Source: Pseudomonadota bacterium
GTDB taxonomy: Bacteria; Pseudomonadota; Gammaproteobacteria; Nitrosococcales; Methylophagaceae
Direction of reading: 5' to 3'
Length of the DNA: 64,000 nt
Assembly: GCA_030576275.1 (NCBI GenBank)
Contig: JALIBN010000032.1
Span: forward strand, 1-64,000
The translations under genes were made by a program, and so were the position numbers. Shown piece after piece: positions 1 through 64,000 of this stretch. Numbering within the stretch: position 1 is the first letter of the stretch; the number at the start of each line of letters is the position of its first letter. The notes under the pieces are model-generated. The model was given only the letters and a program-made list of their open reading frames with translations, did no database searches and was not told the DNA's origin.

Positions 1-24
1 GTTGGATGCCTTAAGAAGAGGTGC

Positions 25-52
25 ATTCTACAGCCTAGTTTCGCTACGTCAA
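25..52 (-). promoter_or_regulatory. rRNA-type P1 promoter reading off the left edge
   Basis: On the minus strand a -35 box TTGACG (47-52) and a -10 box TAGAAT (25-30) are separated by 16 bp, and the start region reads GCACCTC. Short spacing and a GC-rich discriminator are typical of stringently controlled rRNA P1 promoters. The sequence just upstream is AT-rich, as expected for an UP element. In Pseudomonas and relatives tyrS lies directly upstream of an rRNA operon in the same orientation, which matches the layout here. The rRNA genes themselves would lie outside the window, so this is an inference from promoter form and synteny. Confidence 0.55.
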
Positions 53-60
53 CAGGAAGT

Positions 61-519
61 TTTTCCTGATAATACCTGAACAGCTCTAACCAGATGAAGT
101 CATTGTTAATTTTAATTTCATATGGTCATAATTTTGTAACAATTAATCATTCTAGGCACTACTTCGAACATAAACAGCTCACATAATCTAACTTTTATTG
201 TGTTATTAATGCTGTTTACGAACCCATATACCGAAATATTCCATAAAAATTAACTTATACTTTCCTTTTCAGCCTGCTTATCATTCCAGTGATTTTCACA
301 TAATCACATTAACGAGTTGTTCTACGATGTTTATCAGTGCTCATAATTGCAGGGCCATCTAGCTAACTATAATAGATGCGACAAAGACTCACCCTTCTAT
401 GAAACTGAACTAGCTGGCGTTGTGTCAGTGCAAAGGAAGTAGGATCAAAACTTAGAGGAAGTTTAAATTTAAGAAAATAGGATATATATTAAATTACTTG
501 TAAGTAATGAATATTGTAT
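61..519. other. AT-rich intergenic stretch without a recognised gene
   Basis: This stretch lies between the rRNA-type promoter and the end of tyrS. I found no convincing reading frame or RNA in it. It contains the perfect palindrome TTACTTGTAAGTAA at 494-507. If the promoter at 25-52 is real, the left part of this stretch is its upstream activating region and a possible place for Fis sites, but I cannot identify individual sites. Confidence 0.5.
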
Positions 520-558
520 TGCCACCGATGCAGACTATGGATACTAGTATCGGTGGCA
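520..558 (-). terminator. hairpin downstream of tyrS
   Basis: Ten-base arms TGCCACCGAT (520-529) and ATCGGTGGCA (549-558) pair perfectly around a 19-nt loop, only four bases beyond the tyrS stop codon on the minus strand. No clear T-run follows, so it could be a weak or factor-dependent terminator, or an mRNA 3' end stabiliser. Confidence 0.5.
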
Positions 559-562
559 GTTG

Positions 563-1762
563 TTAGTTACTTGTAATACGGGCGAACTTTCTTTTACCAA
601 CCTGAAAAACAGCTTCGATCCCACGGGTAATAACTAGTGATTTATCTTCTACTTTCTCACCATCAATCTTAACTGCACCTTGCTTAATCATTCGGAGTGC
701 TTCGGATGTGCTGACTGTTAAACCAGCCTCTTTAAGCAAATTTGCTATAGGCATTCCTTCGATGCCGACACCAAGCGTTATTTCCTGAATGTCGTCTGGC
801 AATTCGCCTTTCTTAAATTGGTTATCAAAACCATCCCGTGCTTGCTGGCCTTCTTCTATACTATGAAAGCGTGTAACGATTTCTTGAGCAAAGTCTTTTT
901 TGATTTCAATTGGATTATGCCCTGCTAACACTTCGTCTCGCCATTGCTGAATATCTTCGATACTTTTGAAGCTCAATAGATCAATATAGCGCCACATTAA
1001 GTCATCTGATATCGACATGATTTTACCGAAGATATCTTTCGGACTATCATTGATACCAATATAGTTACCCAATGATTTGGACATTTTTTGAACACCATCT
1101 AACCCTTCTAAAATTGGCATCGTCAAAATGGACTGCTGGGGTTTACCGTAAGCTTTTTGTAATTCACGGCCCATCAAAAGGTTGAATTTTTGATCTGTGC
1201 CACCTAATTCCACATCTGCATTTAATTCAACAGAATCGTAACCTTGTATTAATGGGTATAGAAACTCATGGATAGCGATAGGTTGACCACTCTTATAACG
1301 TTTATCAAAATCATCACGTTCTAACATTCTGGCAACAGTATGATTTGAAGCTAAACGAATCATGTCGGCCGATGAAAGCTTATTCATCCAATGAGAGTTG
1401 AAGACAACTGTTGTTTTCTCAGGATCTAAAATTTTAAAAACTTGTTCTTGATATGATTTAGCATTTTCTTGGACTTGTTCTGTCGTTAATGGCTTGCGAG
1501 TGACATTTTTACCTGTCGGGTCACCGATCATGCCTGTAAAATCACCAATTAAAAACAATATCTCATGACCCAAATCTTGGAACTGCTTTAGCTTATTTAA
1601 CAAGACCGTGTGACCTAAATGAAGATCGGGTGCCGTTGGATCAAAACCAGCTTTAATACGTAACGGACGCCCAGTCTCAAGTTTTTCGATCAATTCGCTT
1701 TCGACCAAGATCTCTTGTGCGCCTCGTCTTATTATCGCCAATGATTCTTTTACAGAAATCAT
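563..1762 (-). CDS. tyrS: tyrosine-tRNA ligase
   Basis: Cytoplasmic class I aminoacyl-tRNA synthetase that charges tRNA-Tyr. The 399-residue length fits the shorter-insert bacterial TyrS subfamily. The ATP-binding signature appears as HLGH at residues 48-51, and the second class I signature KMSKS lies near residue 230. The last ~60 residues form an S4-type RNA-binding domain ('[15 protein letters not shown]'). I chose the internal ATG at 1762 over one four codons upstream because GGAG sits 8 nt before it and because the first four codons themselves encode that ribosome-binding site. The gene stands alone, with a hairpin after its stop and an rRNA-type promoter beyond. Confidence 0.96.
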
Positions 1763-1959
1763 GATTATCTCCATTTAAAATTTAATTTTGGCGGCATAAT
1801 ATCATAAACCCTTATTTATAGATGACATCTAGCCACTTATGATTGTGAAATCCTTTCACTCCTTGCATCTATTTAGTATGAAAGTGTAAACGAAGATATA
1901 GGCAAAATAACTAACAAATGCTATCGTTTGATATGATTCACATTAGAAGAGATAATATT

Positions 1960-2067
1960 ATGTTGGCAAAATTAGAAGATATGATCGTAGTAAACTTTAG
2001 TGGAGTTGTTTTTGCATTCGCCATTTTCTGGCTAGGTTTAATAGCATACGGCTTATTCAATCAATAA
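1960..2067 (+). CDS. 35-residue single-pass membrane protein, paralogue A
   Basis: This short frame encodes an N-terminal 'MLAKLED' segment, one hydrophobic helix from about residue 13 to 31 with a central Trp, and a short polar tail. A purine-rich AGAAGAGA stretch lies about 8 nt before the ATG. It aligns without gaps over 32 residues to the product at 2226-2330, with 13 identities including KLE, NF, the Trp and the AYG motif. Two independent frames encoding such similar peptides argue strongly for real genes. Function is unknown; size and topology resemble the tiny accessory subunits of respiratory oxidases, but I recognise no family. Confidence 0.7.
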   Translation: MLAKLEDMIVVNFSGVVFAFAIFWLGLIAYGLFNQ

Positions 2068-2079
2068 ATAATTTCAAAC

Positions 2080-2120
2080 ACCCATAAAAAACCAGTCTCT
2101 ATGACTGGTTTTTTATGGGT
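2080..2120. terminator. strong bidirectional hairpin terminator
   Basis: Perfect 18-bp arms (2080-2097 and 2103-2120) surround the 5-nt loop TCTAT. The core is A6-CCAGTC and GACTGG-T6, the form of a bidirectional intrinsic terminator. It closes transcription of the first tiny gene and so separates it from the second, which must have its own promoter. Confidence 0.85.
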
Positions 2121-2147
2121 GAAGATAAAGTTCTATCTGCGCATATA

Positions 2148-2189
2148 TTGATCCATATCAATGATTAACACCGTAAAACCAGTGATAAT
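2148..2189 (+). promoter_or_regulatory. FNR-type (class II) promoter
   Basis: TTGATCCATATCAA at 2148-2161 matches the FNR/ANR consensus TTGAT-N4-ATCAA perfectly. A -10 element GATAAT lies at 2184-2189. The predicted start near 2196 puts the centre of the FNR box about 41.5 bp upstream, which is the classic class II activation position. The gene served is the tiny membrane protein with its ATG at 2226. Both the site and its spacing are seen directly; activation under low oxygen is inferred. Confidence 0.7.
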
Positions 2190-2225
2190 TTACTCATAGT
2201 ATTTTTTATATTTACGGAGTGTGTC

Positions 2226-2330
2226 ATGCATAAATTAGAACAAATTGTTATTGAAAATTTCACGTTAATTATCTTTTTATTTGCTCTATCATGGATTTGT
2301 TTAGTTGCTTATGGAGTTATCAAGTCTTAA
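2226..2330 (+). CDS. 34-residue single-pass membrane protein, paralogue B
   Basis: The product has an amphipathic start 'MHKLEQIVIENF', one hydrophobic helix of about 18 residues containing Trp, and ends 'VAYGVIKS'. GGAG at 2216-2219 lies 6 nt before the ATG, a good ribosome-binding site. It is a diverged copy of the peptide encoded at 1960-2067, with the same spacing of KLE, NF, F-x-FA, W and AYG. The two genes are in tandem but insulated by a terminator, and this copy is preceded by an FNR-type box, which suggests induction when oxygen is low. Function is unknown; a small stabilising subunit of a membrane redox complex is one guess. Confidence 0.75.
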   Translation: MHKLEQIVIENFTLIIFLFALSWICLVAYGVIKS

Positions 2331-2379
2331 ATATAATCTATAATAAAACATGACTAAAGTTGTTTACACTATAGATAAA

Positions 2380-3498
2380 TCATACCAATCGTAGTTCAAA
2401 CTCAGCTGTTGCGTAACTCACGCCATTGATCAGTAACTCAACGAGGTGTGTTCCGGCATAATACTTACGAGTCGTTATTATTTTAAATGGATGGAGCTTG
2501 CTTAATGCGATCGTCTGTAGCCCATGTAGGGTAATATTTTTCCATTTAAAGACTTTACTTGTCATTGAACCATTGGCTTTGACATGATGAATTCTGTAAT
2601 CAATAACCAGTTTTTGAGTTTTAACTGATTCCGATCGTAATAATGTTTCTATTTCAAGATCGTTGCCTAGTAACACGCTGGACTCAATTAGCTTAAATAT
2701 TGGGGTTATCTGGGGATTTTTGCTATAGCCTAATAAAGCGAAAGCTTCGGAACACCCAGATTTCACCAAACTTCGCAAAGCATGACGAATTAGCCATTGC
2801 CGTTCTGCTGAAGCACCCACTGACCAAGATTGACACAAGCGAATCACCTTCGCAGGGTGATCTTTAGCAATATCATTCAGATTATTAGCGACAGACCTGC
2901 GAACATATAAGCTAGCATCATCTTTCAACTGTTCCAATATTGGAATGATTGGAGCGGGGTTATCACAAAACTGCGTTAACCTTTTACCCCAAGGTAATCG
3001 TGGGCGACTGCCCTCTGATGCTAATCGTCTTACATTTTCATCACTATCTCGAGCCCACATCAGAAGATGTTGATGTGTTAATACAAAGTGCTGAGTGATA
3101 AACGGACGAATGGCAAATTCAGCTGAGAATAACGGTGTCAGATTTTTTAATACATTTAATGCAATCTCTGGCTGATTTAATCCATACAATGATACATAAT
3201 CAACTAATGGCCAAGCGGTAAAATGACCCCAACTATTAGCAGACGATAGTTCAGGCAAATGGTGTTTTACAGATATTAAGACATCGGCAGCATCAGCAAA
3301 ATCCGCGGGTAAATAATCAGCCAATACGACGATTAAATGGTCAACGCGCTGTTTAAGCTCTAATTCATTCAGCCCCACCAGTGCTTGTTTAATAAATTGC
3401 TGTTGAGGAAAATCAGTCAGGCACATTGCTAATGCCTGACTGATTTGCGATATGGCTTGTTCACCCAGCATATCTTTCATGAGTTTTTGTTCACTCAT
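2380..3498 (-). CDS. AlkC/AlkD-like HEAT-repeat DNA alkylation repair protein
   Basis: The 372-residue protein is built of alpha-helical HEAT-like repeats. It carries the segment 'ASEGSRPRLPWGKRL' (about residues 160-174), which I associate with AlkC-type DNA glycosylase relatives, followed by 'LKDDASLYVRRSVANNLND', a typical HEAT repeat of this superfamily. Such proteins bind DNA carrying N3- or N7-alkylpurines and excise the base. The extra C-terminal ~90 residues look beta-rich and are less familiar. The gene follows rlmD by 14 bp and is probably cotranscribed with it; TAAGGAG lies 10 nt before the ATG. The family call is fairly firm, the substrate is not. Confidence 0.75.
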   Translation of the reverse strand: MSEQKLMKDMLGEQAISQISQALAMCLTDFPQQQFIKQALVGLNELELKQRVDHLIVVLADYLPADFADAADVLISVKHHLPELSSANSWGHFTAWPLVDYVSLYGLNQPEIALNVLKNLTPLFSAEFAIRPFITQHFVLTHQHLLMWARDSDENVRRLASEGSRPRLPWGKRLTQFCDNPAPIIPILEQLKDDASLYVRRSVANNLNDIAKDHPAKVIRLCQSWSVGASAERQWLIRHALRSLVKSGCSEAFALLGYSKNPQITPIFKLIESSVLLGNDLEIETLLRSESVKTQKLVIDYRIHHVKANGSMTSKVFKWKNITLHGLQTIALSKLHPFKIITTRKYYAGTHLVELLINGVSYATAEFELRLV

Positions 3499-3512
3499 GT
3501 TTTCATAACTCC

Positions 3513-4847
3513 TTACTTTTTTACGAACAAGGCGATAGATTCAACATGAGTTGTATGTGGAAACATATCCATAACACCCGTTGAAACTAGTGTGTAACCA
3601 TGATTATTAACAAGTTCTCCGGCATCTCGTGCCAAAGTAGCTGGGTTGCACGAAACATAGACTAAACGTTCGGCACCTAATGCAGCTAATTGATGCAATA
3701 CTTCAAAGGCACCACTGCGAGGTGGATCTAACAAAATCTTATTAAAACCGGCTTTCGCCCAAGGATAGTCTTTTAATTCTGTTTTAGTCAGATCGGCCTG
3801 CTCAAATGTTGCATTGGCAAGCCCGTTTTTTGCGGCATTGTCTCGAGCATGCCTTACTAAAGCTTCATCACCTTCTACACCCACGACTTCGGTTACTCGT
3901 TTAGCAAGCGGCAAGGTGAAATTACCTAGTCCACAGAATAAATCAAGAATACGGTCTCCTGCTGAAATCTCTAATAATTCCATCGTCCGTTTAATCATTT
4001 TCTTGTTAATTCCAGCATTAACTTGAGTAAAGTCATTGGGTTCAAATTCAAGATTTAGACCATCTTCCGGCGCGTAACTCAATTGTGGGTTTTCCGGCCA
4101 CAATGGCGTTACGGTATCAGGTCCACCCGATTGTAAATAAATCCATAAATCATTGGCTTGGCCATAAGCAATCAAAGCCTGTTGATCTTGCTCAGATAAA
4201 GGGTCAAGATTTCTGAATACGAGGGCGGTGTGTTCATCATCCATGGCCACTTCAATTTGAGCGATTCGATTGTACCCTTCTAATTTGGCGATCATTTCAC
4301 CTAACTCGGCTAAACGAGCACCGACACGGGGGTCTAACACTTCACAACGTTCTAATAAAGCAAGGTAAGGCGTGCCTTTTTCTCTAAAACCGACTAATAC
4401 CCGTTCTTTTTTCGGCACATGTTTTACACCTAAACGTGCTTTACGACGATAGCCCCATAACGGGCCTGTCAAGGGTGCTAACCAGTGTTCTGGTGTGACA
4501 TTACCAAAATGGTTTAAATGTTCTTCTAAGGTTTTTTGTTTTAAGGCTAATTGCGCTTCCGGTGCCATATGCATCAAACTACAACCACCACACACACCAA
4601 AATGCTGACATTTTGCATCAACGCGATCATTAGCCGCCTGTAATACCTCAATAGTTCGACCTTCATCATATTTACTATGCATTTTATTATAGACGAACTT
4701 AACCTGTTCACCTGCTAAAGCACCATCAATAAATACGGTTTTACCCTCTATTCTTGCTACGCCACGACCATCGTGGGATAAAGATTCAATATGAGTTTCA
4801 ACAGGATCTTGCGGTACGCGTTGTCTGCGGTTAGTACGTCTTGCCAT
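3513..4847 (-). CDS. rlmD: 23S rRNA (uracil-1939-C5)-methyltransferase
   Basis: The product (444 residues) begins with a TRAM RNA-binding domain (about 12-70). An iron-sulfur cluster site follows with C80, C86, C89 and C168. The C-terminal part is a Rossmann methyltransferase, with 'LDLFCGLGNFTLPLA' for S-adenosylmethionine binding, 'LLDPPRSGA', and the catalytic Cys at about residue 400 in 'VSCNPATLARD'. The conserved Glu is in 'HVESIALF'. These features separate RlmD from RlmC and TrmA. A basic tail 'MARRTNRRQR' starts the protein. It is the first gene of a two-gene unit with the AlkC-like gene. Confidence 0.93.
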   Translation of the reverse strand: MARRTNRRQRVPQDPVETHIESLSHDGRGVARIEGKTVFIDGALAGEQVKFVYNKMHSKYDEGRTIEVLQAANDRVDAKCQHFGVCGGCSLMHMAPEAQLALKQKTLEEHLNHFGNVTPEHWLAPLTGPLWGYRRKARLGVKHVPKKERVLVGFREKGTPYLALLERCEVLDPRVGARLAELGEMIAKLEGYNRIAQIEVAMDDEHTALVFRNLDPLSEQDQQALIAYGQANDLWIYLQSGGPDTVTPLWPENPQLSYAPEDGLNLEFEPNDFTQVNAGINKKMIKRTMELLEISAGDRILDLFCGLGNFTLPLAKRVTEVVGVEGDEALVRHARDNAAKNGLANATFEQADLTKTELKDYPWAKAGFNKILLDPPRSGAFEVLHQLAALGAERLVYVSCNPATLARDAGELVNNHGYTLVSTGVMDMFPHTTHVESIALFVKK

Positions 4848-4911
4848 TTTTAATCTCTATTATCTAATCTAAGAAATAATTACATCTCTGTAAAAATCTC
4901 ATTCTGAAATA

Positions 4912-4946
4912 AAAAATCCAGCGATGTAAAGACATCACTGGATTTT
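4912..4946 (-). terminator. intrinsic terminator of the lepA-ydbL operon
   Basis: Arms 4913-4927 and 4932-4946 form a 15-bp stem with one mismatch and a 4-nt loop. On the minus strand the stem is followed by a T-run. It lies 18 bases after the ydbL stop codon and ends the long operon that begins at lepA. Confidence 0.85.
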
Positions 4947-4964
4947 AGTAGCCTAATTTTATTG

Positions 4965-5567
4965 TTATTTTTGTTGCCAGAGTCCACTAGTTTGATACCA
5001 CCAACCTGCAGCAGCATTACTGATCCAGCGACGAGCAAAGGTAGTTTGAATATCAACCTGCCATTCTGGATGACCATTAGCACGGGCAATTTCTGCATAC
5101 AAAGCACTACGATCTTTATTTTCGTCTGCCACTAGGCCATTAACAGTATTACGATCTTTCAATGACACAACCTTAGCATCACGTACTGTAATCAAACCAT
5201 TGTCTGTCAGGCCAATAGCCCCATTGACGTAATAGGCTTTCAGCGTTTCGTGACGAGCTTTCATACTATTTTGAATATCTGCAATTGCAGGCGAGTTGAT
5301 ATTTAAATTGGCTTCTGCTGCTACAGCAGGTGACATCAACCAATTCAAAACACTAACTGCTATTGGCATATTCACTGACGAAGAATCATTGGACTGCTCA
5401 GCTGGAACAGGCGCTACGAGAGGTTTAGTTTCTTCCCCCCAAACATCTCCGATAATCCTATCGGCAGCTTTCTCTGCGGCAGCCGCTGGAAAATAAATAT
5501 TAATCGTCACACATGACACTAACATCAGCCCTGCCATACTACTGCTTAACCATTTAAATAACGTCAT
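4965..5567 (-). CDS. ydbL: YdbL-type DUF1318 lipoprotein
   Basis: The 200-residue product starts with a lipoprotein signal peptide; the lipobox is 'LVSC' with the lipidated Cys at residue 19. It is followed by 'VTINIYFPAAAAEKAADRI', typical of the longer DUF1318 proteins. The C-terminal ~110 residues are the DUF1318 domain, rich in 'IGLTDNGLITVRDA' and 'AEIARANGHPEWQVDIQ'. E. coli YdbL is a much shorter periplasmic protein and is encoded beside a separate small lipoprotein, YnbE; here one protein appears to carry both the lipid anchor and the domain. The gene follows ydbH by 11 bp. Known work on YdbH ties this locus to lipid traffic to the outer membrane. Confidence 0.8.
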   Translation of the reverse strand: MTLFKWLSSSMAGLMLVSCVTINIYFPAAAAEKAADRIIGDVWGEETKPLVAPVPAEQSNDSSSVNMPIAVSVLNWLMSPAVAAEANLNINSPAIADIQNSMKARHETLKAYYVNGAIGLTDNGLITVRDAKVVSLKDRNTVNGLVADENKDRSALYAEIARANGHPEWQVDIQTTFARRWISNAAAGWWYQTSGLWQQK

Positions 5568-5578
5568 TTTGTTTTCCT

Positions 5579-7648
5579 TTACTCAATTACGGGGCCAGAA
5601 CTTTGGCTCACCACTTTTAACCGTTCAATCAAATCCGGCCAATCAACTTGCCAAGTATAGCCCACTACATTAATGCGTGGCGGCAAACCGCCACCTTTTA
5701 CAATGTAATAACCTTGTTTAGCTTCGCCTACTCCTGACATTGCACAGATTTCATTGCGAAGTATGCAGTTTAGACCTAATTTTTGATACGAGAAATCCTC
5801 AAAGAACCGTAAAAAACTGCGAGATAATATGCCACCGACACCACCACCAATCTGTGATAAATTGTCGATCGCTTTTTGACTAATGCGTCGCTGACTTTTA
5901 TCCCCTTCTGGTGTAGCAAAGTATGCGTCAAATTGCACGGGCTGCCAGTTTGACAATCGTAAGTCGCTCAAACGCCCATCTAATTTGCCGGTTATTTTAC
6001 CAAAATCGAATGTTTGTGTGAGTATTTCTAAGTCGAGTCCAGTTAGATCGATATTGGCATGGAGTTGCGGCAGAGCGCCAAAGGGTTTGTCTAAACGTAA
6101 ATCACGAATTACGGTTGTGCCTTCAAACAACTTAACCATTAACGCACCATCAACTTGAAGCTGCTGATTAAAATAGCTAACTTTTGGAATAACACCCGAT
6201 AACTTGCCATGTAATAAAGGCCAACCTAGTGCAGCACTCAATGATTCCATTGAGATCGGTGTTACTAAACCATCAAACGACCACTGTGTTTTATGATCGA
6301 ATGCATTGTGTAAACTGAGTTCATTGACTAACAAAGCACCATCTAAAATGGGTAACGACCATGGTTCTATAAGCGAAAGTGAAGATGATTGTGCTTGTAT
6401 TTGCAGGTTTGATTCACCAAATGGCACTGCATATACATAGCCTCCCTGCCAGGCTAATTTAGATTGGGTTATGGTTGGGTTATTTGACCAAGCAATATCA
6501 CCATTTAAATCATAAATGCCAAAGCGACTTTTTTCGTCATCGATAAAAACCTTATCTAAATTTACTGATAATTGATAGTTATCTGCTTGCTGCGTAAATA
6601 ACAACCCAAACTGCCCTGCGATTTCCAACTTATCTGCCGCCGTACCTAACGCAAAGGGTTGCAACCATACAGAATAAAATCTAGCTAAATCAGCATCTTT
6701 AATAGTGATATCTAATGCTTCATTTTTTTGCAAGCTACCCGAATATGAACCATTGAGTTGTACTATATTATCGTGATTTATTTGAACATCACTAATCTCA
6801 AGATACTGCTCAGTACTCTGCCATTGACCCTTAGCCTGTAATGACAAGGCTGCATCATTAAAATCGACAAATATAGGCTCAGCATATGCTTGACCGGAGT
6901 TCAATGTAATATCGGTATGCCACTGCCATGTTTTTTTTTGCAGTGCCAGATCTAGCAATAAGTTCATAGCGACATTTTCAGTGACATACTTACCCAGTCC
7001 ATCGCTCAAAGTCAGTGCTGAGGTCTTTAAGTTAAGCTTAAGTTGGTTCACTTGTTGCTTATGACCGCTCAAGTTTGCTTGTACCTCGATATTTGAATCA
7101 AAGCTCCAGTCCGTTAGCATAGACTTTTGTACTTCATCTAAATAAGGAGATATATTTTGGATTAAGTTGGCTAACGAGGCTTCCGTCGTTGTCACTGTAA
7201 CCTGCCAATGTTGTTTGTCGTAATTAGCTATTACTGTGAAGTCTGCATCTGCAAATTTTAAGTTAGAAACCGACAATTGATAATATTCTTGTTCAGGCAT
7301 TGCTTTAAGTGAAAATGCTATGCTCTGAGAACCGAACTCTTTATGAATAAATCCAAGTTTGCCTGCAGCGCAGTTAGCGTGTGCAGAGAGAAGTACTAAT
7401 TTCGTACACTGTAACGTTACTTTTTTGAGCAAGCCAATCGGTTGAGCAATTACAATCGAATCTGCGCTACCTTCAACAATCAAGCCCTGTTTTGTTAATT
7501 GCAAGTTAACAACTAAATTTTGAGCACTTAGGTCGTCAAAGGCCCAATGAGCAACCGTTAATTTAAACTGATCACTCGCAAATGCAATGCACTGCCAAAG
7601 GACTAACACCGCCGCAAAAAAAACCAGCCATGTTGAAGTATTTTTCAT
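5579..7648 (-). CDS. ydbH: YdbH-type AsmA-like intermembrane lipid transport protein
   Basis: The 689-residue protein has an N-terminal membrane anchor or signal (about 5-24) and a long beta-rich repeat body, as in AsmA-like bridges such as YhdP, TamB and YdbH. The C-terminal segment containing 'FEDFSYQKLGLNC' and 'GYYIVKGGGLPPRINVVGY' is diagnostic of YdbH. In E. coli YdbH acts redundantly with YhdP and TamB in moving phospholipids across the periplasm. E. coli YdbH is longer (over 850 residues), so this is a compact version. Its ATG overlaps the cysM stop by one base (TAATG), which implies translational coupling. ydbL follows; no separate ynbE is present. Confidence 0.82.
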   Translation of the reverse strand: MKNTSTWLVFFAAVLVLWQCIAFASDQFKLTVAHWAFDDLSAQNLVVNLQLTKQGLIVEGSADSIVIAQPIGLLKKVTLQCTKLVLLSAHANCAAGKLGFIHKEFGSQSIAFSLKAMPEQEYYQLSVSNLKFADADFTVIANYDKQHWQVTVTTTEASLANLIQNISPYLDEVQKSMLTDWSFDSNIEVQANLSGHKQQVNQLKLNLKTSALTLSDGLGKYVTENVAMNLLLDLALQKKTWQWHTDITLNSGQAYAEPIFVDFNDAALSLQAKGQWQSTEQYLEISDVQINHDNIVQLNGSYSGSLQKNEALDITIKDADLARFYSVWLQPFALGTAADKLEIAGQFGLLFTQQADNYQLSVNLDKVFIDDEKSRFGIYDLNGDIAWSNNPTITQSKLAWQGGYVYAVPFGESNLQIQAQSSSLSLIEPWSLPILDGALLVNELSLHNAFDHKTQWSFDGLVTPISMESLSAALGWPLLHGKLSGVIPKVSYFNQQLQVDGALMVKLFEGTTVIRDLRLDKPFGALPQLHANIDLTGLDLEILTQTFDFGKITGKLDGRLSDLRLSNWQPVQFDAYFATPEGDKSQRRISQKAIDNLSQIGGGVGGILSRSFLRFFEDFSYQKLGLNCILRNEICAMSGVGEAKQGYYIVKGGGLPPRINVVGYTWQVDWPDLIERLKVVSQSSGPVIE

Positions 7649-8535
7649 TATTCGGCTGGAAAAACACCTGTTGAAAGGTAGCGGTCGCCACGATCACAGA
7701 TGATACTGACAATCACAGCATTAGATACAGTCTCTGATAATCGTAACGAAGCAGCCACTGTTCCACCCGAAGACACACCACAGAAAATACCTTCTTCAGT
7801 AGCCAAACGACGCATGGTATTTTCTGCAAGATCTTGTTCCATATCAATAATTAAATCGACTCGTTCTGGCTCAAAAATCGTCGGCAAATATTCTTTTTGC
7901 CAGCGACGAATGCCAGGAATACTAGCGCCATCAACTGGTTGCACACCTATTATTTGAATATTAGGGTTTTGTTCTTTAAGATAGCGTGATGTGCCCATTA
8001 TAGTGCCGGTTGTGCCCATTGCACTGACAAAATGGGTTATTTCACCATCAGTATCACGCCAAATTTCAGGTCCTGTCGTTTTATAATGAGCCAAAGGGTT
8101 ATCAAAATTAGCAAATTGATTAAGTACTTTGCCCTTTCCTTGATTTTGCATTTCTAGCGCTAAGTCTCGAGCGTTTTCCATATTTTCCGTTAAGATAATT
8201 TCAGCGCCATAAGCACGCATTGAAGCCCGTCGCTCTACACTCATATTTTTAGGCATCAATAAAATCATTCGATAACCTAAAATCGCGGCGACCATTGCTA
8301 AGGCAATACCTGTATTACCACTGGTTGCCTCAATTAATGTATCACCAGCTTGAATATCTCCACGCGCCTCAGCTTGCCGGATCATCGACATGACGGGTCT
8401 ATCTTTTACAGAACCTGCTGGATTATTACCTTCTAGTTTTACTAAAATAATATTGGATGTTTCACCTGGTAAGCGTTGTAATCTCACTAAAGGCGTATTG
8501 CCAACAAAGGCTTCAATTGTAGGATACTGTTTCAT
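7648..8535 (-). CDS. cysM: cysteine synthase B
   Basis: PLP-dependent fold-type II enzyme (295 residues) that makes cysteine from O-acetylserine and sulfide or thiosulfate. The PLP lysine is K44 in 'GSVKDRP', and the substrate/phosphate loop 'TSGNTG' is at 71-76. The length and the 'YLPTIFEPERVD' region fit CysM rather than the longer CysK. It overlaps acpS upstream by 4 bp and ydbH downstream by 1 bp, so it belongs to the housekeeping operon. Confidence 0.93.
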   Translation of the reverse strand: MKQYPTIEAFVGNTPLVRLQRLPGETSNIILVKLEGNNPAGSVKDRPVMSMIRQAEARGDIQAGDTLIEATSGNTGIALAMVAAILGYRMILLMPKNMSVERRASMRAYGAEIILTENMENARDLALEMQNQGKGKVLNQFANFDNPLAHYKTTGPEIWRDTDGEITHFVSAMGTTGTIMGTSRYLKEQNPNIQIIGVQPVDGASIPGIRRWQKEYLPTIFEPERVDLIIDMEQDLAENTMRRLATEEGIFCGVSSGGTVAASLRLSETVSNAVIVSIICDRGDRYLSTGVFPAE

Positions 8536-8918
8536 TGTTGTCGTTCCATTAATATCACATAGGCAATGGCATATTCTAACTCATCACTCAAACTCAGGAG
8601 GCTACGCCCAATATTCAATTCATCCAACAGCTTTTGACCACGTTCATAAAAAGTTAATTCAGGCTTGCCATATTCATTATTACTCACTGCAATATGACGT
8701 AAACTTAGGCCGTCCCGAAAGCCGGTACCAAGAGCTTTTGCTGTTGCTTCTTTAGCAGCAAACCGTTTGGCTAAAAATGCGGCGGGTTTATTTGCTTGCT
8801 GGAAAGATGCAAACTCACTATCACTTAATATACGATGAGCAATCTTATCGCCATGTTTATCTAATAATAGCTGCATCCTAGGAATATGGACAAGATCCGT
8901 ACCTATGCCAAAGATCAT
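8532..8918 (-). CDS. acpS: holo-[acyl-carrier-protein] synthase
   Basis: This 128-residue protein transfers the 4'-phosphopantetheine arm from CoA to acyl carrier protein. The signature '[12 protein letters not shown]' near the N-terminus contains the Mg-binding Asp, and '[15 protein letters not shown]' carries the second metal ligand (Glu) and the CoA-binding residues. Length is normal for the trimeric AcpS type. It overlaps pdxJ by 4 bp on its 5' side and cysM by 4 bp on its 3' side. Confidence 0.94.
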
Positions 8919-9646
8919 CCGCGGCGTGCAGTCTGCATTAGTTGTTTCATTTCACGTACCGCGGATTGAAAACCAGTGAACATCGCTCTAGCTACGATGG
9001 CGTGACCAATATTCAGTTCGATAATATCAGGAATTTCTGCAATAGCACCAACATTATGGTAATTCAAGCCGTGACCAGCATTGACCTGTAAGCCTAGTTT
9101 GGCGGCGTATTGAACGGCGTCAATAATAATGTTTAATTCGTGGTGCATCTCTGCAGGCGTTTCAGCATCGGCATAACGACCTGTGTGTAATTCAATCACC
9201 GGTGCACCACATTCAAGAGCCGCATCAATTTGAGCCATATCAGGATCAATAAATAATGACACGTTGACTTTAGCGGCCGCAAGCCGTTGGCAAGCCTCTT
9301 TCATTCTTGATAGCTGGCCGCTAACATCTAAGCCACCTTCTGTTGTAAGTTCTTCTCGGCGCTCAGGGACTAAACAGCAATCAGCTGGTCGATATAATTC
9401 AGCAATGGCAAGCATCTCATCGGTTACCGCCATTTCCAGATTCATTTTAGTCTGTAAAATATCCGATAACATTGCCACATCACGTTGCTGAATATGGCGA
9501 CGGTCTTCTCGTAAATGCAAGGTTATACCGTCGGCTCCTGCTTGTTCAGCTTCAATTGCCGCCTGAATAGGATCAGGATAACGCGTTCCTCGCGCTTGTC
9601 TTAACGTGGCTACATGATCAATGTTGACACCCAGTAGAATCGCCAT
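8915..9646 (-). CDS. pdxJ: pyridoxine 5'-phosphate synthase
   Basis: The 243-residue TIM-barrel enzyme condenses 1-deoxyxylulose 5-phosphate with 3-amino-2-oxopropyl phosphate in vitamin B6 synthesis. The N-terminal '[16 protein letters not shown]' is the PdxJ hallmark, and 'ELHTGRYAD' and '[12 protein letters not shown]' contribute catalytic and phosphate-binding residues. pdxJ-acpS adjacency is conserved in gammaproteobacteria. It follows recO after 23 bp. Confidence 0.95.
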
Positions 9647-9669
9647 ATTTTTGTCTTAACCTTATAAAA

Positions 9670-10389
9670 TTAATTTTTGCTCGCGTACTGCTGAAGATCA
9701 ATGAAAAGCTGTCTGCTTTGTAATGGTTTACCACCTAGATAAAAATATATCACGGTTCGCATCACGCGTTTTATTTCTTGTAAGCTTTGTTGATCGAAAT
9801 CAGATTCGTTTATTAAATGCCGAAGACTGCGCCCAGAAATCATAGGTAAATTTACACCTTGTTGCCAACGCATTAGGCCCGCATCAGCTTGATAATAATA
9901 CTGTTGCTGATCTTCTATTAACAGGCCATTTTCATATTCAATATCAAGTACCAAACCGTAGCCTAAATGACCCAATAAGTTTTTCTCAAATAAACGGAGA
10001 ATAATTTCTGTATTGTCTCGCTGATGTAAACTCAATAAGGTTTGTTGATAGGCATTAAAAACATCTGGTTCTGCTACGTGAGGACCCAATAGCCTGACTA
10101 TCAACTCATTAATATACAGGCCACATAAGGCGGCATCAGCTTGTAAAATATATCGTGCTGATAACGCTTCGACAGCAGTTAATGAGTATAAGTCACCATG
10201 GCCAAACCATGATAATAACAAGGGTTGATAAAGCTGTAATAAACCTGCTTTATTGCCTTTTTTTTGATTTAGGCCCTTAGCTACGATGCTGACCCGCCCA
10301 TATTGTTCACTAAATACATCTAGCAAAGCACTATTCTCGCGGTAAGGCCGTTGATGTAAAACAAATGCGGGCGTTAATTCAACCTTCAA
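9670..10389 (-). CDS. recO: DNA repair protein RecO
   Basis: RecO (239 residues) helps RecR load RecA onto SSB-coated single strands. The N-terminal OB-fold is visible in 'PAFVLHQRPYRENSALLDVF' and 'GRVSIVAKG', followed by a helical domain with 'YINELIVRLL'. The zinc-finger cysteines seen in some RecO proteins are absent, as in E. coli. It sits between era and pdxJ in the standard gammaproteobacterial order. Confidence 0.9.
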   Translation of the reverse strand: MKVELTPAFVLHQRPYRENSALLDVFSEQYGRVSIVAKGLNQKKGNKAGLLQLYQPLLLSWFGHGDLYSLTAVEALSARYILQADAALCGLYINELIVRLLGPHVAEPDVFNAYQQTLLSLHQRDNTEIILRLFEKNLLGHLGYGLVLDIEYENGLLIEDQQQYYYQADAGLMRWQQGVNLPMISGRSLRHLINESDFDQQSLQEIKRVMRTVIYFYLGGKPLQSRQLFIDLQQYASKN

Positions 10390-10412
10390 GATTCGCTCAA
10401 ACTGAAAAGCTA

Positions 10413-11318
10413 TTAAAGCTCGTCGTTATAACCCAGATTTTTTAACATGCGTTCATTGTCGCCCCAACCTTCACGTACCTTGACCCATAAACGTAAAAAG
10501 ACTTTTTTACCAAATAGACTTTCCATTTCAAGTCGTGCATCTTTACCAACAGATTTGAGTAATTCGCCCCCCTTACCAATGACAATAGCTTTCTGACCGC
10601 TACGTTCTACATATATAACCGCACCAATTCGATATAAGTTTTTTTCGTCATCAAACTGTTCTATTTCGACAGTAATCGAATAAGGTAACTCTTGTCCTAA
10701 GTGACGGAATAACTGTTCACGTACCAACTCTGCAGCTAAAAAGCGAGAACTACGATCGGTTAGCTGATCTTCAGGAAAGATTAAATCGCCTTCAGGCATC
10801 AGTTTTTTAATTTCAGCTTCTAATTGTTCAAGATTGACACCTTTGCGAGCAGAAATAGGTAGCACGTTAGAATAGTTATATTGAGCAGCTAACTTTTCAA
10901 TATGGGGCAACATGACTTCTTTATCAGCTAATTTATCCATCTTATTGATGACTAAAATTACTGGTGCTTCAGCATTAGCTTTTATGCGAACTAAAACTTG
11001 CTCATCTTCTTCCGTCCAATTCATGCCATCTACAACAAACAAAATAACATCGACATGATCTATTGAAGAGGCTGCTGCACGATTCATATATTTATTCATC
11101 GCTCGCTTATCATCAATATGCAAACCAGGTGTATCGACGTAGATCAATTGGCTATCGTCAGTAGTTTTAATGCCTAAAATACGATGGCGGGTTGTTTGTG
11201 GACGACGTGATGTAATGCATAACTTCTGCCCTAAAACACGATTAATCAGGGTCGACTTACCCACATTTGGACGACCAATAATGGCTACATAACCTGATTT
11301 AAACGTACTGTCTTTCAT
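10413..11318 (-). CDS. era: GTPase Era
   Basis: Era (301 residues) binds the 3' end of 16S rRNA and helps assemble the 30S subunit. The P-loop 'GRPNVGKST' lies near residues 16-24, with 'DTPGLH' (G3) and 'NKMD' (G4) after it. The C-terminal KH domain carries 'IGKGGELLKSVG'. The start codon overlaps the rnc stop by 4 bp, the usual rnc-era coupling. Confidence 0.96.
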   Translation of the reverse strand: MKDSTFKSGYVAIIGRPNVGKSTLINRVLGQKLCITSRRPQTTRHRILGIKTTDDSQLIYVDTPGLHIDDKRAMNKYMNRAAASSIDHVDVILFVVDGMNWTEEDEQVLVRIKANAEAPVILVINKMDKLADKEVMLPHIEKLAAQYNYSNVLPISARKGVNLEQLEAEIKKLMPEGDLIFPEDQLTDRSSRFLAAELVREQLFRHLGQELPYSITVEIEQFDDEKNLYRIGAVIYVERSGQKAIVIGKGGELLKSVGKDARLEMESLFGKKVFLRLWVKVREGWGDNERMLKNLGYNDEL

Positions 11319-11998
11319 AATTTATCTTCTATTAGTTTCAATGCTCGCTCGGCGGCTGTTGTTTCAGCTTTACGATGGCTACTGCCTTGAGCAATGATGA
11401 GTTTTTTTAATATTGCCACTTGGCATGAAGCTTCAAATAAGGGTTCATTATCAGCCCTTTTGACTTCTTTAACACTGTAGAGCGGCAAAGGTTGTTTACG
11501 GCTCTGTAATAACTCCTGTAAACGCGTTTTTGCATCTTTCACCACTTCATTGACATCAATGGCAGATAGTCTTTCCTCATACAATCGCAAAATAAGTGAT
11601 TTAACTACTTCAAGACCGCTATCTTGATACAAGGCGCCAAAGATGGCTTCAACGGTATCAGCTAAGATAGATTCTCGTCGGTAACCACCGCTTTTTAATT
11701 CGCCAGGTCCTAGAATCAATACCTCTCCCAAGCGTAACTCTCTGCCTATTTCAGCCAAAGTGACACCTTTAACCAAAGAAGCACGTAAACGGCTTAATTT
11801 ACCTTCTTTAACTTGTGGAAAACGGTTAAATAATGCTTCAGCAATCACGAAACTTAAAATAGCGTCACCCAAATACTCCAAACGTTCATTATTGCGAGAT
11901 GCCGCACTGCGATGAGTTAACGCTTGTTGTAATAATGTTATATCACTAAAATTTATCTGCAACTGTGTACATAATGATTTTTGTCCCGCTGTGATCAT
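11315..11998 (-). CDS. rnc: ribonuclease III
   Basis: Double-strand-specific endoribonuclease (227 residues) that processes rRNA and many mRNAs. The catalytic signature 'NERLEYLGDAIL' lies near residues 37-48, the second acidic pair is in 'ADTVEAIFGALY', and a double-stranded RNA-binding domain fills the last ~70 residues. The two 4-bp overlaps with the neighbouring genes imply coupled translation. RNase III often cleaves its own leader, which may matter for the hairpin ahead of lepA. Confidence 0.96.
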   Translation of the reverse strand: MITAGQKSLCTQLQINFSDITLLQQALTHRSAASRNNERLEYLGDAILSFVIAEALFNRFPQVKEGKLSRLRASLVKGVTLAEIGRELRLGEVLILGPGELKSGGYRRESILADTVEAIFGALYQDSGLEVVKSLILRLYEERLSAIDVNEVVKDAKTRLQELLQSRKQPLPLYSVKEVKRADNEPLFEASCQVAILKKLIIAQGSSHRKAETTAAERALKLIEDKL

Positions 11999-12378
11999 TT
12001 ACCTAGAGGCTCTTCGACATCTATTTCTTCGTGGAAGTGACCCACTAAACTAATCTGTGCAATGAAGGGTTCTCGCACCTCATAATCGATCACGACTTTT
12101 TTCACACTATAATTGTCTCGACCAGGTATAAACTCCATATTATCTGATTTGACATTAAACACATATCCGGTGTCAAAACGCTTTTCAAATAGCACTTTAA
12201 CCTGTTGTTTAGTTAAACTATTTTCTTTCAACTCAACTTTCATTGATTCCATAATCTGAACTACACTGAAATATTCTTGATACATAGGAATAAGGCGCAT
12301 GGCAACCGTAGCAAAAAAAGCAATAATACCTAAAACTACTGCCCAACCTATTAGTGTCATTCCACGTTGTTTTTTCAT
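11995..12378 (-). CDS. DUF4845 membrane protein
   Basis: A 127-residue protein with 'KKQRGMTLIGWAVV', a pilin-like positively charged start followed by one hydrophobic helix (about 8-28), and a periplasmic beta-rich remainder. Proteins of the DUF4845 family are found between lepB and rnc in many gamma- and betaproteobacteria. The role is unknown; position beside signal peptidase I suggests an envelope function. It overlaps rnc by 4 bp. Confidence 0.8.
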   Translation of the reverse strand: MKKQRGMTLIGWAVVLGIIAFFATVAMRLIPMYQEYFSVVQIMESMKVELKENSLTKQQVKVLFEKRFDTGYVFNVKSDNMEFIPGRDNYSVKKVVIDYEVREPFIAQISLVGHFHEEIDVEEPLGK

Positions 12379-12389
12379 CTCATTTACCT

Positions 12390-13151
12390 TTAGTTAATAT
12401 TATCACCCAAACGGTCCCATACGATCCCGCCAGTATTCCAATCCCAACTCATCCATATAAAAAAGGCTTTGCCCACTAAATTAGCTTCAGGTACCGTGCC
12501 CCAAAAGCGACTATCATTACTATTATCACGATTATCGCCCATTACAAAATATTCCCCTACTGGGACGACCATTTCACCTTCAATCAAACGCCTGCTGGGG
12601 TCAATCAATAATTCATGTGTATGCTCACCTAAAGTCTCTACATGTAATTCACTATTGTCCGGCACAAGGCCTAATAGGCTTACATTTTTTTCTTTTGGTT
12701 CTTGAACAATAGCTTTGCCATTAATATGAATCGTTTTATTAAAGTAGCCAACCTTATCACCAGGTAGACCCACCACCCTTTTTATATAATCAACTTCTGG
12801 GTTTTTAGGGTAACGAAATACAACTACCTCACCACGCTGAGGTTCAGCCACATCGATAATCTTAGTATTCAAAACAGGTAAACGAACACCATAAGCAAAT
12901 TTATTCACTAAGATAAAGTCGCCAACATGCAATGTAGGCAACATCGAGCCTGATGGAATTCGGAAAGGTTCGGCAATAAATGACCGAATAACCAACACTA
13001 CCAAAATGATAGGGAAAAAAGACCGTGCGTATTCCACAATCAATGGTTCTTTGGCATTTTTAACTCTGTTTGGTGCCCAGAAAATACTATCCAATAGCCA
13101 GATGATGCCAGTCACAAAGACTAGGGTGACCATGATCGCAGGGAAGCTCAC
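12390..13151 (-). CDS. lepB: signal peptidase I
   Basis: Inner-membrane serine protease (253 residues) that removes signal peptides from exported proteins. Two N-terminal membrane helices (about 5-22 and 42-60) precede the periplasmic domain. The Ser/Lys dyad is S69 in 'PSGSMLPTL' and K124 in 'DYIKRVVGLPGD', and box E 'GDNRDNSNDSR' is present. The gene lies 17 bp after lepA, the conserved pair. Confidence 0.95.
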   Translation of the reverse strand: MSFPAIMVTLVFVTGIIWLLDSIFWAPNRVKNAKEPLIVEYARSFFPIILVVLVIRSFIAEPFRIPSGSMLPTLHVGDFILVNKFAYGVRLPVLNTKIIDVAEPQRGEVVVFRYPKNPEVDYIKRVVGLPGDKVGYFNKTIHINGKAIVQEPKEKNVSLLGLVPDNSELHVETLGEHTHELLIDPSRRLIEGEMVVPVGEYFVMGDNRDNSNDSRFWGTVPEANLVGKAFFIWMSWDWNTGGIVWDRLGDNIN

Positions 13152-13168
13152 AAATAAATATCCTTTTA

Positions 13169-14962
13169 TTACTTTTTAGATAATTGTAAAACGGCTAAAA
13201 AAGCTTCTTGTGGCACATCGACCTTACCTATAGATTTCATCCGCTTTTTACCTTTCTTTTGTTTGTCTAATAATTTACGTTTTCGAGACACGTCACCACC
13301 ATAGCACTTAGCTATTACATTTTTACGCATCGCTTTAACAGTTGAGCGCGCAATAATGTGACCACCAATAGCAGCTTGAATGGCAATATCAAACATTTGT
13401 CGCGGAATCAATTCTTTCATCTTTTCGACTAAGTCCCGTCCTCGTGAAACACTCTGTTCTCGATGTACAATCATCGATAAAGCATCTACACGTTCACTAT
13501 TAATCATCACATCCAACTTCACCAAGTCGGCTTGTTGGAACCTAATAAAATGATAGTCTAAAGACGCATAACCACGACTCACCGATTTTATACGGTCAAA
13601 GAAATCAATCACCACTTCATTCATTGGCAACTCATAACTCAGCGCAACTTGTTTACCCATGTATTGCATAGATTTTTGTACACCACGCTTTTCTATACAT
13701 AAGGCAATAACAGCACCAAGATGTTCTTGTGGCACTAAGATATCTGCCATTACAATCGGCTCACGGACTTCATCGATCATATTAGGTTCAGGTAACATTG
13801 CAGGATTTTCAATGTTTATAATATCGCCTTTACCCGTTAATACTTCAAAGACTACCGTAGGTGCGGTGGTAATAAGATCAAGATCATATTCACGTTCTAA
13901 ACGTTCTTGAATGATCTCCATATGCAATAAACCTAGGAAACCACAACGAAAACCAAAACCTAATGCTTGGGAATTTTCTGGTTCAAAAAACAGGGAGGCA
14001 TCATTAAGTCGTAATTTACCTAATGCATCACGAAAGGATTCAAAATCCTCGGAGCTTACTGGAAATAATCCAGCGTATACCTGCGGTGTGGCAGATTTAA
14101 ACCCAGGTAGCATTTCTGTTGCGCCACGATGGGCATGAGTCAAAGTATCACCCACCGGCGCACCATCAATATCTTTCACTCCAGAAATGACATAACCAAC
14201 TTCGCCACAATACAAAGAAGTTTTAGGCTTTCGTTTAGGAGTGAAAATACCTAATTGTTCGATTTGATACTCTTGCCCTGTTGACATCACTTTAATTTTA
14301 TCACGCGTTTTCATAGAACCTTGCATGATTCTGACCAATGAAATGACACCCACATAGCTATCGAACCATGAATCAATTATCAGTGCCTGTAATGGCCCGT
14401 CTGGGTCGCCTTTGGGCGCAGGAATCCGTTTAACCAACGCTTCTAATAGATCTTCAATGCCTAACCCCGTTTTGGCACTACATTGCACCGCATCCATAGC
14501 ATCAACACCGATAATATCTTCTATTTCTTGTGCCACTCGATCAGGCTCAGCTGATGGTAAATCGATCTTATTTAGTACGGGTACAACTTCAAGACCAAGA
14601 TCGATCGCGGTATAACAGTTGGCAACACTTTGGGCTTCTACGCCTTGGGCCGCATCAACGACGAGTAATGCACCATCACATGCCGCTAAGGAACGTGAGA
14701 CTTCATAAGAGAAATCGACATGGCCGGGTGTATCGATAAAATTGAGATGATATGTTTCACCATTGCGAGCCTTATAGTCCAATGAGACACATTGCGCTTT
14801 AATGGTAATACCGCGCTCTTTTTCAATGTCCATTGAATCAAGCACTTGTGCTGACATTTCTCGAGCGGACAAACCACCACAGACTTGAATGAAACGATCT
14901 GCTATCGTTGATTTACCGTGATCTATGTGAGCAATGATAGAAAAATTTCGGATGTGATCCAT
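13169..14962 (-). CDS. lepA: elongation factor 4 (LepA)
   Basis: Translational GTPase (597 residues, the usual length) that acts on stalled or misassembled ribosomes. The P-loop is 'AHIDHGKST' near the N-terminus, with 'DTPGHVDF' and 'NKIDLP' as G3 and G4. The LepA-specific C-terminal domain ends '[20 protein letters not shown]'. It is the first gene of the long operon ending at ydbL, but a strong terminator-like hairpin lies only about 28 nt before its ATG, so readthrough or attenuation is likely. Confidence 0.96.
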
Positions 14963-14984
14963 GAAGTTAAAATAACCTTTTAAA

Positions 14985-15026
14985 CAGTAAAAAAATCGGC
15001 CGGAACAATTGTTACCGGCCGATTTT
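14985..15026 (-). terminator. intrinsic terminator just upstream of lepA
   Basis: Perfect 12-bp arms (14992-15003 and 15015-15026) flank an 11-nt loop and are followed on the minus strand by seven T residues. It can end the rpoE-mucD transcript. Because only about 28 nt separate it from the lepA ATG, there is little room for another promoter, so lepA transcripts must either read through it or start inside it. Confidence 0.85.
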
Positions 15027-15130
15027 ATATAATTAAAGCTGGATTTTACGGCAAAACATCCTTTCTGTCCCGCTTAGCGTTCAATGCCTAAATCTAACTA
15101 GGCCTGTTTATGATTTGGCGCTCATTAGAA

Positions 15131-15160
15131 TTTATATGTTCTTTTCGTCTATTTAGGCAA
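15131..15160 (-). promoter_or_regulatory. candidate sigma-70 promoter for the lepA operon
   Basis: On the minus strand TTGCCT (15155-15160) and TATAAA (15131-15136) are spaced 18 bp apart. A transcript from here would have a leader of about 160 nt containing a small hairpin (GCCTA...TAGGC arms) and then the terminator at 14985-15026. Assignment is from box similarity only. Confidence 0.4.
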
Positions 15161-15249
15161 AAAACACCTTTGTAGTTTTCATAGTTAACACGTTTCTAAT
15201 TGTCGACGATTGAGTGACCAAGACTCTCAAAATCCGCTAGCACCTAAAA

Positions 15250-16674
15250 TCAGTCCTTTTGTTCAATTTTTACGGCTAGGAATATTGCACCTTCTCCTCG
15301 TTGAACGAGAACTGGAATAGCTTTATTTACAGGTAGTTCCTTAGCAATATCTAAAAATTGTTTAGCATTGTTAATTTTCTGATTATCAATGCTCATAATA
15401 ATATCACCAGGGCGCATACCCGAGGCTGATGCTGGGCCTTGATTAATATTCGCAACCAGAACACCGCCTTCAGCAATGCCATATTGTTCACGTTGTTTTT
15501 CGTCTAAATTAGCAACTTCAATTGCTAGTCGCTCATCAATTAATCGCCCTTTGTTGGCATTTGTTTTAACAATTTCTTTATCCTCAGGAAGCTGTTCAAT
15601 GATCACGTCCATTGTTTTACGATTATTATTGCGCATCACTTCTACCGGTATCGTCTCACCAATTTTTGTTCTACCAACAATCGGTGGTAAGTCAGATGAG
15701 GTAGGTACGTTTTTTCCATCAAATTTCAAAATAACATCACCCGCTTCGAAGCCCGCCTTAGCTGCTGGGCTATCAAGTAAAACTTTTGAAATTAAGGCTC
15801 CTTGAGGTTTACTCAAACCAAAAGATTCAGCTAATTCACCTGTTACATCTTGAATGACCACCCCTAACCAACCACGACTAACAAAGCCTTGTGACTTAAT
15901 CTGGTTAACAACATTCAATACAACATCCATGGGGATCGCAAATGACAAGCCCATAAACCCACCCGTACGACTATAAATTTGTGAATTAATGCCTATCACT
16001 TCACCGTCTAAATTAAATAATGGGCCGCCCGAGTTACCCGGATTAATAGCAACATCAGTTTGAATAAATGGCACGTAACTTTCGCTTGGCAAACTACGAC
16101 CTAATGCACTGACAATTCCTGCTGTAGCAGAATGGTCAAAGCCAAAAGGTGAACCAATTGCCAAAACCCACTCACCCACTTTCAAATTAGTTGAATCACC
16201 TAATTTAACAGCCGCCAAGCCAGTAGCTTCGACTTTTAGTAAAGCGACATCACTACGTTCATCACTTCCTAAAACTGTAGCTTCAAGTTCGTTACGATCG
16301 CTAAAACGGACAATAATTTCATCTGCATCTTTAATGACATGATAGTTAGTTAGAATATAACCATCAGATGATAAGACAAACCCAGAACCTAAGGAATGTG
16401 CTTGATAGGGTGCTGGAGATTGATTGGGCGCGTCAAAAAAATGCTTAAACAATTCATCAAATGGCGTGCCTTCTGGGATTTCAATACCTGGCGGTAATTG
16501 CGGCATCGCTCGTTTTTCATCATTTTTCATCGTGGTACTAATATTGACCACTGCCGCCGCATTGTCAGAAACTAATTCCGTAAATTCTGGTAAATTTCCA
16601 GCACTAACATTGATAGTTATTAACATCCAAGCAAAACTGGCGGTAAGGAGTGTCCAAATTTTATATTGCTTCAT
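15250..16674 (-). CDS. mucD: Do-like periplasmic serine protease MucD/DegP
   Basis: The 474-residue HtrA-family protease and chaperone acts in periplasmic quality control. A signal peptide ends at about 'NVSA-GN' (residue 25). The catalytic triad is H112 in 'TNYHVIKD', D142 in 'SDVALLKV' and S215 in 'GNSGGPL'. Two PDZ domains follow (about 255-345 and 375-465). It is the last gene of the rpoE operon, as in Pseudomonas algU-mucABCD; rseC ends 2 bp before its start. Confidence 0.94.
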   Translation of the reverse strand: MKQYKIWTLLTASFAWMLITINVSAGNLPEFTELVSDNAAAVVNISTTMKNDEKRAMPQLPPGIEIPEGTPFDELFKHFFDAPNQSPAPYQAHSLGSGFVLSSDGYILTNYHVIKDADEIIVRFSDRNELEATVLGSDERSDVALLKVEATGLAAVKLGDSTNLKVGEWVLAIGSPFGFDHSATAGIVSALGRSLPSESYVPFIQTDVAINPGNSGGPLFNLDGEVIGINSQIYSRTGGFMGLSFAIPMDVVLNVVNQIKSQGFVSRGWLGVVIQDVTGELAESFGLSKPQGALISKVLLDSPAAKAGFEAGDVILKFDGKNVPTSSDLPPIVGRTKIGETIPVEVMRNNNRKTMDVIIEQLPEDKEIVKTNANKGRLIDERLAIEVANLDEKQREQYGIAEGGVLVANINQGPASASGMRPGDIIMSIDNQKINNAKQFLDIAKELPVNKAIPVLVQRGEGAIFLAVKIEQKD

Positions 16675-16676
16675 AG

Positions 16677-17096
16677 TTATTCCTCTATAATTTTGGCTTG
16701 AAAGCCGTCTTTTTTGTTTGCTAAATGTAATTTAACCCAATAAAACCCTACAAATAGACCGCTTAACCCACCAAAGATTTCGATGGCTTCATTAAAATTT
16801 AAAGCCCGCGCACCTGCCGCTATAACAAACATTAAAGCTAAAGGTAAAATGTACATCAAAAAAGCGCCTTGTAATAAGGTTTCTTCCGGAATGGCTAATT
16901 GCACTTGTTGTCCGATTTTTACATCGCCTGTTTTTAAAACTGCAATACTCGAAAAACGTTTACCTACATGTTTCGCTAACATACCTGTTCCACAGCCTTG
17001 TCTAACTTGGCAGCCGCTACAGGTAGATTGCCGCTCAGCTTCAAGCCAAACCATCTTGTCATCACTCCTTACTACTTTAGCTGATTGTTCAATCAT
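16677..17096 (-). CDS. rseC: sigma-E factor regulatory protein RseC/MucC
   Basis: A 139-residue inner-membrane protein with a cysteine-rich N-terminus (C26, C29 and C35 in 'STCSGCQVRQGCGTG') and two adjacent membrane helices (about 75-97 and 105-125). RseC proteins modulate sigma-E signalling and have been linked to redox chemistry and to RNF/Rsx complexes; an rnf operon is present at the right of this window. It sits 2 bp after rseB. Confidence 0.9.
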   Translation of the reverse strand: MIEQSAKVVRSDDKMVWLEAERQSTCSGCQVRQGCGTGMLAKHVGKRFSSIAVLKTGDVKIGQQVQLAIPEETLLQGAFLMYILPLALMFVIAAGARALNFNEAIEIFGGLSGLFVGFYWVKLHLANKKDGFQAKIIEE

Positions 17097-17098
17097 TG

Positions 17099-18076
17099 TT
17101 ATTCATGCAAAACATATTGAATTGAATTACCCACTTTTTCGACTGTACGCTGTGGAACCTCACCAACAATTGTCACAAAGTGGCTATTGATAATCGTACC
17201 AAAGGCATTGGTTGTACCCATTTTGGAACCGCCACGTAGGTGACTATGCTGGGCACGGATCTTTTCCATAAAAATAGAAATCGAATTTAAGCCATCGCTG
17301 TACACATGTTGTTCAATGGATGCACCATTTTTTGCCATTAACCGGTTTTGTTGTGCCACTAGCGTAAAACCTTTTGGCATCCACGCTATTTGCCAAGGTG
17401 AACTAGCTTTATTTGCCATTGTTTTTGTTGCCATGACTTGTTCCGCACGATTCCAAGTCATTTCATTACCTTGGTTCTGAGCTTGGAGTAATGCCTCTGG
17501 AATATCATGGCCCATTTCTACCGATGAAAAAGCAACTGTTTCCAACACCTCATTCTGATCATCGACTAAATCAGATTGTAATAATAAGTCACTATCCTTA
17601 TCGACCCATAAGTGATACCCATATCTATAATTGTCGACAGGCATTACCCTTAATTCTTGTGTGTGGTGGCCTGCGATCCGCTCTTCTCGGCCTAGAGAAA
17701 ACTGATAATAAGCGGAAGCTAAATTCAATCGATTCAGAAAGTCACCCGGAAACCCCAGCCCTAACGGTCGGTGGTCAGGTTGCACTCTTTTACCTTCAGG
17801 ATAGATACACGTCATCATTTCATTATTGCGAATAACTTCTCTCGCAACGCCATTCAATGAGACTAACCGTTCGATTTCACCTTGTTGGTTAGCCCGATGA
17901 ATAATCCGAATAGATTGCATTGTCTTACCTGTTCGATAAGAAAAAACGCCCTCGTAATTAAGCTGTTTTGCTACTTCATCCATGCGCTGTAATAGTGTTA
18001 CTTCATCATCTGCATAAGCAATTTGGCTCATTAATAACAAACAGCAGCTTATGGCAACATGAAGTAAAGCCCGCAT
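17099..18076 (-). CDS. rseB: sigma-E regulatory protein RseB/MucB
   Basis: This 325-residue periplasmic protein has a signal peptide ending at about 'AYA-DDE' and the two-domain LolA-like fold of RseB ('LNYEGVFSYRTGKTMQSIRI', 'GYHLWVDKDSDLLLQSDLVD'). It binds the periplasmic part of the anti-sigma factor and senses off-pathway lipopolysaccharide. The gene lies 2 bp after rseA. Confidence 0.93.
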   Translation of the reverse strand: MRALLHVAISCCLLLMSQIAYADDEVTLLQRMDEVAKQLNYEGVFSYRTGKTMQSIRIIHRANQQGEIERLVSLNGVAREVIRNNEMMTCIYPEGKRVQPDHRPLGLGFPGDFLNRLNLASAYYQFSLGREERIAGHHTQELRVMPVDNYRYGYHLWVDKDSDLLLQSDLVDDQNEVLETVAFSSVEMGHDIPEALLQAQNQGNEMTWNRAEQVMATKTMANKASSPWQIAWMPKGFTLVAQQNRLMAKNGASIEQHVYSDGLNSISIFMEKIRAQHSHLRGGSKMGTTNAFGTIINSHFVTIVGEVPQRTVEKVGNSIQYVLHE

Positions 18077-18078
18077 AT

Positions 18079-18639
18079 TTATTGCCCCACATCATAAGAA
18101 ACAACGCGCGCATATGAAAACACACTTGATGCTCCGGCATATTCATTGTGATTAACTAAATAGGTATTTAAACGTTCTTCAACTTCTTGCTGACCTACTG
18201 TCCAACGATTACCTGCTTGAGCAACGGTCATCGACTGTGTAGGAGCTTCGATTGAGGCTACCGCTGTAACAGGTCTTAACTGAATTTGTGACTGATTCGT
18301 CAACCCCATCACTGCCATTGCACCAACTGATGCCGCAAGCGCTAAACCAGTAGCTTGTTTCCAGAATTGTGTTGGAAATGGAATAACTAATGCCTTTCGT
18401 TTCTGGGGTAACGTTATCGCTGGCTCATCTAATATGGCATCCGCTATACGGCCTGTTAAATCTACGGCTATATTTTGTGACATATGACCATGCAATACAT
18501 CGCTTACAAGCTGGTGTCGTTGAAACTGTGCTCTTGCTGCGTCATTGGTGCTTAATAGTTGCAAGGCTTGCTTTAATTCATTGCCCTTGAGTTCACCATC
18601 AACTAATGCAGACAGTAATTCGTTTTGATTGGCTGTCAT
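18079..18639 (-). CDS. rseA: anti-sigma-E factor RseA/MucA
   Basis: The 186-residue protein has an N-terminal cytoplasmic sigma-binding domain ('NELLSALVDGELKG'), one membrane helix near residues 93-112 ('ATGLALAASVGAMAVMG') and a periplasmic tail that would be cut by DegS-type proteases. I prefer the second ATG (18639) because GAGG lies 7 nt before it and only 1 nt before the first ATG (18645), which overlaps the rpoE stop. Confidence 0.92.
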   Translation of the reverse strand: MTANQNELLSALVDGELKGNELKQALQLLSTNDAARAQFQRHQLVSDVLHGHMSQNIAVDLTGRIADAILDEPAITLPQKRKALVIPFPTQFWKQATGLALAASVGAMAVMGLTNQSQIQLRPVTAVASIEAPTQSMTVAQAGNRWTVGQQEVEERLNTYLVNHNEYAGASSVFSYARVVSYDVGQ

Positions 18640-18641
18640 TA

Positions 18642-19217
18642 TCATTCCTCTTCACTCATTATTTGGTTTATTTGTTTTTCTATAGCTTCTCGTGCACGAA
18701 AAATTCGTGACCGTACAGTACCTATCGGGCAATCCATTACCTGTGCAATTTCTTCGTAACTCATACCTTCAAACTCCCGTAATCGAATCGCCGTTGCCGT
18801 ATCTTCAGGCAAGTCCTGTATCGCTTGCTGGATAGCATGCTCCAATTCAGTACTAATCAAATTACTCTCTGGCGTTTCAAATTCTTTTAATTCTGGCGCA
18901 TCGTAATAATTAGTAGCGTCAAGTGCATCGACATCCATTGCTGGCGGTCTTCTTGCACGTGCAGTCAAATGATTTTTAGCCGTATTGATTGCAATTCGAT
19001 ATAGCCATGTATAGAAAGCACTATCACCACGAAAGTTCGGGATAGCTCGATATGCTTTGATAAAAGCTTCCTGAGCGACATCCAAAGCTTCTACCGGATC
19101 GTGTACAAATCCAGTAATGACATGCACAATCCGTTGCTGATACTTTAAGATCAATACATCAAATGCTTTTTTATCACCCTCTTGCACACGTTGCACTAGC
19201 TCTAAATCCACATTCAT
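18642..19217 (-). CDS. rpoE: RNA polymerase sigma factor RpoE/AlgU
   Basis: ECF sigma factor for envelope stress. Region 2 is 'DVAQEAFIKAYRAIPNFRGD' and 'FYTWLYRIAINTAKNHL'; region 4 is 'REFEGMSYEEIAQVMDCP' and 'GTVRSRIFRARE'. The start is uncertain: AAGG directly abuts the ATG at 19217, so GTG two codons inside, or a GTG five codons upstream, are alternatives. I keep the ATG because 'MNVDLELVQRV' aligns with family starts. It heads the rpoE-rseA-rseB-rseC-mucD operon, and a sigma-E-like promoter lies about 54 bp upstream. Confidence 0.93.
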   Translation of the reverse strand: MNVDLELVQRVQEGDKKAFDVLILKYQQRIVHVITGFVHDPVEALDVAQEAFIKAYRAIPNFRGDSAFYTWLYRIAINTAKNHLTARARRPPAMDVDALDATNYYDAPELKEFETPESNLISTELEHAIQQAIQDLPEDTATAIRLREFEGMSYEEIAQVMDCPIGTVRSRIFRAREAIEKQINQIMSEEE

Positions 19218-19270
19218 CCTTCGAGCCCGCACACTCCGACTTGCCGGCGATTCTTTTTATTTGTTATCTG

Positions 19271-19298
19271 ATTGACCATAATGAATTAACTTTGTTCC
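19271..19298 (-). promoter_or_regulatory. candidate sigma-E autoregulatory promoter of rpoE
   Basis: On the minus strand GGAAC (19294-19298) and GTCAAT (19271-19276) are 17 bp apart, matching the E. coli sigma-E pattern GGAAC...GTC. It lies about 54 bp before the rpoE start. Autoregulation of rpoE from such a promoter is well established in gammaproteobacteria; the assignment here is by eye. Confidence 0.5.
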
Positions 19299-19299
19299 C

Positions 19300-19913
19300 T
19301 AAGAACTGTAAATATACTACAAATGCCGATGTTCAATGGACCAACAATTATTTAATAAATAATTTCGTGGCAAGGTTATTTTTGCAGTGTTACTCAAATG
19401 CCAAAAATTAAGCATCACAATATGTCAAAGTTCAACCTGAACAGTTGATTTCTGGCGACCCCAATAACCTCATTCTGACGCTCAGTCAGAATCAGCTGTA
19501 AAGTGTAAACCTTTGAAGTTAGAGATGCAGATTTCATATGAATGATACCTCTCCTAGATTTAGCAATTCACCGTTACTCTCAGACATCATTCTTGCTATG
19601 TTACAAGAAAATATAACGTAGATAAAAACATTAAAGTGCTCTTGCCAATGAACCTAGGCGATGCCAAGCATAATTATGTTGCTAATTTAGGACTTCTCTT
19701 TATGGTAAAAGCTACAAAACACCATGACTTTATATTTAGTAATTTCAAATTATAATTATAAAACTACAATCCGATTATTTTGCTAAAAATCCATTGAATG
19801 ATTTCCATAATGATTTAAGTAGCTTTTGAATGCCGCGATTTACAGATGCTACGTTATACTTCATATTAACTACACTTTAATTACGCTCTTATTTCTATCC
19901 AGTAACAGGCCTT
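19300..19913. other. rpoE-nadB intergenic region
   Basis: About 600 bp of AT-rich sequence lies between the divergent rpoE and nadB genes. It holds a hairpin with arms ATTCTGAC (19472-19479) and GTCAGAAT (19485-19492). It also holds a minus-strand 40-codon frame (19415-19537) with AGGAGAGG 11 nt before its ATG; its product starts 'MKSASLTSKVYTLQLILTE' and I recognise no family. That frame may be a tiny gene or the front of a lost one. The nadB promoter must lie at the right end but I could not pick clear boxes. Confidence 0.4.
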
Positions 19914-21515
19914 ATGACTGCATCTCATCACTTTGACGTTCTTATTATCGGTAGTGGCTCAGCAGGTTTAAGTTTAGCCCTACAACTCGCCGACCATGCC
20001 CAAGTGGCTGTGCTTGCAAAAGGCCAGCTTGAAGAAAGTGCATCACTGTATGCCCAAGGTGGCATATCTGTCGTACTGGATCAAGCAGATTCACTACAGT
20101 CACATATTAAAGACACCTTAGACGCAGGTGCGGGCTTGTGCAATGAAGAAACGGTTCGTTTTACCGTCGAACATGCCCGTGAGAGCATCGAGTGGTTAAT
20201 TGATCAAGGTGTTTCGTTTACGAAAGATGGCGCCACATCAGAAACATACCATCTCACTCAAGAAGGAGGCCATAGTCATCGTCGTATTATTCATGCCGCT
20301 GATGCCACTGGCCGGGAAGTAGAGACAAGTCTACTGAGTAAAGCAAAAGCACATTCTAATATTCATTTATTTCCATATCATATTGGTATTGATCTCATTA
20401 CCAGTAGTAAACAATTCGGCGAAGAAGAGAACCAGTGTCTTGGCTGTTATGTATTAGATATTAAAACCGATACACCGCTCACCTTTACGGCTCCTGTAAC
20501 TGTTATGGCTACCGGAGGTGCAGGAAAAGTCTATCTGTATACCAGTAATCCCGATGTTTCTACCGGTGACGGTATTGCTATGGGCTGGCGAGCGGGTTGT
20601 GATGTTGCTAATATGGAATTCATTCAATTTCATCCCACATGTTTGTATCACCCTAAAGCCAAGTCATTTTTAATCAGTGAAGCCTTGCGTGGTGAAGGCG
20701 CTAAGCTATTATTAGCCGATGGTAGGCCTTTTATGGAAGGTTTTCATCCACAAGCTGAACTTGCACCAAGGGATGTGGTAGCTAGGGCTATTGATCATGA
20801 AATGAAGCGACTGGGCGATGATTGCGTCTATCTCGATATCAGTCATAAACCAAAAGCATTTATCGAAAGTCACTTCCCAACCATATATCAACGGTGTTTA
20901 GAGTTTGGCATAGACATGACATGTGAACCGATTCCTGTTGTACCTGCGGCTCATTACACCTGCGGCGGTTTGCTTACCAACTTAGATGGCCAAACAAATA
21001 TTCTAGGGCTCTATGCTATTGGTGAAACAGCTTATACCGGTTTGCACGGTGCTAATAGAATGGCCAGTAATTCACTATTGGAATGTTTGGTTTTTGCCCG
21101 TTCAGCTGCACAGCATATTAAACAAAACATGCCCTTTAAAAACAGTAGCTCCAATATTCCAGCATGGGATGCCAGCCGTGTCGAGCCAGCAAAAGAAGCT
21201 ATTTCTATCAGCCACAACTGGGATGAACTGCGTCGCTTCATGTGGGATTATGTGGGAATTGTCCGCAGTAATGAACGCTTACATAAAGCGCAATTACGCT
21301 TAAATTTATTACAGCAAGAAATTGAAGAGTATTACAGCCAACATCGCATCAGCAGTGACTTATTAGAATTACGCAATCTCGCCGACATTGCAGAGTTGAT
21401 CATTACTTCTGCATTACAACGTAAAGAAAGTCGTGGCTTACATTACACGCTTGATTACCCTGACATCGATAATAGCAAGCCAGCAGCAGATACCATTATT
21501 TTTGGAAAGTCTTAG
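19914..21515 (+). CDS. nadB: L-aspartate oxidase
   Basis: FAD enzyme (533 residues) that oxidises aspartate to iminoaspartate, the first step of de novo NAD synthesis. The dinucleotide-binding motif 'GSGSAG' is at residues 13-18, and the succinate-dehydrogenase-like active-site stretch 'EGGHSHRRIIHAADATG' separates NadB from unrelated flavoproteins. 'HGANRMASNSLLECLVF' closes the FAD domain. nadB adjacent and divergent to rpoE is conserved in gammaproteobacteria. Its last 20 bp overlap the convergent ygfX. Confidence 0.95.
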   Translation: MTASHHFDVLIIGSGSAGLSLALQLADHAQVAVLAKGQLEESASLYAQGGISVVLDQADSLQSHIKDTLDAGAGLCNEETVRFTVEHARESIEWLIDQGVSFTKDGATSETYHLTQEGGHSHRRIIHAADATGREVETSLLSKAKAHSNIHLFPYHIGIDLITSSKQFGEEENQCLGCYVLDIKTDTPLTFTAPVTVMATGGAGKVYLYTSNPDVSTGDGIAMGWRAGCDVANMEFIQFHPTCLYHPKAKSFLISEALRGEGAKLLLADGRPFMEGFHPQAELAPRDVVARAIDHEMKRLGDDCVYLDISHKPKAFIESHFPTIYQRCLEFGIDMTCEPIPVVPAAHYTCGGLLTNLDGQTNILGLYAIGETAYTGLHGANRMASNSLLECLVFARSAAQHIKQNMPFKNSSSNIPAWDASRVEPAKEAISISHNWDELRRFMWDYVGIVRSNERLHKAQLRLNLLQQEIEEYYSQHRISSDLLELRNLADIAELIITSALQRKESRGLHYTLDYPDIDNSKPAADTIIFGKS

Positions 21516-21924
21516 GCGACTTTAAATACACTCGGAGTTGCCTAAATAACTGTGTATCAACTGCATCATCCATTATCGTTACCACATCACATTGCCAAAA
21601 ATAACGATGTTTGAAATAAAGGATTACAAGTTGAGGAGTGACAAAACTACTCATCAAACTTAAGCCTGACTTCGCAGACTCATCCGAGTAATGCAACGAC
21701 CAACCTTTATCAGCATGATAATTAATACTGACAATTGACTTTCTAGGCTTTAACCATTGATGTTGCTGGGCATAATAGATAAAACTCGTTAACAATAATG
21801 CTGAGGCAAATAACGACCACCAAGATATTACAAGTAAACTCAATAACGTCACTAACATCACACTATGAATAATTATTAAATAGACTAATAACTTTCTAGA
21901 TCGACCAATCACCATACTATTCAT
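21496..21924 (-). CDS. ygfX: YgfX/CptA-like membrane protein
   Basis: A small 142-residue protein with two close membrane helices (about 12-33 and 36-53) and a cytoplasmic C-terminal domain ('SINYHADKGWSLHYSD'). YgfX family members occur between nadB and ygfZ and in E. coli have been described both as a cell-division inhibitor and as a partner of the flavinylation factor SdhE. The usual neighbour sdhE is not present here. The 3' end overlaps nadB by 20 bp on the opposite strand. A start three codons in (21915) is possible. Confidence 0.7.
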   Translation of the reverse strand: MNSMVIGRSRKLLVYLIIIHSVMLVTLLSLLVISWWSLFASALLLTSFIYYAQQHQWLKPRKSIVSINYHADKGWSLHYSDESAKSGLSLMSSFVTPQLVILYFKHRYFWQCDVVTIMDDAVDTQLFRQLRVYLKSPKTFQK

Positions 21925-21998
21925 TAAACTGATTCCATTCTGTTTACAGACTCAACTAATATACAATAAGCAGACTTTAATCTAAGCTGAAGCACATT

Positions 21999-22931
21999 AT
22001 GACTCCAAATGAACACGCACATGCAAACTCTTACTTTATGACATTAGACCAACTCGGCGTATTAGAGGTTGAGGGGGAAGATGCCCAGAGCTTGTTACAA
22101 AATCTACTCACCAATGATGTTGCTGCTTTAGCAGTTAATCAAAGTCAGCTCACCGGATTGTGTAATCCTAAAGGCCGTTTGTTAGCAATCTTTTTACTAC
22201 TTCGCCGTAGTAGTGGTTATCAATTAATATTGCCCAAAGTAATGATTGCAGGCTTACAACAAAGACTCACTATGTATATCTTACGCTCTAAAGTAACGAT
22301 TACTGATGCTAGCGATAATATGACGTGCATGGGCTTAACACTCGCCCCCAATGGTATTATCAACTCGCGAGTATTACCTGAAGATCTCTATCAAGCCTCG
22401 GAACATGACGATAGTGTATTGATTAAATATCCTGGAAGCCAACCACGATTTTTATGTATCGGTTTATCAAGTCAAGTGACCACTTTCACAGCAGAGCTAC
22501 TTGAACAAGATTGGCAACTTGCCGCTGAGTCGGACTGGGAATTACTCGATATAGAAGCCGGATCACCTATAGTCCGGCCTGAAACCAAAGAGCAGTTTAC
22601 CCCTCAACAAGTCAATCTTGATTTGGTTAATGGTGTTAGCTTCAAAAAAGGCTGTTATCCCGGCCAAGAAATTGTGGCTCGTCTACACTATCTTGGCACA
22701 CCAAGTCGCAGGATGTTCCAAGCAGAAGTTGATACCGCTAACCTCGTCAAAGTGGGAGATGAAGTTACATCTGACACGGGCGATATCGCAGGCCATGTAG
22801 TTCGTGTTCAGCGTAAAAAGGATGACACCTTGCAGATGCTACTGAGTCTTAAGTTAAGCGCAGTAAAGCCGGGTGTTTTTGTTCACAACAATGAACAAGT
22901 AAAAATCATTGATAACGGTATTGTTGAATAA
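21999..22931 (+). CDS. ygfZ: tRNA-modifying, folate-binding protein YgfZ
   Basis: The 310-residue protein belongs to the aminomethyltransferase-like YgfZ family, which uses tetrahydrofolate in maintaining some iron-sulfur enzymes such as MiaB. The family signature K-G-C-Y-x-G-Q-E is present as 'KGCYPGQEIVARLHYLG' with the invariant Cys at residue 219. It is divergent from ygfX with a 74-bp shared upstream region. Confidence 0.92.
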   Translation: MTPNEHAHANSYFMTLDQLGVLEVEGEDAQSLLQNLLTNDVAALAVNQSQLTGLCNPKGRLLAIFLLLRRSSGYQLILPKVMIAGLQQRLTMYILRSKVTITDASDNMTCMGLTLAPNGIINSRVLPEDLYQASEHDDSVLIKYPGSQPRFLCIGLSSQVTTFTAELLEQDWQLAAESDWELLDIEAGSPIVRPETKEQFTPQQVNLDLVNGVSFKKGCYPGQEIVARLHYLGTPSRRMFQAEVDTANLVKVGDEVTSDTGDIAGHVVRVQRKKDDTLQMLLSLKLSAVKPGVFVHNNEQVKIIDNGIVE

Positions 22932-23051
22932 CACGTAACTACAAATTAAAAGCTTACCTCTGCCACACAAAGATGACAACAATGTATGGCGAGTAGCGTC
23001 GTTAAAAAATGATTATGGGTAGCGACAACTTGCAGGTCTAATCGTATAGCA

Positions 23052-23234
23052 TCAAACAGGTTGGCTTGAACCCCAAGATGTAGCAGATTTCCGTCGTTCA
23101 TTTCCTGAGCGACGGTCGTCTTTCTCAAGTTCAAATCTGATCATATCTCGCTGATCCTTACCTGTTCGACGCTGACTTTTACGCCTTTCAGTGCCAGTAT
23201 ATTGACCGTGCTGCATTTGTTTAGAATCAGACAT
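23052..23234 (-). CDS. small Arg/Glu-rich protein with ERR repeats
   Basis: A 60-residue, highly charged, probably cytosolic protein. It carries two related motifs, 'GTERRKSQRR' and 'DDRRSGNERRKS', around the core 'KDQRDMIRFELEKD'. AGGA lies 8 nt before the ATG, a good ribosome-binding site. I do not recognise a named family, although small proteins with repeated GxERRxxxRR motifs occur in other marine gammaproteobacteria to my recollection. No operon partner is obvious; the Lol-like operon ends about 220 bp upstream on the same strand. A role in binding nucleic acid or an acidic partner would fit the composition but is a guess. Confidence 0.6.
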   Translation of the reverse strand: MSDSKQMQHGQYTGTERRKSQRRTGKDQRDMIRFELEKDDRRSGNERRKSATSWGSSQPV

Positions 23235-23456
23235 TACATTGTTCCTATGGTTGTTTTGGGTTCAATTGAAAATTGTAATGCATTTTATCAAAAAATAAAC
23301 CTCATTAAATATAGTTTAAGCTTTTAATCCAAGCATAGTGATTATCTATAGATACTTTGCTTGATACCCACCCGAAGAGTTACTGCCACAAACGAATTCA
23401 CTCGTAAACAAATACATTCCGACTAATGGATGATTAAAAAACCGAGGCTCTTCAAT

Positions 23457-24680
23457 TCAAAAAAAAAGTCTATATTCAACGTTTAATGATGCTGGATAAC
23501 CACCAAACTCACTACTTATAATGCCATTTATTGGTCTCTCACCCACAGCTAGATTCAGCCCCAGTGCCAGCTCTGATTCATCAGATAAAGAATATGAAGC
23601 GTACAACGCTAATAAGCTCGAAGAATCATCATTATTAAATAGCCAAACAGCATCGCCGAAGAGTAAGGAGGTAATTTCATAATTGACACCAAAAGCAGTG
23701 TAGTTTCGCGCCAAATAAAAAGTTGTGTTTTCGGTCAAAATAGCCGCGTTATAGTCATTATTATCACTCCCCCAAGCACCTTGATAAAATTGCTCTAACC
23801 TTAGCGTTAAGGTGTTTTCAAAACGATGTTCGAAACCTAAAGAAAACTTAACATCACGTGATTGAACGACTTCATCAGGAAAACGCATATGTCCTTCTCC
23901 TCTTACACCCAGCCAATCAAATAATTCACCTTGAAAATCCATACCAATAATGTCATCACCGTTAACTTTGCCCGCCAATCCAGCAAACTCAAAAATATTA
24001 AATAATGTCGATATTCTGGCTAAATAGGATGTTTCACTCCAATCAGGACTATTTGACCAGCCAGTGCTTGTTTCAACGTCTAGTTTGTAATCAACTACGG
24101 TCATCAGCGATAGTTGCGATAACTCACTCCATTGCCAGTCTAACCGTGCAGCATCAACACCGGGTTTATATGATCGATAAAATATCTGAGCGGCATATGG
24201 GGCAAAAAAATCGTTAGGCGTGAAATAAAAAGTTGTCGCTAAGTTAATCGGTTGTCGACCCAATTTAATAGTGAGTTTATCTGTCACATATTGCATATTA
24301 AAACGATCAATCAATAAATCAGCGTGTTGATCGGCAAATCGCCAATGCATCGCATCACTGCGTTCGACATCCAGCGGCGAAGAAAAACGACTGCCACCTG
24401 TTCGCAATTGGTCATCAACGATGCTTTGTAAAGCATGCAGCTCAAAACTTAATGATGACTTATATTGAATATCTAACATCAGTCGACCAAAACCACCGCC
24501 GGTAATCAGCTTATCCTTTGCGTATAAAACACTATCATTAGGATTATTGATTGCAACGCCAAAACCACGTATTAATCCTCGCAATTCGACAGCAGTATCA
24601 TCATCCTGCCATTGATAGAATGCTTGACCCATAGACGGAATGCATAAGGTAAACAGAAAGATAATGTACCTAGTCAGCAT
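23457..24680 (-). CDS. outer-membrane beta-barrel protein of the Lol-like operon
   Basis: The product has a signal peptide (cleavage near 'GQA-FYQW') and about 385 residues rich in alternating aromatic beta-strands, ending in 'YRLFF', the terminal Phe signature for BAM-assembled barrels. I do not recognise a named family; it resembles porin-like or DUF1302-type proteins. The GTG at 24683 and ATG at 24680 directly follow the ATPase stop (TGA-GTG-ATG), so translation is coupled; I chose the ATG. As the last gene of the operon it would supply the outer-membrane component of the transporter. Confidence 0.72.
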   Translation of the reverse strand: MLTRYIIFLFTLCIPSMGQAFYQWQDDDTAVELRGLIRGFGVAINNPNDSVLYAKDKLITGGGFGRLMLDIQYKSSLSFELHALQSIVDDQLRTGGSRFSSPLDVERSDAMHWRFADQHADLLIDRFNMQYVTDKLTIKLGRQPINLATTFYFTPNDFFAPYAAQIFYRSYKPGVDAARLDWQWSELSQLSLMTVVDYKLDVETSTGWSNSPDWSETSYLARISTLFNIFEFAGLAGKVNGDDIIGMDFQGELFDWLGVRGEGHMRFPDEVVQSRDVKFSLGFEHRFENTLTLRLEQFYQGAWGSDNNDYNAAILTENTTFYLARNYTAFGVNYEITSLLFGDAVWLFNNDDSSSLLALYASYSLSDESELALGLNLAVGERPINGIISSEFGGYPASLNVEYRLFF

Positions 24681-24683
24681 CAC

Positions 24684-25373
24684 TCAAACTCGACATTCAT
24701 CCGAAGCAATTGTTCCATCTTGCACCTGAATAATTCGTTGCGCGCGATCGATCACATGTTGATCATGGGTGGAAAATAAAAACGTAATACCATGTTGTTG
24801 ATTTAGCTTTTGCATTAAATCTAACAATGATTCTGCCGTGTGCGAATCTACATTAGCCGTAGGTTCATCCGCCAGCACAATAGCAGGTCGGGTTACAATT
24901 GCTCGGGCTATGGCAACTCGTTGTTGTTGTCCACCCGACATTTCATCAGGTCGTCGATGTTCTAATCCCACTAAGCCGACTTCAGCTAAGGTTTGCATTA
25001 CTCGCTGATGTATTTCTTTTTCTTTTATGCCTTGCAAATCCAGCACAAAGGCAGCATTTTCGTACGCCGTCATTACAGGTATTAAGTTATAAGCTTGAAA
25101 TACAAAACCAATTCGATTCTTACGAATTTCCGCTAATTGAGCATTAGTCTGAGTTGCTAAATTTACACCCTCTAGCCAAACATTACCTAAAGAGGGCTCA
25201 TCAAGGCCACCAATTAAATTCAAAATACTGGTTTTCCCAGATCCAGATGGCCCACAAAGAACGGCAAAATCACCTTTGTTAACAGATAGGCTGACATCAT
25301 TTACAGCTTTAACTTCAACCTCACCTTGTTGGTATGTTTTACTTATATTTTTTAACTCAACAATGGTTTCCAT
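24684..25373 (-). CDS. LolD/MacB-type ABC transporter ATPase
   Basis: A 229-residue ATPase of the MacB/LolD/FtsE group. Walker A 'GPSGSGKT', the Q-loop 'FVFQAYNLIPVMTAYEN' that is typical of this group, signature 'MSGGQQQRVAIARA' and Walker B 'IVLADEPTANVDS' are all intact. The ATG at 25373 is preferred over a GTG two codons upstream because GGAAG lies just before it. It energises the two permeases encoded upstream. Confidence 0.93.
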   Translation of the reverse strand: METIVELKNISKTYQQGEVEVKAVNDVSLSVNKGDFAVLCGPSGSGKTSILNLIGGLDEPSLGNVWLEGVNLATQTNAQLAEIRKNRIGFVFQAYNLIPVMTAYENAAFVLDLQGIKEKEIHQRVMQTLAEVGLVGLEHRRPDEMSGGQQQRVAIARAIVTRPAIVLADEPTANVDSHTAESLLDLMQKLNQQHGITFLFSTHDQHVIDRAQRIIQVQDGTIASDECRV

Positions 25374-25400
25374 CTTCACTTCCAGGTTTATATATTTTAG

Positions 25401-26639
25401 TTAAAGCGCTTTTAAACTTTCAACAGGTGCTACTCGCCCCGCTCGCCATGCAGGGTAAGCTCCTGCCAATAAAGCCAAGCCAAAGAGTCCGATTAAAATC
25501 GCCACAATACTTTCTTTAAATAAACGAATTTTGAATACTGGGTCTAATAAAACCCCACCAAAACTAAAACCTTCACCATAAGCGGCTGATAGATCAATGC
25601 CCGTGTTGGTCATAAATATATACCAAGGTGTCGTCACTATCACGCCTATAATTAAACCCAACAATGCCAACCAGAAAGATTCCAATATCACCAGCAAGGA
25701 TAGATTTCGTGGTGACATACCCAAAGCCATCATTACTCCAAACTCACGTTTTCGTTCCAACACACTCATTAACATTGTATTCAAAATACCCGCGGCGACG
25801 AGCATTGCAATCAATAATTGACTAATGTAATTCGAGCTTTTATCAACGGCAATCATGCCAGCTAAATCGGGTTGCGTTTGTTGCCAATTGAGGACTTCAA
25901 TATTTTTGAACGCGGCCATCTTTTGTAATTGATCACGTAACAAATAACTATTACGTTGATCATATAAAGTCACAGACAGCACACTTACTTGGTCAGGTTG
26001 ATAGCCCAATATCTGCTGTGCTATTTCTAATGGCAATATCGCCATCACCCCGTCAATTTCAATGGCGCCTGTTTGGAATAAGCCACTGACTCTGGCAATA
26101 GCACTCACAATGTCACCATTTTTATCTGTTGTGGTATAAACCACTTTTTTACCTACATCTAGCTTTAGCTTTCTCGCCAAATCGACACCTAAGACAATTC
26201 CTTTTTTAGAATCCTCCGTGAACATACCACCAGCAATCATCGCTTTAAGAAATAGATTATTATTCGTATTTTCTTGCTGCGTGTCGATGGCAATGAACAT
26301 TCCACCAACACTATTACGCGCACTGGCAAACATCGCTTGTCCATGAATTCTAGCCAGTACGGCTTTAACTTCATTGAGTTGAATCATCTTCTGTCTAAGA
26401 ACAGAAGCCTGTTTTAAATACTTTTTGCTACTAGGTGCACGATTATAATCAGGCGCTGCAAGGGTGATATGACCCATTCCCATATTGGCACCAGCATCAA
26501 TCATTCGCGTATAAAAATAATCACCTGCCCCAGTAAACGTAACGGCTAACAATACGCCAAAGGCAATTGAAGATGCCGTAATTAAGGTGCGACGTTTATG
26601 TCGCCATAAATTTCGCCCAGCTAAGGTATTTAAATTCAT
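25401..26639 (-). CDS. FtsX/MacB-type ABC permease, second copy
   Basis: The 412-residue permease has the four-helix LolC/E-MacB topology: one N-terminal helix (about 18-38), a large periplasmic domain (about 40-270), and three C-terminal helices in the FtsX domain, including 'LERKREFGVMMALGMSPR', the cytoplasmic coupling segment. It is related to but clearly diverged from the permease encoded just upstream, so the transporter is probably a LolCE-like heterodimer. It follows that gene by 12 bp and precedes the ATPase by 27 bp. Confidence 0.88.
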   Translation of the reverse strand: MNLNTLAGRNLWRHKRRTLITASSIAFGVLLAVTFTGAGDYFYTRMIDAGANMGMGHITLAAPDYNRAPSSKKYLKQASVLRQKMIQLNEVKAVLARIHGQAMFASARNSVGGMFIAIDTQQENTNNNLFLKAMIAGGMFTEDSKKGIVLGVDLARKLKLDVGKKVVYTTTDKNGDIVSAIARVSGLFQTGAIEIDGVMAILPLEIAQQILGYQPDQVSVLSVTLYDQRNSYLLRDQLQKMAAFKNIEVLNWQQTQPDLAGMIAVDKSSNYISQLLIAMLVAAGILNTMLMSVLERKREFGVMMALGMSPRNLSLLVILESFWLALLGLIIGVIVTTPWYIFMTNTGIDLSAAYGEGFSFGGVLLDPVFKIRLFKESIVAILIGLFGLALLAGAYPAWRAGRVAPVESLKAL

Positions 26640-26651
26640 ACTATAAAATAC

Positions 26652-27875
26652 CTAACGATGATGTATCGCTTCAAGCGGGCGAATTAACGCCACTTTAGCT
26701 GCCGGATAAATGACTGCAATAGCAGCAATTGCAAACAAAAATAGTACCGGTATAACTAATGACTTAGTCGACAGTTGCGCATACCAAATGGGATCAAGTG
26801 CTATTCCTGCAAAGGAAATCCCATCTGCTATTGAAGACATATCAATTCCATGTAACTGTAAATACCACGAAATCGCGCCACCCATTACCACTCCAATAAC
26901 ACTTGCTAGCATGGTATGAATCATTGTTTCAGCATAAATCAATTGCACTATTTGCCATGGCCGCACACCTATCGCTTTCATAATGCCAAACTCATTGATA
27001 CGTTCGAATACACTCATTAACATGGCATTTAATACCACTGAAGCTACGGCAATATAAGTAAACAGTAGCATGATGAATGTTTGTATCTGTGCCGTTTCCA
27101 TAAACCGACTTATCACTGGCATAAGTTGTTGCCAATTCATCACCTCTAATTGCTCAGTGGCCAGTGTTGCCACTTGCTCAGTCGCGATCACTAAAGGACT
27201 TGTTCTCTTTTTTCGCATAACGACTATTTCATGGGCGTCCTCCGGTAATGCAATAAGCTCCCTCAACATTTCAGAACTCATATATACACCTGCATTATCA
27301 ATACTAGCAGACACTGTTTTCAAAATACCCCGAACATGAAAAGCATCATTTGCCATATAGCCATCGGCTGTTTGACCGACAAAAATCAATTCATCACCAA
27401 GGGAGATGTCTAATAGTCGGGCTAACTTTTTGCCTATAACAACGCCATGTTGATCGGCGAGATCAAGCCAAGTGCCACTCATAAGATGTTGATCAATTTG
27501 CGTTACGGTATGTTCAAAGGTCAAATCGATCCCGCGTAATAGCACACCGGCTGAACTTTGGTCGCTGGCCAATAAACCAAAAGCAAACTGACGTTCGCTG
27601 GCAGTAAAGCCTATTTTCCTAATGCGACTTGCCAAGGTTCCAGAATCGACGATCGAGTTATAGATATCTGGATCGTCGCGATAACCTAGGTCATGTATTT
27701 GTATATCACCAACATTCATTGACACAATATTACGTTCACTGCCAGCGACAAAGCCTTCCATAAGCGTTGCAAATACAATCATCATGGCACAAGCAAACGC
27801 CATGGCGATTATCGTAACTAATGAGCGGTGACCACTGCGATAAACATTTCGGCTAGCGAGAGATATGATGTTCAT
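26652..27875 (-). CDS. FtsX/MacB-type ABC permease, first copy
   Basis: This 407-residue permease shares the same topology, with the N-terminal helix near 17-38, a periplasmic domain, and an FtsX domain containing 'FERINEFGIMKAIGVRPWQI'. The periplasmic part is where LolC-type permeases contact their LolA chaperone, which fits the LolA-like gene directly before it. Spacing to that gene is 9 bp. Confidence 0.88.
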   Translation of the reverse strand: MNIISLASRNVYRSGHRSLVTIIAMAFACAMMIVFATLMEGFVAGSERNIVSMNVGDIQIHDLGYRDDPDIYNSIVDSGTLASRIRKIGFTASERQFAFGLLASDQSSAGVLLRGIDLTFEHTVTQIDQHLMSGTWLDLADQHGVVIGKKLARLLDISLGDELIFVGQTADGYMANDAFHVRGILKTVSASIDNAGVYMSSEMLRELIALPEDAHEIVVMRKKRTSPLVIATEQVATLATEQLEVMNWQQLMPVISRFMETAQIQTFIMLLFTYIAVASVVLNAMLMSVFERINEFGIMKAIGVRPWQIVQLIYAETMIHTMLASVIGVVMGGAISWYLQLHGIDMSSIADGISFAGIALDPIWYAQLSTKSLVIPVLFLFAIAAIAVIYPAAKVALIRPLEAIHHR

Positions 27876-27884
27876 TTTTATCTG

Positions 27885-28661
27885 CTAACGCTTTTTCAAA
27901 CTAGATAATGAAAATAAGTTATCGCTAACCGCTATATCAAATTGCATCTGCTTATATACAAACTCGGTATATTCATCAGGTTTGTCTGCTGGCACGACGC
28001 GTAACGTTGATGGCAACTCGCGTCCGCCCAATATTTTTAGATCGGTAAAACTAATGGTACGTGCCAATTGCATGTCTTCGTCGTAGTAATATTCGACTAC
28101 GGGGATATGACTGTCTGCCAGAATAATAAGAATCAACTTACCCCACACTACCGCGGCATCTGGTTTGGGTATTAGTAAGAACTCAATAATATTCTGATCA
28201 TCTCGTTCGCCTTCATAACTAATCGTAACGTCATAATCTTCTTCTAACCGCGCCTCTTTGACTAAATCATCATTAGTAAGATGACTGCCCATCCATGATC
28301 CCATCATCATGCCGCTAGTAAGCTTAATAGTGCGATCTGTTTTAGGTAGGTAAGTATAGATATGATTGCCAGACTTAAGCGTCGTAGTGCCTTTTTCACG
28401 CAAGGGTTCGATGATACGGAATAAGGTTTGCTCCTTACCTTTTGACCAACCTTCCATTTTCATCGTGCGCGTATAATGCTGAGTTTTAACTTGCATGGTA
28501 GTCACAGCATAAGACGACTTACCCCGCCACATATCATCGATATGATTGAGTAAAGACTTAGCTCGAACCGCTTCAGTTTTTTCATCGGCGTAAAGCCAAT
28601 TCACGGATGCGAACAATATAAGAAGTACAAAGACGAACTTAAAAAATTGATCCCGTTTCAT
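27885..28661 (-). CDS. LolA-like outer membrane lipoprotein-sorting protein
   Basis: The 258-residue product has a signal peptide (about 1-25, ending 'LYA-DEK') and the LolA/LolB-like half-barrel fold of the 'outer membrane lipoprotein-sorting protein' family. Recognisable segments are 'WRGKSSYAVTTMQVKTQ', 'TLKSGNHIYTYLPKTDRTIK' and 'MMGSWMGSHLTNDDLVKEA'. Members usually accompany MacB-like or RND/MMPL exporters rather than the essential lolA locus. It leads the five-gene operon and likely carries a lipid or lipid-modified cargo through the periplasm. Confidence 0.85.
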   Translation of the reverse strand: MKRDQFFKFVFVLLILFASVNWLYADEKTEAVRAKSLLNHIDDMWRGKSSYAVTTMQVKTQHYTRTMKMEGWSKGKEQTLFRIIEPLREKGTTTLKSGNHIYTYLPKTDRTIKLTSGMMMGSWMGSHLTNDDLVKEARLEEDYDVTISYEGERDDQNIIEFLLIPKPDAAVVWGKLILIILADSHIPVVEYYYDEDMQLARTISFTDLKILGGRELPSTLRVVPADKPDEYTEFVYKQMQFDIAVSDNLFSLSSLKKR

Positions 28662-28775
28662 TATGATAGCTTCCTGTCTAATAAACAGATAACACTATTA
28701 AAACAGTAAATTCAGTTGATAGGAATAATTTTATTGTGGGGAAGTCAGTATGGAATTTACTACAACAGGTGTAAT

Positions 28776-28951
28776 AAATGCCCCGCGATGCCGTTACGAA
28801 CGAGGTTCTTGAACCAGGAGATTCAAGTGGTGACATCAATAAGATTTCGGGCTTCCCATCAAGTGGGCTTGCACACCAATCTCATATCAGTCTCCGAGCA
28901 ATTTGCTTATCGGCACAAGACACGCTGTCGCTATCGAACACCGCAGGGACT
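28776..28951 (-). ncRNA. ssrS: 6S RNA
   Basis: The minus-strand transcript of about 175 nt folds like 6S RNA. The 5' segment CCCUGCGGUG (28939-28948) pairs with CAUCGCGGGG (28781-28790) as a 10-bp closing stem with G-U wobbles. Internally 'CACTTGAATCTCCTGGTTCA' resembles the CACCTTGAACC...GGTTCAAG arm of E. coli 6S RNA. A -10 box TATTAT at 28958-28963 puts the start near 28951. Position after zapB-zapA is the conserved gammaproteobacterial site for ssrS. 6S RNA mimics an open promoter and holds sigma-70 RNA polymerase in stationary phase. Exact ends are estimated. Confidence 0.88.
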
Positions 28952-28992
28952 AAATTTATAATACGCTTATTTTATTTCCAGATCTTGTTTTT

Positions 28993-29298
28993 TTATAACT
29001 CAAGTTGACGAGTTTCTTCTAAAAAGTTGCTAACCCTATCTTTCATCTGCAAAATACTTTTACTAATTTCATCGGTGCCGACACCCTGGTTATTCTGAAT
29101 AGTAATCAATTCATGCGCTAAATTAAGTGCGGCAATTACAGCGATTCGATCTAAACCTACAATTTTGCCGCTTTTTCTAATTTTATCCATATTTTTATGT
29201 ACCATCGCCGCAGAAGCAATCAGCGCAGGTTCTTCATTTGCTGGACAGGCAACCTGATATTCTTTACCCAAGATACTAACCGTAACAGGAGAGCTCAT
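28993..29298 (-). CDS. zapA: cell division protein ZapA
   Basis: ZapA (101 residues, usual size) bundles FtsZ filaments at midcell. The N-terminal globular part 'VTVSILGKEYQVACP' and the long C-terminal coiled coil after 'LDRIAVIAALNLAHELI' match the family. It overlaps the upstream coiled-coil gene by 4 bp and is followed by 6S RNA on the same strand. Confidence 0.93.
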   Translation of the reverse strand: MSSPVTVSILGKEYQVACPANEEPALIASAAMVHKNMDKIRKSGKIVGLDRIAVIAALNLAHELITIQNNQGVGTDEISKSILQMKDRVSNFLEETRQLEL

Positions 29299-29504
29299 AA
29301 TTCATCATCCATTTCTTTCAGGCGAACCATCATTTTTTCAATCCGGTTACGCGCAAGGTCAGTTTTTTCAATCAGTTGCCCACGTTCGATTAACCATGCG
29401 GCTTGCTGAGAACGTAGTAACATATTCTCTTCACGCGAACGGCGACTGATGCGAAGTAGCTCTTCGACGTCTCGCTCCAACTGTTGAATTTCGCTCTTTT
29501 CCAT
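29295..29504 (-). CDS. ZapB-like coiled-coil protein (TIGR02449 type)
   Basis: The 69-residue product is almost wholly coiled coil ('IQQLERDVEELLRISRR', 'LREN'-like 'REENMLLRSQQAAWL'). Proteins of this kind lie immediately before zapA in many gammaproteobacteria and are thought to act with ZapA at the division ring. I start it at the ATG at 29504 because the family begins at 'MEKSEIQQLE'; the upstream in-frame ATG would add an unlikely Cys-containing leader. Confidence 0.82.
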   Translation of the reverse strand: MEKSEIQQLERDVEELLRISRRSREENMLLRSQQAAWLIERGQLIEKTDLARNRIEKMMVRLKEMDDEL

Positions 29505-29609
29505 TAGTATGTTCTTAGCTGTGCAAAAATAATGCACTAACTATAGTCGCGCCCTGCTAATCGGGTCAAGCTGACCATAATAAATATTTTAACTTTAGGT
29601 CCTATCATC

Positions 29610-30158
29610 ATGTCTGAATTATATTTTCCATCCACATCTCCCGACGAATCCAATGACGATGGTCCTAGCAGTGCCGCTGAGTTACAAGGCGCATTATGCG
29701 GCTTGTTATGCATGGACTCTGAAGCAAACCGCGCAAATTGGCATAAAAAAATATTTGTCCACTATGCGCCAAGTGAAGATGACTTACTTGATTTAACAAT
29801 TTTGTTTGACGACACCATACAAGCGCTAAATAGCCTTGATTTTGATCTTAAGCTTGATCTTGCTGATGAAAATGCATCCTTGCCTTCGCGCTTAGCTTCA
29901 ATGACCAACTGGTGCCAAGGGCTTATTTTTGGTCTAGGTGTATCTGGACTAACAGATGAAACTGAGTTATCTACTGAGAGTCAAGAATATATTGCAGACG
30001 TCATCAATATTAGTCAGATCCGTGAAGCTGATCTTGATGAGAGCGAAGAAGACGAATCTAATTTTGAAGAATTAGTAGAATATTTACGCATGGGCTTATT
30101 TTTATTACATGGTGAGCTACAACCCGTCACACAACAAGAAGACATAACTGAACACTAA
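29610..30158 (+). CDS. ygfB: UPF0149 family protein YgfB
   Basis: An acidic 182-residue helical protein with the family segments 'SAAELQGALCGLLCMD' and 'WCQGLIFGLGVSGL'. In Pseudomonas aeruginosa a YgfB protein has been reported to dampen expression of a programmed-cell-death/ampDh3 pathway; the general function is unsettled. ygfB-pepP-ubiH-ubiI is a conserved run in gammaproteobacteria, and pepP starts 1 bp after its stop. Confidence 0.9.
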   Translation: MSELYFPSTSPDESNDDGPSSAAELQGALCGLLCMDSEANRANWHKKIFVHYAPSEDDLLDLTILFDDTIQALNSLDFDLKLDLADENASLPSRLASMTNWCQGLIFGLGVSGLTDETELSTESQEYIADVINISQIREADLDESEEDESNFEELVEYLRMGLFLLHGELQPVTQQEDITEH

Positions 30159-30159
30159 A

Positions 30160-31473
30160 ATGAATAAAAAACAATTTGCTAAACACCGCCAGCAACTTAT
30201 GGCTATGATGGGACCAGACAGTATTGCTGTGTTACCTAATGCAACCGTTGCTATTCGCAACCGTGATATTGATTTTCCTTATCGAAGTGATAGTAATTTT
30301 TATTATCTTAGCGGCTTTGAGGAACCAGAGTCAGTAATCGTCATCATACCGGGTCGCCCACAAGGTCAATATTTGTTATTTTGCCGCGAACGTAATCTTG
30401 AAAAAGAAATCTGGGATGGTTACCGTGCCGGCCAGGAAGGTGCGGTTGATCTCTATGGGGCTGATGACTCCTACCCCATTTCGGATCTGGATGATATTTT
30501 ACCGGGTTTGATGGAAGGCAAAGAACAGGTGTTTTACACCATGGGGAATCTACCAAGCTTTGACCAGCGAATAGTTGGTTGGATGAACCATCTGCGTAAA
30601 GCATCTCGTCAAGGCAAACATTCACCGACAGAAATTATCGAATTAGAACATTGCTTGAATGAGCTACGCTTGTTCAAGAGCAGTGCTGAAATAAAAGCCA
30701 TGCGCACAGCTGCTGAAATTTCTGCACAAGCCCATATTCGCGCCATGCAATTCACCCAAGTAGGCCAATGGGAATATCAAGTCGAAGCTGAAATAATTCA
30801 CGAATTCATGAAAAATGATTGTCGTTCTCCAGCCTATCCTTCGATAGTCGGTGGCGGTGAAAATGGCTGTATCTTGCATTACGTCGAAAATAATCATCGT
30901 TTAAAAAATAATGATTTATTACTTATTGATGCTGGTGCTGAATATAAAAATTACGCTGCCGATATTACCCGCACATTTCCCGTCAATGGCAAATTTACTC
31001 CCGCTCAAAAAGCACTGTATAACGTCGTTTTAGATGCCCAAAAAGCCGCTATTGCCGAGGTTAAACCTGGCAACCATTGGAATCAACCCCATGAGGCAGC
31101 TGTTCGGGTATTAACGGAAGGCTTATTAAACTTAGGTTTACTCAAAGGCGAACTTGAATCATTAATTGAAGATGAGCATTACCGTGATTTTTATATGCAC
31201 CGTACCGGACATTGGTTAGGCATGGATGTTCATGATGTAGGCGACTATAAAGTCGGCGGTGAATGGCGGGTATTAGAACCGGGCATGGTACTAACGGTTG
31301 AACCCGGCTTGTATATTCGTGATCCTGCAAATATCGCTAAAAAATGGCACTTTATTGGCATTAGAATTGAAGATGATGTGCTAGTGACCAAAACGGGGCA
31401 TGATGTATTAAGTAAAGCGGCACCAAAAGAAGTAGCAGAAATCGAAGCCTTGATGGCGGCGTCACAACACTGA
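30160..31473 (+). CDS. pepP: Xaa-Pro aminopeptidase
   Basis: Mn-dependent cytoplasmic aminopeptidase P (437 residues) that releases N-terminal residues preceding proline. The five metal ligands of the pita-bread fold can be placed at D257, D268 ('IDAGAEYKNYAADITR'), H351 ('GHWLGMDVHD'), E381 ('TVEPGLY') and E404 ('GIRIEDD'), almost the same numbering as in E. coli PepP. It is coupled to ygfB and followed by ubiH after 11 bp. Confidence 0.95.
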   Translation: MNKKQFAKHRQQLMAMMGPDSIAVLPNATVAIRNRDIDFPYRSDSNFYYLSGFEEPESVIVIIPGRPQGQYLLFCRERNLEKEIWDGYRAGQEGAVDLYGADDSYPISDLDDILPGLMEGKEQVFYTMGNLPSFDQRIVGWMNHLRKASRQGKHSPTEIIELEHCLNELRLFKSSAEIKAMRTAAEISAQAHIRAMQFTQVGQWEYQVEAEIIHEFMKNDCRSPAYPSIVGGGENGCILHYVENNHRLKNNDLLLIDAGAEYKNYAADITRTFPVNGKFTPAQKALYNVVLDAQKAAIAEVKPGNHWNQPHEAAVRVLTEGLLNLGLLKGELESLIEDEHYRDFYMHRTGHWLGMDVHDVGDYKVGGEWRVLEPGMVLTVEPGLYIRDPANIAKKWHFIGIRIEDDVLVTKTGHDVLSKAAPKEVAEIEALMAASQH

Positions 31474-31484
31474 AGGAATGGGCA

Positions 31485-32699
31485 ATGACGACTGATACAA
31501 ACTATGATCTAATTATTGTAGGCGCCGGTATGGTCGGTGCCAGCTTAGCAATCGCATTAAAAAATAGTGGTCTCAGGATCGCAGTAATTGAAGCAATTGC
31601 GACTAACTCGCTACAACAACCGAGTTATGACGAACGCGGCATTGCCCTTGCCTATGGCTCACAACGTATTTTTGAAACAATGGGAATTTGGCATCAACTC
31701 GCTAAACACAGCACAGCCATTAGCCATATTCATGTTTCCGATCGTGGTCATTTTGGTGTCACACGCTTATCCGCTGTAGATGAACAGGTGTCTGCATTAG
31801 GTCAGGTCACTACTGCCCGTGCGATGGGACAGGTGTTGAATTCAGCATTATCATCACAAGACAACCTGTCACTCATCTGCCCAGCCAGTGTTAGATCATT
31901 ACAACAGCATAAAGATGTTGTTGAACTCGAATTAAACACGAATCAAACACTGACCACTAAATTACTGGTCGCTGCCGATGGCGGGCAATCAACCATCCGT
32001 CACCTGCTTAAAATGGGTGCCTTAGAACACAACTACCAGCAAACAGCAATCACCGCTAATATCACTACTGAACGCCCTCATAATGGTACGGCATTTGAGC
32101 GATTCACTGATACCGGCCCTATAGCATTACTCCCAATGTCAGATAATCGCTGTAGTTTAGTCTGGACCGTCACTACTGGCGATGAAGTTGCTCTACTTAA
32201 TGCTAGTGAACAAGACTTTTTAAACCAACTGCAGGATCGTTTTGGTTATCGACTCGGTAAATTTTTACGAGTAGGACAGCGTCACCACTACCCCTTGAAA
32301 CTCATGCAGGCTGACCAAGCAGTTCAACAGCGGATAGTGTTGATTGGCAATGCGGCTCATAGCTTGCACCCAATAGCGGGGCAAGGCTTCAATCTTGGCT
32401 TACGCGATGTCGCCGCTTTGGCAGATGTCCTTGTTAATACCAATCCCAATAAAGATTGCGGTGATGCTCGCTTATTACACGACTACCAACAATGGCGACT
32501 GCAAGATCAAGATAATGTCATCGAAGCCACGAGTAACTTAGTCAGTTTTTTTAGTAACAACAATCCCTTACTCGGTCATTGCCGTAGTGTAGCCTTGAGC
32601 ATAATAGATGCATTTCCACCCGCTAAACATTGGTTAGCACAAAAAAGTATGGGCTTAGATAGAAAACTGCCGCGGCTAGCTCGAGGAATTCCCTTATGA
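31485..32699 (+). CDS. ubiH: 2-octaprenyl-6-methoxyphenol hydroxylase-type FAD monooxygenase
   Basis: Flavin hydroxylase (404 residues) of the aerobic ubiquinone pathway. The FAD-binding 'GAGMVGASLAIAL' is at the N-terminus and the second FAD motif reads 'GNAAHSLHPIAGQGFNLGLR'. The Asn in place of the usual Asp of 'GDAAH' is shared with E. coli UbiH, which supports this name over UbiI or UbiF. It overlaps the next gene by 4 bp. Confidence 0.9.
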   Translation: MTTDTNYDLIIVGAGMVGASLAIALKNSGLRIAVIEAIATNSLQQPSYDERGIALAYGSQRIFETMGIWHQLAKHSTAISHIHVSDRGHFGVTRLSAVDEQVSALGQVTTARAMGQVLNSALSSQDNLSLICPASVRSLQQHKDVVELELNTNQTLTTKLLVAADGGQSTIRHLLKMGALEHNYQQTAITANITTERPHNGTAFERFTDTGPIALLPMSDNRCSLVWTVTTGDEVALLNASEQDFLNQLQDRFGYRLGKFLRVGQRHHYPLKLMQADQAVQQRIVLIGNAAHSLHPIAGQGFNLGLRDVAALADVLVNTNPNKDCGDARLLHDYQQWRLQDQDNVIEATSNLVSFFSNNNPLLGHCRSVALSIIDAFPPAKHWLAQKSMGLDRKLPRLARGIPL

Positions 32700-33895
32700 C
32701 TTCGCACTATGATGTCATTATTGTTGGCGGCGGCATGGTCGGCTCTACGCTTGCAGTTGCTTTAACCGAGCAATCAAACATCAAAGTCGCATTAATCGAA
32801 GCACATCAAGAGACTTTGATGTCAGAACACGATGAACCAGAATTACGTGTCAGTGCCTTAACGCGTGCCAGCGAAATGTTACTGAAGAACCTAAATATCT
32901 GGCCGCAGTTAGTGCCTAATAGAATAAGTACATTTACCGATATGAAGGTATGGGAAACGACTACAAAAAGTCCCTTGCATTTCGACAGTGCTGACATCGG
33001 CGAACCATTATTAGGTCACATCATCGAAAATCGTCACTTGCAGCAAGCTTGTCTTGCTCGCTGTAGTCAGATAGCCAATATTGATTTTCTATGTCCAACA
33101 AAGCCGGTATCTCGCACTGGTAACTCTCTCATTTTAGACGATGGCAGAGTATTAACCGCCGATTTAATTGTGGCTGCTGATGGAGCTCAATCGCCATTAC
33201 GCGAATGGTCAGGTATTACTAGCCAAGGTTGGGATTATCAACAAACCGCGGTGGTATGTACCGTCAATACTGAGTATGCTCATAATAAAACAGCGCGCCA
33301 ACGTTTCCTACCAGAGGGGCCATTAGCTTTTTTACCCTTAGCTAATCCGCATCAATGTTCGATTGTTTGGTCAAATTCTACCGAGGAAGCAGAGTTACTC
33401 TGTAAACTGGATGATGAGCGCTTTAAAGATATATTGGGTAGAGCATTTGAATCTACCTTGGGTGAGATTACGAATGTCAGCCCAAGAGCCAGCTTTCCGC
33501 TCAAACTTCGGCATGCTGATCATTATGCTGAAACGGGCTTTGCGCTGGTAGGTGATGCCGCACATACTATTCATCCCCTCGCCGGACAAGGTGTCAATAT
33601 TGGTTTATTAGATGGGGCAACTTTGGCTGAAATAGTATTAGAAGCACATCGCAAAGGTCGTAATATCGGTAGTTTACATACGCTGAATAAATATCAGCGT
33701 CGTCGCAAAGCTGACAATCTAATCATGCAACTGACTATGGATGCTTTTAAACGGGTATTTGGCAGTGAGTTGGCACCTATACGGTGGGCAAGACGATTTG
33801 GCCTACAAACAGTTAATAAACATGATTTATTGAAAAAAATATTTATGCGCCAAGCGGCTGGTTACCGTTTTGCTAATCCAACATTAAGTAAGTAA
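32696..33895 (+). CDS. ubiI: ubiquinone hydroxylase, UbiI-type
   Basis: The 399-residue paralogue has 'GGGMVGSTLAVAL' and 'GDAAHTIHPLAGQGVNIGLL', the canonical flavin monooxygenase motifs. By position after ubiH it corresponds to visC/ubiI, the C5 hydroxylase of ubiquinone synthesis, though UbiF or a broad-range hydroxylase cannot be excluded from sequence alone. It ends the ygfB-pepP-ubiH-ubiI run. Confidence 0.85.
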   Translation: MTSHYDVIIVGGGMVGSTLAVALTEQSNIKVALIEAHQETLMSEHDEPELRVSALTRASEMLLKNLNIWPQLVPNRISTFTDMKVWETTTKSPLHFDSADIGEPLLGHIIENRHLQQACLARCSQIANIDFLCPTKPVSRTGNSLILDDGRVLTADLIVAADGAQSPLREWSGITSQGWDYQQTAVVCTVNTEYAHNKTARQRFLPEGPLAFLPLANPHQCSIVWSNSTEEAELLCKLDDERFKDILGRAFESTLGEITNVSPRASFPLKLRHADHYAETGFALVGDAAHTIHPLAGQGVNIGLLDGATLAEIVLEAHRKGRNIGSLHTLNKYQRRRKADNLIMQLTMDAFKRVFGSELAPIRWARRFGLQTVNKHDLLKKIFMRQAAGYRFANPTLSK

Positions 33896-33904
33896 TCTTC
33901 CCCT

Positions 33905-34105
33905 TTATTGATTTAACTGCTGATCAATAGCTTGCTTTTGCTGAATTGTCGAATCATTAACTAACTGCTCAACGGTTTTTGCTTTGTCTATCATGTCAGT
34001 TTGTTCTTTCCAGATATGATCCTTACGAATCTTTTTCGGCGTATCTGAATCATCACAAGCAGAAATAAACAGCGTTAATAACATAATACAGATTATTTTT
34101 ATCAT
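33905..34105 (-). CDS. small putative lipoprotein
   Basis: A 66-residue protein with a lipoprotein signal 'LLTLFISAC' (lipidated Cys at 17) followed by an acidic and then charged helical tail. No family is recognised. It lies 30 bp after the globin-coupled cyclase and may be the last gene of the rhlB operon. It converges with ubiI, from which it is separated by 9 bp. Confidence 0.6.
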   Translation of the reverse strand: MIKIICIMLLTLFISACDDSDTPKKIRKDHIWKEQTDMIDKAKTVEQLVNDSTIQQKQAIDQQLNQ

Positions 34106-34135
34106 ACTATCCTCGCTTAAAACTTTAAAAACAGC

Positions 34136-35215
34136 TCAAAATCGTATTTGAAAACCCGGTTCTTTTTTTGCTTCATACATTTTTTTATCAGCCAGATTGA
34201 TTAAATCATCGCTAGTCATAAATTCTTTTGGGCCAGTTTGAGCAATACCAATACTTAACTGGACCTCACCATGATATTCAACAGTCAAATCATCAATGAT
34301 GTTTTGAGCTATAAGCTTGGCATTTTCGATATCACAGTCTGGTAAAATAATACAAAATTCATCACCACCATAACGGGAAGCAACATCCGTTTCTCGTGAT
34401 CGATTACTTAAGATTGTCGCGAGACTTTTCAACACATCATCACCCTCTTGATGACCTTTCGAGTCATTAATATTTTTGAAGTTATCAACATCCAAATACA
34501 GCACAGAAATCGGCGTCTGGCGTCGTTGCCCTAACATCATGGCAGTTCGAGTCATCTCTTGCATGGCTCGTTGATTATAAATATTGGTTAAAGGGTCAAT
34601 TCTGGCTTGTTGTTCCAATTTTCTTGTTCGCTCGGCCACCGTCTCTTCTAGGCTTTTCGCATAGATTTCAATTCTATTTTTAGCCGATTGAATTTCACTC
34701 AATAAGCTATCAATATAGGTATCAAAGACTAAGGTGGAGTCAAAATAAAATAATTTATCAAGTGCGATTAAGGTCTCGGGCAATACATCTTTATTTTCAA
34801 TGTGTGTCGACAACGTTTTTATAATAATTTGTTTAAGTGTGCTGACTGCTGATAAATACAGTTTGGGCTCAACACCAATGCGTTTATGAACCATGCCGAT
34901 ACGCAAACGATTATTAACATATTCTATATCGTAAAAGCCACCAAACAAATCCATTACATAAATATTTTGGGCAGCACGTAATCGTTTTAATGTATCAGCA
35001 TCGCCAATCAATAAAGCGATCTCCTCAACTGCCGTTTGTTTTTCATAAAACAAATCAACAATCTCCTCAAGATGCCTTTCAATTATTGGTCGGTGACTCG
35101 CGAGGAGCTCCAATGCGTCTGGCTCCAAACTGAGTAATTTCATTCTACTCTTGATCTCAAACTCTGAAATCTGCATTTGTTCCAATAATGTTCTTTTAAT
35201 CCTGCTCGTTGCCAA
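34136..35215 (-). CDS. globin-coupled diguanylate cyclase
   Basis: The 359-residue protein joins an N-terminal globin-coupled sensor (about 15-165) to a C-terminal GGDEF domain (about 200-355) through a helical linker. The likely proximal heme ligand is H110 in 'RIGMVHKRIGV'. The active site GGDEF is intact at 283-287 and the inhibitory I-site RxxD is present as RETD at 274-277, five residues before it. Such enzymes (DosC, GReg types) make c-di-GMP in response to oxygen bound to heme. It has no membrane segment. The gene follows a lipoprotein gene by 24 bp. There is a decayed EAL phosphodiesterase at 41.9-43.0 kb. Confidence 0.9.
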   Translation of the reverse strand: MATSRIKRTLLEQMQISEFEIKSRMKLLSLEPDALELLASHRPIIERHLEEIVDLFYEKQTAVEEIALLIGDADTLKRLRAAQNIYVMDLFGGFYDIEYVNNRLRIGMVHKRIGVEPKLYLSAVSTLKQIIIKTLSTHIENKDVLPETLIALDKLFYFDSTLVFDTYIDSLLSEIQSAKNRIEIYAKSLEETVAERTRKLEQQARIDPLTNIYNQRAMQEMTRTAMMLGQRRQTPISVLYLDVDNFKNINDSKGHQEGDDVLKSLATILSNRSRETDVASRYGGDEFCIILPDCDIENAKLIAQNIIDDLTVEYHGEVQLSIGIAQTGPKEFMTSDDLINLADKKMYEAKKEPGFQIRF

Positions 35216-35239
35216 AGGAAAATCCCCCTACAAATAGTG

Positions 35240-35956
35240 TTATATTGGTAAAAAAACCATCGAAGCAGCAGTAACCACTACATTTTTGATTAATCGCCCT
35301 GATTTATGAGCCATAATCGTTGCTAAATTATCTTGAGTTGCAATAATTTGTCCGATTAAGCGTTGATAACTGAGATTACGTTCTTCCTGTTCCACACTAT
35401 CACTCAGCAATAATAAGCGACCGCGAACATCACGATTTTCAGCTAACATCCATGCCGCAATCTCAACGTTTCTTGCACTGTTATAAAGTTTTTGTCCGTC
35501 AATGCTGGTGAAATAATAAAACTCGGTATGGTTATCATACGATGCCATAATCATTTTTCGTAAACCGACAATTAAGGGTAGAACACGATCAGTGCCCTGA
35601 TAGCTTTCATCTAATGCAATCCGCACTATGTCTGTCGCTTTAATTGATTCCCAATGTGGGTAATAACCATCATTGGAATGCGAAAATGTCAGGCTTACAC
35701 TAGCCTCTATGGTTCTGAGCTTAGCATCATGTCGGCCTTGAGGATTACGGTGATATAACTTCACCATTAATGCTTTCAAGTTTTCCATCGCTGCGCGTTG
35801 ATGGAACTCGATCACCTCATCCATATCGCTTTTCCCCCATCGGGCAACGCCAGAAGTGTCTGGATTAGCGACTACTGCATTCTGATTAGGTAGCATGGCA
35901 GTACAAGCTGATAGATTTAAACACAGCACAATAAAAATAAAATTAAACAGTTTCAT
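35240..35956 (-). CDS. putative lipoprotein of unknown function
   Basis: The 238-residue protein begins with a lipoprotein signal, lipobox 'LSAC' with Cys at 18. The mature part is mixed alpha/beta with 'HQRAAMENLKALMVKLYHRN' and a helical C-terminus ending in a hydrophobic stretch ('GRLIKNVVVTAASMVFLPI'). I recognise no family. Its ATG overlaps the previous gene by 14 bp and it precedes the globin-coupled cyclase, so it is probably a periplasmic or membrane partner in the same pathway. Confidence 0.7.
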   Translation of the reverse strand: MKLFNFIFIVLCLNLSACTAMLPNQNAVVANPDTSGVARWGKSDMDEVIEFHQRAAMENLKALMVKLYHRNPQGRHDAKLRTIEASVSLTFSHSNDGYYPHWESIKATDIVRIALDESYQGTDRVLPLIVGLRKMIMASYDNHTEFYYFTSIDGQKLYNSARNVEIAAWMLAENRDVRGRLLLLSDSVEQEERNLSYQRLIGQIIATQDNLATIMAHKSGRLIKNVVVTAASMVFLPI

Positions 35957-36305
35957 CTAATAATCTTTGCTGAAATTCAAGGCTAGTCGCCGCCACTTGT
36001 AAATATTGCTGAACGCCATTCGGCAATTTAGCAACGCTAGCTTGCGATGTTATATCTTTATTGTTTAAAGGTGAAGGTAAAGCGCTGGCAGAAAAAAACC
36101 GTACAAACAGAGCTTGCTGTTGATCGTTAACCATAATCGATGCTTCGCTGGGCGGCACCATTTTAACTGGAGATGAGCTGGTCGATGCATCATTGAGTTC
36201 TAGGCTGCCTTTTAAATCAATGGTGACCGGCTTGCGAGCGTTATCCTGAAGTTCTAATGTCTTCGGAGAAAGAGCTGTTGCAAATTGGCCACCATTTATC
36301 TGCAT
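35943..36305 (-). CDS. hypothetical protein after rhlB
   Basis: A 120-residue, soluble-looking protein with a Ser/Pro-rich middle and a helical C-terminus ('VQQYLQVAATSLEFQQRLLD'). No family is recognised. The ATG at 36305 has AGGTG about 9 nt before it; the TTG one codon earlier is less likely. It begins 15 bp after rhlB and overlaps the following lipoprotein gene by 14 bp, which favours a real, cotranscribed gene. Confidence 0.6.
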   Translation of the reverse strand: MQINGGQFATALSPKTLELQDNARKPVTIDLKGSLELNDASTSSSPVKMVPPSEASIMVNDQQQALFVRFFSASALPSPLNNKDITSQASVAKLPNGVQQYLQVAATSLEFQQRLLDETV

Positions 36306-36320
36306 CAATAATGCACCTAG

Positions 36321-37604
36321 TTAGACATTATTGGCAGACTTACGTCTAGGTGGATATGAGCCCTTGCTATTCCCACCTAGTTTCTTACGTGCTGGTGGCG
36401 CGGGTCTTTTTTCTGGCCTTTTTGCTGGATGAGGATGCTCCAATATTTCATCAGATGCCGTAGCAACAGGTAGTTTATGTTTAATGTATGCTTCTATATC
36501 AGGCAAAGAAAATGCATAATCTTCACACGCAAAGGTAATCGCAATACCACTGGCGCCTGCACGAGCAGTACGACCGATACGATGCACGTAGTCTTCTACA
36601 TCTTGGGGCAAATCATAGTTAAACACATGACTCACTTCAGGAATATGCAAACCACGAGCGGCAACATCTGTGGCCACTAAGAATGGAAATTCACCATCTT
36701 GAAAGTGCTTTAAAAGGCTTTCACGTTTTTTCTGTGGTACATCACCTGATAATAATGCCGCTTTATGGCCATTACCTTCTAAATATCCCCAGACTGTATC
36801 GGCTGCACGCTTGGTGTTTACGAATACAATGCCGCGTGGCGGCGCTAAGCGCTTAATAATCGCCAATAACAATGGAATCTTTTCTTGATTAGCCGGGTAA
36901 TACACCGTTTCTTCAATACGATTACTCGATACTCTCGCCGCTGTTATTTCAACCTTTTCAGGGTTATTCATATGTTCATACGCAAGCTCAGTCACTTTAT
37001 AACTCAAAGTGGCAGAGAACAACATACCTAAACGTTCTGAAGGTGCAGGTACTCTTCTTAAGAAATACCGTACGTCTTTGATAAAGCCTAAATCAAACAT
37101 GCGATCCGCTTCATCCATCACCACAGCTTGTACAGATTTCAAATTAAATACATGTTGTTTGTGATAATCCAGCAATCGACCCGGCGTGCCAATTAAAATA
37201 TCAACGCCATCGGTAATGGCTGTTTTTTGCTTTTCATAATCTTTGCCGCCATATGCAACAACAATGCGCAGATTGGCATCTTTGTTAAGTAATAACGCAT
37301 CTTTAGCAATTTGATTTGCAAGCTCTCGGGTAGGCGCTAAAATAAATGCGCGAGGTTGCTTGCCATCCCAGTTTTTGGGCGGATCTGTAGTCAATAATCG
37401 TTGAAAAGTCGCCAATAGAAAAGCGATAGTTTTGCCGGTTCCAGTTTGCGCCTGCCCAGCTACATCTTGTCCAGCCAACAGCAAAGGTAAAGATTGTGCT
37501 TGAATAGGTGTACAAAACTCAAATCCCGCGCTACGTAAGCCACCCTGAAGTGTTTCATGTAGAGGTAGGGTCGAAAAAGCCTGTTTTGTTAGATGTGCAC
37601 TCAT
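36321..37604 (-). CDS. rhlB: DEAD-box RNA helicase RhlB
   Basis: ATP-dependent RNA helicase (427 residues) of the degradosome. The Q motif 'FCTPIQAQSLPLLLAG', motif I 'AQTGTGKT', DEAD box 'VVMDEADRMFDLGF', SAT 'LFSATL' and motif VI 'HRIGRTARAG' are intact, with a basic Pro/Lys-rich tail. I start at the ATG at 37604 because 'MSAHLTKQAFSTLPLH' aligns with E. coli RhlB; the upstream ATG would add 14 non-family residues. It is divergent from trxA, as in E. coli. Confidence 0.92.
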   Translation of the reverse strand: MSAHLTKQAFSTLPLHETLQGGLRSAGFEFCTPIQAQSLPLLLAGQDVAGQAQTGTGKTIAFLLATFQRLLTTDPPKNWDGKQPRAFILAPTRELANQIAKDALLLNKDANLRIVVAYGGKDYEKQKTAITDGVDILIGTPGRLLDYHKQHVFNLKSVQAVVMDEADRMFDLGFIKDVRYFLRRVPAPSERLGMLFSATLSYKVTELAYEHMNNPEKVEITAARVSSNRIEETVYYPANQEKIPLLLAIIKRLAPPRGIVFVNTKRAADTVWGYLEGNGHKAALLSGDVPQKKRESLLKHFQDGEFPFLVATDVAARGLHIPEVSHVFNYDLPQDVEDYVHRIGRTARAGASGIAITFACEDYAFSLPDIEAYIKHKLPVATASDEILEHPHPAKRPEKRPAPPARKKLGGNSKGSYPPRRKSANNV

Positions 37605-37704
37605 AGAAATACTTGCATTACCTTTGATGATAGGAAAAAATGTCATTCAATATTGGAATGTGAGTATAGCCTTCCAATACTTTATATACCACTGGAGATA
37701 AAAC

Positions 37705-38031
37705 ATGAGCGAAAACGTCACCCAAGTGACTGATGGCGATTTTGAAAGCCAAGTACTGCAATCTGACTTACCTGTATTAGTCGATTACTGGGCTGAATGG
37801 TGCGGCCCATGCAAAATGATTGCCCCTATTTTGGAAGAAATTGCTGTTGAATACGCTGGTAAATTAAAAGTGTGCAAACTCAACATTGATGAAAATGCAG
37901 AAACGCCTCCTCGCTATGGCATCCGCGGTATCCCTACCCTTATGTTATTCAAAGGTGGTGAAGTTGAAGCGACTAAAGTCGGCGCATTAACTAAATCACA
38001 ACTTGCTGCATTTTTAGATAGTAATATCTAA
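37705..38031 (+). CDS. trxA: thioredoxin
   Basis: The 108-residue disulfide reductase carries the active site WCGPC in '[14 protein letters not shown]' and the cis-Pro '[12 protein letters not shown]'. GGAG lies 8 nt before the ATG. In E. coli rho follows trxA; here a terminator and uvrD follow instead. Confidence 0.97.
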
Positions 38032-38041
38032 ATATTAAGTG

Positions 38042-38126
38042 ATTCCTAGTATTACGTAGGAATGCTTAAGTCTAAAATACTAAATCATTAAAACACTGGT
38101 CATGGTAATCATGTCCGGTGTTTTTC
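38042..38126 (+). terminator. trxA terminator region
   Basis: Two hairpins follow trxA. The first has arms ATTCCTA and TAGGAAT (38042-38063). The second (38091-38125) pairs AAACAC...CATG with CATG...GTGTTT with small mismatches and is followed by a T-run, making it the likely intrinsic terminator. The remaining 130 bp up to uvrD hold no other feature I can name. Confidence 0.7.
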
Positions 38127-38256
38127 TGTTTTATACCTAACCTAAAACTCGCGACAAATAATTCTATTATCAAATTTTCCTTCTCGCAAAACAGACAGCA
38201 ATTAGGATAATTTAGTGACATTATTTACCCCGAGTCTAAAGTAGTAAAAAATCTGA

Positions 38257-40425
38257 ATGGATGTTTCTGAATTACTAGATGGCCTCAATAAACCTCAACG
38301 CGAAGCCGTAGCTGCGCCACTCGGCCATGCTCGAATTTTAGCCGGTGCGGGCAGTGGCAAAACCCGCGTATTAGTGCATCGCATAGCGTGGCTTATTCAA
38401 GCGGAAGGTTTATCGCCAGCCAATATTCTTGCAGTAACCTTCACCAATAAAGCCGCTAAAGAAATGCGCGGCAAGATTGAAGATAGTCTTGGTTATCCTA
38501 TCGGCGGTATGTGGGTTGGTACTTTTCACGGTTTAGCACACCGTTTATTGCGTGCTCACTGGCAAGAAGCAGACTTACCACAAAGTTTTCAAATTCTCGA
38601 CAGCGATGATCAACTTCGCATGTTGAAACGCATTATCCGCGCTATGGAGCTCGATGAGACATTATGGCCGCCTAAACAGGCACAATGGTTTATCAACGGT
38701 CAGAAAGATGAAGGCTTACGCTCACAGCACGTCCAAGTGGGTAATGACCCATACTCACAAAAAATGTCCGCAATTTATCAAGCTTATGAACAAGCCTGCC
38801 AACGTGCTGGAGTGGTTGATTTTGGTGAAATCTTACTACGGAGCCATGAATTATGGCTCAAACGTCCGGATATCCTTGCCAATTATCAACAACGCTTTCA
38901 ACAAATTCTAGTCGACGAGTTTCAAGATACCAACGCTATTCAATATGCATGGTTACGCTTACTTGCCGGAAATACAGGTAACTTATTTATTGTAGGTGAT
39001 GATGATCAATCCATCTATGGTTGGCGAGGTGCAAAAATTGAAAACATTCAAAAATTTCACAAAGATTATGCAGATGCCAGCTCGATTCGACTTGAACAAA
39101 ACTACCGCTCTTCTGGCAATATTCTAGCGGCAGCCAATGCCGTGATTGCTAATAATAGCGAACGTTTAGGTAAGGAACTGTGGACAGATGATCCTGATGG
39201 CGAGCTCATTCAACTTTACAATGCTTACAACGAACGTGATGAAGCTAGCTATTTAGTCCAACAAGTAAAAACATGGGTCGCTAAAGGCGGGAAGCGCGCT
39301 GATAATGCCGTCTTATATCGTTCTAATGCCCAATCACGCATTATTGAAGAAGCCTTAATGCAGGCTAATATGCCCTACCGTGTTTATGGCGGCTTACGTT
39401 TCTTTGATCGTGCCGAAATTAAAGATGTATTGTCTTATTTACGTTTGGTGGCAAATCGTAATGATGACGCTGCTTTTGAGCGTGTTGTCAATACACCAAC
39501 ACGTGGTATTGGGGCCGCAACACTGACTCAACTTCGCCAACATGCACGTGAGAACAATCAAACCATGTGGCAAGCTGCTGTCGATTTAATCAATGCTAAG
39601 TTTTTTACTGCCCGTGCTGGCAATGCCCTAGTTGGTTTTTTAACACTCATCGATTCATTGACACCTGAAGATCCCGACCTGCCACTGCATGAGCTTACTT
39701 CCTTAGTCATTGAGGAAGGCGGCTTACGATTGCATCATGAAAAAGATACTTCAGAAAAAGGTCAAGGTCGAATTGAAAACTTAGATGAACTGATCAATGC
39801 CACCCGTACATTTGAACGTCCAGATGAAGCTCAAGACTTGCCATTACTTGATGCCTTTTTATCTCATGCCGCACTGGAGGCGGGTGAAAATCAAGCTGAC
39901 CAATGGGAAGATTGTGTGCAACTAATGACCTTACATTCCGCTAAAGGTTTAGAATTTTCTGTGGTGTTTATGGTCGGCATGGAAGAGGGCTTATTCCCCG
40001 GTCAAAAAACCAGTGATGATCCAAGTCGACTCGCTGAAGAGCGACGACTTTGTTATGTAGGTATGACGCGAGCCAGAGAGAAGTTATATCTATTAAATAC
40101 TGAATCGCGCTTTCTGTATGGTCAGAGCATGATGCCCATGCCATCGCGGTTCTTAAAAGAAATCCCAGCAGATCGTATTGAAGAAGTGCGGGCACGCAAA
40201 GCAATAGTAAGTAGTGGCGACTCAATTTTTTCGGCACCTAAACATACCAAGAAGAGTAATGAAACGGGCTTTAACCCTGGTCAAGCAGTGCACCATCAAA
40301 AATTTGGTCCTGGCATAGTTATTGATACCGAAGGTTCCGGCAAAAGCGCTCGCATCCAAGTCAACTTTAAGCATGCTGGTAGCAAGTGGCTAGTACTCGC
40401 TTATGCTAATTTAGAAATCGTCTAA
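38257..40425 (+). CDS. uvrD: DNA helicase II (UvrD)
   Basis: The 722-residue SF1A helicase acts in nucleotide excision and mismatch repair. Motif I 'AGAGSGKT', motif II 'VDEFQDTNAIQY', motif III 'VGDDDQSIYGWRGA' and motif IV 'EQNYRSSGNIL' are intact. Length equals E. coli UvrD (720), and the C-terminal ~50 residues ('FNPGQAVHHQKFGPGIVID') form the Tudor-like domain that contacts RNA polymerase, which distinguishes it from Rep. A separate rep-like gene starts at 62818. Confidence 0.94.
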   Translation: MDVSELLDGLNKPQREAVAAPLGHARILAGAGSGKTRVLVHRIAWLIQAEGLSPANILAVTFTNKAAKEMRGKIEDSLGYPIGGMWVGTFHGLAHRLLRAHWQEADLPQSFQILDSDDQLRMLKRIIRAMELDETLWPPKQAQWFINGQKDEGLRSQHVQVGNDPYSQKMSAIYQAYEQACQRAGVVDFGEILLRSHELWLKRPDILANYQQRFQQILVDEFQDTNAIQYAWLRLLAGNTGNLFIVGDDDQSIYGWRGAKIENIQKFHKDYADASSIRLEQNYRSSGNILAAANAVIANNSERLGKELWTDDPDGELIQLYNAYNERDEASYLVQQVKTWVAKGGKRADNAVLYRSNAQSRIIEEALMQANMPYRVYGGLRFFDRAEIKDVLSYLRLVANRNDDAAFERVVNTPTRGIGAATLTQLRQHARENNQTMWQAAVDLINAKFFTARAGNALVGFLTLIDSLTPEDPDLPLHELTSLVIEEGGLRLHHEKDTSEKGQGRIENLDELINATRTFERPDEAQDLPLLDAFLSHAALEAGENQADQWEDCVQLMTLHSAKGLEFSVVFMVGMEEGLFPGQKTSDDPSRLAEERRLCYVGMTRAREKLYLLNTESRFLYGQSMMPMPSRFLKEIPADRIEEVRARKAIVSSGDSIFSAPKHTKKSNETGFNPGQAVHHQKFGPGIVIDTEGSGKSARIQVNFKHAGSKWLVLAYANLEIV

Positions 40426-40439
40426 TTCAAGGTGCCATC

Positions 40440-41549
40440 ATGATTCATCATTCATTCGTTCGTGCTTTATTCATCAGCAGTCTGTTCATTGTACTGACAG
40501 CTTGTAGTTCAGAAGACTCCGCTAATGCTAATGCTGATGCTACAACTATTGATAAGAACAAAACTTATAATTGGAAAATGGTCACCGCATGGCCTCCAGG
40601 CTTTCCGGTTTTACAAGAAGGCGCTGAGCGTTTTGCAAAAAACATCCAAGCGATGTCCAATAGTCGTCTGAATATTAAAGTCTACGCTGGTGGCGAACTC
40701 ATTCCTGCATTACAAACCTTCGATGCCGTTTCACAAGGTACGGTTGAAATGGGTCACGGCAGTGCATATTACTGGGCAGGCAAAGTACCTGAAGCACAAT
40801 TCTTCTCGACCGTACCTTTTGGTATGACTGCTCGCGGCATGAATGCTTGGCTCTATAGTGGCGGTGGTTTGGAATTATGGCGCGAAGTGTACAAACCATT
40901 TCATGTCATCCCCTTCCCTCTCGGCAATACCGGTGTGCAAATGGGCGGTTGGTTTAATAAAGAAATTAACTCATTGGCAGATATCAAGGGTCTAAAGATG
41001 CGAATTCCAGGCCTAGGCGGTAAAGTTTTCGCCAAAGCAGGGGGTAATCCTGTGTTGTTGGCTGGAAGTGAAGTCTATACAGCATTAGAACGTAATACGA
41101 TTGATGCCACTGAGTGGATTGGTCCATTTCATGATCAACGTTTAGGTTTATATCGTGCCGCCCAACATTACTACTATCCTGGCTGGCATGAGCCTGGTTC
41201 AGTACTAGAGCTAACGATTAATGAGAAAGCGTGGGATTCATTACCCGCTGATTTACAAGCTATTATCAGCAATGCTGCAATGGCTGAGAATTTACAGCTG
41301 TTTTCTGAGATGGAAGAAAAAAATCTTTCTGCATTGGAAGAATTAAAGGGCCGGCCAGGGGTTCAACTTCATCACTTCCCTGATGATGTACTAGCAACGC
41401 TGAAAACACTGACTGATGAAACACTCGCAGAAGAAGCCGCTAATGATCCAGAGTTCAAACGCGTATATGATGCCTATGAAGCATTTCGAAAAAAAGATGA
41501 TGCTTGGTCTGATATCTCTGAAAAAGCCTATTTAGCTATGGAAAAATAA
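40440..41549 (+). CDS. TRAP transporter solute-binding protein (DctP type), lipid-anchored
   Basis: The 369-residue binding protein starts with a lipoprotein signal, lipobox 'LTAC' with Cys at 22. The mature part shows DctP features: 'WKMVTAWPPGFPVLQEGAE', 'DIKGLKMRIPGLGGKVF' containing the substrate-binding Arg, and 'ALERNTIDATEWIGP'. The last motif resembles TakP-like proteins for 2-oxoacids such as pyruvate. The membrane subunits DctQ and DctM are not in the window, so it is an orphan here. AAGG lies 8 nt before the ATG. It is followed by an 83-residue gene after 2 bp. Confidence 0.9.
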   Translation: MIHHSFVRALFISSLFIVLTACSSEDSANANADATTIDKNKTYNWKMVTAWPPGFPVLQEGAERFAKNIQAMSNSRLNIKVYAGGELIPALQTFDAVSQGTVEMGHGSAYYWAGKVPEAQFFSTVPFGMTARGMNAWLYSGGGLELWREVYKPFHVIPFPLGNTGVQMGGWFNKEINSLADIKGLKMRIPGLGGKVFAKAGGNPVLLAGSEVYTALERNTIDATEWIGPFHDQRLGLYRAAQHYYYPGWHEPGSVLELTINEKAWDSLPADLQAIISNAAMAENLQLFSEMEEKNLSALEELKGRPGVQLHHFPDDVLATLKTLTDETLAEEAANDPEFKRVYDAYEAFRKKDDAWSDISEKAYLAMEK

Positions 41550-41551
41550 TT

Positions 41552-41803
41552 ATGATCTATCTTATATTTACTCAAGAAGGTTTTGCCGAAGCAAAAAGTG
41601 ATATTTTACAAGACAAGGCAGACTTATGGATAAATGTTGATTTGCTATCTCCGGAACAATTAGCAGAGTTAAGCGCTCACGGCATCAGTATTTATTTCTT
41701 ACCTGACCACATTAATCCTCATAATGAAAAAGCTATTCTTGCAGCACTTGATTATGTTGAACAACAGTCACCCAAAAAAGAAATTCTTGTTGAATATCCA
41801 TAG
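41552..41803 (+). CDS. 83-residue protein linked to the TRAP binding protein
   Basis: A small soluble protein without signal peptide or membrane segment; 'MIYLIFTQEGFAEAKSDI' starts a Rossmann-like beta-alpha pattern and 'LLSPEQLAELSAHGISIYFL' continues it. I recognise no family. It begins 2 bp after dctP, so it is translated from the same message. Being cytosolic, it cannot contact the exported binding protein directly. Confidence 0.6.
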   Translation: MIYLIFTQEGFAEAKSDILQDKADLWINVDLLSPEQLAELSAHGISIYFLPDHINPHNEKAILAALDYVEQQSPKKEILVEYP

Positions 41804-41830
41804 ATACATCTAACGTGAGCTTTATTCATA

Positions 41831-41886
41831 AACACCGTCTTTTCATTCTCCTAAGTCTCATACTGATAAAGATTGATGGTGTTTTT
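41831..41886 (+). terminator. possible terminator after the TRAP gene pair
   Basis: AACACCGTC (41831-41839) can pair with GATGGTGTT (41875-41883) across a long loop, and a T-run follows. The long loop makes this only a moderate candidate. Confidence 0.35.
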
Positions 41887-41889
41887 GTT

Positions 41890-43046
41890 ATGCTTAGTCA
41901 TACGCAAGAAAAACATAATTTACATCAAGAAGAATATAAACTTGCATTAGCAAATAACGGGGTTTGCCTATATTAAGCTTTAATACGTTGGATTAACTCT
42001 GAAAAATGGATAATTCCGACCTTATAATTTTTCCCCATTATTGATAACACTCCTCTTGAAATAGAGGTCGGCGATTGGGTTATTAATACAGCTATCAAAC
42101 AAGCTGAGTTATCGAAAGTCAAGGTGTCGAGCTTGAGTTTAGTGTCAATACTTCATCAGCGCTTCTGCAATCGCCATATTTTATTAACGCAATTAATAAA
42201 GCCCTAGAGGGTCATCCCACTAGGGCGCCGAGTCATTTTCAATTGGAAATACTTGAAAATAGTGCTTTGGCCGATCTTGAAACTATCCGTAGTATTCTCC
42301 AAACCTGTCGAGAACTGCTCAGAGTGAATATTGCGCTTGATGACTTTGGCACTGGATATTCATCACTCAATCATTTACGAATTTTGCATACTAATACCAT
42401 TAAAATGGATCAAAGCTTTATACGTGATATGTTAGATTACCCGAATGATTATGCCATTATTGAAGGTATTATTAGGATTAGCTGACTCTTTTGGTCGCAG
42501 GGTTATTACTGAAGGTATAGAAACAGCTGAAGATGGCATCACCTTGTTGCTTATGGACTGTAATTCGGATCCAGACTTCGAAATGTCTCGTCCACTGCCA
42601 GCCGAAGAGTTTCCAACTTGGTTAAAAACTATCTACCCAATCCAAAATGGATTAGATACGGCTCTTTAAAAACCACACCTAAAGAGACTAAAATAGAACT
42701 ATTACTTTTCGCCGCGCATCATTACTATGAAACCTTTAAAAACAAACAAAGCTTGTCATCTATTAATACTAGAAAATGGCCCTTAATGAATCCCAAACAA
42801 TGGTCACATAGCGCATGGCTCAAAAGAGCTCATAATGAACAACTGTTTGATGTCGATTGGCTATATGAATTAGAACACGCACATGAGAATATGCATATGA
42901 TTGCCAGAGACATCATGATAAAACATCAAAATAAAAATGCACATGTTACGACGGAGGATCATAATAAATTGCAACAAGCCTTCGAGGTCATGATGTCCAT
43001 TTTAAAGCCAGAAACCATTTTTACTTCACCATTAGAGTCCGTATGA
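41890..43046 (+). pseudogene. decayed EAL-domain phosphodiesterase with C-terminal CZB-like domain
   Basis: Conceptual translation in shifting frames recovers an EAL-type c-di-GMP phosphodiesterase. Segments seen in order are 'EEYKLALANNGVCLY', 'EALIRW', 'FFPIIDNTPLEIEVGDWVIN', 'ESQGVELEFSVNTSSALLQS', 'ALDDFGTGYSSLNHL', 'MDQSFIRDML', 'LADSFGRRVITEGIETAEDG', and a C-terminal helical region containing 'LEHAHENMHMIARDI', like chemoreceptor zinc-binding (CZB) domains. Lesions include an internal deletion and frame change near 41974, a TAA near 42029, and frameshifts near 42112, 42475 and 42640. The remnant's stop overlaps the next ATG by 4 bp, so it was once coupled to the DUF411 gene. An intact diguanylate cyclase lies at 34.1-35.2 kb. 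Confidence 0.85.
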
Positions 43047-43537
43047 AAATTTATTTATTTTTACTAATACAATTATTCTCAGTGAGTAGCTTTGCCGCTG
43101 AAACAAGCAATATGGATATTAAGGTATATCGTGATCCTAACTGCCAATGTTGCCATAAGTGGATAAGCCATTTGGAAGAAAATAAATTCAATGTTCTGGA
43201 TATACTCACCCCTGATATGGCCAGTGTTAAAGAGACCGTGCAATTACCTAAGCAGATGGCATCTTGCCATACCGCTATTATTGACGGTTATGTTATCGAA
43301 GGGCATGTACCTGCTGCTGATATTCGCCGCCTACTTGCCGAAAGACCTGATATCGCAGGTTTGTCTGTGCCACAAATGCCTGCCGGTACACCGGGCATGG
43401 AAATGGGCGAACGAAAAGATAATTTTATGGTATTTCAATTTAACAAAGATGGTAAATACAGCATTTTTAATCGTTACCAGCTTGATGAAAATAATGACTA
43501 TCAAACACATCAGCACACGCCAGCAGAAAACCAATAA
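43043..43537 (+). CDS. DUF411 family putative copper/metal-binding periplasmic protein
   Basis: The 164-residue protein has a signal peptide ('LFSVSSFA-AE') and the DUF411 core. The core carries the cysteine motif CQCC (in 'DPNCQCCHKWISHLEE'), then 'MASCHTAIIDGYVIEGHVPA' with a further Cys/His pair, and a Met/Pro-rich 'PQMPAGTPGMEMGERKDN'. DUF411 proteins are often encoded with copper-resistance genes and are thought to bind metal. The ATG overlaps the stop of the dead EAL gene. Confidence 0.88.
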   Translation: MKIYLFLLIQLFSVSSFAAETSNMDIKVYRDPNCQCCHKWISHLEENKFNVLDILTPDMASVKETVQLPKQMASCHTAIIDGYVIEGHVPAADIRRLLAERPDIAGLSVPQMPAGTPGMEMGERKDNFMVFQFNKDGKYSIFNRYQLDENNDYQTHQHTPAENQ

Positions 43538-44410
43538 GTGGAATTACTGGTAGTTTTGGGTCGATTAGTCTTTTCGTCATTTGCCAATGTCTTTCAGAAA
43601 AAATTAGCTCATCAAGGACTACACCCCTTCTATATTGTAATGGCATCTTATCTGGTGCTGAGTATCATCTGTTTACCGCTATTGTTGGTATTAAGCCCTA
43701 CGGAACTGAGCCCTAGCTTCTGGACTAATATTTTCTTTGCTGCATTGCTTGATATGGCTGGCACCTTATTTTTGGTGATGTCGCTATCAAAAACAGACTT
43801 ATCCGTATTTGGGCCGCTCAACGCCTATAAAGTCGTCATTTCTATGTTTTTAGCGATGATCTTCATTGGTGAGATACCCAACCTTCAAGGTTTTATCGGC
43901 GTCGGCGTTATTGTATTGGGCAGTTATTTTCTATTTCCACCCAGTGGCAGTATCAACAAAAGTCGATTATTACATCTAGTATTAGAGAAGGGCGTTCAAT
44001 ATCGCTTTCTATCCATCCTGTTATTTTCCATTGGAACCTTACCGCTCAAACAAGCCGTTGTTATAGGTGACGCCTTAGCGACCACCGTATTTTGGTGTTT
44101 AATTGGCTTTCCTCTGGCGATCATCGCCCATAGCGTCTTTTTGAAAGATAACTTTAAGAGTGACTTTGCACAATCTAAAAATAATCTTCCTGATTTTATC
44201 TACCTTGGTAGCCTGATTTTTTTAATGCAATACATGACCATGGTTGTATTCTCACAGCTGTTAATCGCTTATTCCTTAGCACTTTTTCAGCTTGCCATGG
44301 TGTTACAAGTATTTCTCGGTTATCGTATTTTCAATGAAAAACATATTATGCGTCGGCTTGCCGCCAGCATGGTAATGATTGTAGGTAGTTTGTTAGTACT
44401 TAAAGCCTAA
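43538..44410 (+). CDS. EamA/DMT-type membrane transporter
   Basis: A 290-residue, very hydrophobic protein with about ten helices in two halves, typical of EamA (drug/metabolite transporter) proteins; 'FGPLNAYKVVISMFLAMIF' is the recognisable end of the first EamA repeat. The start is a GTG directly following the DUF411 stop (TAA-GTG), without a good ribosome-binding site, so translational coupling is likely. Substrate is unknown. Confidence 0.8.
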   Translation: MELLVVLGRLVFSSFANVFQKKLAHQGLHPFYIVMASYLVLSIICLPLLLVLSPTELSPSFWTNIFFAALLDMAGTLFLVMSLSKTDLSVFGPLNAYKVVISMFLAMIFIGEIPNLQGFIGVGVIVLGSYFLFPPSGSINKSRLLHLVLEKGVQYRFLSILLFSIGTLPLKQAVVIGDALATTVFWCLIGFPLAIIAHSVFLKDNFKSDFAQSKNNLPDFIYLGSLIFLMQYMTMVVFSQLLIAYSLALFQLAMVLQVFLGYRIFNEKHIMRRLAASMVMIVGSLLVLKA

Positions 44411-44452
44411 CAATTATGTATGTTCCGATACTATAGTTCATCATCCAATCAA

Positions 44453-44487
44453 TACACTCTGACCCAAAACTATTGGAGCAGAGTGTA
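44453..44487. terminator. hairpin between convergent genes
   Basis: TACACTCTG (44453-44461) and CAGAGTGTA (44479-44487) form a 9-bp stem with a 17-nt loop between the EamA gene and the convergent ahpF. No strong T-run is present, so its role as terminator is uncertain. Confidence 0.4.
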
Positions 44488-44642
44488 AAGAATTGAGTTT
44501 AATTAACTAACATCACCTAATGATGATACCTAAACGTCCACACCCATCATGGTGATAACTGTAATTTTGGCTTATCACTGATACTGAACTCTTTGATTAA
44601 CTAGTCCATTATGACCAACAGAGATGTATACAATATTAGTGT

Positions 44643-46187
44643 TTAATTACGAATTAGATAATCAAAACTACCTAACGTCGCTTTAACGCCATCCCCCATT
44701 GCCATAATAATTTGCTTATATGGAATAGTGGTTACATCACCTGCAGCAAACACGCCCGGCATAGATGTCATACCATGAGAATCAACTTCAATTTCACCAT
44801 ATTGGCTCAATTCAATCGTGTCTTTTAACCAGTCGGTATTTGGCAATAAACCTATCTGAACAAAAATGCCGGCTAGTTCAACATGATGCATTTCATCATT
44901 TGCACGGTTTTTATATTCCAGACCTGTTACTTTTTTGCCATCGCCAACCACCTCTGTCGTTTGAGCGTTAGTTATTACTGTCACATTATTTAAACTAAAT
45001 AATTTTTTCTGCAAAATTGCATCAGCACGAAGCTCATTTGCATACTCAAGCAAAGTAACGTGGGCAACAATTCCCGCTAAATCAATCGCCGCTTCGACAC
45101 CAGAATTACCACCACCAATAACAGCAACATGTTTACCTTTAAATAATGGGCCATCACAATGAGGACAATAAGCAACACCATGATTACGATATTTATTTTC
45201 ACCAGGTACATTGATTTCACGCCAGCGTGCTCCGGTTGCTAAGATCACCGTTTTGCTACGTAAGGTGGCACCACTTTCAAGATGGATCTCAAGTAGATTT
45301 CCATTGACTGTTAACTTATTGGCACGCTGCAAGTTCATCACATCTACATCGTATTCCTTAACGTGCTCTTCCAAAGCAGCAACCAATTTAGGGCCTTCTG
45401 TTTCTTTAACAGATATAAAGTTTTCAATCGCCATAGTATCCATGACTTGTCCACCAAAACGCTCTGCGACAATCCCTGTTCGAATACCTTTACGAGCAGC
45501 ATAAATGGATGCCGCAGCACCCGCAGGTCCACCACCGATGATTAAGACATCAAATGCTTCTTTCTTATCAAGCTTGTCCGCTTCACGTTTTACTGCACCC
45601 GTATCTAATTTGGCAATTATTTCAGGTAATGTCATTCGACCTTGGCCGAATACCTCGCCATTTAAATATACGGTCGGCACAGCCATAATCTGCCGTTTAT
45701 CAATTTCATCTTGATACAAGGCACCATCAATCATGATGTGGCTAATATTTGGGTTGAATACCGATAAAACATTCAACGCCTGCACTACCTCAGGGCAGTT
45801 TTGGCATGATAATGAAATGTAGGTTTCAAATTCAAATGACCCTTGCAGAGCTTTAATCTGATCGATCACTTCTGCTTCAATTTTCGCTGGGTGGCCACCT
45901 GTATGTAACATTGCGAGCACCAATGAAGTAAATTCATGGCCCATTGGAATACCAGCAAAACGAATGTTTTCAGTACCTTCTGGTTGTGTAACCAAAAAAG
46001 AAGGCTTACGATCATTATCGTTTTTTTCAATAAAAGTAACTAAATCTGACATCGTAGCGATTTCTTGGAGTAACTCACGTACTTCACGTGATTTAGCACC
46101 TTCATCTAAAGAAGCAATTAATTCAATTGGTCTCTTTAAGTTGCCAAGATAGCTTTTTAATTGTGCTGCTATTGCTGCATCCAACAT
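44643..46187 (-). CDS. ahpF: alkyl hydroperoxide reductase subunit F
   Basis: FAD disulfide oxidoreductase (514 residues) that passes electrons from NAD(P)H to AhpC. The N-terminal double thioredoxin fold carries the redox pair C128/C131 in 'SCQNCPEV'; the thioredoxin-reductase-like part has 'GGGPAG' (218-223), the active pair C341/C344 in '[10 protein letters not shown]' and a second Rossmann motif. It lies downstream of ahpC, separated by a hairpin. Confidence 0.95.
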
Positions 46188-46210
46188 AAAATCCTGTCCT
46201 TTGTAAGTAT

Positions 46211-46240
46211 AGAAAAGTGTCTGGGCAAATACCCAGACAC
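46211..46240 (-). terminator. intercistronic hairpin between ahpC and ahpF
   Basis: Nine-bp arms GTGTCTGGG (46217-46225) and CCCAGACAC (46232-46240) enclose a 6-nt loop, followed on the minus strand by TTTTCT. As a partial terminator or 3' stabiliser it would allow far more AhpC than AhpF to be made, a known expression pattern. Confidence 0.75.
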
Positions 46241-46255
46241 CTAATTCAATCTAAC

Positions 46256-46822
46256 TTAGATTTTGCCAACTAGATCAAGTGATGGTGCCAATGTTGCTTC
46301 ACCTGGCTGCCAAGATGCAGGACAAACTTCGCCTGGATGTGTTGCAGTGTATTGGGCAGCTTGAACTTTACGAACCAATTCTTTAGCAGAACGACCAATA
46401 CCTAGATCGTGAACCTCAGATACTTTTATTTCGCCTTCTGGATTGATAACAAAAGTACCGCGAAGTGCAAGACCTTCTTCTTCAATCATCACTTCAAAGT
46501 TACGGCTAATCGCACCAGTAGGATCTGCGATCATTGGGTAATTTATTTTTTTGATAGTGTCAGAAGCATCGTGCCATGCTTTATGCGTGAAGTGGGTATC
46601 AGTTGACACTGAGTAAACTTCTACACCCATTTCTTGAAGTTGTGGATAGAAATCAGCGAGGTCGCCAAGTTCTGTTGGACACACAAAAGTGAAATCCGCA
46701 GGGTAGAAAAATACAATTGACCATTTACCTTTTAGGTCATCTGAAGTGACAGGAACAAATTCACCGTTGTGATAAGCAGTGGCACTGAATGGTTTAACTG
46801 TAGAGTTGATTAATGTTGACAT
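46256..46822 (-). CDS. ahpC: alkyl hydroperoxide reductase subunit C (peroxiredoxin)
   Basis: Typical 2-Cys peroxiredoxin (188 residues). The peroxidatic C48 is in 'FTFVCPTELGD' and the resolving C167 in 'GEVCPASWQPG'. It reduces H2O2, organic peroxides and peroxynitrite and is regenerated by AhpF. AGAGGA lies 7-8 nt before the ATG. A promoter with adjoining repeated operator-like sequences lies upstream. Confidence 0.97.
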   Translation of the reverse strand: MSTLINSTVKPFSATAYHNGEFVPVTSDDLKGKWSIVFFYPADFTFVCPTELGDLADFYPQLQEMGVEVYSVSTDTHFTHKAWHDASDTIKKINYPMIADPTGAISRNFEVMIEEEGLALRGTFVINPEGEIKVSEVHDLGIGRSAKELVRKVQAAQYTATHPGEVCPASWQPGEATLAPSLDLVGKI

Positions 46823-46873
46823 AGTGTCATCCTCTTATTGTTTATTGAAGGCATTGTCTTAAACGACAGATTA

Positions 46874-46943
46874 CATTCTAAAGAAAAACATTCACTATAT
46901 CCAACGATTAATCCCTATAGCATTAATCGTCTAAGTCGATTAA
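46874..46943 (-). promoter_or_regulatory. ahpC promoter with repeated CGATTAAT operator-like sites
   Basis: On the minus strand TTGGAT (46898-46903) and TAGAAT (46874-46879) are 18 bp apart. Immediately upstream lie three copies of the 8-mer CGATTAAT or its complement, at 46904-46911, 46921-46928 and 46936-46943, in alternating orientation. Activators such as OxyR bind just upstream of the -35 of ahpC, so this is a plausible activator site, although the sequence is not a clear OxyR consensus. Confidence 0.5.
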
Positions 46944-47089
46944 TAAAAAACAAACAACAGGTAAAGAAAACTAAAAGGGTAACTCAATCGTCGTTTTTAA
47001 ACATTGATAACAACTTTCTCAGTTACAAGAAACAGCTAAAATCAAGTAGTGATTTCTAAACAGATACCAAGCATACAATCGACTTAAAT

Positions 47090-47672
47090 AATTGTTTATT
47101 TAGATTTATAGGCACTATGAAAGAGATGCCATAAACTGATGAGGCCATGTGCAAAAATGTAAGTGATAACAATACCAGTTAACAAACCGTGTATTTCTTG
47201 CATATTTTCAACCCAAGATGCGCTATAGGTCTACGCATAAAACCAGATTGAGCCTGATGATAAAACTAACACTATTGCACCAAACCCCAATCCTTGAACA
47301 ATAGCCGCTATCCCTTTGCTTTCAGGCCCAGGAAGTTGACGACGGTTTAGCTGAGACAAACCTGCTTTTAATTACTGATTATCCCCTGATAAGTAAGGAA
47401 AGAAATGTTTGAATCCATGCTTTTTAAATTCAACTAAGATAAAATAACCACCCATGGAACAAGTATTAGGCCGGTCACTATGTGAGCCCACGTAACATAA
47501 AATTCAATTACATTTGAGCTGATGGAGCCATTGTCATTGAAATCAATAAAGTTACTGAATATAATTTGAGTTAATACCAAAAGTAATGCAGCAAATATGA
47601 AATAGCCTTTTTACTGGCGTTTGCTGTTATTTTAAATAGGCCTGTATTGTTTGTTTGATCTGCATTTAACAT
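47090..47672 (-). pseudogene. decayed cytochrome b561-like membrane protein
   Basis: The minus strand encodes, in broken frames, a cytochrome b/b561-type protein. From an ATG at 47672 it reads 'MLNADQTNNTGLFKITANAS', then after a frameshift 'FEYVTWAHIVTGLILVPW'-like hydrophobic sequence, 'VEFKKHGFKHFFPYLSGDNQ', a TAA, 'LSQLNRRQLPGPESKGIAAI', 'GSIWFYA', a TAG, and 'EIHGLLTGIVITYIFAHG'. The His residues in the last segment would be heme ligands. At least one frameshift and two in-frame stops make it non-functional. Confidence 0.75.
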
Positions 47673-47973
47673 TCCTTTTGTATCAATCCTAGCTTAGACG
47701 ACATATTAATAGCCAATTCATTCGATGATGATGGCTTATTTCATGATGATCATTCGATATTTCTTAAACAAAAATTTCACTTAGACTTACGTTGACATAA
47801 GCCCGCCCGAGAAATATAGACTTAATATCTTAACAATAGATTAATTTGATGATACTGAAATGCTATAGTAAATTTTAGACAGTCATTAACCCCTAAAACA
47901 CCATCTAATTAGCTTCAAGAGGAATATCTTTGATTAATGATAGTTCAATGCCTTTAAATGTATTCTTAGTCTA

Positions 47974-48417
47974 ATGGAAATGCTATCTGAACTAGGATTA
48001 TGGAGTCTAGGCTTATCAGCATTCCTTGCTGCGACTATCTTGCCAATCAGCTCGGAACTTGTACTCTCAAGTTTACTCATAGCAGGTGAAAACCCAATTG
48101 CATTAATCATTATCGCCACCGCGTGTAATGTAATAGGCTCTCTATTAAACTATATTATAGGTCGCTGGGGCGCTGATACTATTCTGCACCGTTGGCTACA
48201 CCTAACACCGGCACAAACTACTAAAGCGGAGTACCAATTCAATCGTTACGGGAAGTTAAGCCTGCTATTTGCTTGGCTACCCGTTATAGGTGATCCGCTT
48301 ACATTTCTGGCTGGAATACTAAAAGTTAATATTGGACTATTCTTGGCACTGGTCACAATAGGAAAGCTCGGGCGATACTGGATCCTCACCCAAGCCATCT
48401 TGGCTAATCAAGGTTAA
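47974..48417 (+). CDS. YqaA-type DedA/SNARE-associated membrane protein
   Basis: A 147-residue membrane protein with about four helices and the motif region 'FNRYGKLSLLFAWLPVIGDP', characteristic of the short YqaA branch of the VTT/DedA superfamily. Relatives of this superfamily flip or transport lipids, but for YqaA itself no activity is established. Two close ATGs (47974 and 47980) are possible starts; neither has a strong ribosome-binding site. Confidence 0.82.
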   Translation: MEMLSELGLWSLGLSAFLAATILPISSELVLSSLLIAGENPIALIIIATACNVIGSLLNYIIGRWGADTILHRWLHLTPAQTTKAEYQFNRYGKLSLLFAWLPVIGDPLTFLAGILKVNIGLFLALVTIGKLGRYWILTQAILANQG

Positions 48418-48448
48418 GCAAACATACTCGCCAGATAAAACATTAATA

Positions 48449-48602
48449 TCAAGCGCTGGTTTCAATTAGCTTTACCCAATCTGTCAGTATCTTTAGCTGT
48501 CCTACAGAGATGTAGGATACACACCTTCAATGGAATAGCCAATAAGACGCCTACTGGCCAGCACAACCTGCCCCAAACAAGTATCCACAGAATTAATATC
48601 AA
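48449..48602 (-). pseudogene. possible remnant of a LysR-type regulator C-terminus
   Basis: On the minus strand one frame gives 'LGQVVLASRRLIGYSIEGVY' followed by 'PTSL' and a stop, and the next frame continues 'VGQLKILTDWVKLIETSA' and a stop. Together they resemble the last ~45 residues of a LysR-family effector domain ('YPTSR...K...LTDWL'). The match is by memory and short. The remaining bases from 48418 to 48727 hold only a 6-bp hairpin (TCCTAC/GTAGGA at 48500-48517). Confidence 0.35.
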
Positions 48603-48727
48603 CGGTTTGAGTATTCAGTCAGCATGTTTTAACATCATCATTTGGTCACGTTAATTTGTCTAGCTTTTATATTAGTTTACTTGGTTATAATTGAGATATA
48701 AATTCAGATCATAAAGTTGAGGATATT

Positions 48728-49186
48728 ATGAAGTTTGAGATTGCGATACATGGCGATGTGGCAGATTTATGTAAATTACTAGACTTACTTTTTGAACAAG
48801 AAATAGAGTTCAAGCCTGATTTACAAGCGTAAATTATGGGCCTAGAGTCAATTATCAATAATCCAAATACAGGTACGATTATCGTAGCTCGCGATAATGG
48901 CGAATTAATCGGTATGGTCAATATACTTTATACCTTATCAACAGCTCTGGGTGCTCGTGTAGGTATGCTTGAAGACATGGTGGTCAGCAAGTCAGCTCGT
49001 GATTGTGGCGTAGGTTCAAAGTTAATTGAGTTTGCATTCGAGTATGCTGAGGCGCTAGGTTGCAAGAGAATGACCCTACTCAGTGATCATAACAATGAAA
49101 CCGCTCATCGGTTTTATCAAAAACACAGCTTTTCTCGTTCATCTATGGTGGTCTTTCTTAAATCTATGGGTGACACAAATACCTAA
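48728..49186 (+). pseudogene. GNAT acetyltransferase interrupted by one stop codon
   Basis: From ATG 48728 (with TTGAGG upstream) the frame encodes 34 residues and then TAA at 48830-48832; the same frame then continues to 49186. The joined product of ~152 residues has the GNAT acetyl-CoA-binding motif 'ARDCGVGSKLIEFAFEYAE' and 'RFYQKHSF' near the end. Replacing the single TAA (CAA in an ancestor would fit) restores a complete protein, so the loss is recent. Restart at ATG 48836 would give a 117-residue fragment retaining the CoA site. Confidence 0.75.
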
Positions 49187-49297
49187 TAACTCAACTCATG
49201 TTAGCCGTTGGCCGTAACGGTTTTTATTATTGTACTGACGCTAGATGAATTGGTTGCTAATCGTAAATTAGTAACAATGCAGACTTATCAATATCAC

Positions 49298-49629
49298 TTA
49301 GCCTTTAAAATGACCTACGATCATTTCGAGTTCATTTGCTAACTTAGCTAACTCATCACTACCCAAAGCTATTTGATCAGAGCCGCCTATACTTGCCACT
49401 GAAAGATCAGCTATACCACGATATTTCTATTAATCTCTTCTGAGACTGAACTTTGTTCTTCTGATGCGGTAGCAACTTGGAAACTGAGGTGTGAAATTTT
49501 AGTGACCGATTCAATAATTCTTGATAAGGAAAGCGAAGCAACACCTGTCGTCTCGCCCATTTTCATCGCATTCTTGGTATCAGAATCAATTACTTGTAAT
49601 GCTATACGAGTATGAGCTTGTAGGCTGGC
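49298..49629 (-). pseudogene. C-terminal remnant of a methyl-accepting chemotaxis protein
   Basis: The minus strand reads an MCP signalling-domain tail: 'IIESVTKISHLSFQVATASE', 'EQSSVSEEINRNI', then after a 1-nt deletion near 49424 'GIADLSVASIGGSDQIALG' and 'LANELEMIVGHFKG' with its natural stop at 49298. The 5' end breaks off at about 49629, so the sensor, membrane and most of the hairpin domain are gone. Confidence 0.8.
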
Positions 49630-49827
49630 CTATTGGCTCATCACACTGAAAAAGCTAAACATGTGCTTGATTAAGGAGATATTGAAGAAGCACTCGCCGC
49701 CGCAAGTGCAATAGGTGATAATCGTTTGCAAAAGCAAGCACGAGAATACGCCTTAACTCAATCATTTTCTCACGGACATCACAACAACGTATATTTTGGT
49801 TTAAGAAAGGTTTAGCCAATGGCATAA
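49628..49827 (+). pseudogene. C-terminal remnant of a YpfJ-type zinc metallopeptidase
   Basis: The plus strand encodes 'LAHHTEKAKHVLD', a TAA, 'GDIEEALAAASAIGDNRLQK', 'SFSHG' and, after a frameshift, 'TSQQRIFWFKKGLANG'. This matches the conserved tail of YpfJ/KPN_02809-type neutral zinc metallopeptidases ('GDIEEAL.AASAIGDDRLQ... SFTHGTS.QR..WFK.G'). The HExxH-containing front is missing. It abuts the inverted MCP remnant at about 49628. Confidence 0.75.
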
Positions 49828-49972
49828 TACAAAGTTGCAGCACACTATAAAAAGTTGCAACGCATTAAATGCGAGAAGCTTATCGTTTTATTAGTAACAA
49901 GATATACTTTTGCATCTTTTTATTCTCCCATCATTCATGATGGATTACTTTTCTTTAAATGTGGAATTATTT

Positions 49973-50524
49973 ATGTCAGATGAAATTTGGTTCAGAACCG
50001 GTGAAGCCACCGTATTTGCTAGCGATGATCAAGGTACGGATGCGATGCCTGAAATTCTTATCGGTAGCGTTAAAGGCCCAGCAGGTCACGCATTTGCTAA
50101 CTTAATGGGTCAAACCGAAGGCCATACTCGTATGTTTGCCATTCGCGGAACTAATCAACAGGTTAAACCTGCGACTATCATGGTGCCAAAAGTTACAATA
50201 AAATCAAGTGCCTATGTGAATTTATTTGGTGGCCCAGTACAATCAGCTATTGCTGATGCAGTATTAGATAGCGTTATCGAAGGTGTTATCCCTGCCGATC
50301 AAGCCAATGATTTATGCATTATTGCCATGATCTGGATTGCGCCTGAGTGTGCAAAAAATCCAGATGTTGATCGCAAAGACTTATATCGCACTAACTATGA
50401 AGCAATGAAATTAGCTATTTCTCGTGCGATGAGTAACTCACCAACTATTGAAGAATTAACCGCGAACCGTCATAAAATTTCTCATGAAATGTATGATCCA
50501 GAAACTGGCGAATCTCAGTGGTAA
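49973..50524 (+). CDS. formaldehyde-activating enzyme (Fae) homologue
   Basis: The 183-residue protein aligns with Fae, which condenses formaldehyde with tetrahydromethanopterin in methylotrophs. Shared segments are 'GEATVFASDDQGTDAMPEI' with Fae 'GEALVGDGNEVAHID', then 'PATIMVPKVTIKS', 'VIPADQANDLCII' and 'NYEAMKLAISRAM'. The conserved active-site His in the Fae motif AHID is replaced by Met25 here (AMPE), so catalysis like canonical Fae is doubtful; paralogous Fae-like proteins of unclear function exist in methylotrophs. GGAA lies about 8 nt before ATG 49973; an upstream frame extension lacks family similarity. Confidence 0.78.
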   Translation: MSDEIWFRTGEATVFASDDQGTDAMPEILIGSVKGPAGHAFANLMGQTEGHTRMFAIRGTNQQVKPATIMVPKVTIKSSAYVNLFGGPVQSAIADAVLDSVIEGVIPADQANDLCIIAMIWIAPECAKNPDVDRKDLYRTNYEAMKLAISRAMSNSPTIEELTANRHKISHEMYDPETGESQW

Positions 50525-50623
50525 ATTATTACTAATGACAATGTTGATTACCCATCCCTTATAAATTTCAACGCAAGTTGAAACTATAAACACGCAAGCG
50601 GATGTGTTAGGTCTTACTGTTTT

Positions 50624-50674
50624 TCATTGTTCTCGTCATTCGCCATTTTGTGGGAATGACGAGAACAAATGAAA
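50624..50674. repeat. long inverted repeat downstream of the Fae homologue
   Basis: Arms of about 19-20 bases (50624-50642 and 50655-50674; core TTCTCGTCATTC with GAATGACGAGAA) surround a 12-nt loop, with a single bulge. No T-run follows on either strand. It may be a 3' stem stabilising the fae-like mRNA or a small dispersed repeat. The rest of the stretch 50525-50872 shows nothing I can name. Confidence 0.6.
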
Positions 50675-50872
50675 TATTAATTTCAATAAAACCGTAGATT
50701 ATTAGTTCAGAGCTAACATAAATTCAGTCTATGTACTTTTAAAGATCAAAATCATAGAGATACAGCTTAGCTTCATTTAAATTCACATTAATATTACAAC
50801 TTAGCTTCCACAGGCTCAATCTCCACGGTATGATTGCCGCAGTCAAATTCGACCTTGAGAGTAGGGATTTCC

Positions 50873-52348
50873 ATGTTGAAACAGTTGCAATCAAACCATT
50901 CAACAATAACGACTCTGATTTTAAGTTTATTATTGTTCACCTTCCCACAAATTTCATTTGCTTCTGCAGACGCGCATCTATTAGATTTAACTACCCATTG
51001 GATTGGATATGCATCCTTAGCGATTTTCTTCATTGCCTACGTTTTAGTTATCGCTGAAGAAAAAATTCACATGCGTAAATCTAAACCCGTGATGGTGGCA
51101 GCTGGCATTATTTGGGCGATGATCGCCCTTGTTTACGCACAACAAACGGATCCAGTATTCCATCATACAGCTGAGATAATGATTCGCCACAATCTGCTCG
51201 AATATGCAGAGCTATTATTATTCTTATTAGCAGCGATGACCTATATCAACACCATGGGTGAACGTGGTGTATTTGATGCACTGCGAAGCTGGTTAGTGAA
51301 TCAAGGCTTCTCACTCCGTACGATCTTTTGGCTAACAGGTCTTTTAGCTTTCTTTATTTCGCCGATTGCTGACAACTTAACGACAGCCTTACTGATGGCA
51401 ACCGTCGCCATGGCAGTGGGTGGTTCTAACCACAAGTTTGTAGCCTTAGCTTGTATTAATATTGTCGTGGCTGCTAATGCAGGAGGCGCATTTAGTCCAT
51501 TCGGTGACATTACAACATTAATGGTTTGGCAAAAAGGTGTTGTTGATTTCGGTGAGTTTTTCTCGCTGTTTGCACCATCAGTAGTCAACTGGCTCGTTCC
51601 AGCCGCTATCATGTCAATGGCAGTAGCGAATGAGCAACCCGCAGCACAAAATGAAACGGCCGCGATGAAAAAAGGTGCTTTAGTTGTTGTTAGTCTATTT
51701 TTGCTAACGATCACCATGGCAGTCTGTGCCCATAACTTTTTGCACCTTCCACCTGTTATCGGAATGATGACTGGTTTAGGCTTTCTTAAGTTATATGGCT
51801 ACACCATTAAAATGAAGGATAAAAAATCCTACTCAACATTGATTCAACAAGGAGAGACATCGCTTTCACTTGAAAGCACTGTAGAGCAAAAAGAACCTTT
51901 TAACATTTTCCAACAATTAGAACGCGCTGAGTGGGATACATTGATGTTTTTCTACGGCATTATTTTATGCGTGGGTGGTTTAGGTACAATCGGCTATTTA
52001 TCACATGGATCTGAGTTCTTGTATGGCGATTTAGGGCCGACAACAGCCAATATATTAGTCGGTTTAATATCGGCTATCGTCGATAACATTCCAGTGATGT
52101 TTGCTGTTTTATCAATGATGCCAGACATGAGTACTGGACAGTGGTTATTAGTTACTTTGACAGCCGGTGTTGGCGGTTCATTATTATCAATTGGTTCAGC
52201 AGCTGGGGTTGCAGTCATGGGTCAAGCCCGCGGTATTTACACATTTACCGCTCACCTGAAATGGATTTGGGCAATTGCCTTAGGTTATGCCGCAAGTATT
52301 AGCGTTCATTTATGGCTTAATGCCGACAAATTTCACCCTCTCACGTAA
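50873..52348 (+). CDS. nhaD: Na+/H+ antiporter NhaD
   Basis: An integral membrane protein of 491 residues with about 12-13 helices, of the NhaD branch of the ion-transporter superfamily. 'FFISPIADNLTTALLMATVA' and 'NAGGAFSPFGDITTLMVWQ' are the hallmark motifs with conserved charged/polar residues, and 'ISAIVDNIPVMFAVLSMMP' is the repeat copy. It exports Na+ (or Li+) at alkaline pH and has a cleavable-looking signal at its start ('TFPQISFA-SAD'). I use ATG 50873, with AGGGA before it, rather than the upstream TTG. A decayed SulP permease follows after 20 bp. Confidence 0.94.
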   Translation: MLKQLQSNHSTITTLILSLLLFTFPQISFASADAHLLDLTTHWIGYASLAIFFIAYVLVIAEEKIHMRKSKPVMVAAGIIWAMIALVYAQQTDPVFHHTAEIMIRHNLLEYAELLLFLLAAMTYINTMGERGVFDALRSWLVNQGFSLRTIFWLTGLLAFFISPIADNLTTALLMATVAMAVGGSNHKFVALACINIVVAANAGGAFSPFGDITTLMVWQKGVVDFGEFFSLFAPSVVNWLVPAAIMSMAVANEQPAAQNETAAMKKGALVVVSLFLLTITMAVCAHNFLHLPPVIGMMTGLGFLKLYGYTIKMKDKKSYSTLIQQGETSLSLESTVEQKEPFNIFQQLERAEWDTLMFFYGIILCVGGLGTIGYLSHGSEFLYGDLGPTTANILVGLISAIVDNIPVMFAVLSMMPDMSTGQWLLVTLTAGVGGSLLSIGSAAGVAVMGQARGIYTFTAHLKWIWAIALGYAASISVHLWLNADKFHPLT

Positions 52349-52368
52349 AAATAAAACAAAAGGGACAT

Positions 52369-52620
52369 ATGTTCTCAGCGTTTAGAAGATCGATAAAAAG
52401 TAAGACGTCTCTAAACTAGATTCAGCCTAATGTATTAGCTGGATTATCTTTTTAGCTGGATTATCTTTTAGGTGTTATTGCCTTGCCGCTGTCTATGGGC
52501 TTGGCAAGTGCCACTGTGGGCTAACCACAACAAGGTCTTTTGCTACACCGCATACTGCAAGGTCAATATTTCACGACCAACCTCAAGATTTATCGATGGT
52601 CTGGTGGTCACTGCGACTAT
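52369..52620 (+). pseudogene. N-terminal remnant of a SulP-family anion permease
   Basis: From ATG 52369 (AAAGGGA upstream) the frame reads 'MFSAFRRSIKSKTSLN', a TAG, 'IQPNVLAGLS', then, after a 17-bp tandem duplication, 'GVIALPLSMGLASATVG', a TAA and 'PQQGL'. These are the conserved first helix and entry of SulP permeases (sulfate or bicarbonate). The rest of the ~500-residue protein is missing. Position 20 bp after nhaD suggests the two were once an operon, perhaps Na+/anion coupled. From 52621 to 52798 I see no further feature. Confidence 0.65.
52436..52469 (+). repeat. 17-bp perfect tandem duplication
   Basis: TAGCTGGATTATCTTTT occurs twice head-to-tail at 52436-52452 and 52453-52469. 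The insertion of 17 bp shifts the SulP reading frame and is a replication-slippage type event. Confidence 0.9.
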
Positions 52621-52798
52621 TTAATCACCCACAAATAAGAGATTAAAATGTCACCCATCATAGTCTAGATGTTTAGGATAAATTTTAACCGCCTGATGAT
52701 AGGTGGTCGCAAGGATAATGAATTGATAGGTAATTGACGATCATGCACAAAGCCCGTCAATTTAATATTTAATGATAGAACCTTGAATTAGGTGTTTT

Positions 52799-53479
52799 TT
52801 AAAAATAGAGTCTGATAACTGTTTCTGCAACGCAGGCCAGTCTAGTGCTGTTATCAATCTCAATCCGCACTTCACGTACAATTTCCAATCCCCGTTTCAT
52901 CGGCACTAATTTGATCACTCGACTTCGAGCTCTAATACGCTTACCTACCTTAACTGGAAACGGAAAATAAACATGGTTAAGCCCACAATTTACGACCATT
53001 CTAGCTTCAGGATAAATACTTTTATCAGGATCAACACTATCTGTTAAGAATGGAATTAATGCCAAGGTTAAAAACCCCTGAGCAATCGTTGTTTTAAATG
53101 GAGATTCCTTACTTGCACGGACAGGATCGGTATGAATCCATTGCTGGTCACCCGTAACACTTGCAAATTGTTGAATGCATTGTTGCTCAAGTGTAAACCA
53201 TTCACCGACATAAGACTCTTCACCAAGCTGAGCATTTAAGCGGCTAAACACACTGTTTAATGGCTCACATTGTTTTAATAAGGCTTTTTTGTCATGGTAT
53301 TCATGGTCAAAAAAATGTAAATATGACTCCAAAAACTCAGGTACATTTAGCGTGTTAATGAACTTCTTATTGAAATTATTCGGCCAATCACGGAGTTGGC
53401 TCTCAAATTTATTGATTAATTCGCCACGAGTAGCTTGGTATTTATCATGATTTTTCTTAATTGATTCTACGATGCCCAT
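52799..53479 (-). CDS. MaoC-like hotdog-fold protein
   Basis: The 226-residue protein has an N-terminal helical extension (about 1-70) and a MaoC hotdog domain with 'VTGDQQWIHTDPVRA' and 'TTIAQGFLTLALIPFL', the hydratase-2 motif Asp/His segment. Such proteins hydrate enoyl-CoA or act in polyhydroxyalkanoate/fatty-acid metabolism; the precise substrate is unknown. AAGGAG lies 7 nt before the ATG. It is monocistronic. Confidence 0.85.
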   Translation of the reverse strand: MGIVESIKKNHDKYQATRGELINKFESQLRDWPNNFNKKFINTLNVPEFLESYLHFFDHEYHDKKALLKQCEPLNSVFSRLNAQLGEESYVGEWFTLEQQCIQQFASVTGDQQWIHTDPVRASKESPFKTTIAQGFLTLALIPFLTDSVDPDKSIYPEARMVVNCGLNHVYFPFPVKVGKRIRARSRVIKLVPMKRGLEIVREVRIEIDNSTRLACVAETVIRLYF

Positions 53480-53686
53480 TACAGACTCCTTAATTCCACA
53501 CGAACAGTATATTCCTAAACATCTTAATACTAGCTAATATTTTGCATGTACCATGGCCTAAAAAGCGTCAAAATTTATTTGTTGCCTGAATTTGTGCTGG
53601 TTTTCCTTAAAAGTCCATCAAAGATAGTAGAAATCACATTCAACTAGTATAATGTTGGATTGTGATATTTCCGAGTACAATGTTTC

Positions 53687-54742
53687 ATGCTATACAACAC
53701 TGATGATTTGCGTATCACGGGTATGCAGGAAGTCTTGCCGCCGATACAACTACACCAAGAATTACCTATTACAGATCACGCCTCTGAAACAGTGTTTAAT
53801 GCTCGCTCAGCCATGCAAAAGATTCTTCATAGCAAAGATGACCGTCTTATAGTAATCATCGGTCCATGTTCGATTCATGATCCGGATGCCGCAAGAGAAT
53901 ATGCAAGTCGCCTAAAACCACTGATTAGCGAATTAAAAGGTGAGCTACAAATCGTCATGAGGGTCTATTTTGAAAAGCCTCGTTCTGTCGTAGGTTGGAA
54001 AGGTCTCATCAATGATCCCTACCTAGATGGTAGCTTCAAAATTAATGACGGTTTACGAATCGCCCGAAGATTATTACTAGACCTTGCCGAAATGGGCGTG
54101 CCTGCTGGTAGCGAATATCTAGATTTAATTAGCCCTCAATATATTGCTGATTTAATTTCATGGGGTGCCATTGGTGCTCGCACGACGGAAAGTCAAGCTC
54201 ACCGCGAATTAGCCTCGGGCTTATCTTGTCCCGTTGGTTTTAAAAATGCCACTGATGGTGGATTGCAAATCGCAGTTGATGCCTGTTTATCTGCTTCAAA
54301 ACCGCATCACTTCATGTCGCTGACTAAAGCCGGCCATTCAGCCATATTTGAGACTACTGGCAATCCAGATTGTCATGTTATTTTACGCGGTGGCAAAACA
54401 CCCAACTATGATACTGCAAGCATTAATGAAACCGCTGAGATTATTGGCCGCACAGGATTGAAGGCCCACTTTATGGTTGATTGCAGCCATGCAAATAGTG
54501 GTAAAAGCCACATTCAACAGGAAGTTGTCTGTCGTGATGTGGTTAATCAAATTGCTCACGGTGAAAATCGCATAATGGGATTGATGCTTGAAAGCAACCT
54601 AGTAGCTGGCCGCCAAAATGTAGAACAAGGCAAAGCACTGGTCTACGGACAAAGTATCACTGACGCATGTATGGCCTGGGACAATAGCGAAGTATTATTA
54701 CGTGAACTAGCTGCCGCTGTCCGTACTCGACGTCTAAAATAG
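53687..54742 (+). CDS. aroG: 3-deoxy-7-phosphoheptulonate synthase (AroG type)
   Basis: Class I-alpha DAHP synthase (351 residues), the entry step of the shikimate pathway. 'LIVIIGPCSIHDPDAAREYA' is the family signature, with 'GARTTESQAHRELASGLSCP' and 'VDCSHANSGKSHIQQ' carrying active-site and metal residues. The start 'MLYNTDDLRI' matches AroG-type N-termini involved in feedback control by an aromatic amino acid; which one cannot be told here. The ribosome-binding site is weak. Confidence 0.93.
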   Translation: MLYNTDDLRITGMQEVLPPIQLHQELPITDHASETVFNARSAMQKILHSKDDRLIVIIGPCSIHDPDAAREYASRLKPLISELKGELQIVMRVYFEKPRSVVGWKGLINDPYLDGSFKINDGLRIARRLLLDLAEMGVPAGSEYLDLISPQYIADLISWGAIGARTTESQAHRELASGLSCPVGFKNATDGGLQIAVDACLSASKPHHFMSLTKAGHSAIFETTGNPDCHVILRGGKTPNYDTASINETAEIIGRTGLKAHFMVDCSHANSGKSHIQQEVVCRDVVNQIAHGENRIMGLMLESNLVAGRQNVEQGKALVYGQSITDACMAWDNSEVLLRELAAAVRTRRLK

Positions 54743-54929
54743 CTAATTCAACTTTATAACACATCATTATACTAAAACCTGCTAAGCCCTTCATAAGCAA
54801 GCATTAATATCGTAATTAACGCTACGAAGATCCCGCTTTATCAGCTATAATGACAGATCAAAATTTGCAGTCATTTTTAGTATCCTAAGTAAAAATGAAC
54901 AAATCCCGATTAAATCAGTAGGTTATTGC

Positions 54930-55511
54930 ATGACAGACTATGCGCTCATTTTAATTAGCACCATTCTGGTCAACAACATTGTTCTAGTTAAATTCTTAGG
55001 ACTATGTCCATTCATGGGCGTTTCTCGTAAATTAGAAACGGCTATAGGCATGGGATTAGCGACCACTTTTGTGTTAACACTTTCATCGATCAGTAGTTAT
55101 TTGATCAATGAATACTTACTCGCACCGCTAGGAATTGAATTCCTGCGTACGATTAGCTTTATTTTTGTTATCGCAGTTGTAGTGCAATTTACCGAACTCG
55201 TTGTCCATAAAACCAGCCCTATACTTTATCAAGTGCTAGGAATATTTTTACCGCTAATAACCACTAACTGCGCCGTTTTAGGTGTTGCCTTGCTAAACGT
55301 TCAACAAGGTCATGGCTTTTTAGAATCAGCTTTATATGGTTTTGGTGCGGCGATTGGTTTTTCAATGGTATTAATCATCTTTGCTGCCATGCGCGAACGA
55401 ATTGCAGTAGCTGATGTGCCTGTTGCCTTTCAAGGAGCGGCCATAGGTCTTATCACAGCAGGGTTGATGTCAATGGCATTTATGGGCTTTGCTGGTCTGG
55501 TTCACGTTTAA
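54930..55511 (+). CDS. rnfA: RNF complex subunit A
   Basis: A 193-residue membrane protein with six helices and the segments '[18 protein letters not shown]' and '[14 protein letters not shown]', which place the half-helix cysteines that bind the intramembrane [2Fe-2S] cluster shared with RnfE. RNF couples ferredoxin/NAD+ electron flow to Na+ or H+ transport. A -10-like TATAAT lies at 54846-54851 but without a good -35. It overlaps rnfB by one base. Confidence 0.95.
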
Positions 55512-56071
55512 TGTTGACTGCAATTCTTGCTATAACGCTGTTAGCGTTAATTCTTGGTCTGGTATTGGGCTTTGCTGCTATTCGCTTTAAAGTTGAGGGC
55601 GATCCTATCGCCGATCAAATTGATAAAATTTTGCCACAAACGCAATGCGGTCAATGTAGTTTTGCTGGTTGCCGGCCTTATGCTGAAGCAATTGCAGCCG
55701 GTGAAGTGGATATTAACCGTTGCCCTCCTGGCGGAGAAGCAACCATTCACGCTTTAGCCGATTTATTAGAAGTTGAGTTCAAAGCACTTGATGAAGAATG
55801 TGGTGTTGAAAAACCTAAAATGCTCGCCGTTATCGATGAAGATCGTTGTATCGGCTGTACTTTATGTATTCAAGCTTGTCCTGTTGATGCCATTCTTGGC
55901 GCGGCCAAACACATGCATACGGTTATCGCCAGTGAATGTACGGGTTGTGAGCTCTGCCTGCCACCTTGTCCAGTAGATTGCATCGATATGGTTGAAACTA
56001 AACCTAAGCCAAATACCTGGCGCTGGCCCGATCCTGCTCATATCGATTTAAAACTAGGAGACCAGCCATGA
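55511..56071 (+). CDS. rnfB: RNF complex subunit B (ferredoxin-like)
   Basis: RnfB (186 residues) has an N-terminal membrane anchor (5-24), an Fe-S domain with C46, C49, C54 and C71, and a two-[4Fe-4S] ferredoxin domain with C113/C116/C119/C123 and C143/C146/C149/C153. It receives or gives electrons at the cytoplasmic entry of the complex. The rnfC start overlaps its end by 4 bp. Confidence 0.95.
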
Positions 56072-57594
56072 CTCAAAAACTCGGCTCATTTCCTGGAGGC
56101 TTAATACTCAATGGTCAGAAAAAACGCTCTACTCAAGTAGCTATTCGTAAAATGCCATTGAGCAAAAAGCTGATATTGCCTTTACAACAACATATTGGTG
56201 AAGCGTCGACACCCATCGTTTCCGTCGGCGACAAAGTGTTAAAAGGCCAAAAAATCGCCAAAGCAGAAGGTCATGTATCCGTAGCTTTGCATGCGCCAAG
56301 CTCTGGCACCATCATTGCGATTGATGAACAACCGATCCCCCATCCATCTGGCTTATCAGCACTTTGTATCAGCATTGAAACTGATGGTGAAGACGAGTGG
56401 ATTAAACGTCAGCCAATAAAAGATTTCACTGAACTTTCTGAACACGAAATACGTCAACTTATCCGTGAAGCAGGCATCGTAGGATTAGGTGGCGCCGGTT
56501 TTCCAAGTTTTATCAAACTTAATCCTGGCGTTCATCATCATGTTGAGACATTAATCATCAATGGTGTCGAATGTGAACCTTACATTACCTGTGATGACAT
56601 GATAATGCGCGAACGTGCTGAAGGCATTCTCGATGGTATCGAAATCATGCTCTTTGCCCTACGCGTAAAAAACTGTGTGATTGCAATTGAAGATAATAAA
56701 CCTGAAGCTATTTCAGCCATAGAGCTTGCTCTAGGAGCGCGGCCACATCTTCATGAGACAAATGTCGTTGTTATTCCAACGCGTTATCCAACAGGTAGTG
56801 AAAAACAGCTTATTCAAGTAGTCACCGGTAAACAAGTACCTTCAGGTGGACTACCAATTGATATTGGTATTGTTAGCCACAATGTTGGCACAACTTACGC
56901 TATCGCTCGAGCCATCAAATACGGTGAACCATTAATTTCTCGTATTGTGACTGTAACCGGCAGAGAAGTTGAACATGCCGGTAACTTTGAAACCTTATTT
57001 GGCACGCCAATGCACGAGTTATTGGCATATTGTGGTACTAAGCGTCAGCCTGAGGAACCCTTTATCTTAGGTGGCCCGATGATGGGCTACAATTTATCAG
57101 GCGATCATCTACCTGTAACCAAAACTGCAAACTGCATTATAGTTGGCGTAGATGATGGCGCAAAAGCCTCTACACCTTTACCCTGCATTCGTTGCGGTGA
57201 ATGTGCAACGGCCTGCCCTGTTAGTCTGTTACCACAACAGATTTACTGGCATTCTCGTGCCAAAGATCTTGATAAAGCTAAAGAATATAATCTTTTTGAT
57301 TGCATTGAATGTGGTTGCTGTAGCTACGTCTGCCCAAGTGAGATTCCACTGGTACATTATTTCCGCTTTGCTAAAACAGAAATAATGAATCAGCAACAAG
57401 AGCATGCAAAAGCCGATATCGCCCGTATTCGTCATGAAAATAGGCTTGCCCGTCTCGAACTAGAACAGCAAGAAAAAGAGCTTCGCCAACAGCAGCGAAA
57501 GGCGGCTTTAGTAGCAACACAAGCAGCAAAAGCAAAACAAACCGCTGAGTTATCAACTAAGCCCCAAAAGACTGATAGTCAGGAGACACAGTAA
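56068..57594 (+). CDS. rnfC: RNF complex subunit C
   Basis: The 508-residue peripheral subunit binds NADH and FMN, like the Nqo1/NuoF family. '[16 protein letters not shown]' is the nucleotide/FMN loop; two [4Fe-4S] motifs lie at C373/C376/C379/C383 and C412/C415/C418/C422. The C-terminus is a Lys/Glu/Gln-rich coiled tail of about 80 residues; it is short compared with the long Ala/Lys-rich repeats of E. coli RsxC. Confidence 0.95.
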
Positions 57595-58622
57595 TGCCAC
57601 TAAGTCGGCTGTCATCACCTTTTTTAGCAGGGACTAATCGCGTAACTTTGCAAATGTTGCAATTATTAGTCGCGCTTATTCCCGCCGTCATCGCCATTGT
57701 GTATTTTTTTGGCCCAAGTGTATTGATCACAATGACCTTAGCCGTTGTCGTTGCATTATTAGCGGAAGCTATAGTGTTATGGCTACGTAATCGACCGCTT
57801 AAGCCTTTTTTAACAGATGGAAGTGCGGTAGTTACTGCTGTATTGCTTGCGATAGCATTACCGCCATTAGCACCCTGGTGGCTAACCGTAACCGGCATAT
57901 TATTCGCCATTATCTTTGCCAAACATCTTTATGGTGGCCTAGGCTACAATCCATTCAACCCTGCGATGGTAGCCTATGTATTACTGTTAATTTCTTTTCC
58001 ATTGGAAATGACAACTTGGTTACCTGTAGCTAATTTAAGCGAACAGCCTCTTGATATCAGTTCTGCTTTTCAGTTCATTTTTAATGGTCAATTGACTAGT
58101 AGCATTGATACCGTATCAGGTGCAACGCCACTTGATGCGATGAAAACGCAAATAGGCTTACATCAAATACCAGCCCATATTTTCCAGCAACCTGTGTTTG
58201 GTTTATGGGGTGGTAAAGGCTGGGAATGGATTAATATTTGGCTAGCCATCGGCGGTGCATTCCTGCTCTATCGTCGCGTTATTAGCTGGCATATTCCTGT
58301 AGCAATGTTAATGGGTTTAAGCGCCATTAGTTTAGTGACATGGTTAATCACCCCTGAACTAACAGGCTCACCACTCTTTCATTTAGTTAGTGGTGGCACA
58401 ATGTTGGGGGCGTTCTTTATTGCCACTGATCCCGTTACCGCTTCAACTACTGTAAAAGGTAAGATCGTTTTTGGTGCGGGTGTAGGTTTATTAACGTACA
58501 TTATTCGTGTTTGGGGCGGGTATCCCGACGGAGTCGCTTTTGCCGTATTAATTATGAATATGCTCGTGCCATTAATTGATTATTACACTCAACCTAAAGT
58601 TTATGGCGCGGTGAAATCATGA
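57594..58622 (+). CDS. rnfD: RNF complex subunit D
   Basis: A 342-residue membrane subunit of the NqrB/RnfD family with nine to ten helices. The covalent FMN attachment site is T178 in 'TVSGATPLDAMKT'. 'GLGYNPFNPAMVAYVLL' and 'FIATDPVTAST' are further family motifs. The stop overlaps the rnfG ATG by 4 bp. Confidence 0.95.
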   Translation: MPLSRLSSPFLAGTNRVTLQMLQLLVALIPAVIAIVYFFGPSVLITMTLAVVVALLAEAIVLWLRNRPLKPFLTDGSAVVTAVLLAIALPPLAPWWLTVTGILFAIIFAKHLYGGLGYNPFNPAMVAYVLLLISFPLEMTTWLPVANLSEQPLDISSAFQFIFNGQLTSSIDTVSGATPLDAMKTQIGLHQIPAHIFQQPVFGLWGGKGWEWINIWLAIGGAFLLYRRVISWHIPVAMLMGLSAISLVTWLITPELTGSPLFHLVSGGTMLGAFFIATDPVTASTTVKGKIVFGAGVGLLTYIIRVWGGYPDGVAFAVLIMNMLVPLIDYYTQPKVYGAVKS

Positions 58623-59245
58623 ATGTCATTCAAAAACATATTCTGAGCGTTGGCCTAGTATTAGCGGGATTTGCGGTGGGGGCAACAAGTATTGTTGCCG
58701 TTACAGAAGCCTATACACATGACAAAATCATTGAAAATGAACGGCAAACATTACTTTCGGCCATCAACGCTTTAGTTGATAGTAGCGAATATAATAACGA
58801 CATACTAACCGACGTAATCACACTGCCCAAAACCCAGCAGTTAGCCACTAAAGAAGAGACTACGGTCTATCGCGCACGCCATGATGGCGCTCCTGTTGCA
58901 GCCGTCTTCACCAGTATCGCACCCAATGGTTACAGTGGTTCCATTAAGTTACTTGTAGGTGTTTATAACGATGGGACTTTAGCTGGAGTTCGTGTAATCA
59001 ATCATAAAGAAACGCCGGGGTTGGGTGATAAAATTAACGAGAATAAAACGAACTGGATATTAAAATTCAAAGGCTTATCACTGACTAATCCGACTGATTC
59101 TCAATGGGCAGTAAAAAAAGATGGAGGTGAATTTGACCAATTTACAGGGGCAACAATTACCCCTCGCGCAGTGGTCACCGCAGTAAAAAGATCATTACAA
59201 TTTTTTGAACAAAATCGTGATGAGTTGTTTAAGGAGACTAAATAA
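58619..59245 (+). CDS. rnfG: RNF complex subunit G
   Basis: Periplasmic flavoprotein subunit (208 residues) with one N-terminal membrane helix (about 10-28) and a covalent FMN attachment site at T179 in '[14 protein letters not shown]'. '[14 protein letters not shown]' is the conserved core. Attachment would need an ApbE flavin transferase, which is not in the window. Confidence 0.94.
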
Positions 59246-59931
59246 TGAACGAAGTCTACGGTCCCATTATTCGTGATGGTTTATGGAAAAATAATCCTGC
59301 TCTAGTCCAATTACTAGGCTTATGTCCCCTACTCGCGGTCAGTAATACTACTATTAATGGTTTAGGCCTCGGTCTAGCAACAACGTTAACGCTAGTCGCT
59401 TCCAACGGCTTAGTATCATTGTTACGCAAACAGATCCCTGATGAAGCGCGCCTACCTGTATTTGTAATGATTATCGCCTCAATCGTAACCGCAATCGAAT
59501 TATCGATGAATGCTTGGTTTCATGAACTCTATTTAATACTCGGTATTTTTATCCCGTTAATCGTCACCAACTGTGCCATTACCGGTCGTGCTGAAGCCTT
59601 TGCCGCCAGAAACCCCGTCGGACCAGCAATACTGGATGGATTAATGATGGGCATAGGTTTCACTGCTGTGCTGGTCTTGCTCGGAGCAATGCGAGAACTT
59701 ATCGGTCAAGGTACTATCTTAAGCGAGGCCCACTTAATGTTTGGTGATGGTGCACGTAATCTTTCCATTGTCTTATTTGAACATTATCGTGGTTTTCTGA
59801 TGGTTTTATTACCTCCTGGCGCTTTTATTGGCCTAGGATTAATTGTCGCCTTAAAGAATGTGATTGATGCACGTCAGAAAGCGAAACAAGCCAAACTCAC
59901 AAACACAGAAGCAGTGCCAGCGAACGCATGA
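59245..59931 (+). CDS. rnfE: RNF complex subunit E
   Basis: The 228-residue subunit is paralogous and topologically inverted to RnfA, with '[20 protein letters not shown]' and '[15 protein letters not shown]' bearing the cluster cysteines. It ends with a short charged tail. It starts one base before the rnfG stop ends and overlaps nth by 4 bp. Confidence 0.95.
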
Positions 59932-60584
59932 ATCAAACACAAAGGCATGAGTTTTTCAGTATATTAAAGGCGCATAACCCAGCGCCTACAACTGAGCTTA
60001 ATTCCAAGAGTACCTTTGAATTATTAATTGCCGTCATTTTATCAGCACAGGCAACGGATGTCGGCGTTAATAAGGCAACAGCTAAGCTCTATCCTGTCGC
60101 AAATACACCCCAAACCATTTTAAATTTAGGCGTTGAAGGCTTAAAACCCTACATCAAAACAATCGGCTTATTTAACAGTAAGGCTGAAAATGTCATTAAG
60201 ACGTGTCGGCAATTATTAGCCCTACATAATGGTGAGGTGCCTGATGATCGTGAGGCGCTAGAAGCATTACCCGGCGTTGGCCGAAAAACCGCCAATGTCA
60301 TCCTCAATACAGCTTTCAAACATCCGGTTATTGCTGTTGATACGCATTTATTTCGACTTGGTAATCGTACTGGCTTGGCTAAGGGCAAGACAGTACGTGA
60401 TATTGAAGATCGTTTGATGAAGGTTATCCCCGATGAATTCAAGCAAGATGCCCATCACTGGCTAATATTACATGGTCGTTACGTATGTACGGCAAGAAAA
60501 CCTCACTGTGACACCTGCCTGGTAGCACATTTATGTGATGAGTTTCGCCGCCAACAAAAAAGACTAATCGCTACTGCCAAATAA
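59928..60584 (+). CDS. nth: endonuclease III
   Basis: Bifunctional DNA glycosylase/AP lyase (218 residues) for oxidised pyrimidines. The helix-hairpin-helix '[13 protein letters not shown]' contains the catalytic Lys, 'AVDTHLFRL' the catalytic Asp, and the C-terminal loop '[17 protein letters not shown]' the [4Fe-4S] ligands with C-x6-C-x2-C-x5-C spacing. rnfE-nth linkage is conserved in gammaproteobacteria. Confidence 0.96.
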
Positions 60585-60649
60585 TCATTTCATTTGAGTC
60601 TCCCTCGCTTTGCCGTAGAATATGTAGCACTAAGAAAGTGGAGATAATC

Positions 60650-60898
60650 ATGATAGATGCAAAAAAAATTGAAGAAGTCGTACAATCATTCACCAATGCC
60701 TTACCACCGGGCATCACAGCCCTTCAGGCCGATGTTGAAAAAAATGTTCGTGCGGCAATGAGTGCAACATTTGCCAAACTAGATTTAGTGACTCGTGAAG
60801 AATTTGATATTCAAACACAAGTACTACATCGCACCCGTGAAAAATTAGAAGCCTTAGCGCAACGTGTCGCTGAGTTAGAATCCACAGCTAAAAAATAA
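60650..60898 (+). CDS. ubiK: ubiquinone biosynthesis accessory factor UbiK
   Basis: A small 82-residue protein of the BMFP/YqiC family with an amphipathic N-terminal half and a C-terminal coiled coil ('LHRTREKLEALAQRVAELES'). UbiK assists the soluble Ubi complex with UbiJ. The ATG at 60650 is preceded by GGAG; a GTG four codons upstream merely encodes that site. ubiH and ubiI lie at 31.5-33.9 kb. Confidence 0.9.
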   Translation: MIDAKKIEEVVQSFTNALPPGITALQADVEKNVRAAMSATFAKLDLVTREEFDIQTQVLHRTREKLEALAQRVAELESTAKK

Positions 60899-60907
60899 GA
60901 GAACGCT

Positions 60908-61222
60908 ATGTCTGAATTTACCAATGTCACCATCACTCGTGAAGCCAACGTCTACTTCAATGGCAACGTCACTAGCCGCGCAGTAACGTTTGCAGATGGC
61001 ACAACTAAAACACTAGGCATTATGATGCCAGGCGATTACACCTTTGGTACTGCCAAAGCAGAGTTAATGGAAATATTAGCCGGCGCGCTAACGTATCGTT
61101 TAGTCGATACGACTGAATGGTTAAGTGTTAAAGGTGGCGAATCTTTTAATGTGCCTGCTAATTCGTCATTTGATTTGAAAATTACTGAATTAGTGGATTA
61201 TTGCTGTACATATTTGGATTAG
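60908..61222 (+). CDS. ppnP: pyrimidine/purine nucleoside phosphorylase PpnP
   Basis: The 104-residue cupin (DUF1255, YaiE) has 'VTFADGTTKTLGIMMPGDY' and 'GESFNVPANSSFDLKI', typical of PpnP, which phosphorolyses several nucleosides. It begins 10 bp after ubiK. Confidence 0.92.
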   Translation: MSEFTNVTITREANVYFNGNVTSRAVTFADGTTKTLGIMMPGDYTFGTAKAELMEILAGALTYRLVDTTEWLSVKGGESFNVPANSSFDLKITELVDYCCTYLD

Positions 61223-61306
61223 ATTAAGTTAGATTGAGAAAAAATTTGCTTACACTTTGATTTGCAGAGGGACTAATAAAAGGATTTATTTGGACATGGA
61301 TATCCA

Positions 61307-62812
61307 ATGAGTATAGCCACGGTTTACAGTCGAGCAATTACAGGAATAGATGCACCACTAGTCACTATTGAAGTTCATATTTCAAACGGTCTGCCTAGCC
61401 TGTCAATTGTCGGAATGCTCGAAACGGCGGTTAAAGAAAGTAAAGATCGTGTACGTTCAGCCCTTTTGAATTCGCAATTTAGTTTTCCGCAACAACGGAT
61501 CACAATTAATTTGGCTCCGGCAGATTTACCTAAGGAAGGCGGTCGTTTTGATTTACCGATTGCCTTAGGTATTTTGGCCGCATCTAATCAATTACCTCTC
61601 AGTAGTTTAGCCAATAAAGAATTTATTGGTGAATTGGGTTTAACTGGTGAGTTGCGAGCAGTTCGCGGAGTATTACCGTCGATACTTGCTGCAACGCAAG
61701 CTAACAATGAACTTATTTTACCCTTAGTGAATGTTGATGAAGCGGCTTTAATTGATGGCGCAACCAGTTATGGAGCAAGTCATTTATTAGAAGTCTGTGC
61801 ACATTTATTTGGTCAAAAACACTTGTTGATGTCAGTTAATCAACAAGCAAAACCTGAAGTCAATTATCCTGATTTAGCCGATGTTCGTGGTCAATCACAT
61901 GCACGGCGAGCATTAGAAATTGCCGCGGCTGGATCGCACAGCCTTATTTTCAACGGTCCACCAGGAACGGGGAAGACCATGTTAGCCAGTCGCTTACCCA
62001 GTATATTGCCAGCAATGACGGAACAAGAAGCGGTAGAAACAGCGACAGTACATTCTATTTCTACTCAAGGTTTCAAAGTTGAACAATGGCGGCAACGCCC
62101 TTTTCGCTCTCCACACCACACAGCATCAGCTGTAGCGATGGTAGGTGGCGGCAGTCAGCCTCGTCCAGGCGAAATATCCTTGGCGCATAATGGTGTTTTA
62201 TTTTTAGATGAGTTACCCGAGTTTGATCGTAAAGTGCTAGAAGTACTTCGTGAACCCATTGAGTCAGGTAAAATAACGATCTCGAGAGCGGCCAATCAAG
62301 CGGAATTTCCAGCCCGTTTTCAACTTATCGCGGCGATGAATCCTTGCCCTTGTGGCTATTTAGGCGAAAGTCGCTGTCACTGCACTGAAGATCAAGTTCG
62401 CCGCTATCGTGCTAAAGTGTCCGGCCCGTTAATGGATCGCATTGATATGTTAGTCGAAGTACCCCCGGTTGCTCACTTAACATTACGACCTGCACCAGAA
62501 AATAAAAAAGAAGAAGACAGCGCAACCGTTTGTAAACGAGTATTGCAGGCACATAAAAGACAAATGGAGCGAGCCGGTAAACCCAACACCATGTTAGAAA
62601 ATAAAGAATTAGATGCTTATTGCATCTTGAGTGAAAGCAATTATCAGCTATTGGAACATGCGATTAGCCGCTTTGGTTTATCTGCCCGCGCTTATCATCG
62701 CATATTAAAAGTCGCTCGAACGATAGCTGATTTGGCCAATTCTGACCAAATTCAGACAGCACATCTAAGTGAAGCAATAGGCTATCGACGCCTCGATACA
62801 AGGAATACTTAA
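61307..62812 (+). CDS. comM: Mg chelatase-like AAA ATPase, ComM/YifB
   Basis: The 501-residue protein has the N-terminal ChlI-like Lon-fold domain ('VEVHISNGLPSLSIVGM'-like region, about 1-125) and an AAA+ domain with Walker A 'GPPGTGKT' and Walker B 'LFLDELPEF', a Cys cluster 'NPCPCGYLGESRCHC', and a C-terminal lid. ComM is a branch-migration helicase that widens integration during natural transformation. rep follows after 5 bp. Confidence 0.95.
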   Translation: MSIATVYSRAITGIDAPLVTIEVHISNGLPSLSIVGMLETAVKESKDRVRSALLNSQFSFPQQRITINLAPADLPKEGGRFDLPIALGILAASNQLPLSSLANKEFIGELGLTGELRAVRGVLPSILAATQANNELILPLVNVDEAALIDGATSYGASHLLEVCAHLFGQKHLLMSVNQQAKPEVNYPDLADVRGQSHARRALEIAAAGSHSLIFNGPPGTGKTMLASRLPSILPAMTEQEAVETATVHSISTQGFKVEQWRQRPFRSPHHTASAVAMVGGGSQPRPGEISLAHNGVLFLDELPEFDRKVLEVLREPIESGKITISRAANQAEFPARFQLIAAMNPCPCGYLGESRCHCTEDQVRRYRAKVSGPLMDRIDMLVEVPPVAHLTLRPAPENKKEEDSATVCKRVLQAHKRQMERAGKPNTMLENKELDAYCILSESNYQLLEHAISRFGLSARAYHRILKVARTIADLANSDQIQTAHLSEAIGYRRLDTRNT

Positions 62813-62817
62813 ATTTA

Positions 62818-64000
62818 ATGCATGATCTTAATCCGCCGCAACGGGAAGCTGCGCGTCATGTAGATGGACCTTTACTCGTTTTAGCCGGTGCCGGCAGTGG
62901 TAAAACACGGGTTATCACTCGAAAAATAGCCTATTTAATTGAGCAATGTGGTATTAATGCCCGAAATATTGCCGCGGTCACTTTCACTAATAAAGCCGCC
63001 CGTGAAATGAAAAGTCGTGTGGCGGAAATGATGGCGACCCGTAATGCCTCAGCTCGTGGATTAATGGTGTCGACCTTTCACACTTTAGGTCTCAATATTC
63101 TCCGTAAAGAGCATGCTCACCTCGGTTATCGTCCAGGTTTTTCGATCTTTGATGCCCAAGATAGTTTAGCGGTACTTCGTGACCTAATGGGTCGAGACTT
63201 TGCTGCCGATAGCGAACATGCACAACAATGTCAGTGGCAAATTTCCGTGTGGAAAAACCAACTTATTCTCCCTGAAGAGGCCATTAACATTGCTGAAGAT
63301 GAGCAACAAGCATCAGCAGCCAAAGTCTATCAACGTTATGTTGAGGCACTCAAAGCTTATAACGCAGTAGATTTTGATGACTTAATCTTAAAACCTGTAT
63401 TACTTTTCCGGGAACATTCTGAAGTTTTAAAGAAGTGGCAATCACGTATTCATTATCTATTAGTCGATGAATATCAAGATACCAATGGTTGCCAATACGA
63501 ACTTGTCAAACAACTTGTTGGTATCCGTGAAGCATTCACTGTCGTGGGTGATGATGACCAGTCGGTATATTCTTGGCGCGGTGCTCGCCCAGAGAATCTA
63601 GTGCAATTACAAAAAGACTTTCCACGTCTTAAACTGATTAAGCTCGAACAAAATTACCGCTCTATGGGTCGTATTTTACGCGCGGCCAATGCGTTAATTA
63701 GTCATAACCCACATATTTTTGATAAAAAATTGTGGAGCGCGATGGGCGAAGGCGATCCGATTAGAGTGATCGGTTGTCGTGATGATGATCATGAATCAGA
63801 AAAAGTAGTATCTGAACTGCTCTATCACAAGCTCAAAAATCAGGCTAACTATAGTGATTACGCTATTTTATACCGTAGTAATCATCAATCTCGCCCGATT
63901 GAACGTATTTTACGTGAACATAATGTGCCTTATTTTTTATCTGGCGGCACCTCATTTTTCTCACGAGTTGAAGTTAAAGACATCATGGCCTATCTGCGCT
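62818..64000 (+). CDS. rep: ATP-dependent DNA helicase Rep (partial, runs off the right edge)
   Basis: The open frame from ATG 62818 continues to the window end, giving about 394 residues. Motif I 'AGAGSGKTRV', motif Ia 'AVTFTNKAAREM', motif II 'LVDEYQDTN', motif III 'VGDDDQSVYSWRGA' and 'LEQNYRSMGRIL' are intact. The start 'MHDLNPPQREAARHVDGPLL' and the phrase 'VPYFLSGGTSFFSRVEVKD' match Rep rather than UvrD. Rep acts at stalled replication forks. Confidence 0.93.
   Translation, partial: MHDLNPPQREAARHVDGPLLVLAGAGSGKTRVITRKIAYLIEQCGINARNIAAVTFTNKAAREMKSRVAEMMATRNASARGLMVSTFHTLGLNILRKEHAHLGYRPGFSIFDAQDSLAVLRDLMGRDFAADSEHAQQCQWQISVWKNQLILPEEAINIAEDEQQASAAKVYQRYVEALKAYNAVDFDDLILKPVLLFREHSEVLKKWQSRIHYLLVDEYQDTNGCQYELVKQLVGIREAFTVVGDDDQSVYSWRGARPENLVQLQKDFPRLKLIKLEQNYRSMGRILRAANALISHNPHIFDKKLWSAMGEGDPIRVIGCRDDDHESEKVVSELLYHKLKNQANYSDYAILYRSNHQSRPIERILREHNVPYFLSGGTSFFSRVEVKDIMAYLR

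Follow-up and report, generated by a model that had tools for sequence, protein, structure and literature searches.

The window, a stretch of 64,000 nucleotides, forms the start of contig C32, from a genome (G000) of 2.37 Mb whose relatives are Methylophaga and further Methylophagaceae, a family with marine methanol-eating members. Its first positions (1-560) represent an AT-rich contig start without an evident gene. Two small genes, here called twin A and twin B, lie in tandem on the forward strand, each with orthologues across the family. Twin A (1960-2067) encodes a 35-amino-acid single-helix membrane protein, MLAKLEDMIVVNFSGVVFAFAIFWLGLIAYGLFNQ, and twin B (2226-2330) a 34-amino-acid one, MHKLEQIVIENFTLIIFLFALSWICLVAYGVIKS. 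Direct reading places a ribosome-binding site before each frame, namely AGAAGAG at 1945-1951 (+) for twin A, with an AGAGAG-type sequence at the equivalent place in most g1 relatives, and ACGGAG at 2214-2219 (+) for twin B, with GAGG or GGAG at the equivalent place in relatives. The two proteins align without gaps over 13 identities, as the initial annotation of this DNA had stated, and find each other in tblastn cross-matches with E-values of 4e-6 and 7e-6. Between the genes, at 2079-2121, there is a bidirectional hairpin terminator with a 19-bp perfect stem (-31.7 kcal/mol, z -8.9), which A and T runs flank on both sides. A 372-amino-acid HEAT-repeat protein is encoded on the reverse strand at 2380-3498, with a weak Pfam HEAT match just below the curated cut-off; in the majority of family members, this protein is a conserved neighbour of the twins or of rlmD.

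That the two frames are genes had been proposed from the letters of the locus, and the comparison with related genomes bears this out. Profile searches found at least one twin in 44 of 57 Methylophagaceae genomes, covering all four genera, the raw count of 46 having been reduced by the rejection of weak matches in G008 and G018. Both twins are present in 38 of these genomes, usually in tandem, while 4 carry only A and 2 only B; among high-quality family genomes, 31 of 36 have at least one twin. The comparison of synonymous and nonsynonymous substitutions suggested by the initial annotation gave, pooled across close pairs, a pN/pS of 0.20 for twin A and 0.19 for twin B, which indicates purifying selection. 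Outside the family, the twins were not found: a class sample of 369 genomes gave real matches only in its four family members and none in the other 365, so that, as far as this sample goes, the twins appear confined to Methylophagaceae. Weak matches outside the family (partial, E 7e-4 to 0.006) and matches within long frames were treated as chance. Searches of Pfam, NCBIfam, PHROGs and the PDB sequences gave no match for either protein. It is near certain that both twins are real genes of a conserved Methylophagaceae microprotein family that lacks annotation.

In a tree of 78 twin copies, which is weak as the sequences are short, 38 of the 40 A copies form one group with a support of 98/94. 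The exceptions are the A-position copies of G019 (L043:160-261) and G027 (L067:5362-5463), which carry B-like sequence behind an A-type promoter. This looks like gene conversion between the twins, which would suggest that the two proteins are interchangeable to some degree.

The control of twin B has been reconstructed in detail. A predicted FNR box, TTGATCCATATCAA, is found at 2148-2161 and is followed, 22 nt past the box, by the -10 hexamer GATAAT (2184-2189, +); transcription is predicted to start at about 2196, from which the centre of the box is at -41.5. The exact pattern TTGATN4ATCAA occurs at 25 sites in the genome versus 6 for a reversed control pattern, so the box by itself is not decisive and it is conservation that settles the matter. 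Indeed, in 37 of 40 twin-B loci an FNR box lies 73 to 94 nt before the ATG. Over these 37 loci, the match to a -10 element gives a sharp peak of 4.16 out of 6 at exactly 22 nt past the box and at most 2.92 at the other offsets between 14 and 39, thus fixing the centre of the box at -41.5, as in class II sites. The box and the spacing to GATAAT are as originally claimed. The three loci without a standard box are that of G019, where the contig stops short of the upstream DNA, that of G031, with a box farther out at -129, and that of G029, with the relic box TTAATCCGAATCAA. In the reduced 1.1 Mb genome of G029, this degenerate box coincides with a decayed fnr, a stop-riddled pseudogene beside hisB (L282, G029:C6:289745-290347), the same place at which G000 has an intact fnr. 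In G408, some 0.96 Mb separate twin B (L214, G408:C1:1386891) from twin A, and B retains its FNR box, at -84. The regulator is encoded on contig C12 of G000 by a protein that scores above the NF008365 cut-off and contains the CX2CX5C motif (CQECSLYRLC) and a further cysteine (SVCEL). The other FNR boxes of G000 are mostly intragenic or unrelated and share no common theme. As far as promoter architecture can tell, it is near certain that twin B belongs to the class II targets of FNR, predicted to be switched on at low oxygen.

Twin A appears to be controlled differently. Its promoter in the window is most likely the extended -10 element TGCTATCGT at 1919-1927 (+), a reading that corrects an earlier one. 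An element of the form TGnTAnnnT, also given as TGnTATnnT, precedes nearly every twin A of the family, with the variants TGCTATCTT, TGCTATATT and TGGTATCTT upstream of the gene in relatives. In three relatives (G017, G023, G007), the -10 is followed directly by a strong FNR box (PWM score 16.7-23.7) that covers the start site, which predicts repression of twin A by FNR and thus reciprocal control of the twins in these genomes. The equivalent place in the window (1928-1941) holds the weak FNR-like sequence TTGATATGATTCAC (PWM score 1.1, p 0.05); FNR repression of twin A is not claimed for G000, since the site is degenerate. In most genomes the promoter of twin A is apparently FNR-independent, and the protein would be made all the time. 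A hairpin of at least 10 bp is present in the A-B interval of 29 of 33 pairs, and together with the separate promoters it upholds the proposal that a terminator divides the twins and leaves each under its own control. The conserved terminator and the FNR promoter of twin B, kept even where the gene has been relocated (G408), indicate that this separate control is inherited. A new, family-restricted pair of membrane microproteins split by FNR is, computationally, well established.

Both twins can be described as single-helix membrane proteins, in agreement with the first reading of the locus. The peptides would have a mass of about 3.9-4.0 kDa, and the maximum 19-residue hydropathy is 2.22 for twin A and 2.63 for twin B. 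The AlphaFold2 model of twin B, based on 68 alignment rows, has a mean pLDDT of 92.7 and consists of an amphipathic helix (residues 2-10) and a single transmembrane helix (12-33), with a break at N11-F12. Lysine and arginine are found within the first 13 residues of the twins but hardly ever in the final 8, a bias that makes an N-in/C-out topology likely. The motifs KLE, NF, W and YG are conserved.

The gene neighbours of the twins vary by lineage and include tyrS, purC, ppsA, a SulP transporter, the HEAT-repeat protein and rlmD. Because they change in this way, no clue to function was obtained from them. The PEP synthase gene ppsA is a recurrent neighbour family-wide (L067, L071, L078, L080, L081, L082 and others), accompanied in some g3 genomes by a likely ppsR gene. 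In the family loci examined, there is no gene-neighbourhood link of the twins to cco genes.

A possible partner is suggested by the distribution of terminal oxidases, surveyed here as haem-copper types and cydA. The cbb3 gene ccoN is present in all 44 twin genomes, and the four family genomes without it (G009, G011, G018, G022) have no twin; the co-occurrence has a Fisher p of 0.002, uncorrected for phylogeny and dependent on few, possibly related, cbb3-negative genomes. Three of these four, G011, G018 and G022, have an aa3-type oxidase only and no true FNR. Among genomes of high completeness, ccoN occurs without twins in G008, G407 and G412. In G008 and G412, which have both ccoN and FNR, a contig breaks off inside the ppsA region, beside which the twins are expected, or shortly ahead of it, so their absence there is unproven, and the assembly of G407 is split into 350 contigs. 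In seven twin genomes (G014, G029, G033, G408, G409, G419, G422), cbb3 is the sole haem-copper oxidase and cydA is absent, and six of these have both twins. Thus, should the twins work with a terminal oxidase, both would serve cbb3 rather than one oxidase each. A division in which A serves aa3 and B serves cbb3 was rejected, as six genomes keep both twins although no oxidase other than cbb3 was found in them. Nor can cytochrome bd be the general partner, since cydA is missing from G000, G014, G015, G027, G029, G408 and other twin genomes; the presence of cydA is uncorrelated with that of the twins. The ccoN operon has its own FNR box in five of the genomes examined (G004, G027, G031, G032, G034), and the ccoN of the window's own genome has no recognisable one. 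G000 already encodes a canonical CcoQ (L238:5488-5724), the twins being on another contig. Small single-helix subunits beyond CcoQ, or in place of it, differ among the cbb3 enzymes of bacteria (PMC8267372), and one of them is CcoM (PMC10433244), a homologue of which was not found in the family members searched. That the twins are small subunits of cbb3 may be regarded as the best single guess, held at somewhat less than even odds on circumstantial evidence from genomes.

The initial annotation had proposed an oxygen-regulated pair of alternative small subunits for a respiratory membrane complex. The genes, their own promoters, the FNR class II site and the single helices all stand, and it is for the respiratory partner that the co-occurrence with the oxidase is suggestive. 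The reading preferred here, to which a probability of roughly 0.45 may be assigned, is that of an oxygen-switched pair of accessory membrane subunits, A basal and B for low oxygen, most likely on cbb3. Two paralogous single-pass microproteins of one Methylophagaceae family would be encoded at the locus, twin A being transcribed from its FNR-independent extended -10 promoter. Upon a fall in oxygen, the oxygen-sensing FNR would activate twin B in vivo from the class II site. In each protein, a short amphipathic helix would lie along the surface of the membrane and a single helix would cross it, with the N-terminus probably inside. Both proteins would most likely dock onto a large enzyme of the membrane as accessory subunits that stabilize or tune it. 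The likeliest such enzyme would be the cbb3 cytochrome c oxidase, on which A could serve as the basal form and be exchanged for B, the low-oxygen form. The strongest version, namely that paralogous small subunits are exchanged with oxygen on this one terminal oxidase, the FNR-induced B supplementing or replacing A and so retuning the enzyme, is rather doubtful.

The twins may instead be accessory or regulatory microproteins of a non-oxidase membrane complex whose action is required or adjusted when oxygen is scarce, which would be why FNR induces B; a transporter, a quinone-reducing dehydrogenase and a signalling protein are examples. Among known single-helix microproteins, regulators of transporters and kinases are no rarer than those of oxidases, and the twins have no genomic linkage to cco genes. 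FNR, too, is missing from three of the four genomes without cbb3, so the correlation with ccoN could mirror a low-oxygen lifestyle instead of a tie to cbb3. However, G029 has lost FNR and yet retains cbb3 and one twin, so that the twin goes with cbb3 more closely than with FNR. A non-oxidase partner is the next most likely possibility, and an appreciable one.

It is improbable that the twins are free-standing, YohP-like membrane peptides of low oxygen or stress, which would modulate the state of the membrane without a dedicated partner complex. They are small and single-helix, as this would require, and one report (PMC12719787) describes small stress-induced membrane proteins as acting on metabolism. 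Their orthology is nevertheless one-to-one family-wide, and the promoter of A is not oxygen-responsive in most genomes. In addition, the conserved motifs, together with this orthology and a pN/pS of 0.2 over the helix, point to sequence-specific contacts. Less probable still is a tandem type I toxin pair, that is, short hydrophobic peptides silenced by antisense RNA. Loci of the ibs/ldr type do resemble the twins in size, single helix and tandem duplication, but the opposite strand has only weak matches to promoter consensus, within shuffle expectation, with no convincing antisense promoter or RNA. Moreover, the twins show stable single-copy orthology in four genera instead of sporadic clusters, one copy is under FNR class II control, and none was found on plasmids. 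The notion of chance frames, non-genes behind a fortuitous FNR box, could draw on the roughly 25 exact consensus sites in the genome, some of them intragenic, but it is refuted by purifying selection and the conserved architecture.

The subunit reading of the twins can be set against several known systems. The 36-amino-acid single-helix CcoM of the Pseudomonas stutzeri cbb3 oxidase (PDB 5djq chain N) is like the twins in its size, its single helix and its respiratory host with ANR/FNR. CcoM is also encoded away from the cco operon, as the twins are. Twin profiles searched against PDB chains at E up to 10 gave no match, 5djq_N included, and a CcoM query finds no twin, so that homology was rejected for want of sequence similarity either way. 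Furthermore, CcoM has a basic C-terminus (RDAHKKS) whereas the charges of the twins are N-terminal, suggesting an opposite topology, and CcoM is single while the twins form a predicted oxygen-switched pair. CcoQ and the Epsilonproteobacterial CcoX (DUF4006) resemble them as small single-helix cbb3 subunits or assembly factors; however, these are encoded within the cco operon, and the twins are not between ccoO and ccoP. CydX, CbdX (AppX) and CydH (YnhF) of cytochrome bd are likewise tiny single-helix subunits of a low-oxygen terminal oxidase, but the twins match no Pfam or NCBIfam model, and G000 and many other twin genomes are without cydA.

Tiny oxidase subunits usually come to light through an unexplained helix in a structure; here a pair of them would be predictable from comparative regulation alone, in culturable methylotrophs. 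For one of these, M. nitratireducenticrescens, transcriptomes with and without oxygen have been published (PMC11526790). The cbb3-only genomes that keep both twins offer a clean test of whether small subunits are swapped with oxygen on one respiratory enzyme. The closest conceptual analogues are eukaryotic: yeast COX5a/COX5b and mammalian COX4-1/COX4-2 are aerobic and hypoxic isoforms of one oxidase subunit, and their exchange on one complex is established. As is proposed for the twins, they are paralogous small subunits under opposite oxygen control, although they share no homology with them and, for the twins, we only infer the exchange. If true, subunit exchange on cbb3 would give bacteria an equivalent of the COX5a/COX5b switch of yeast.
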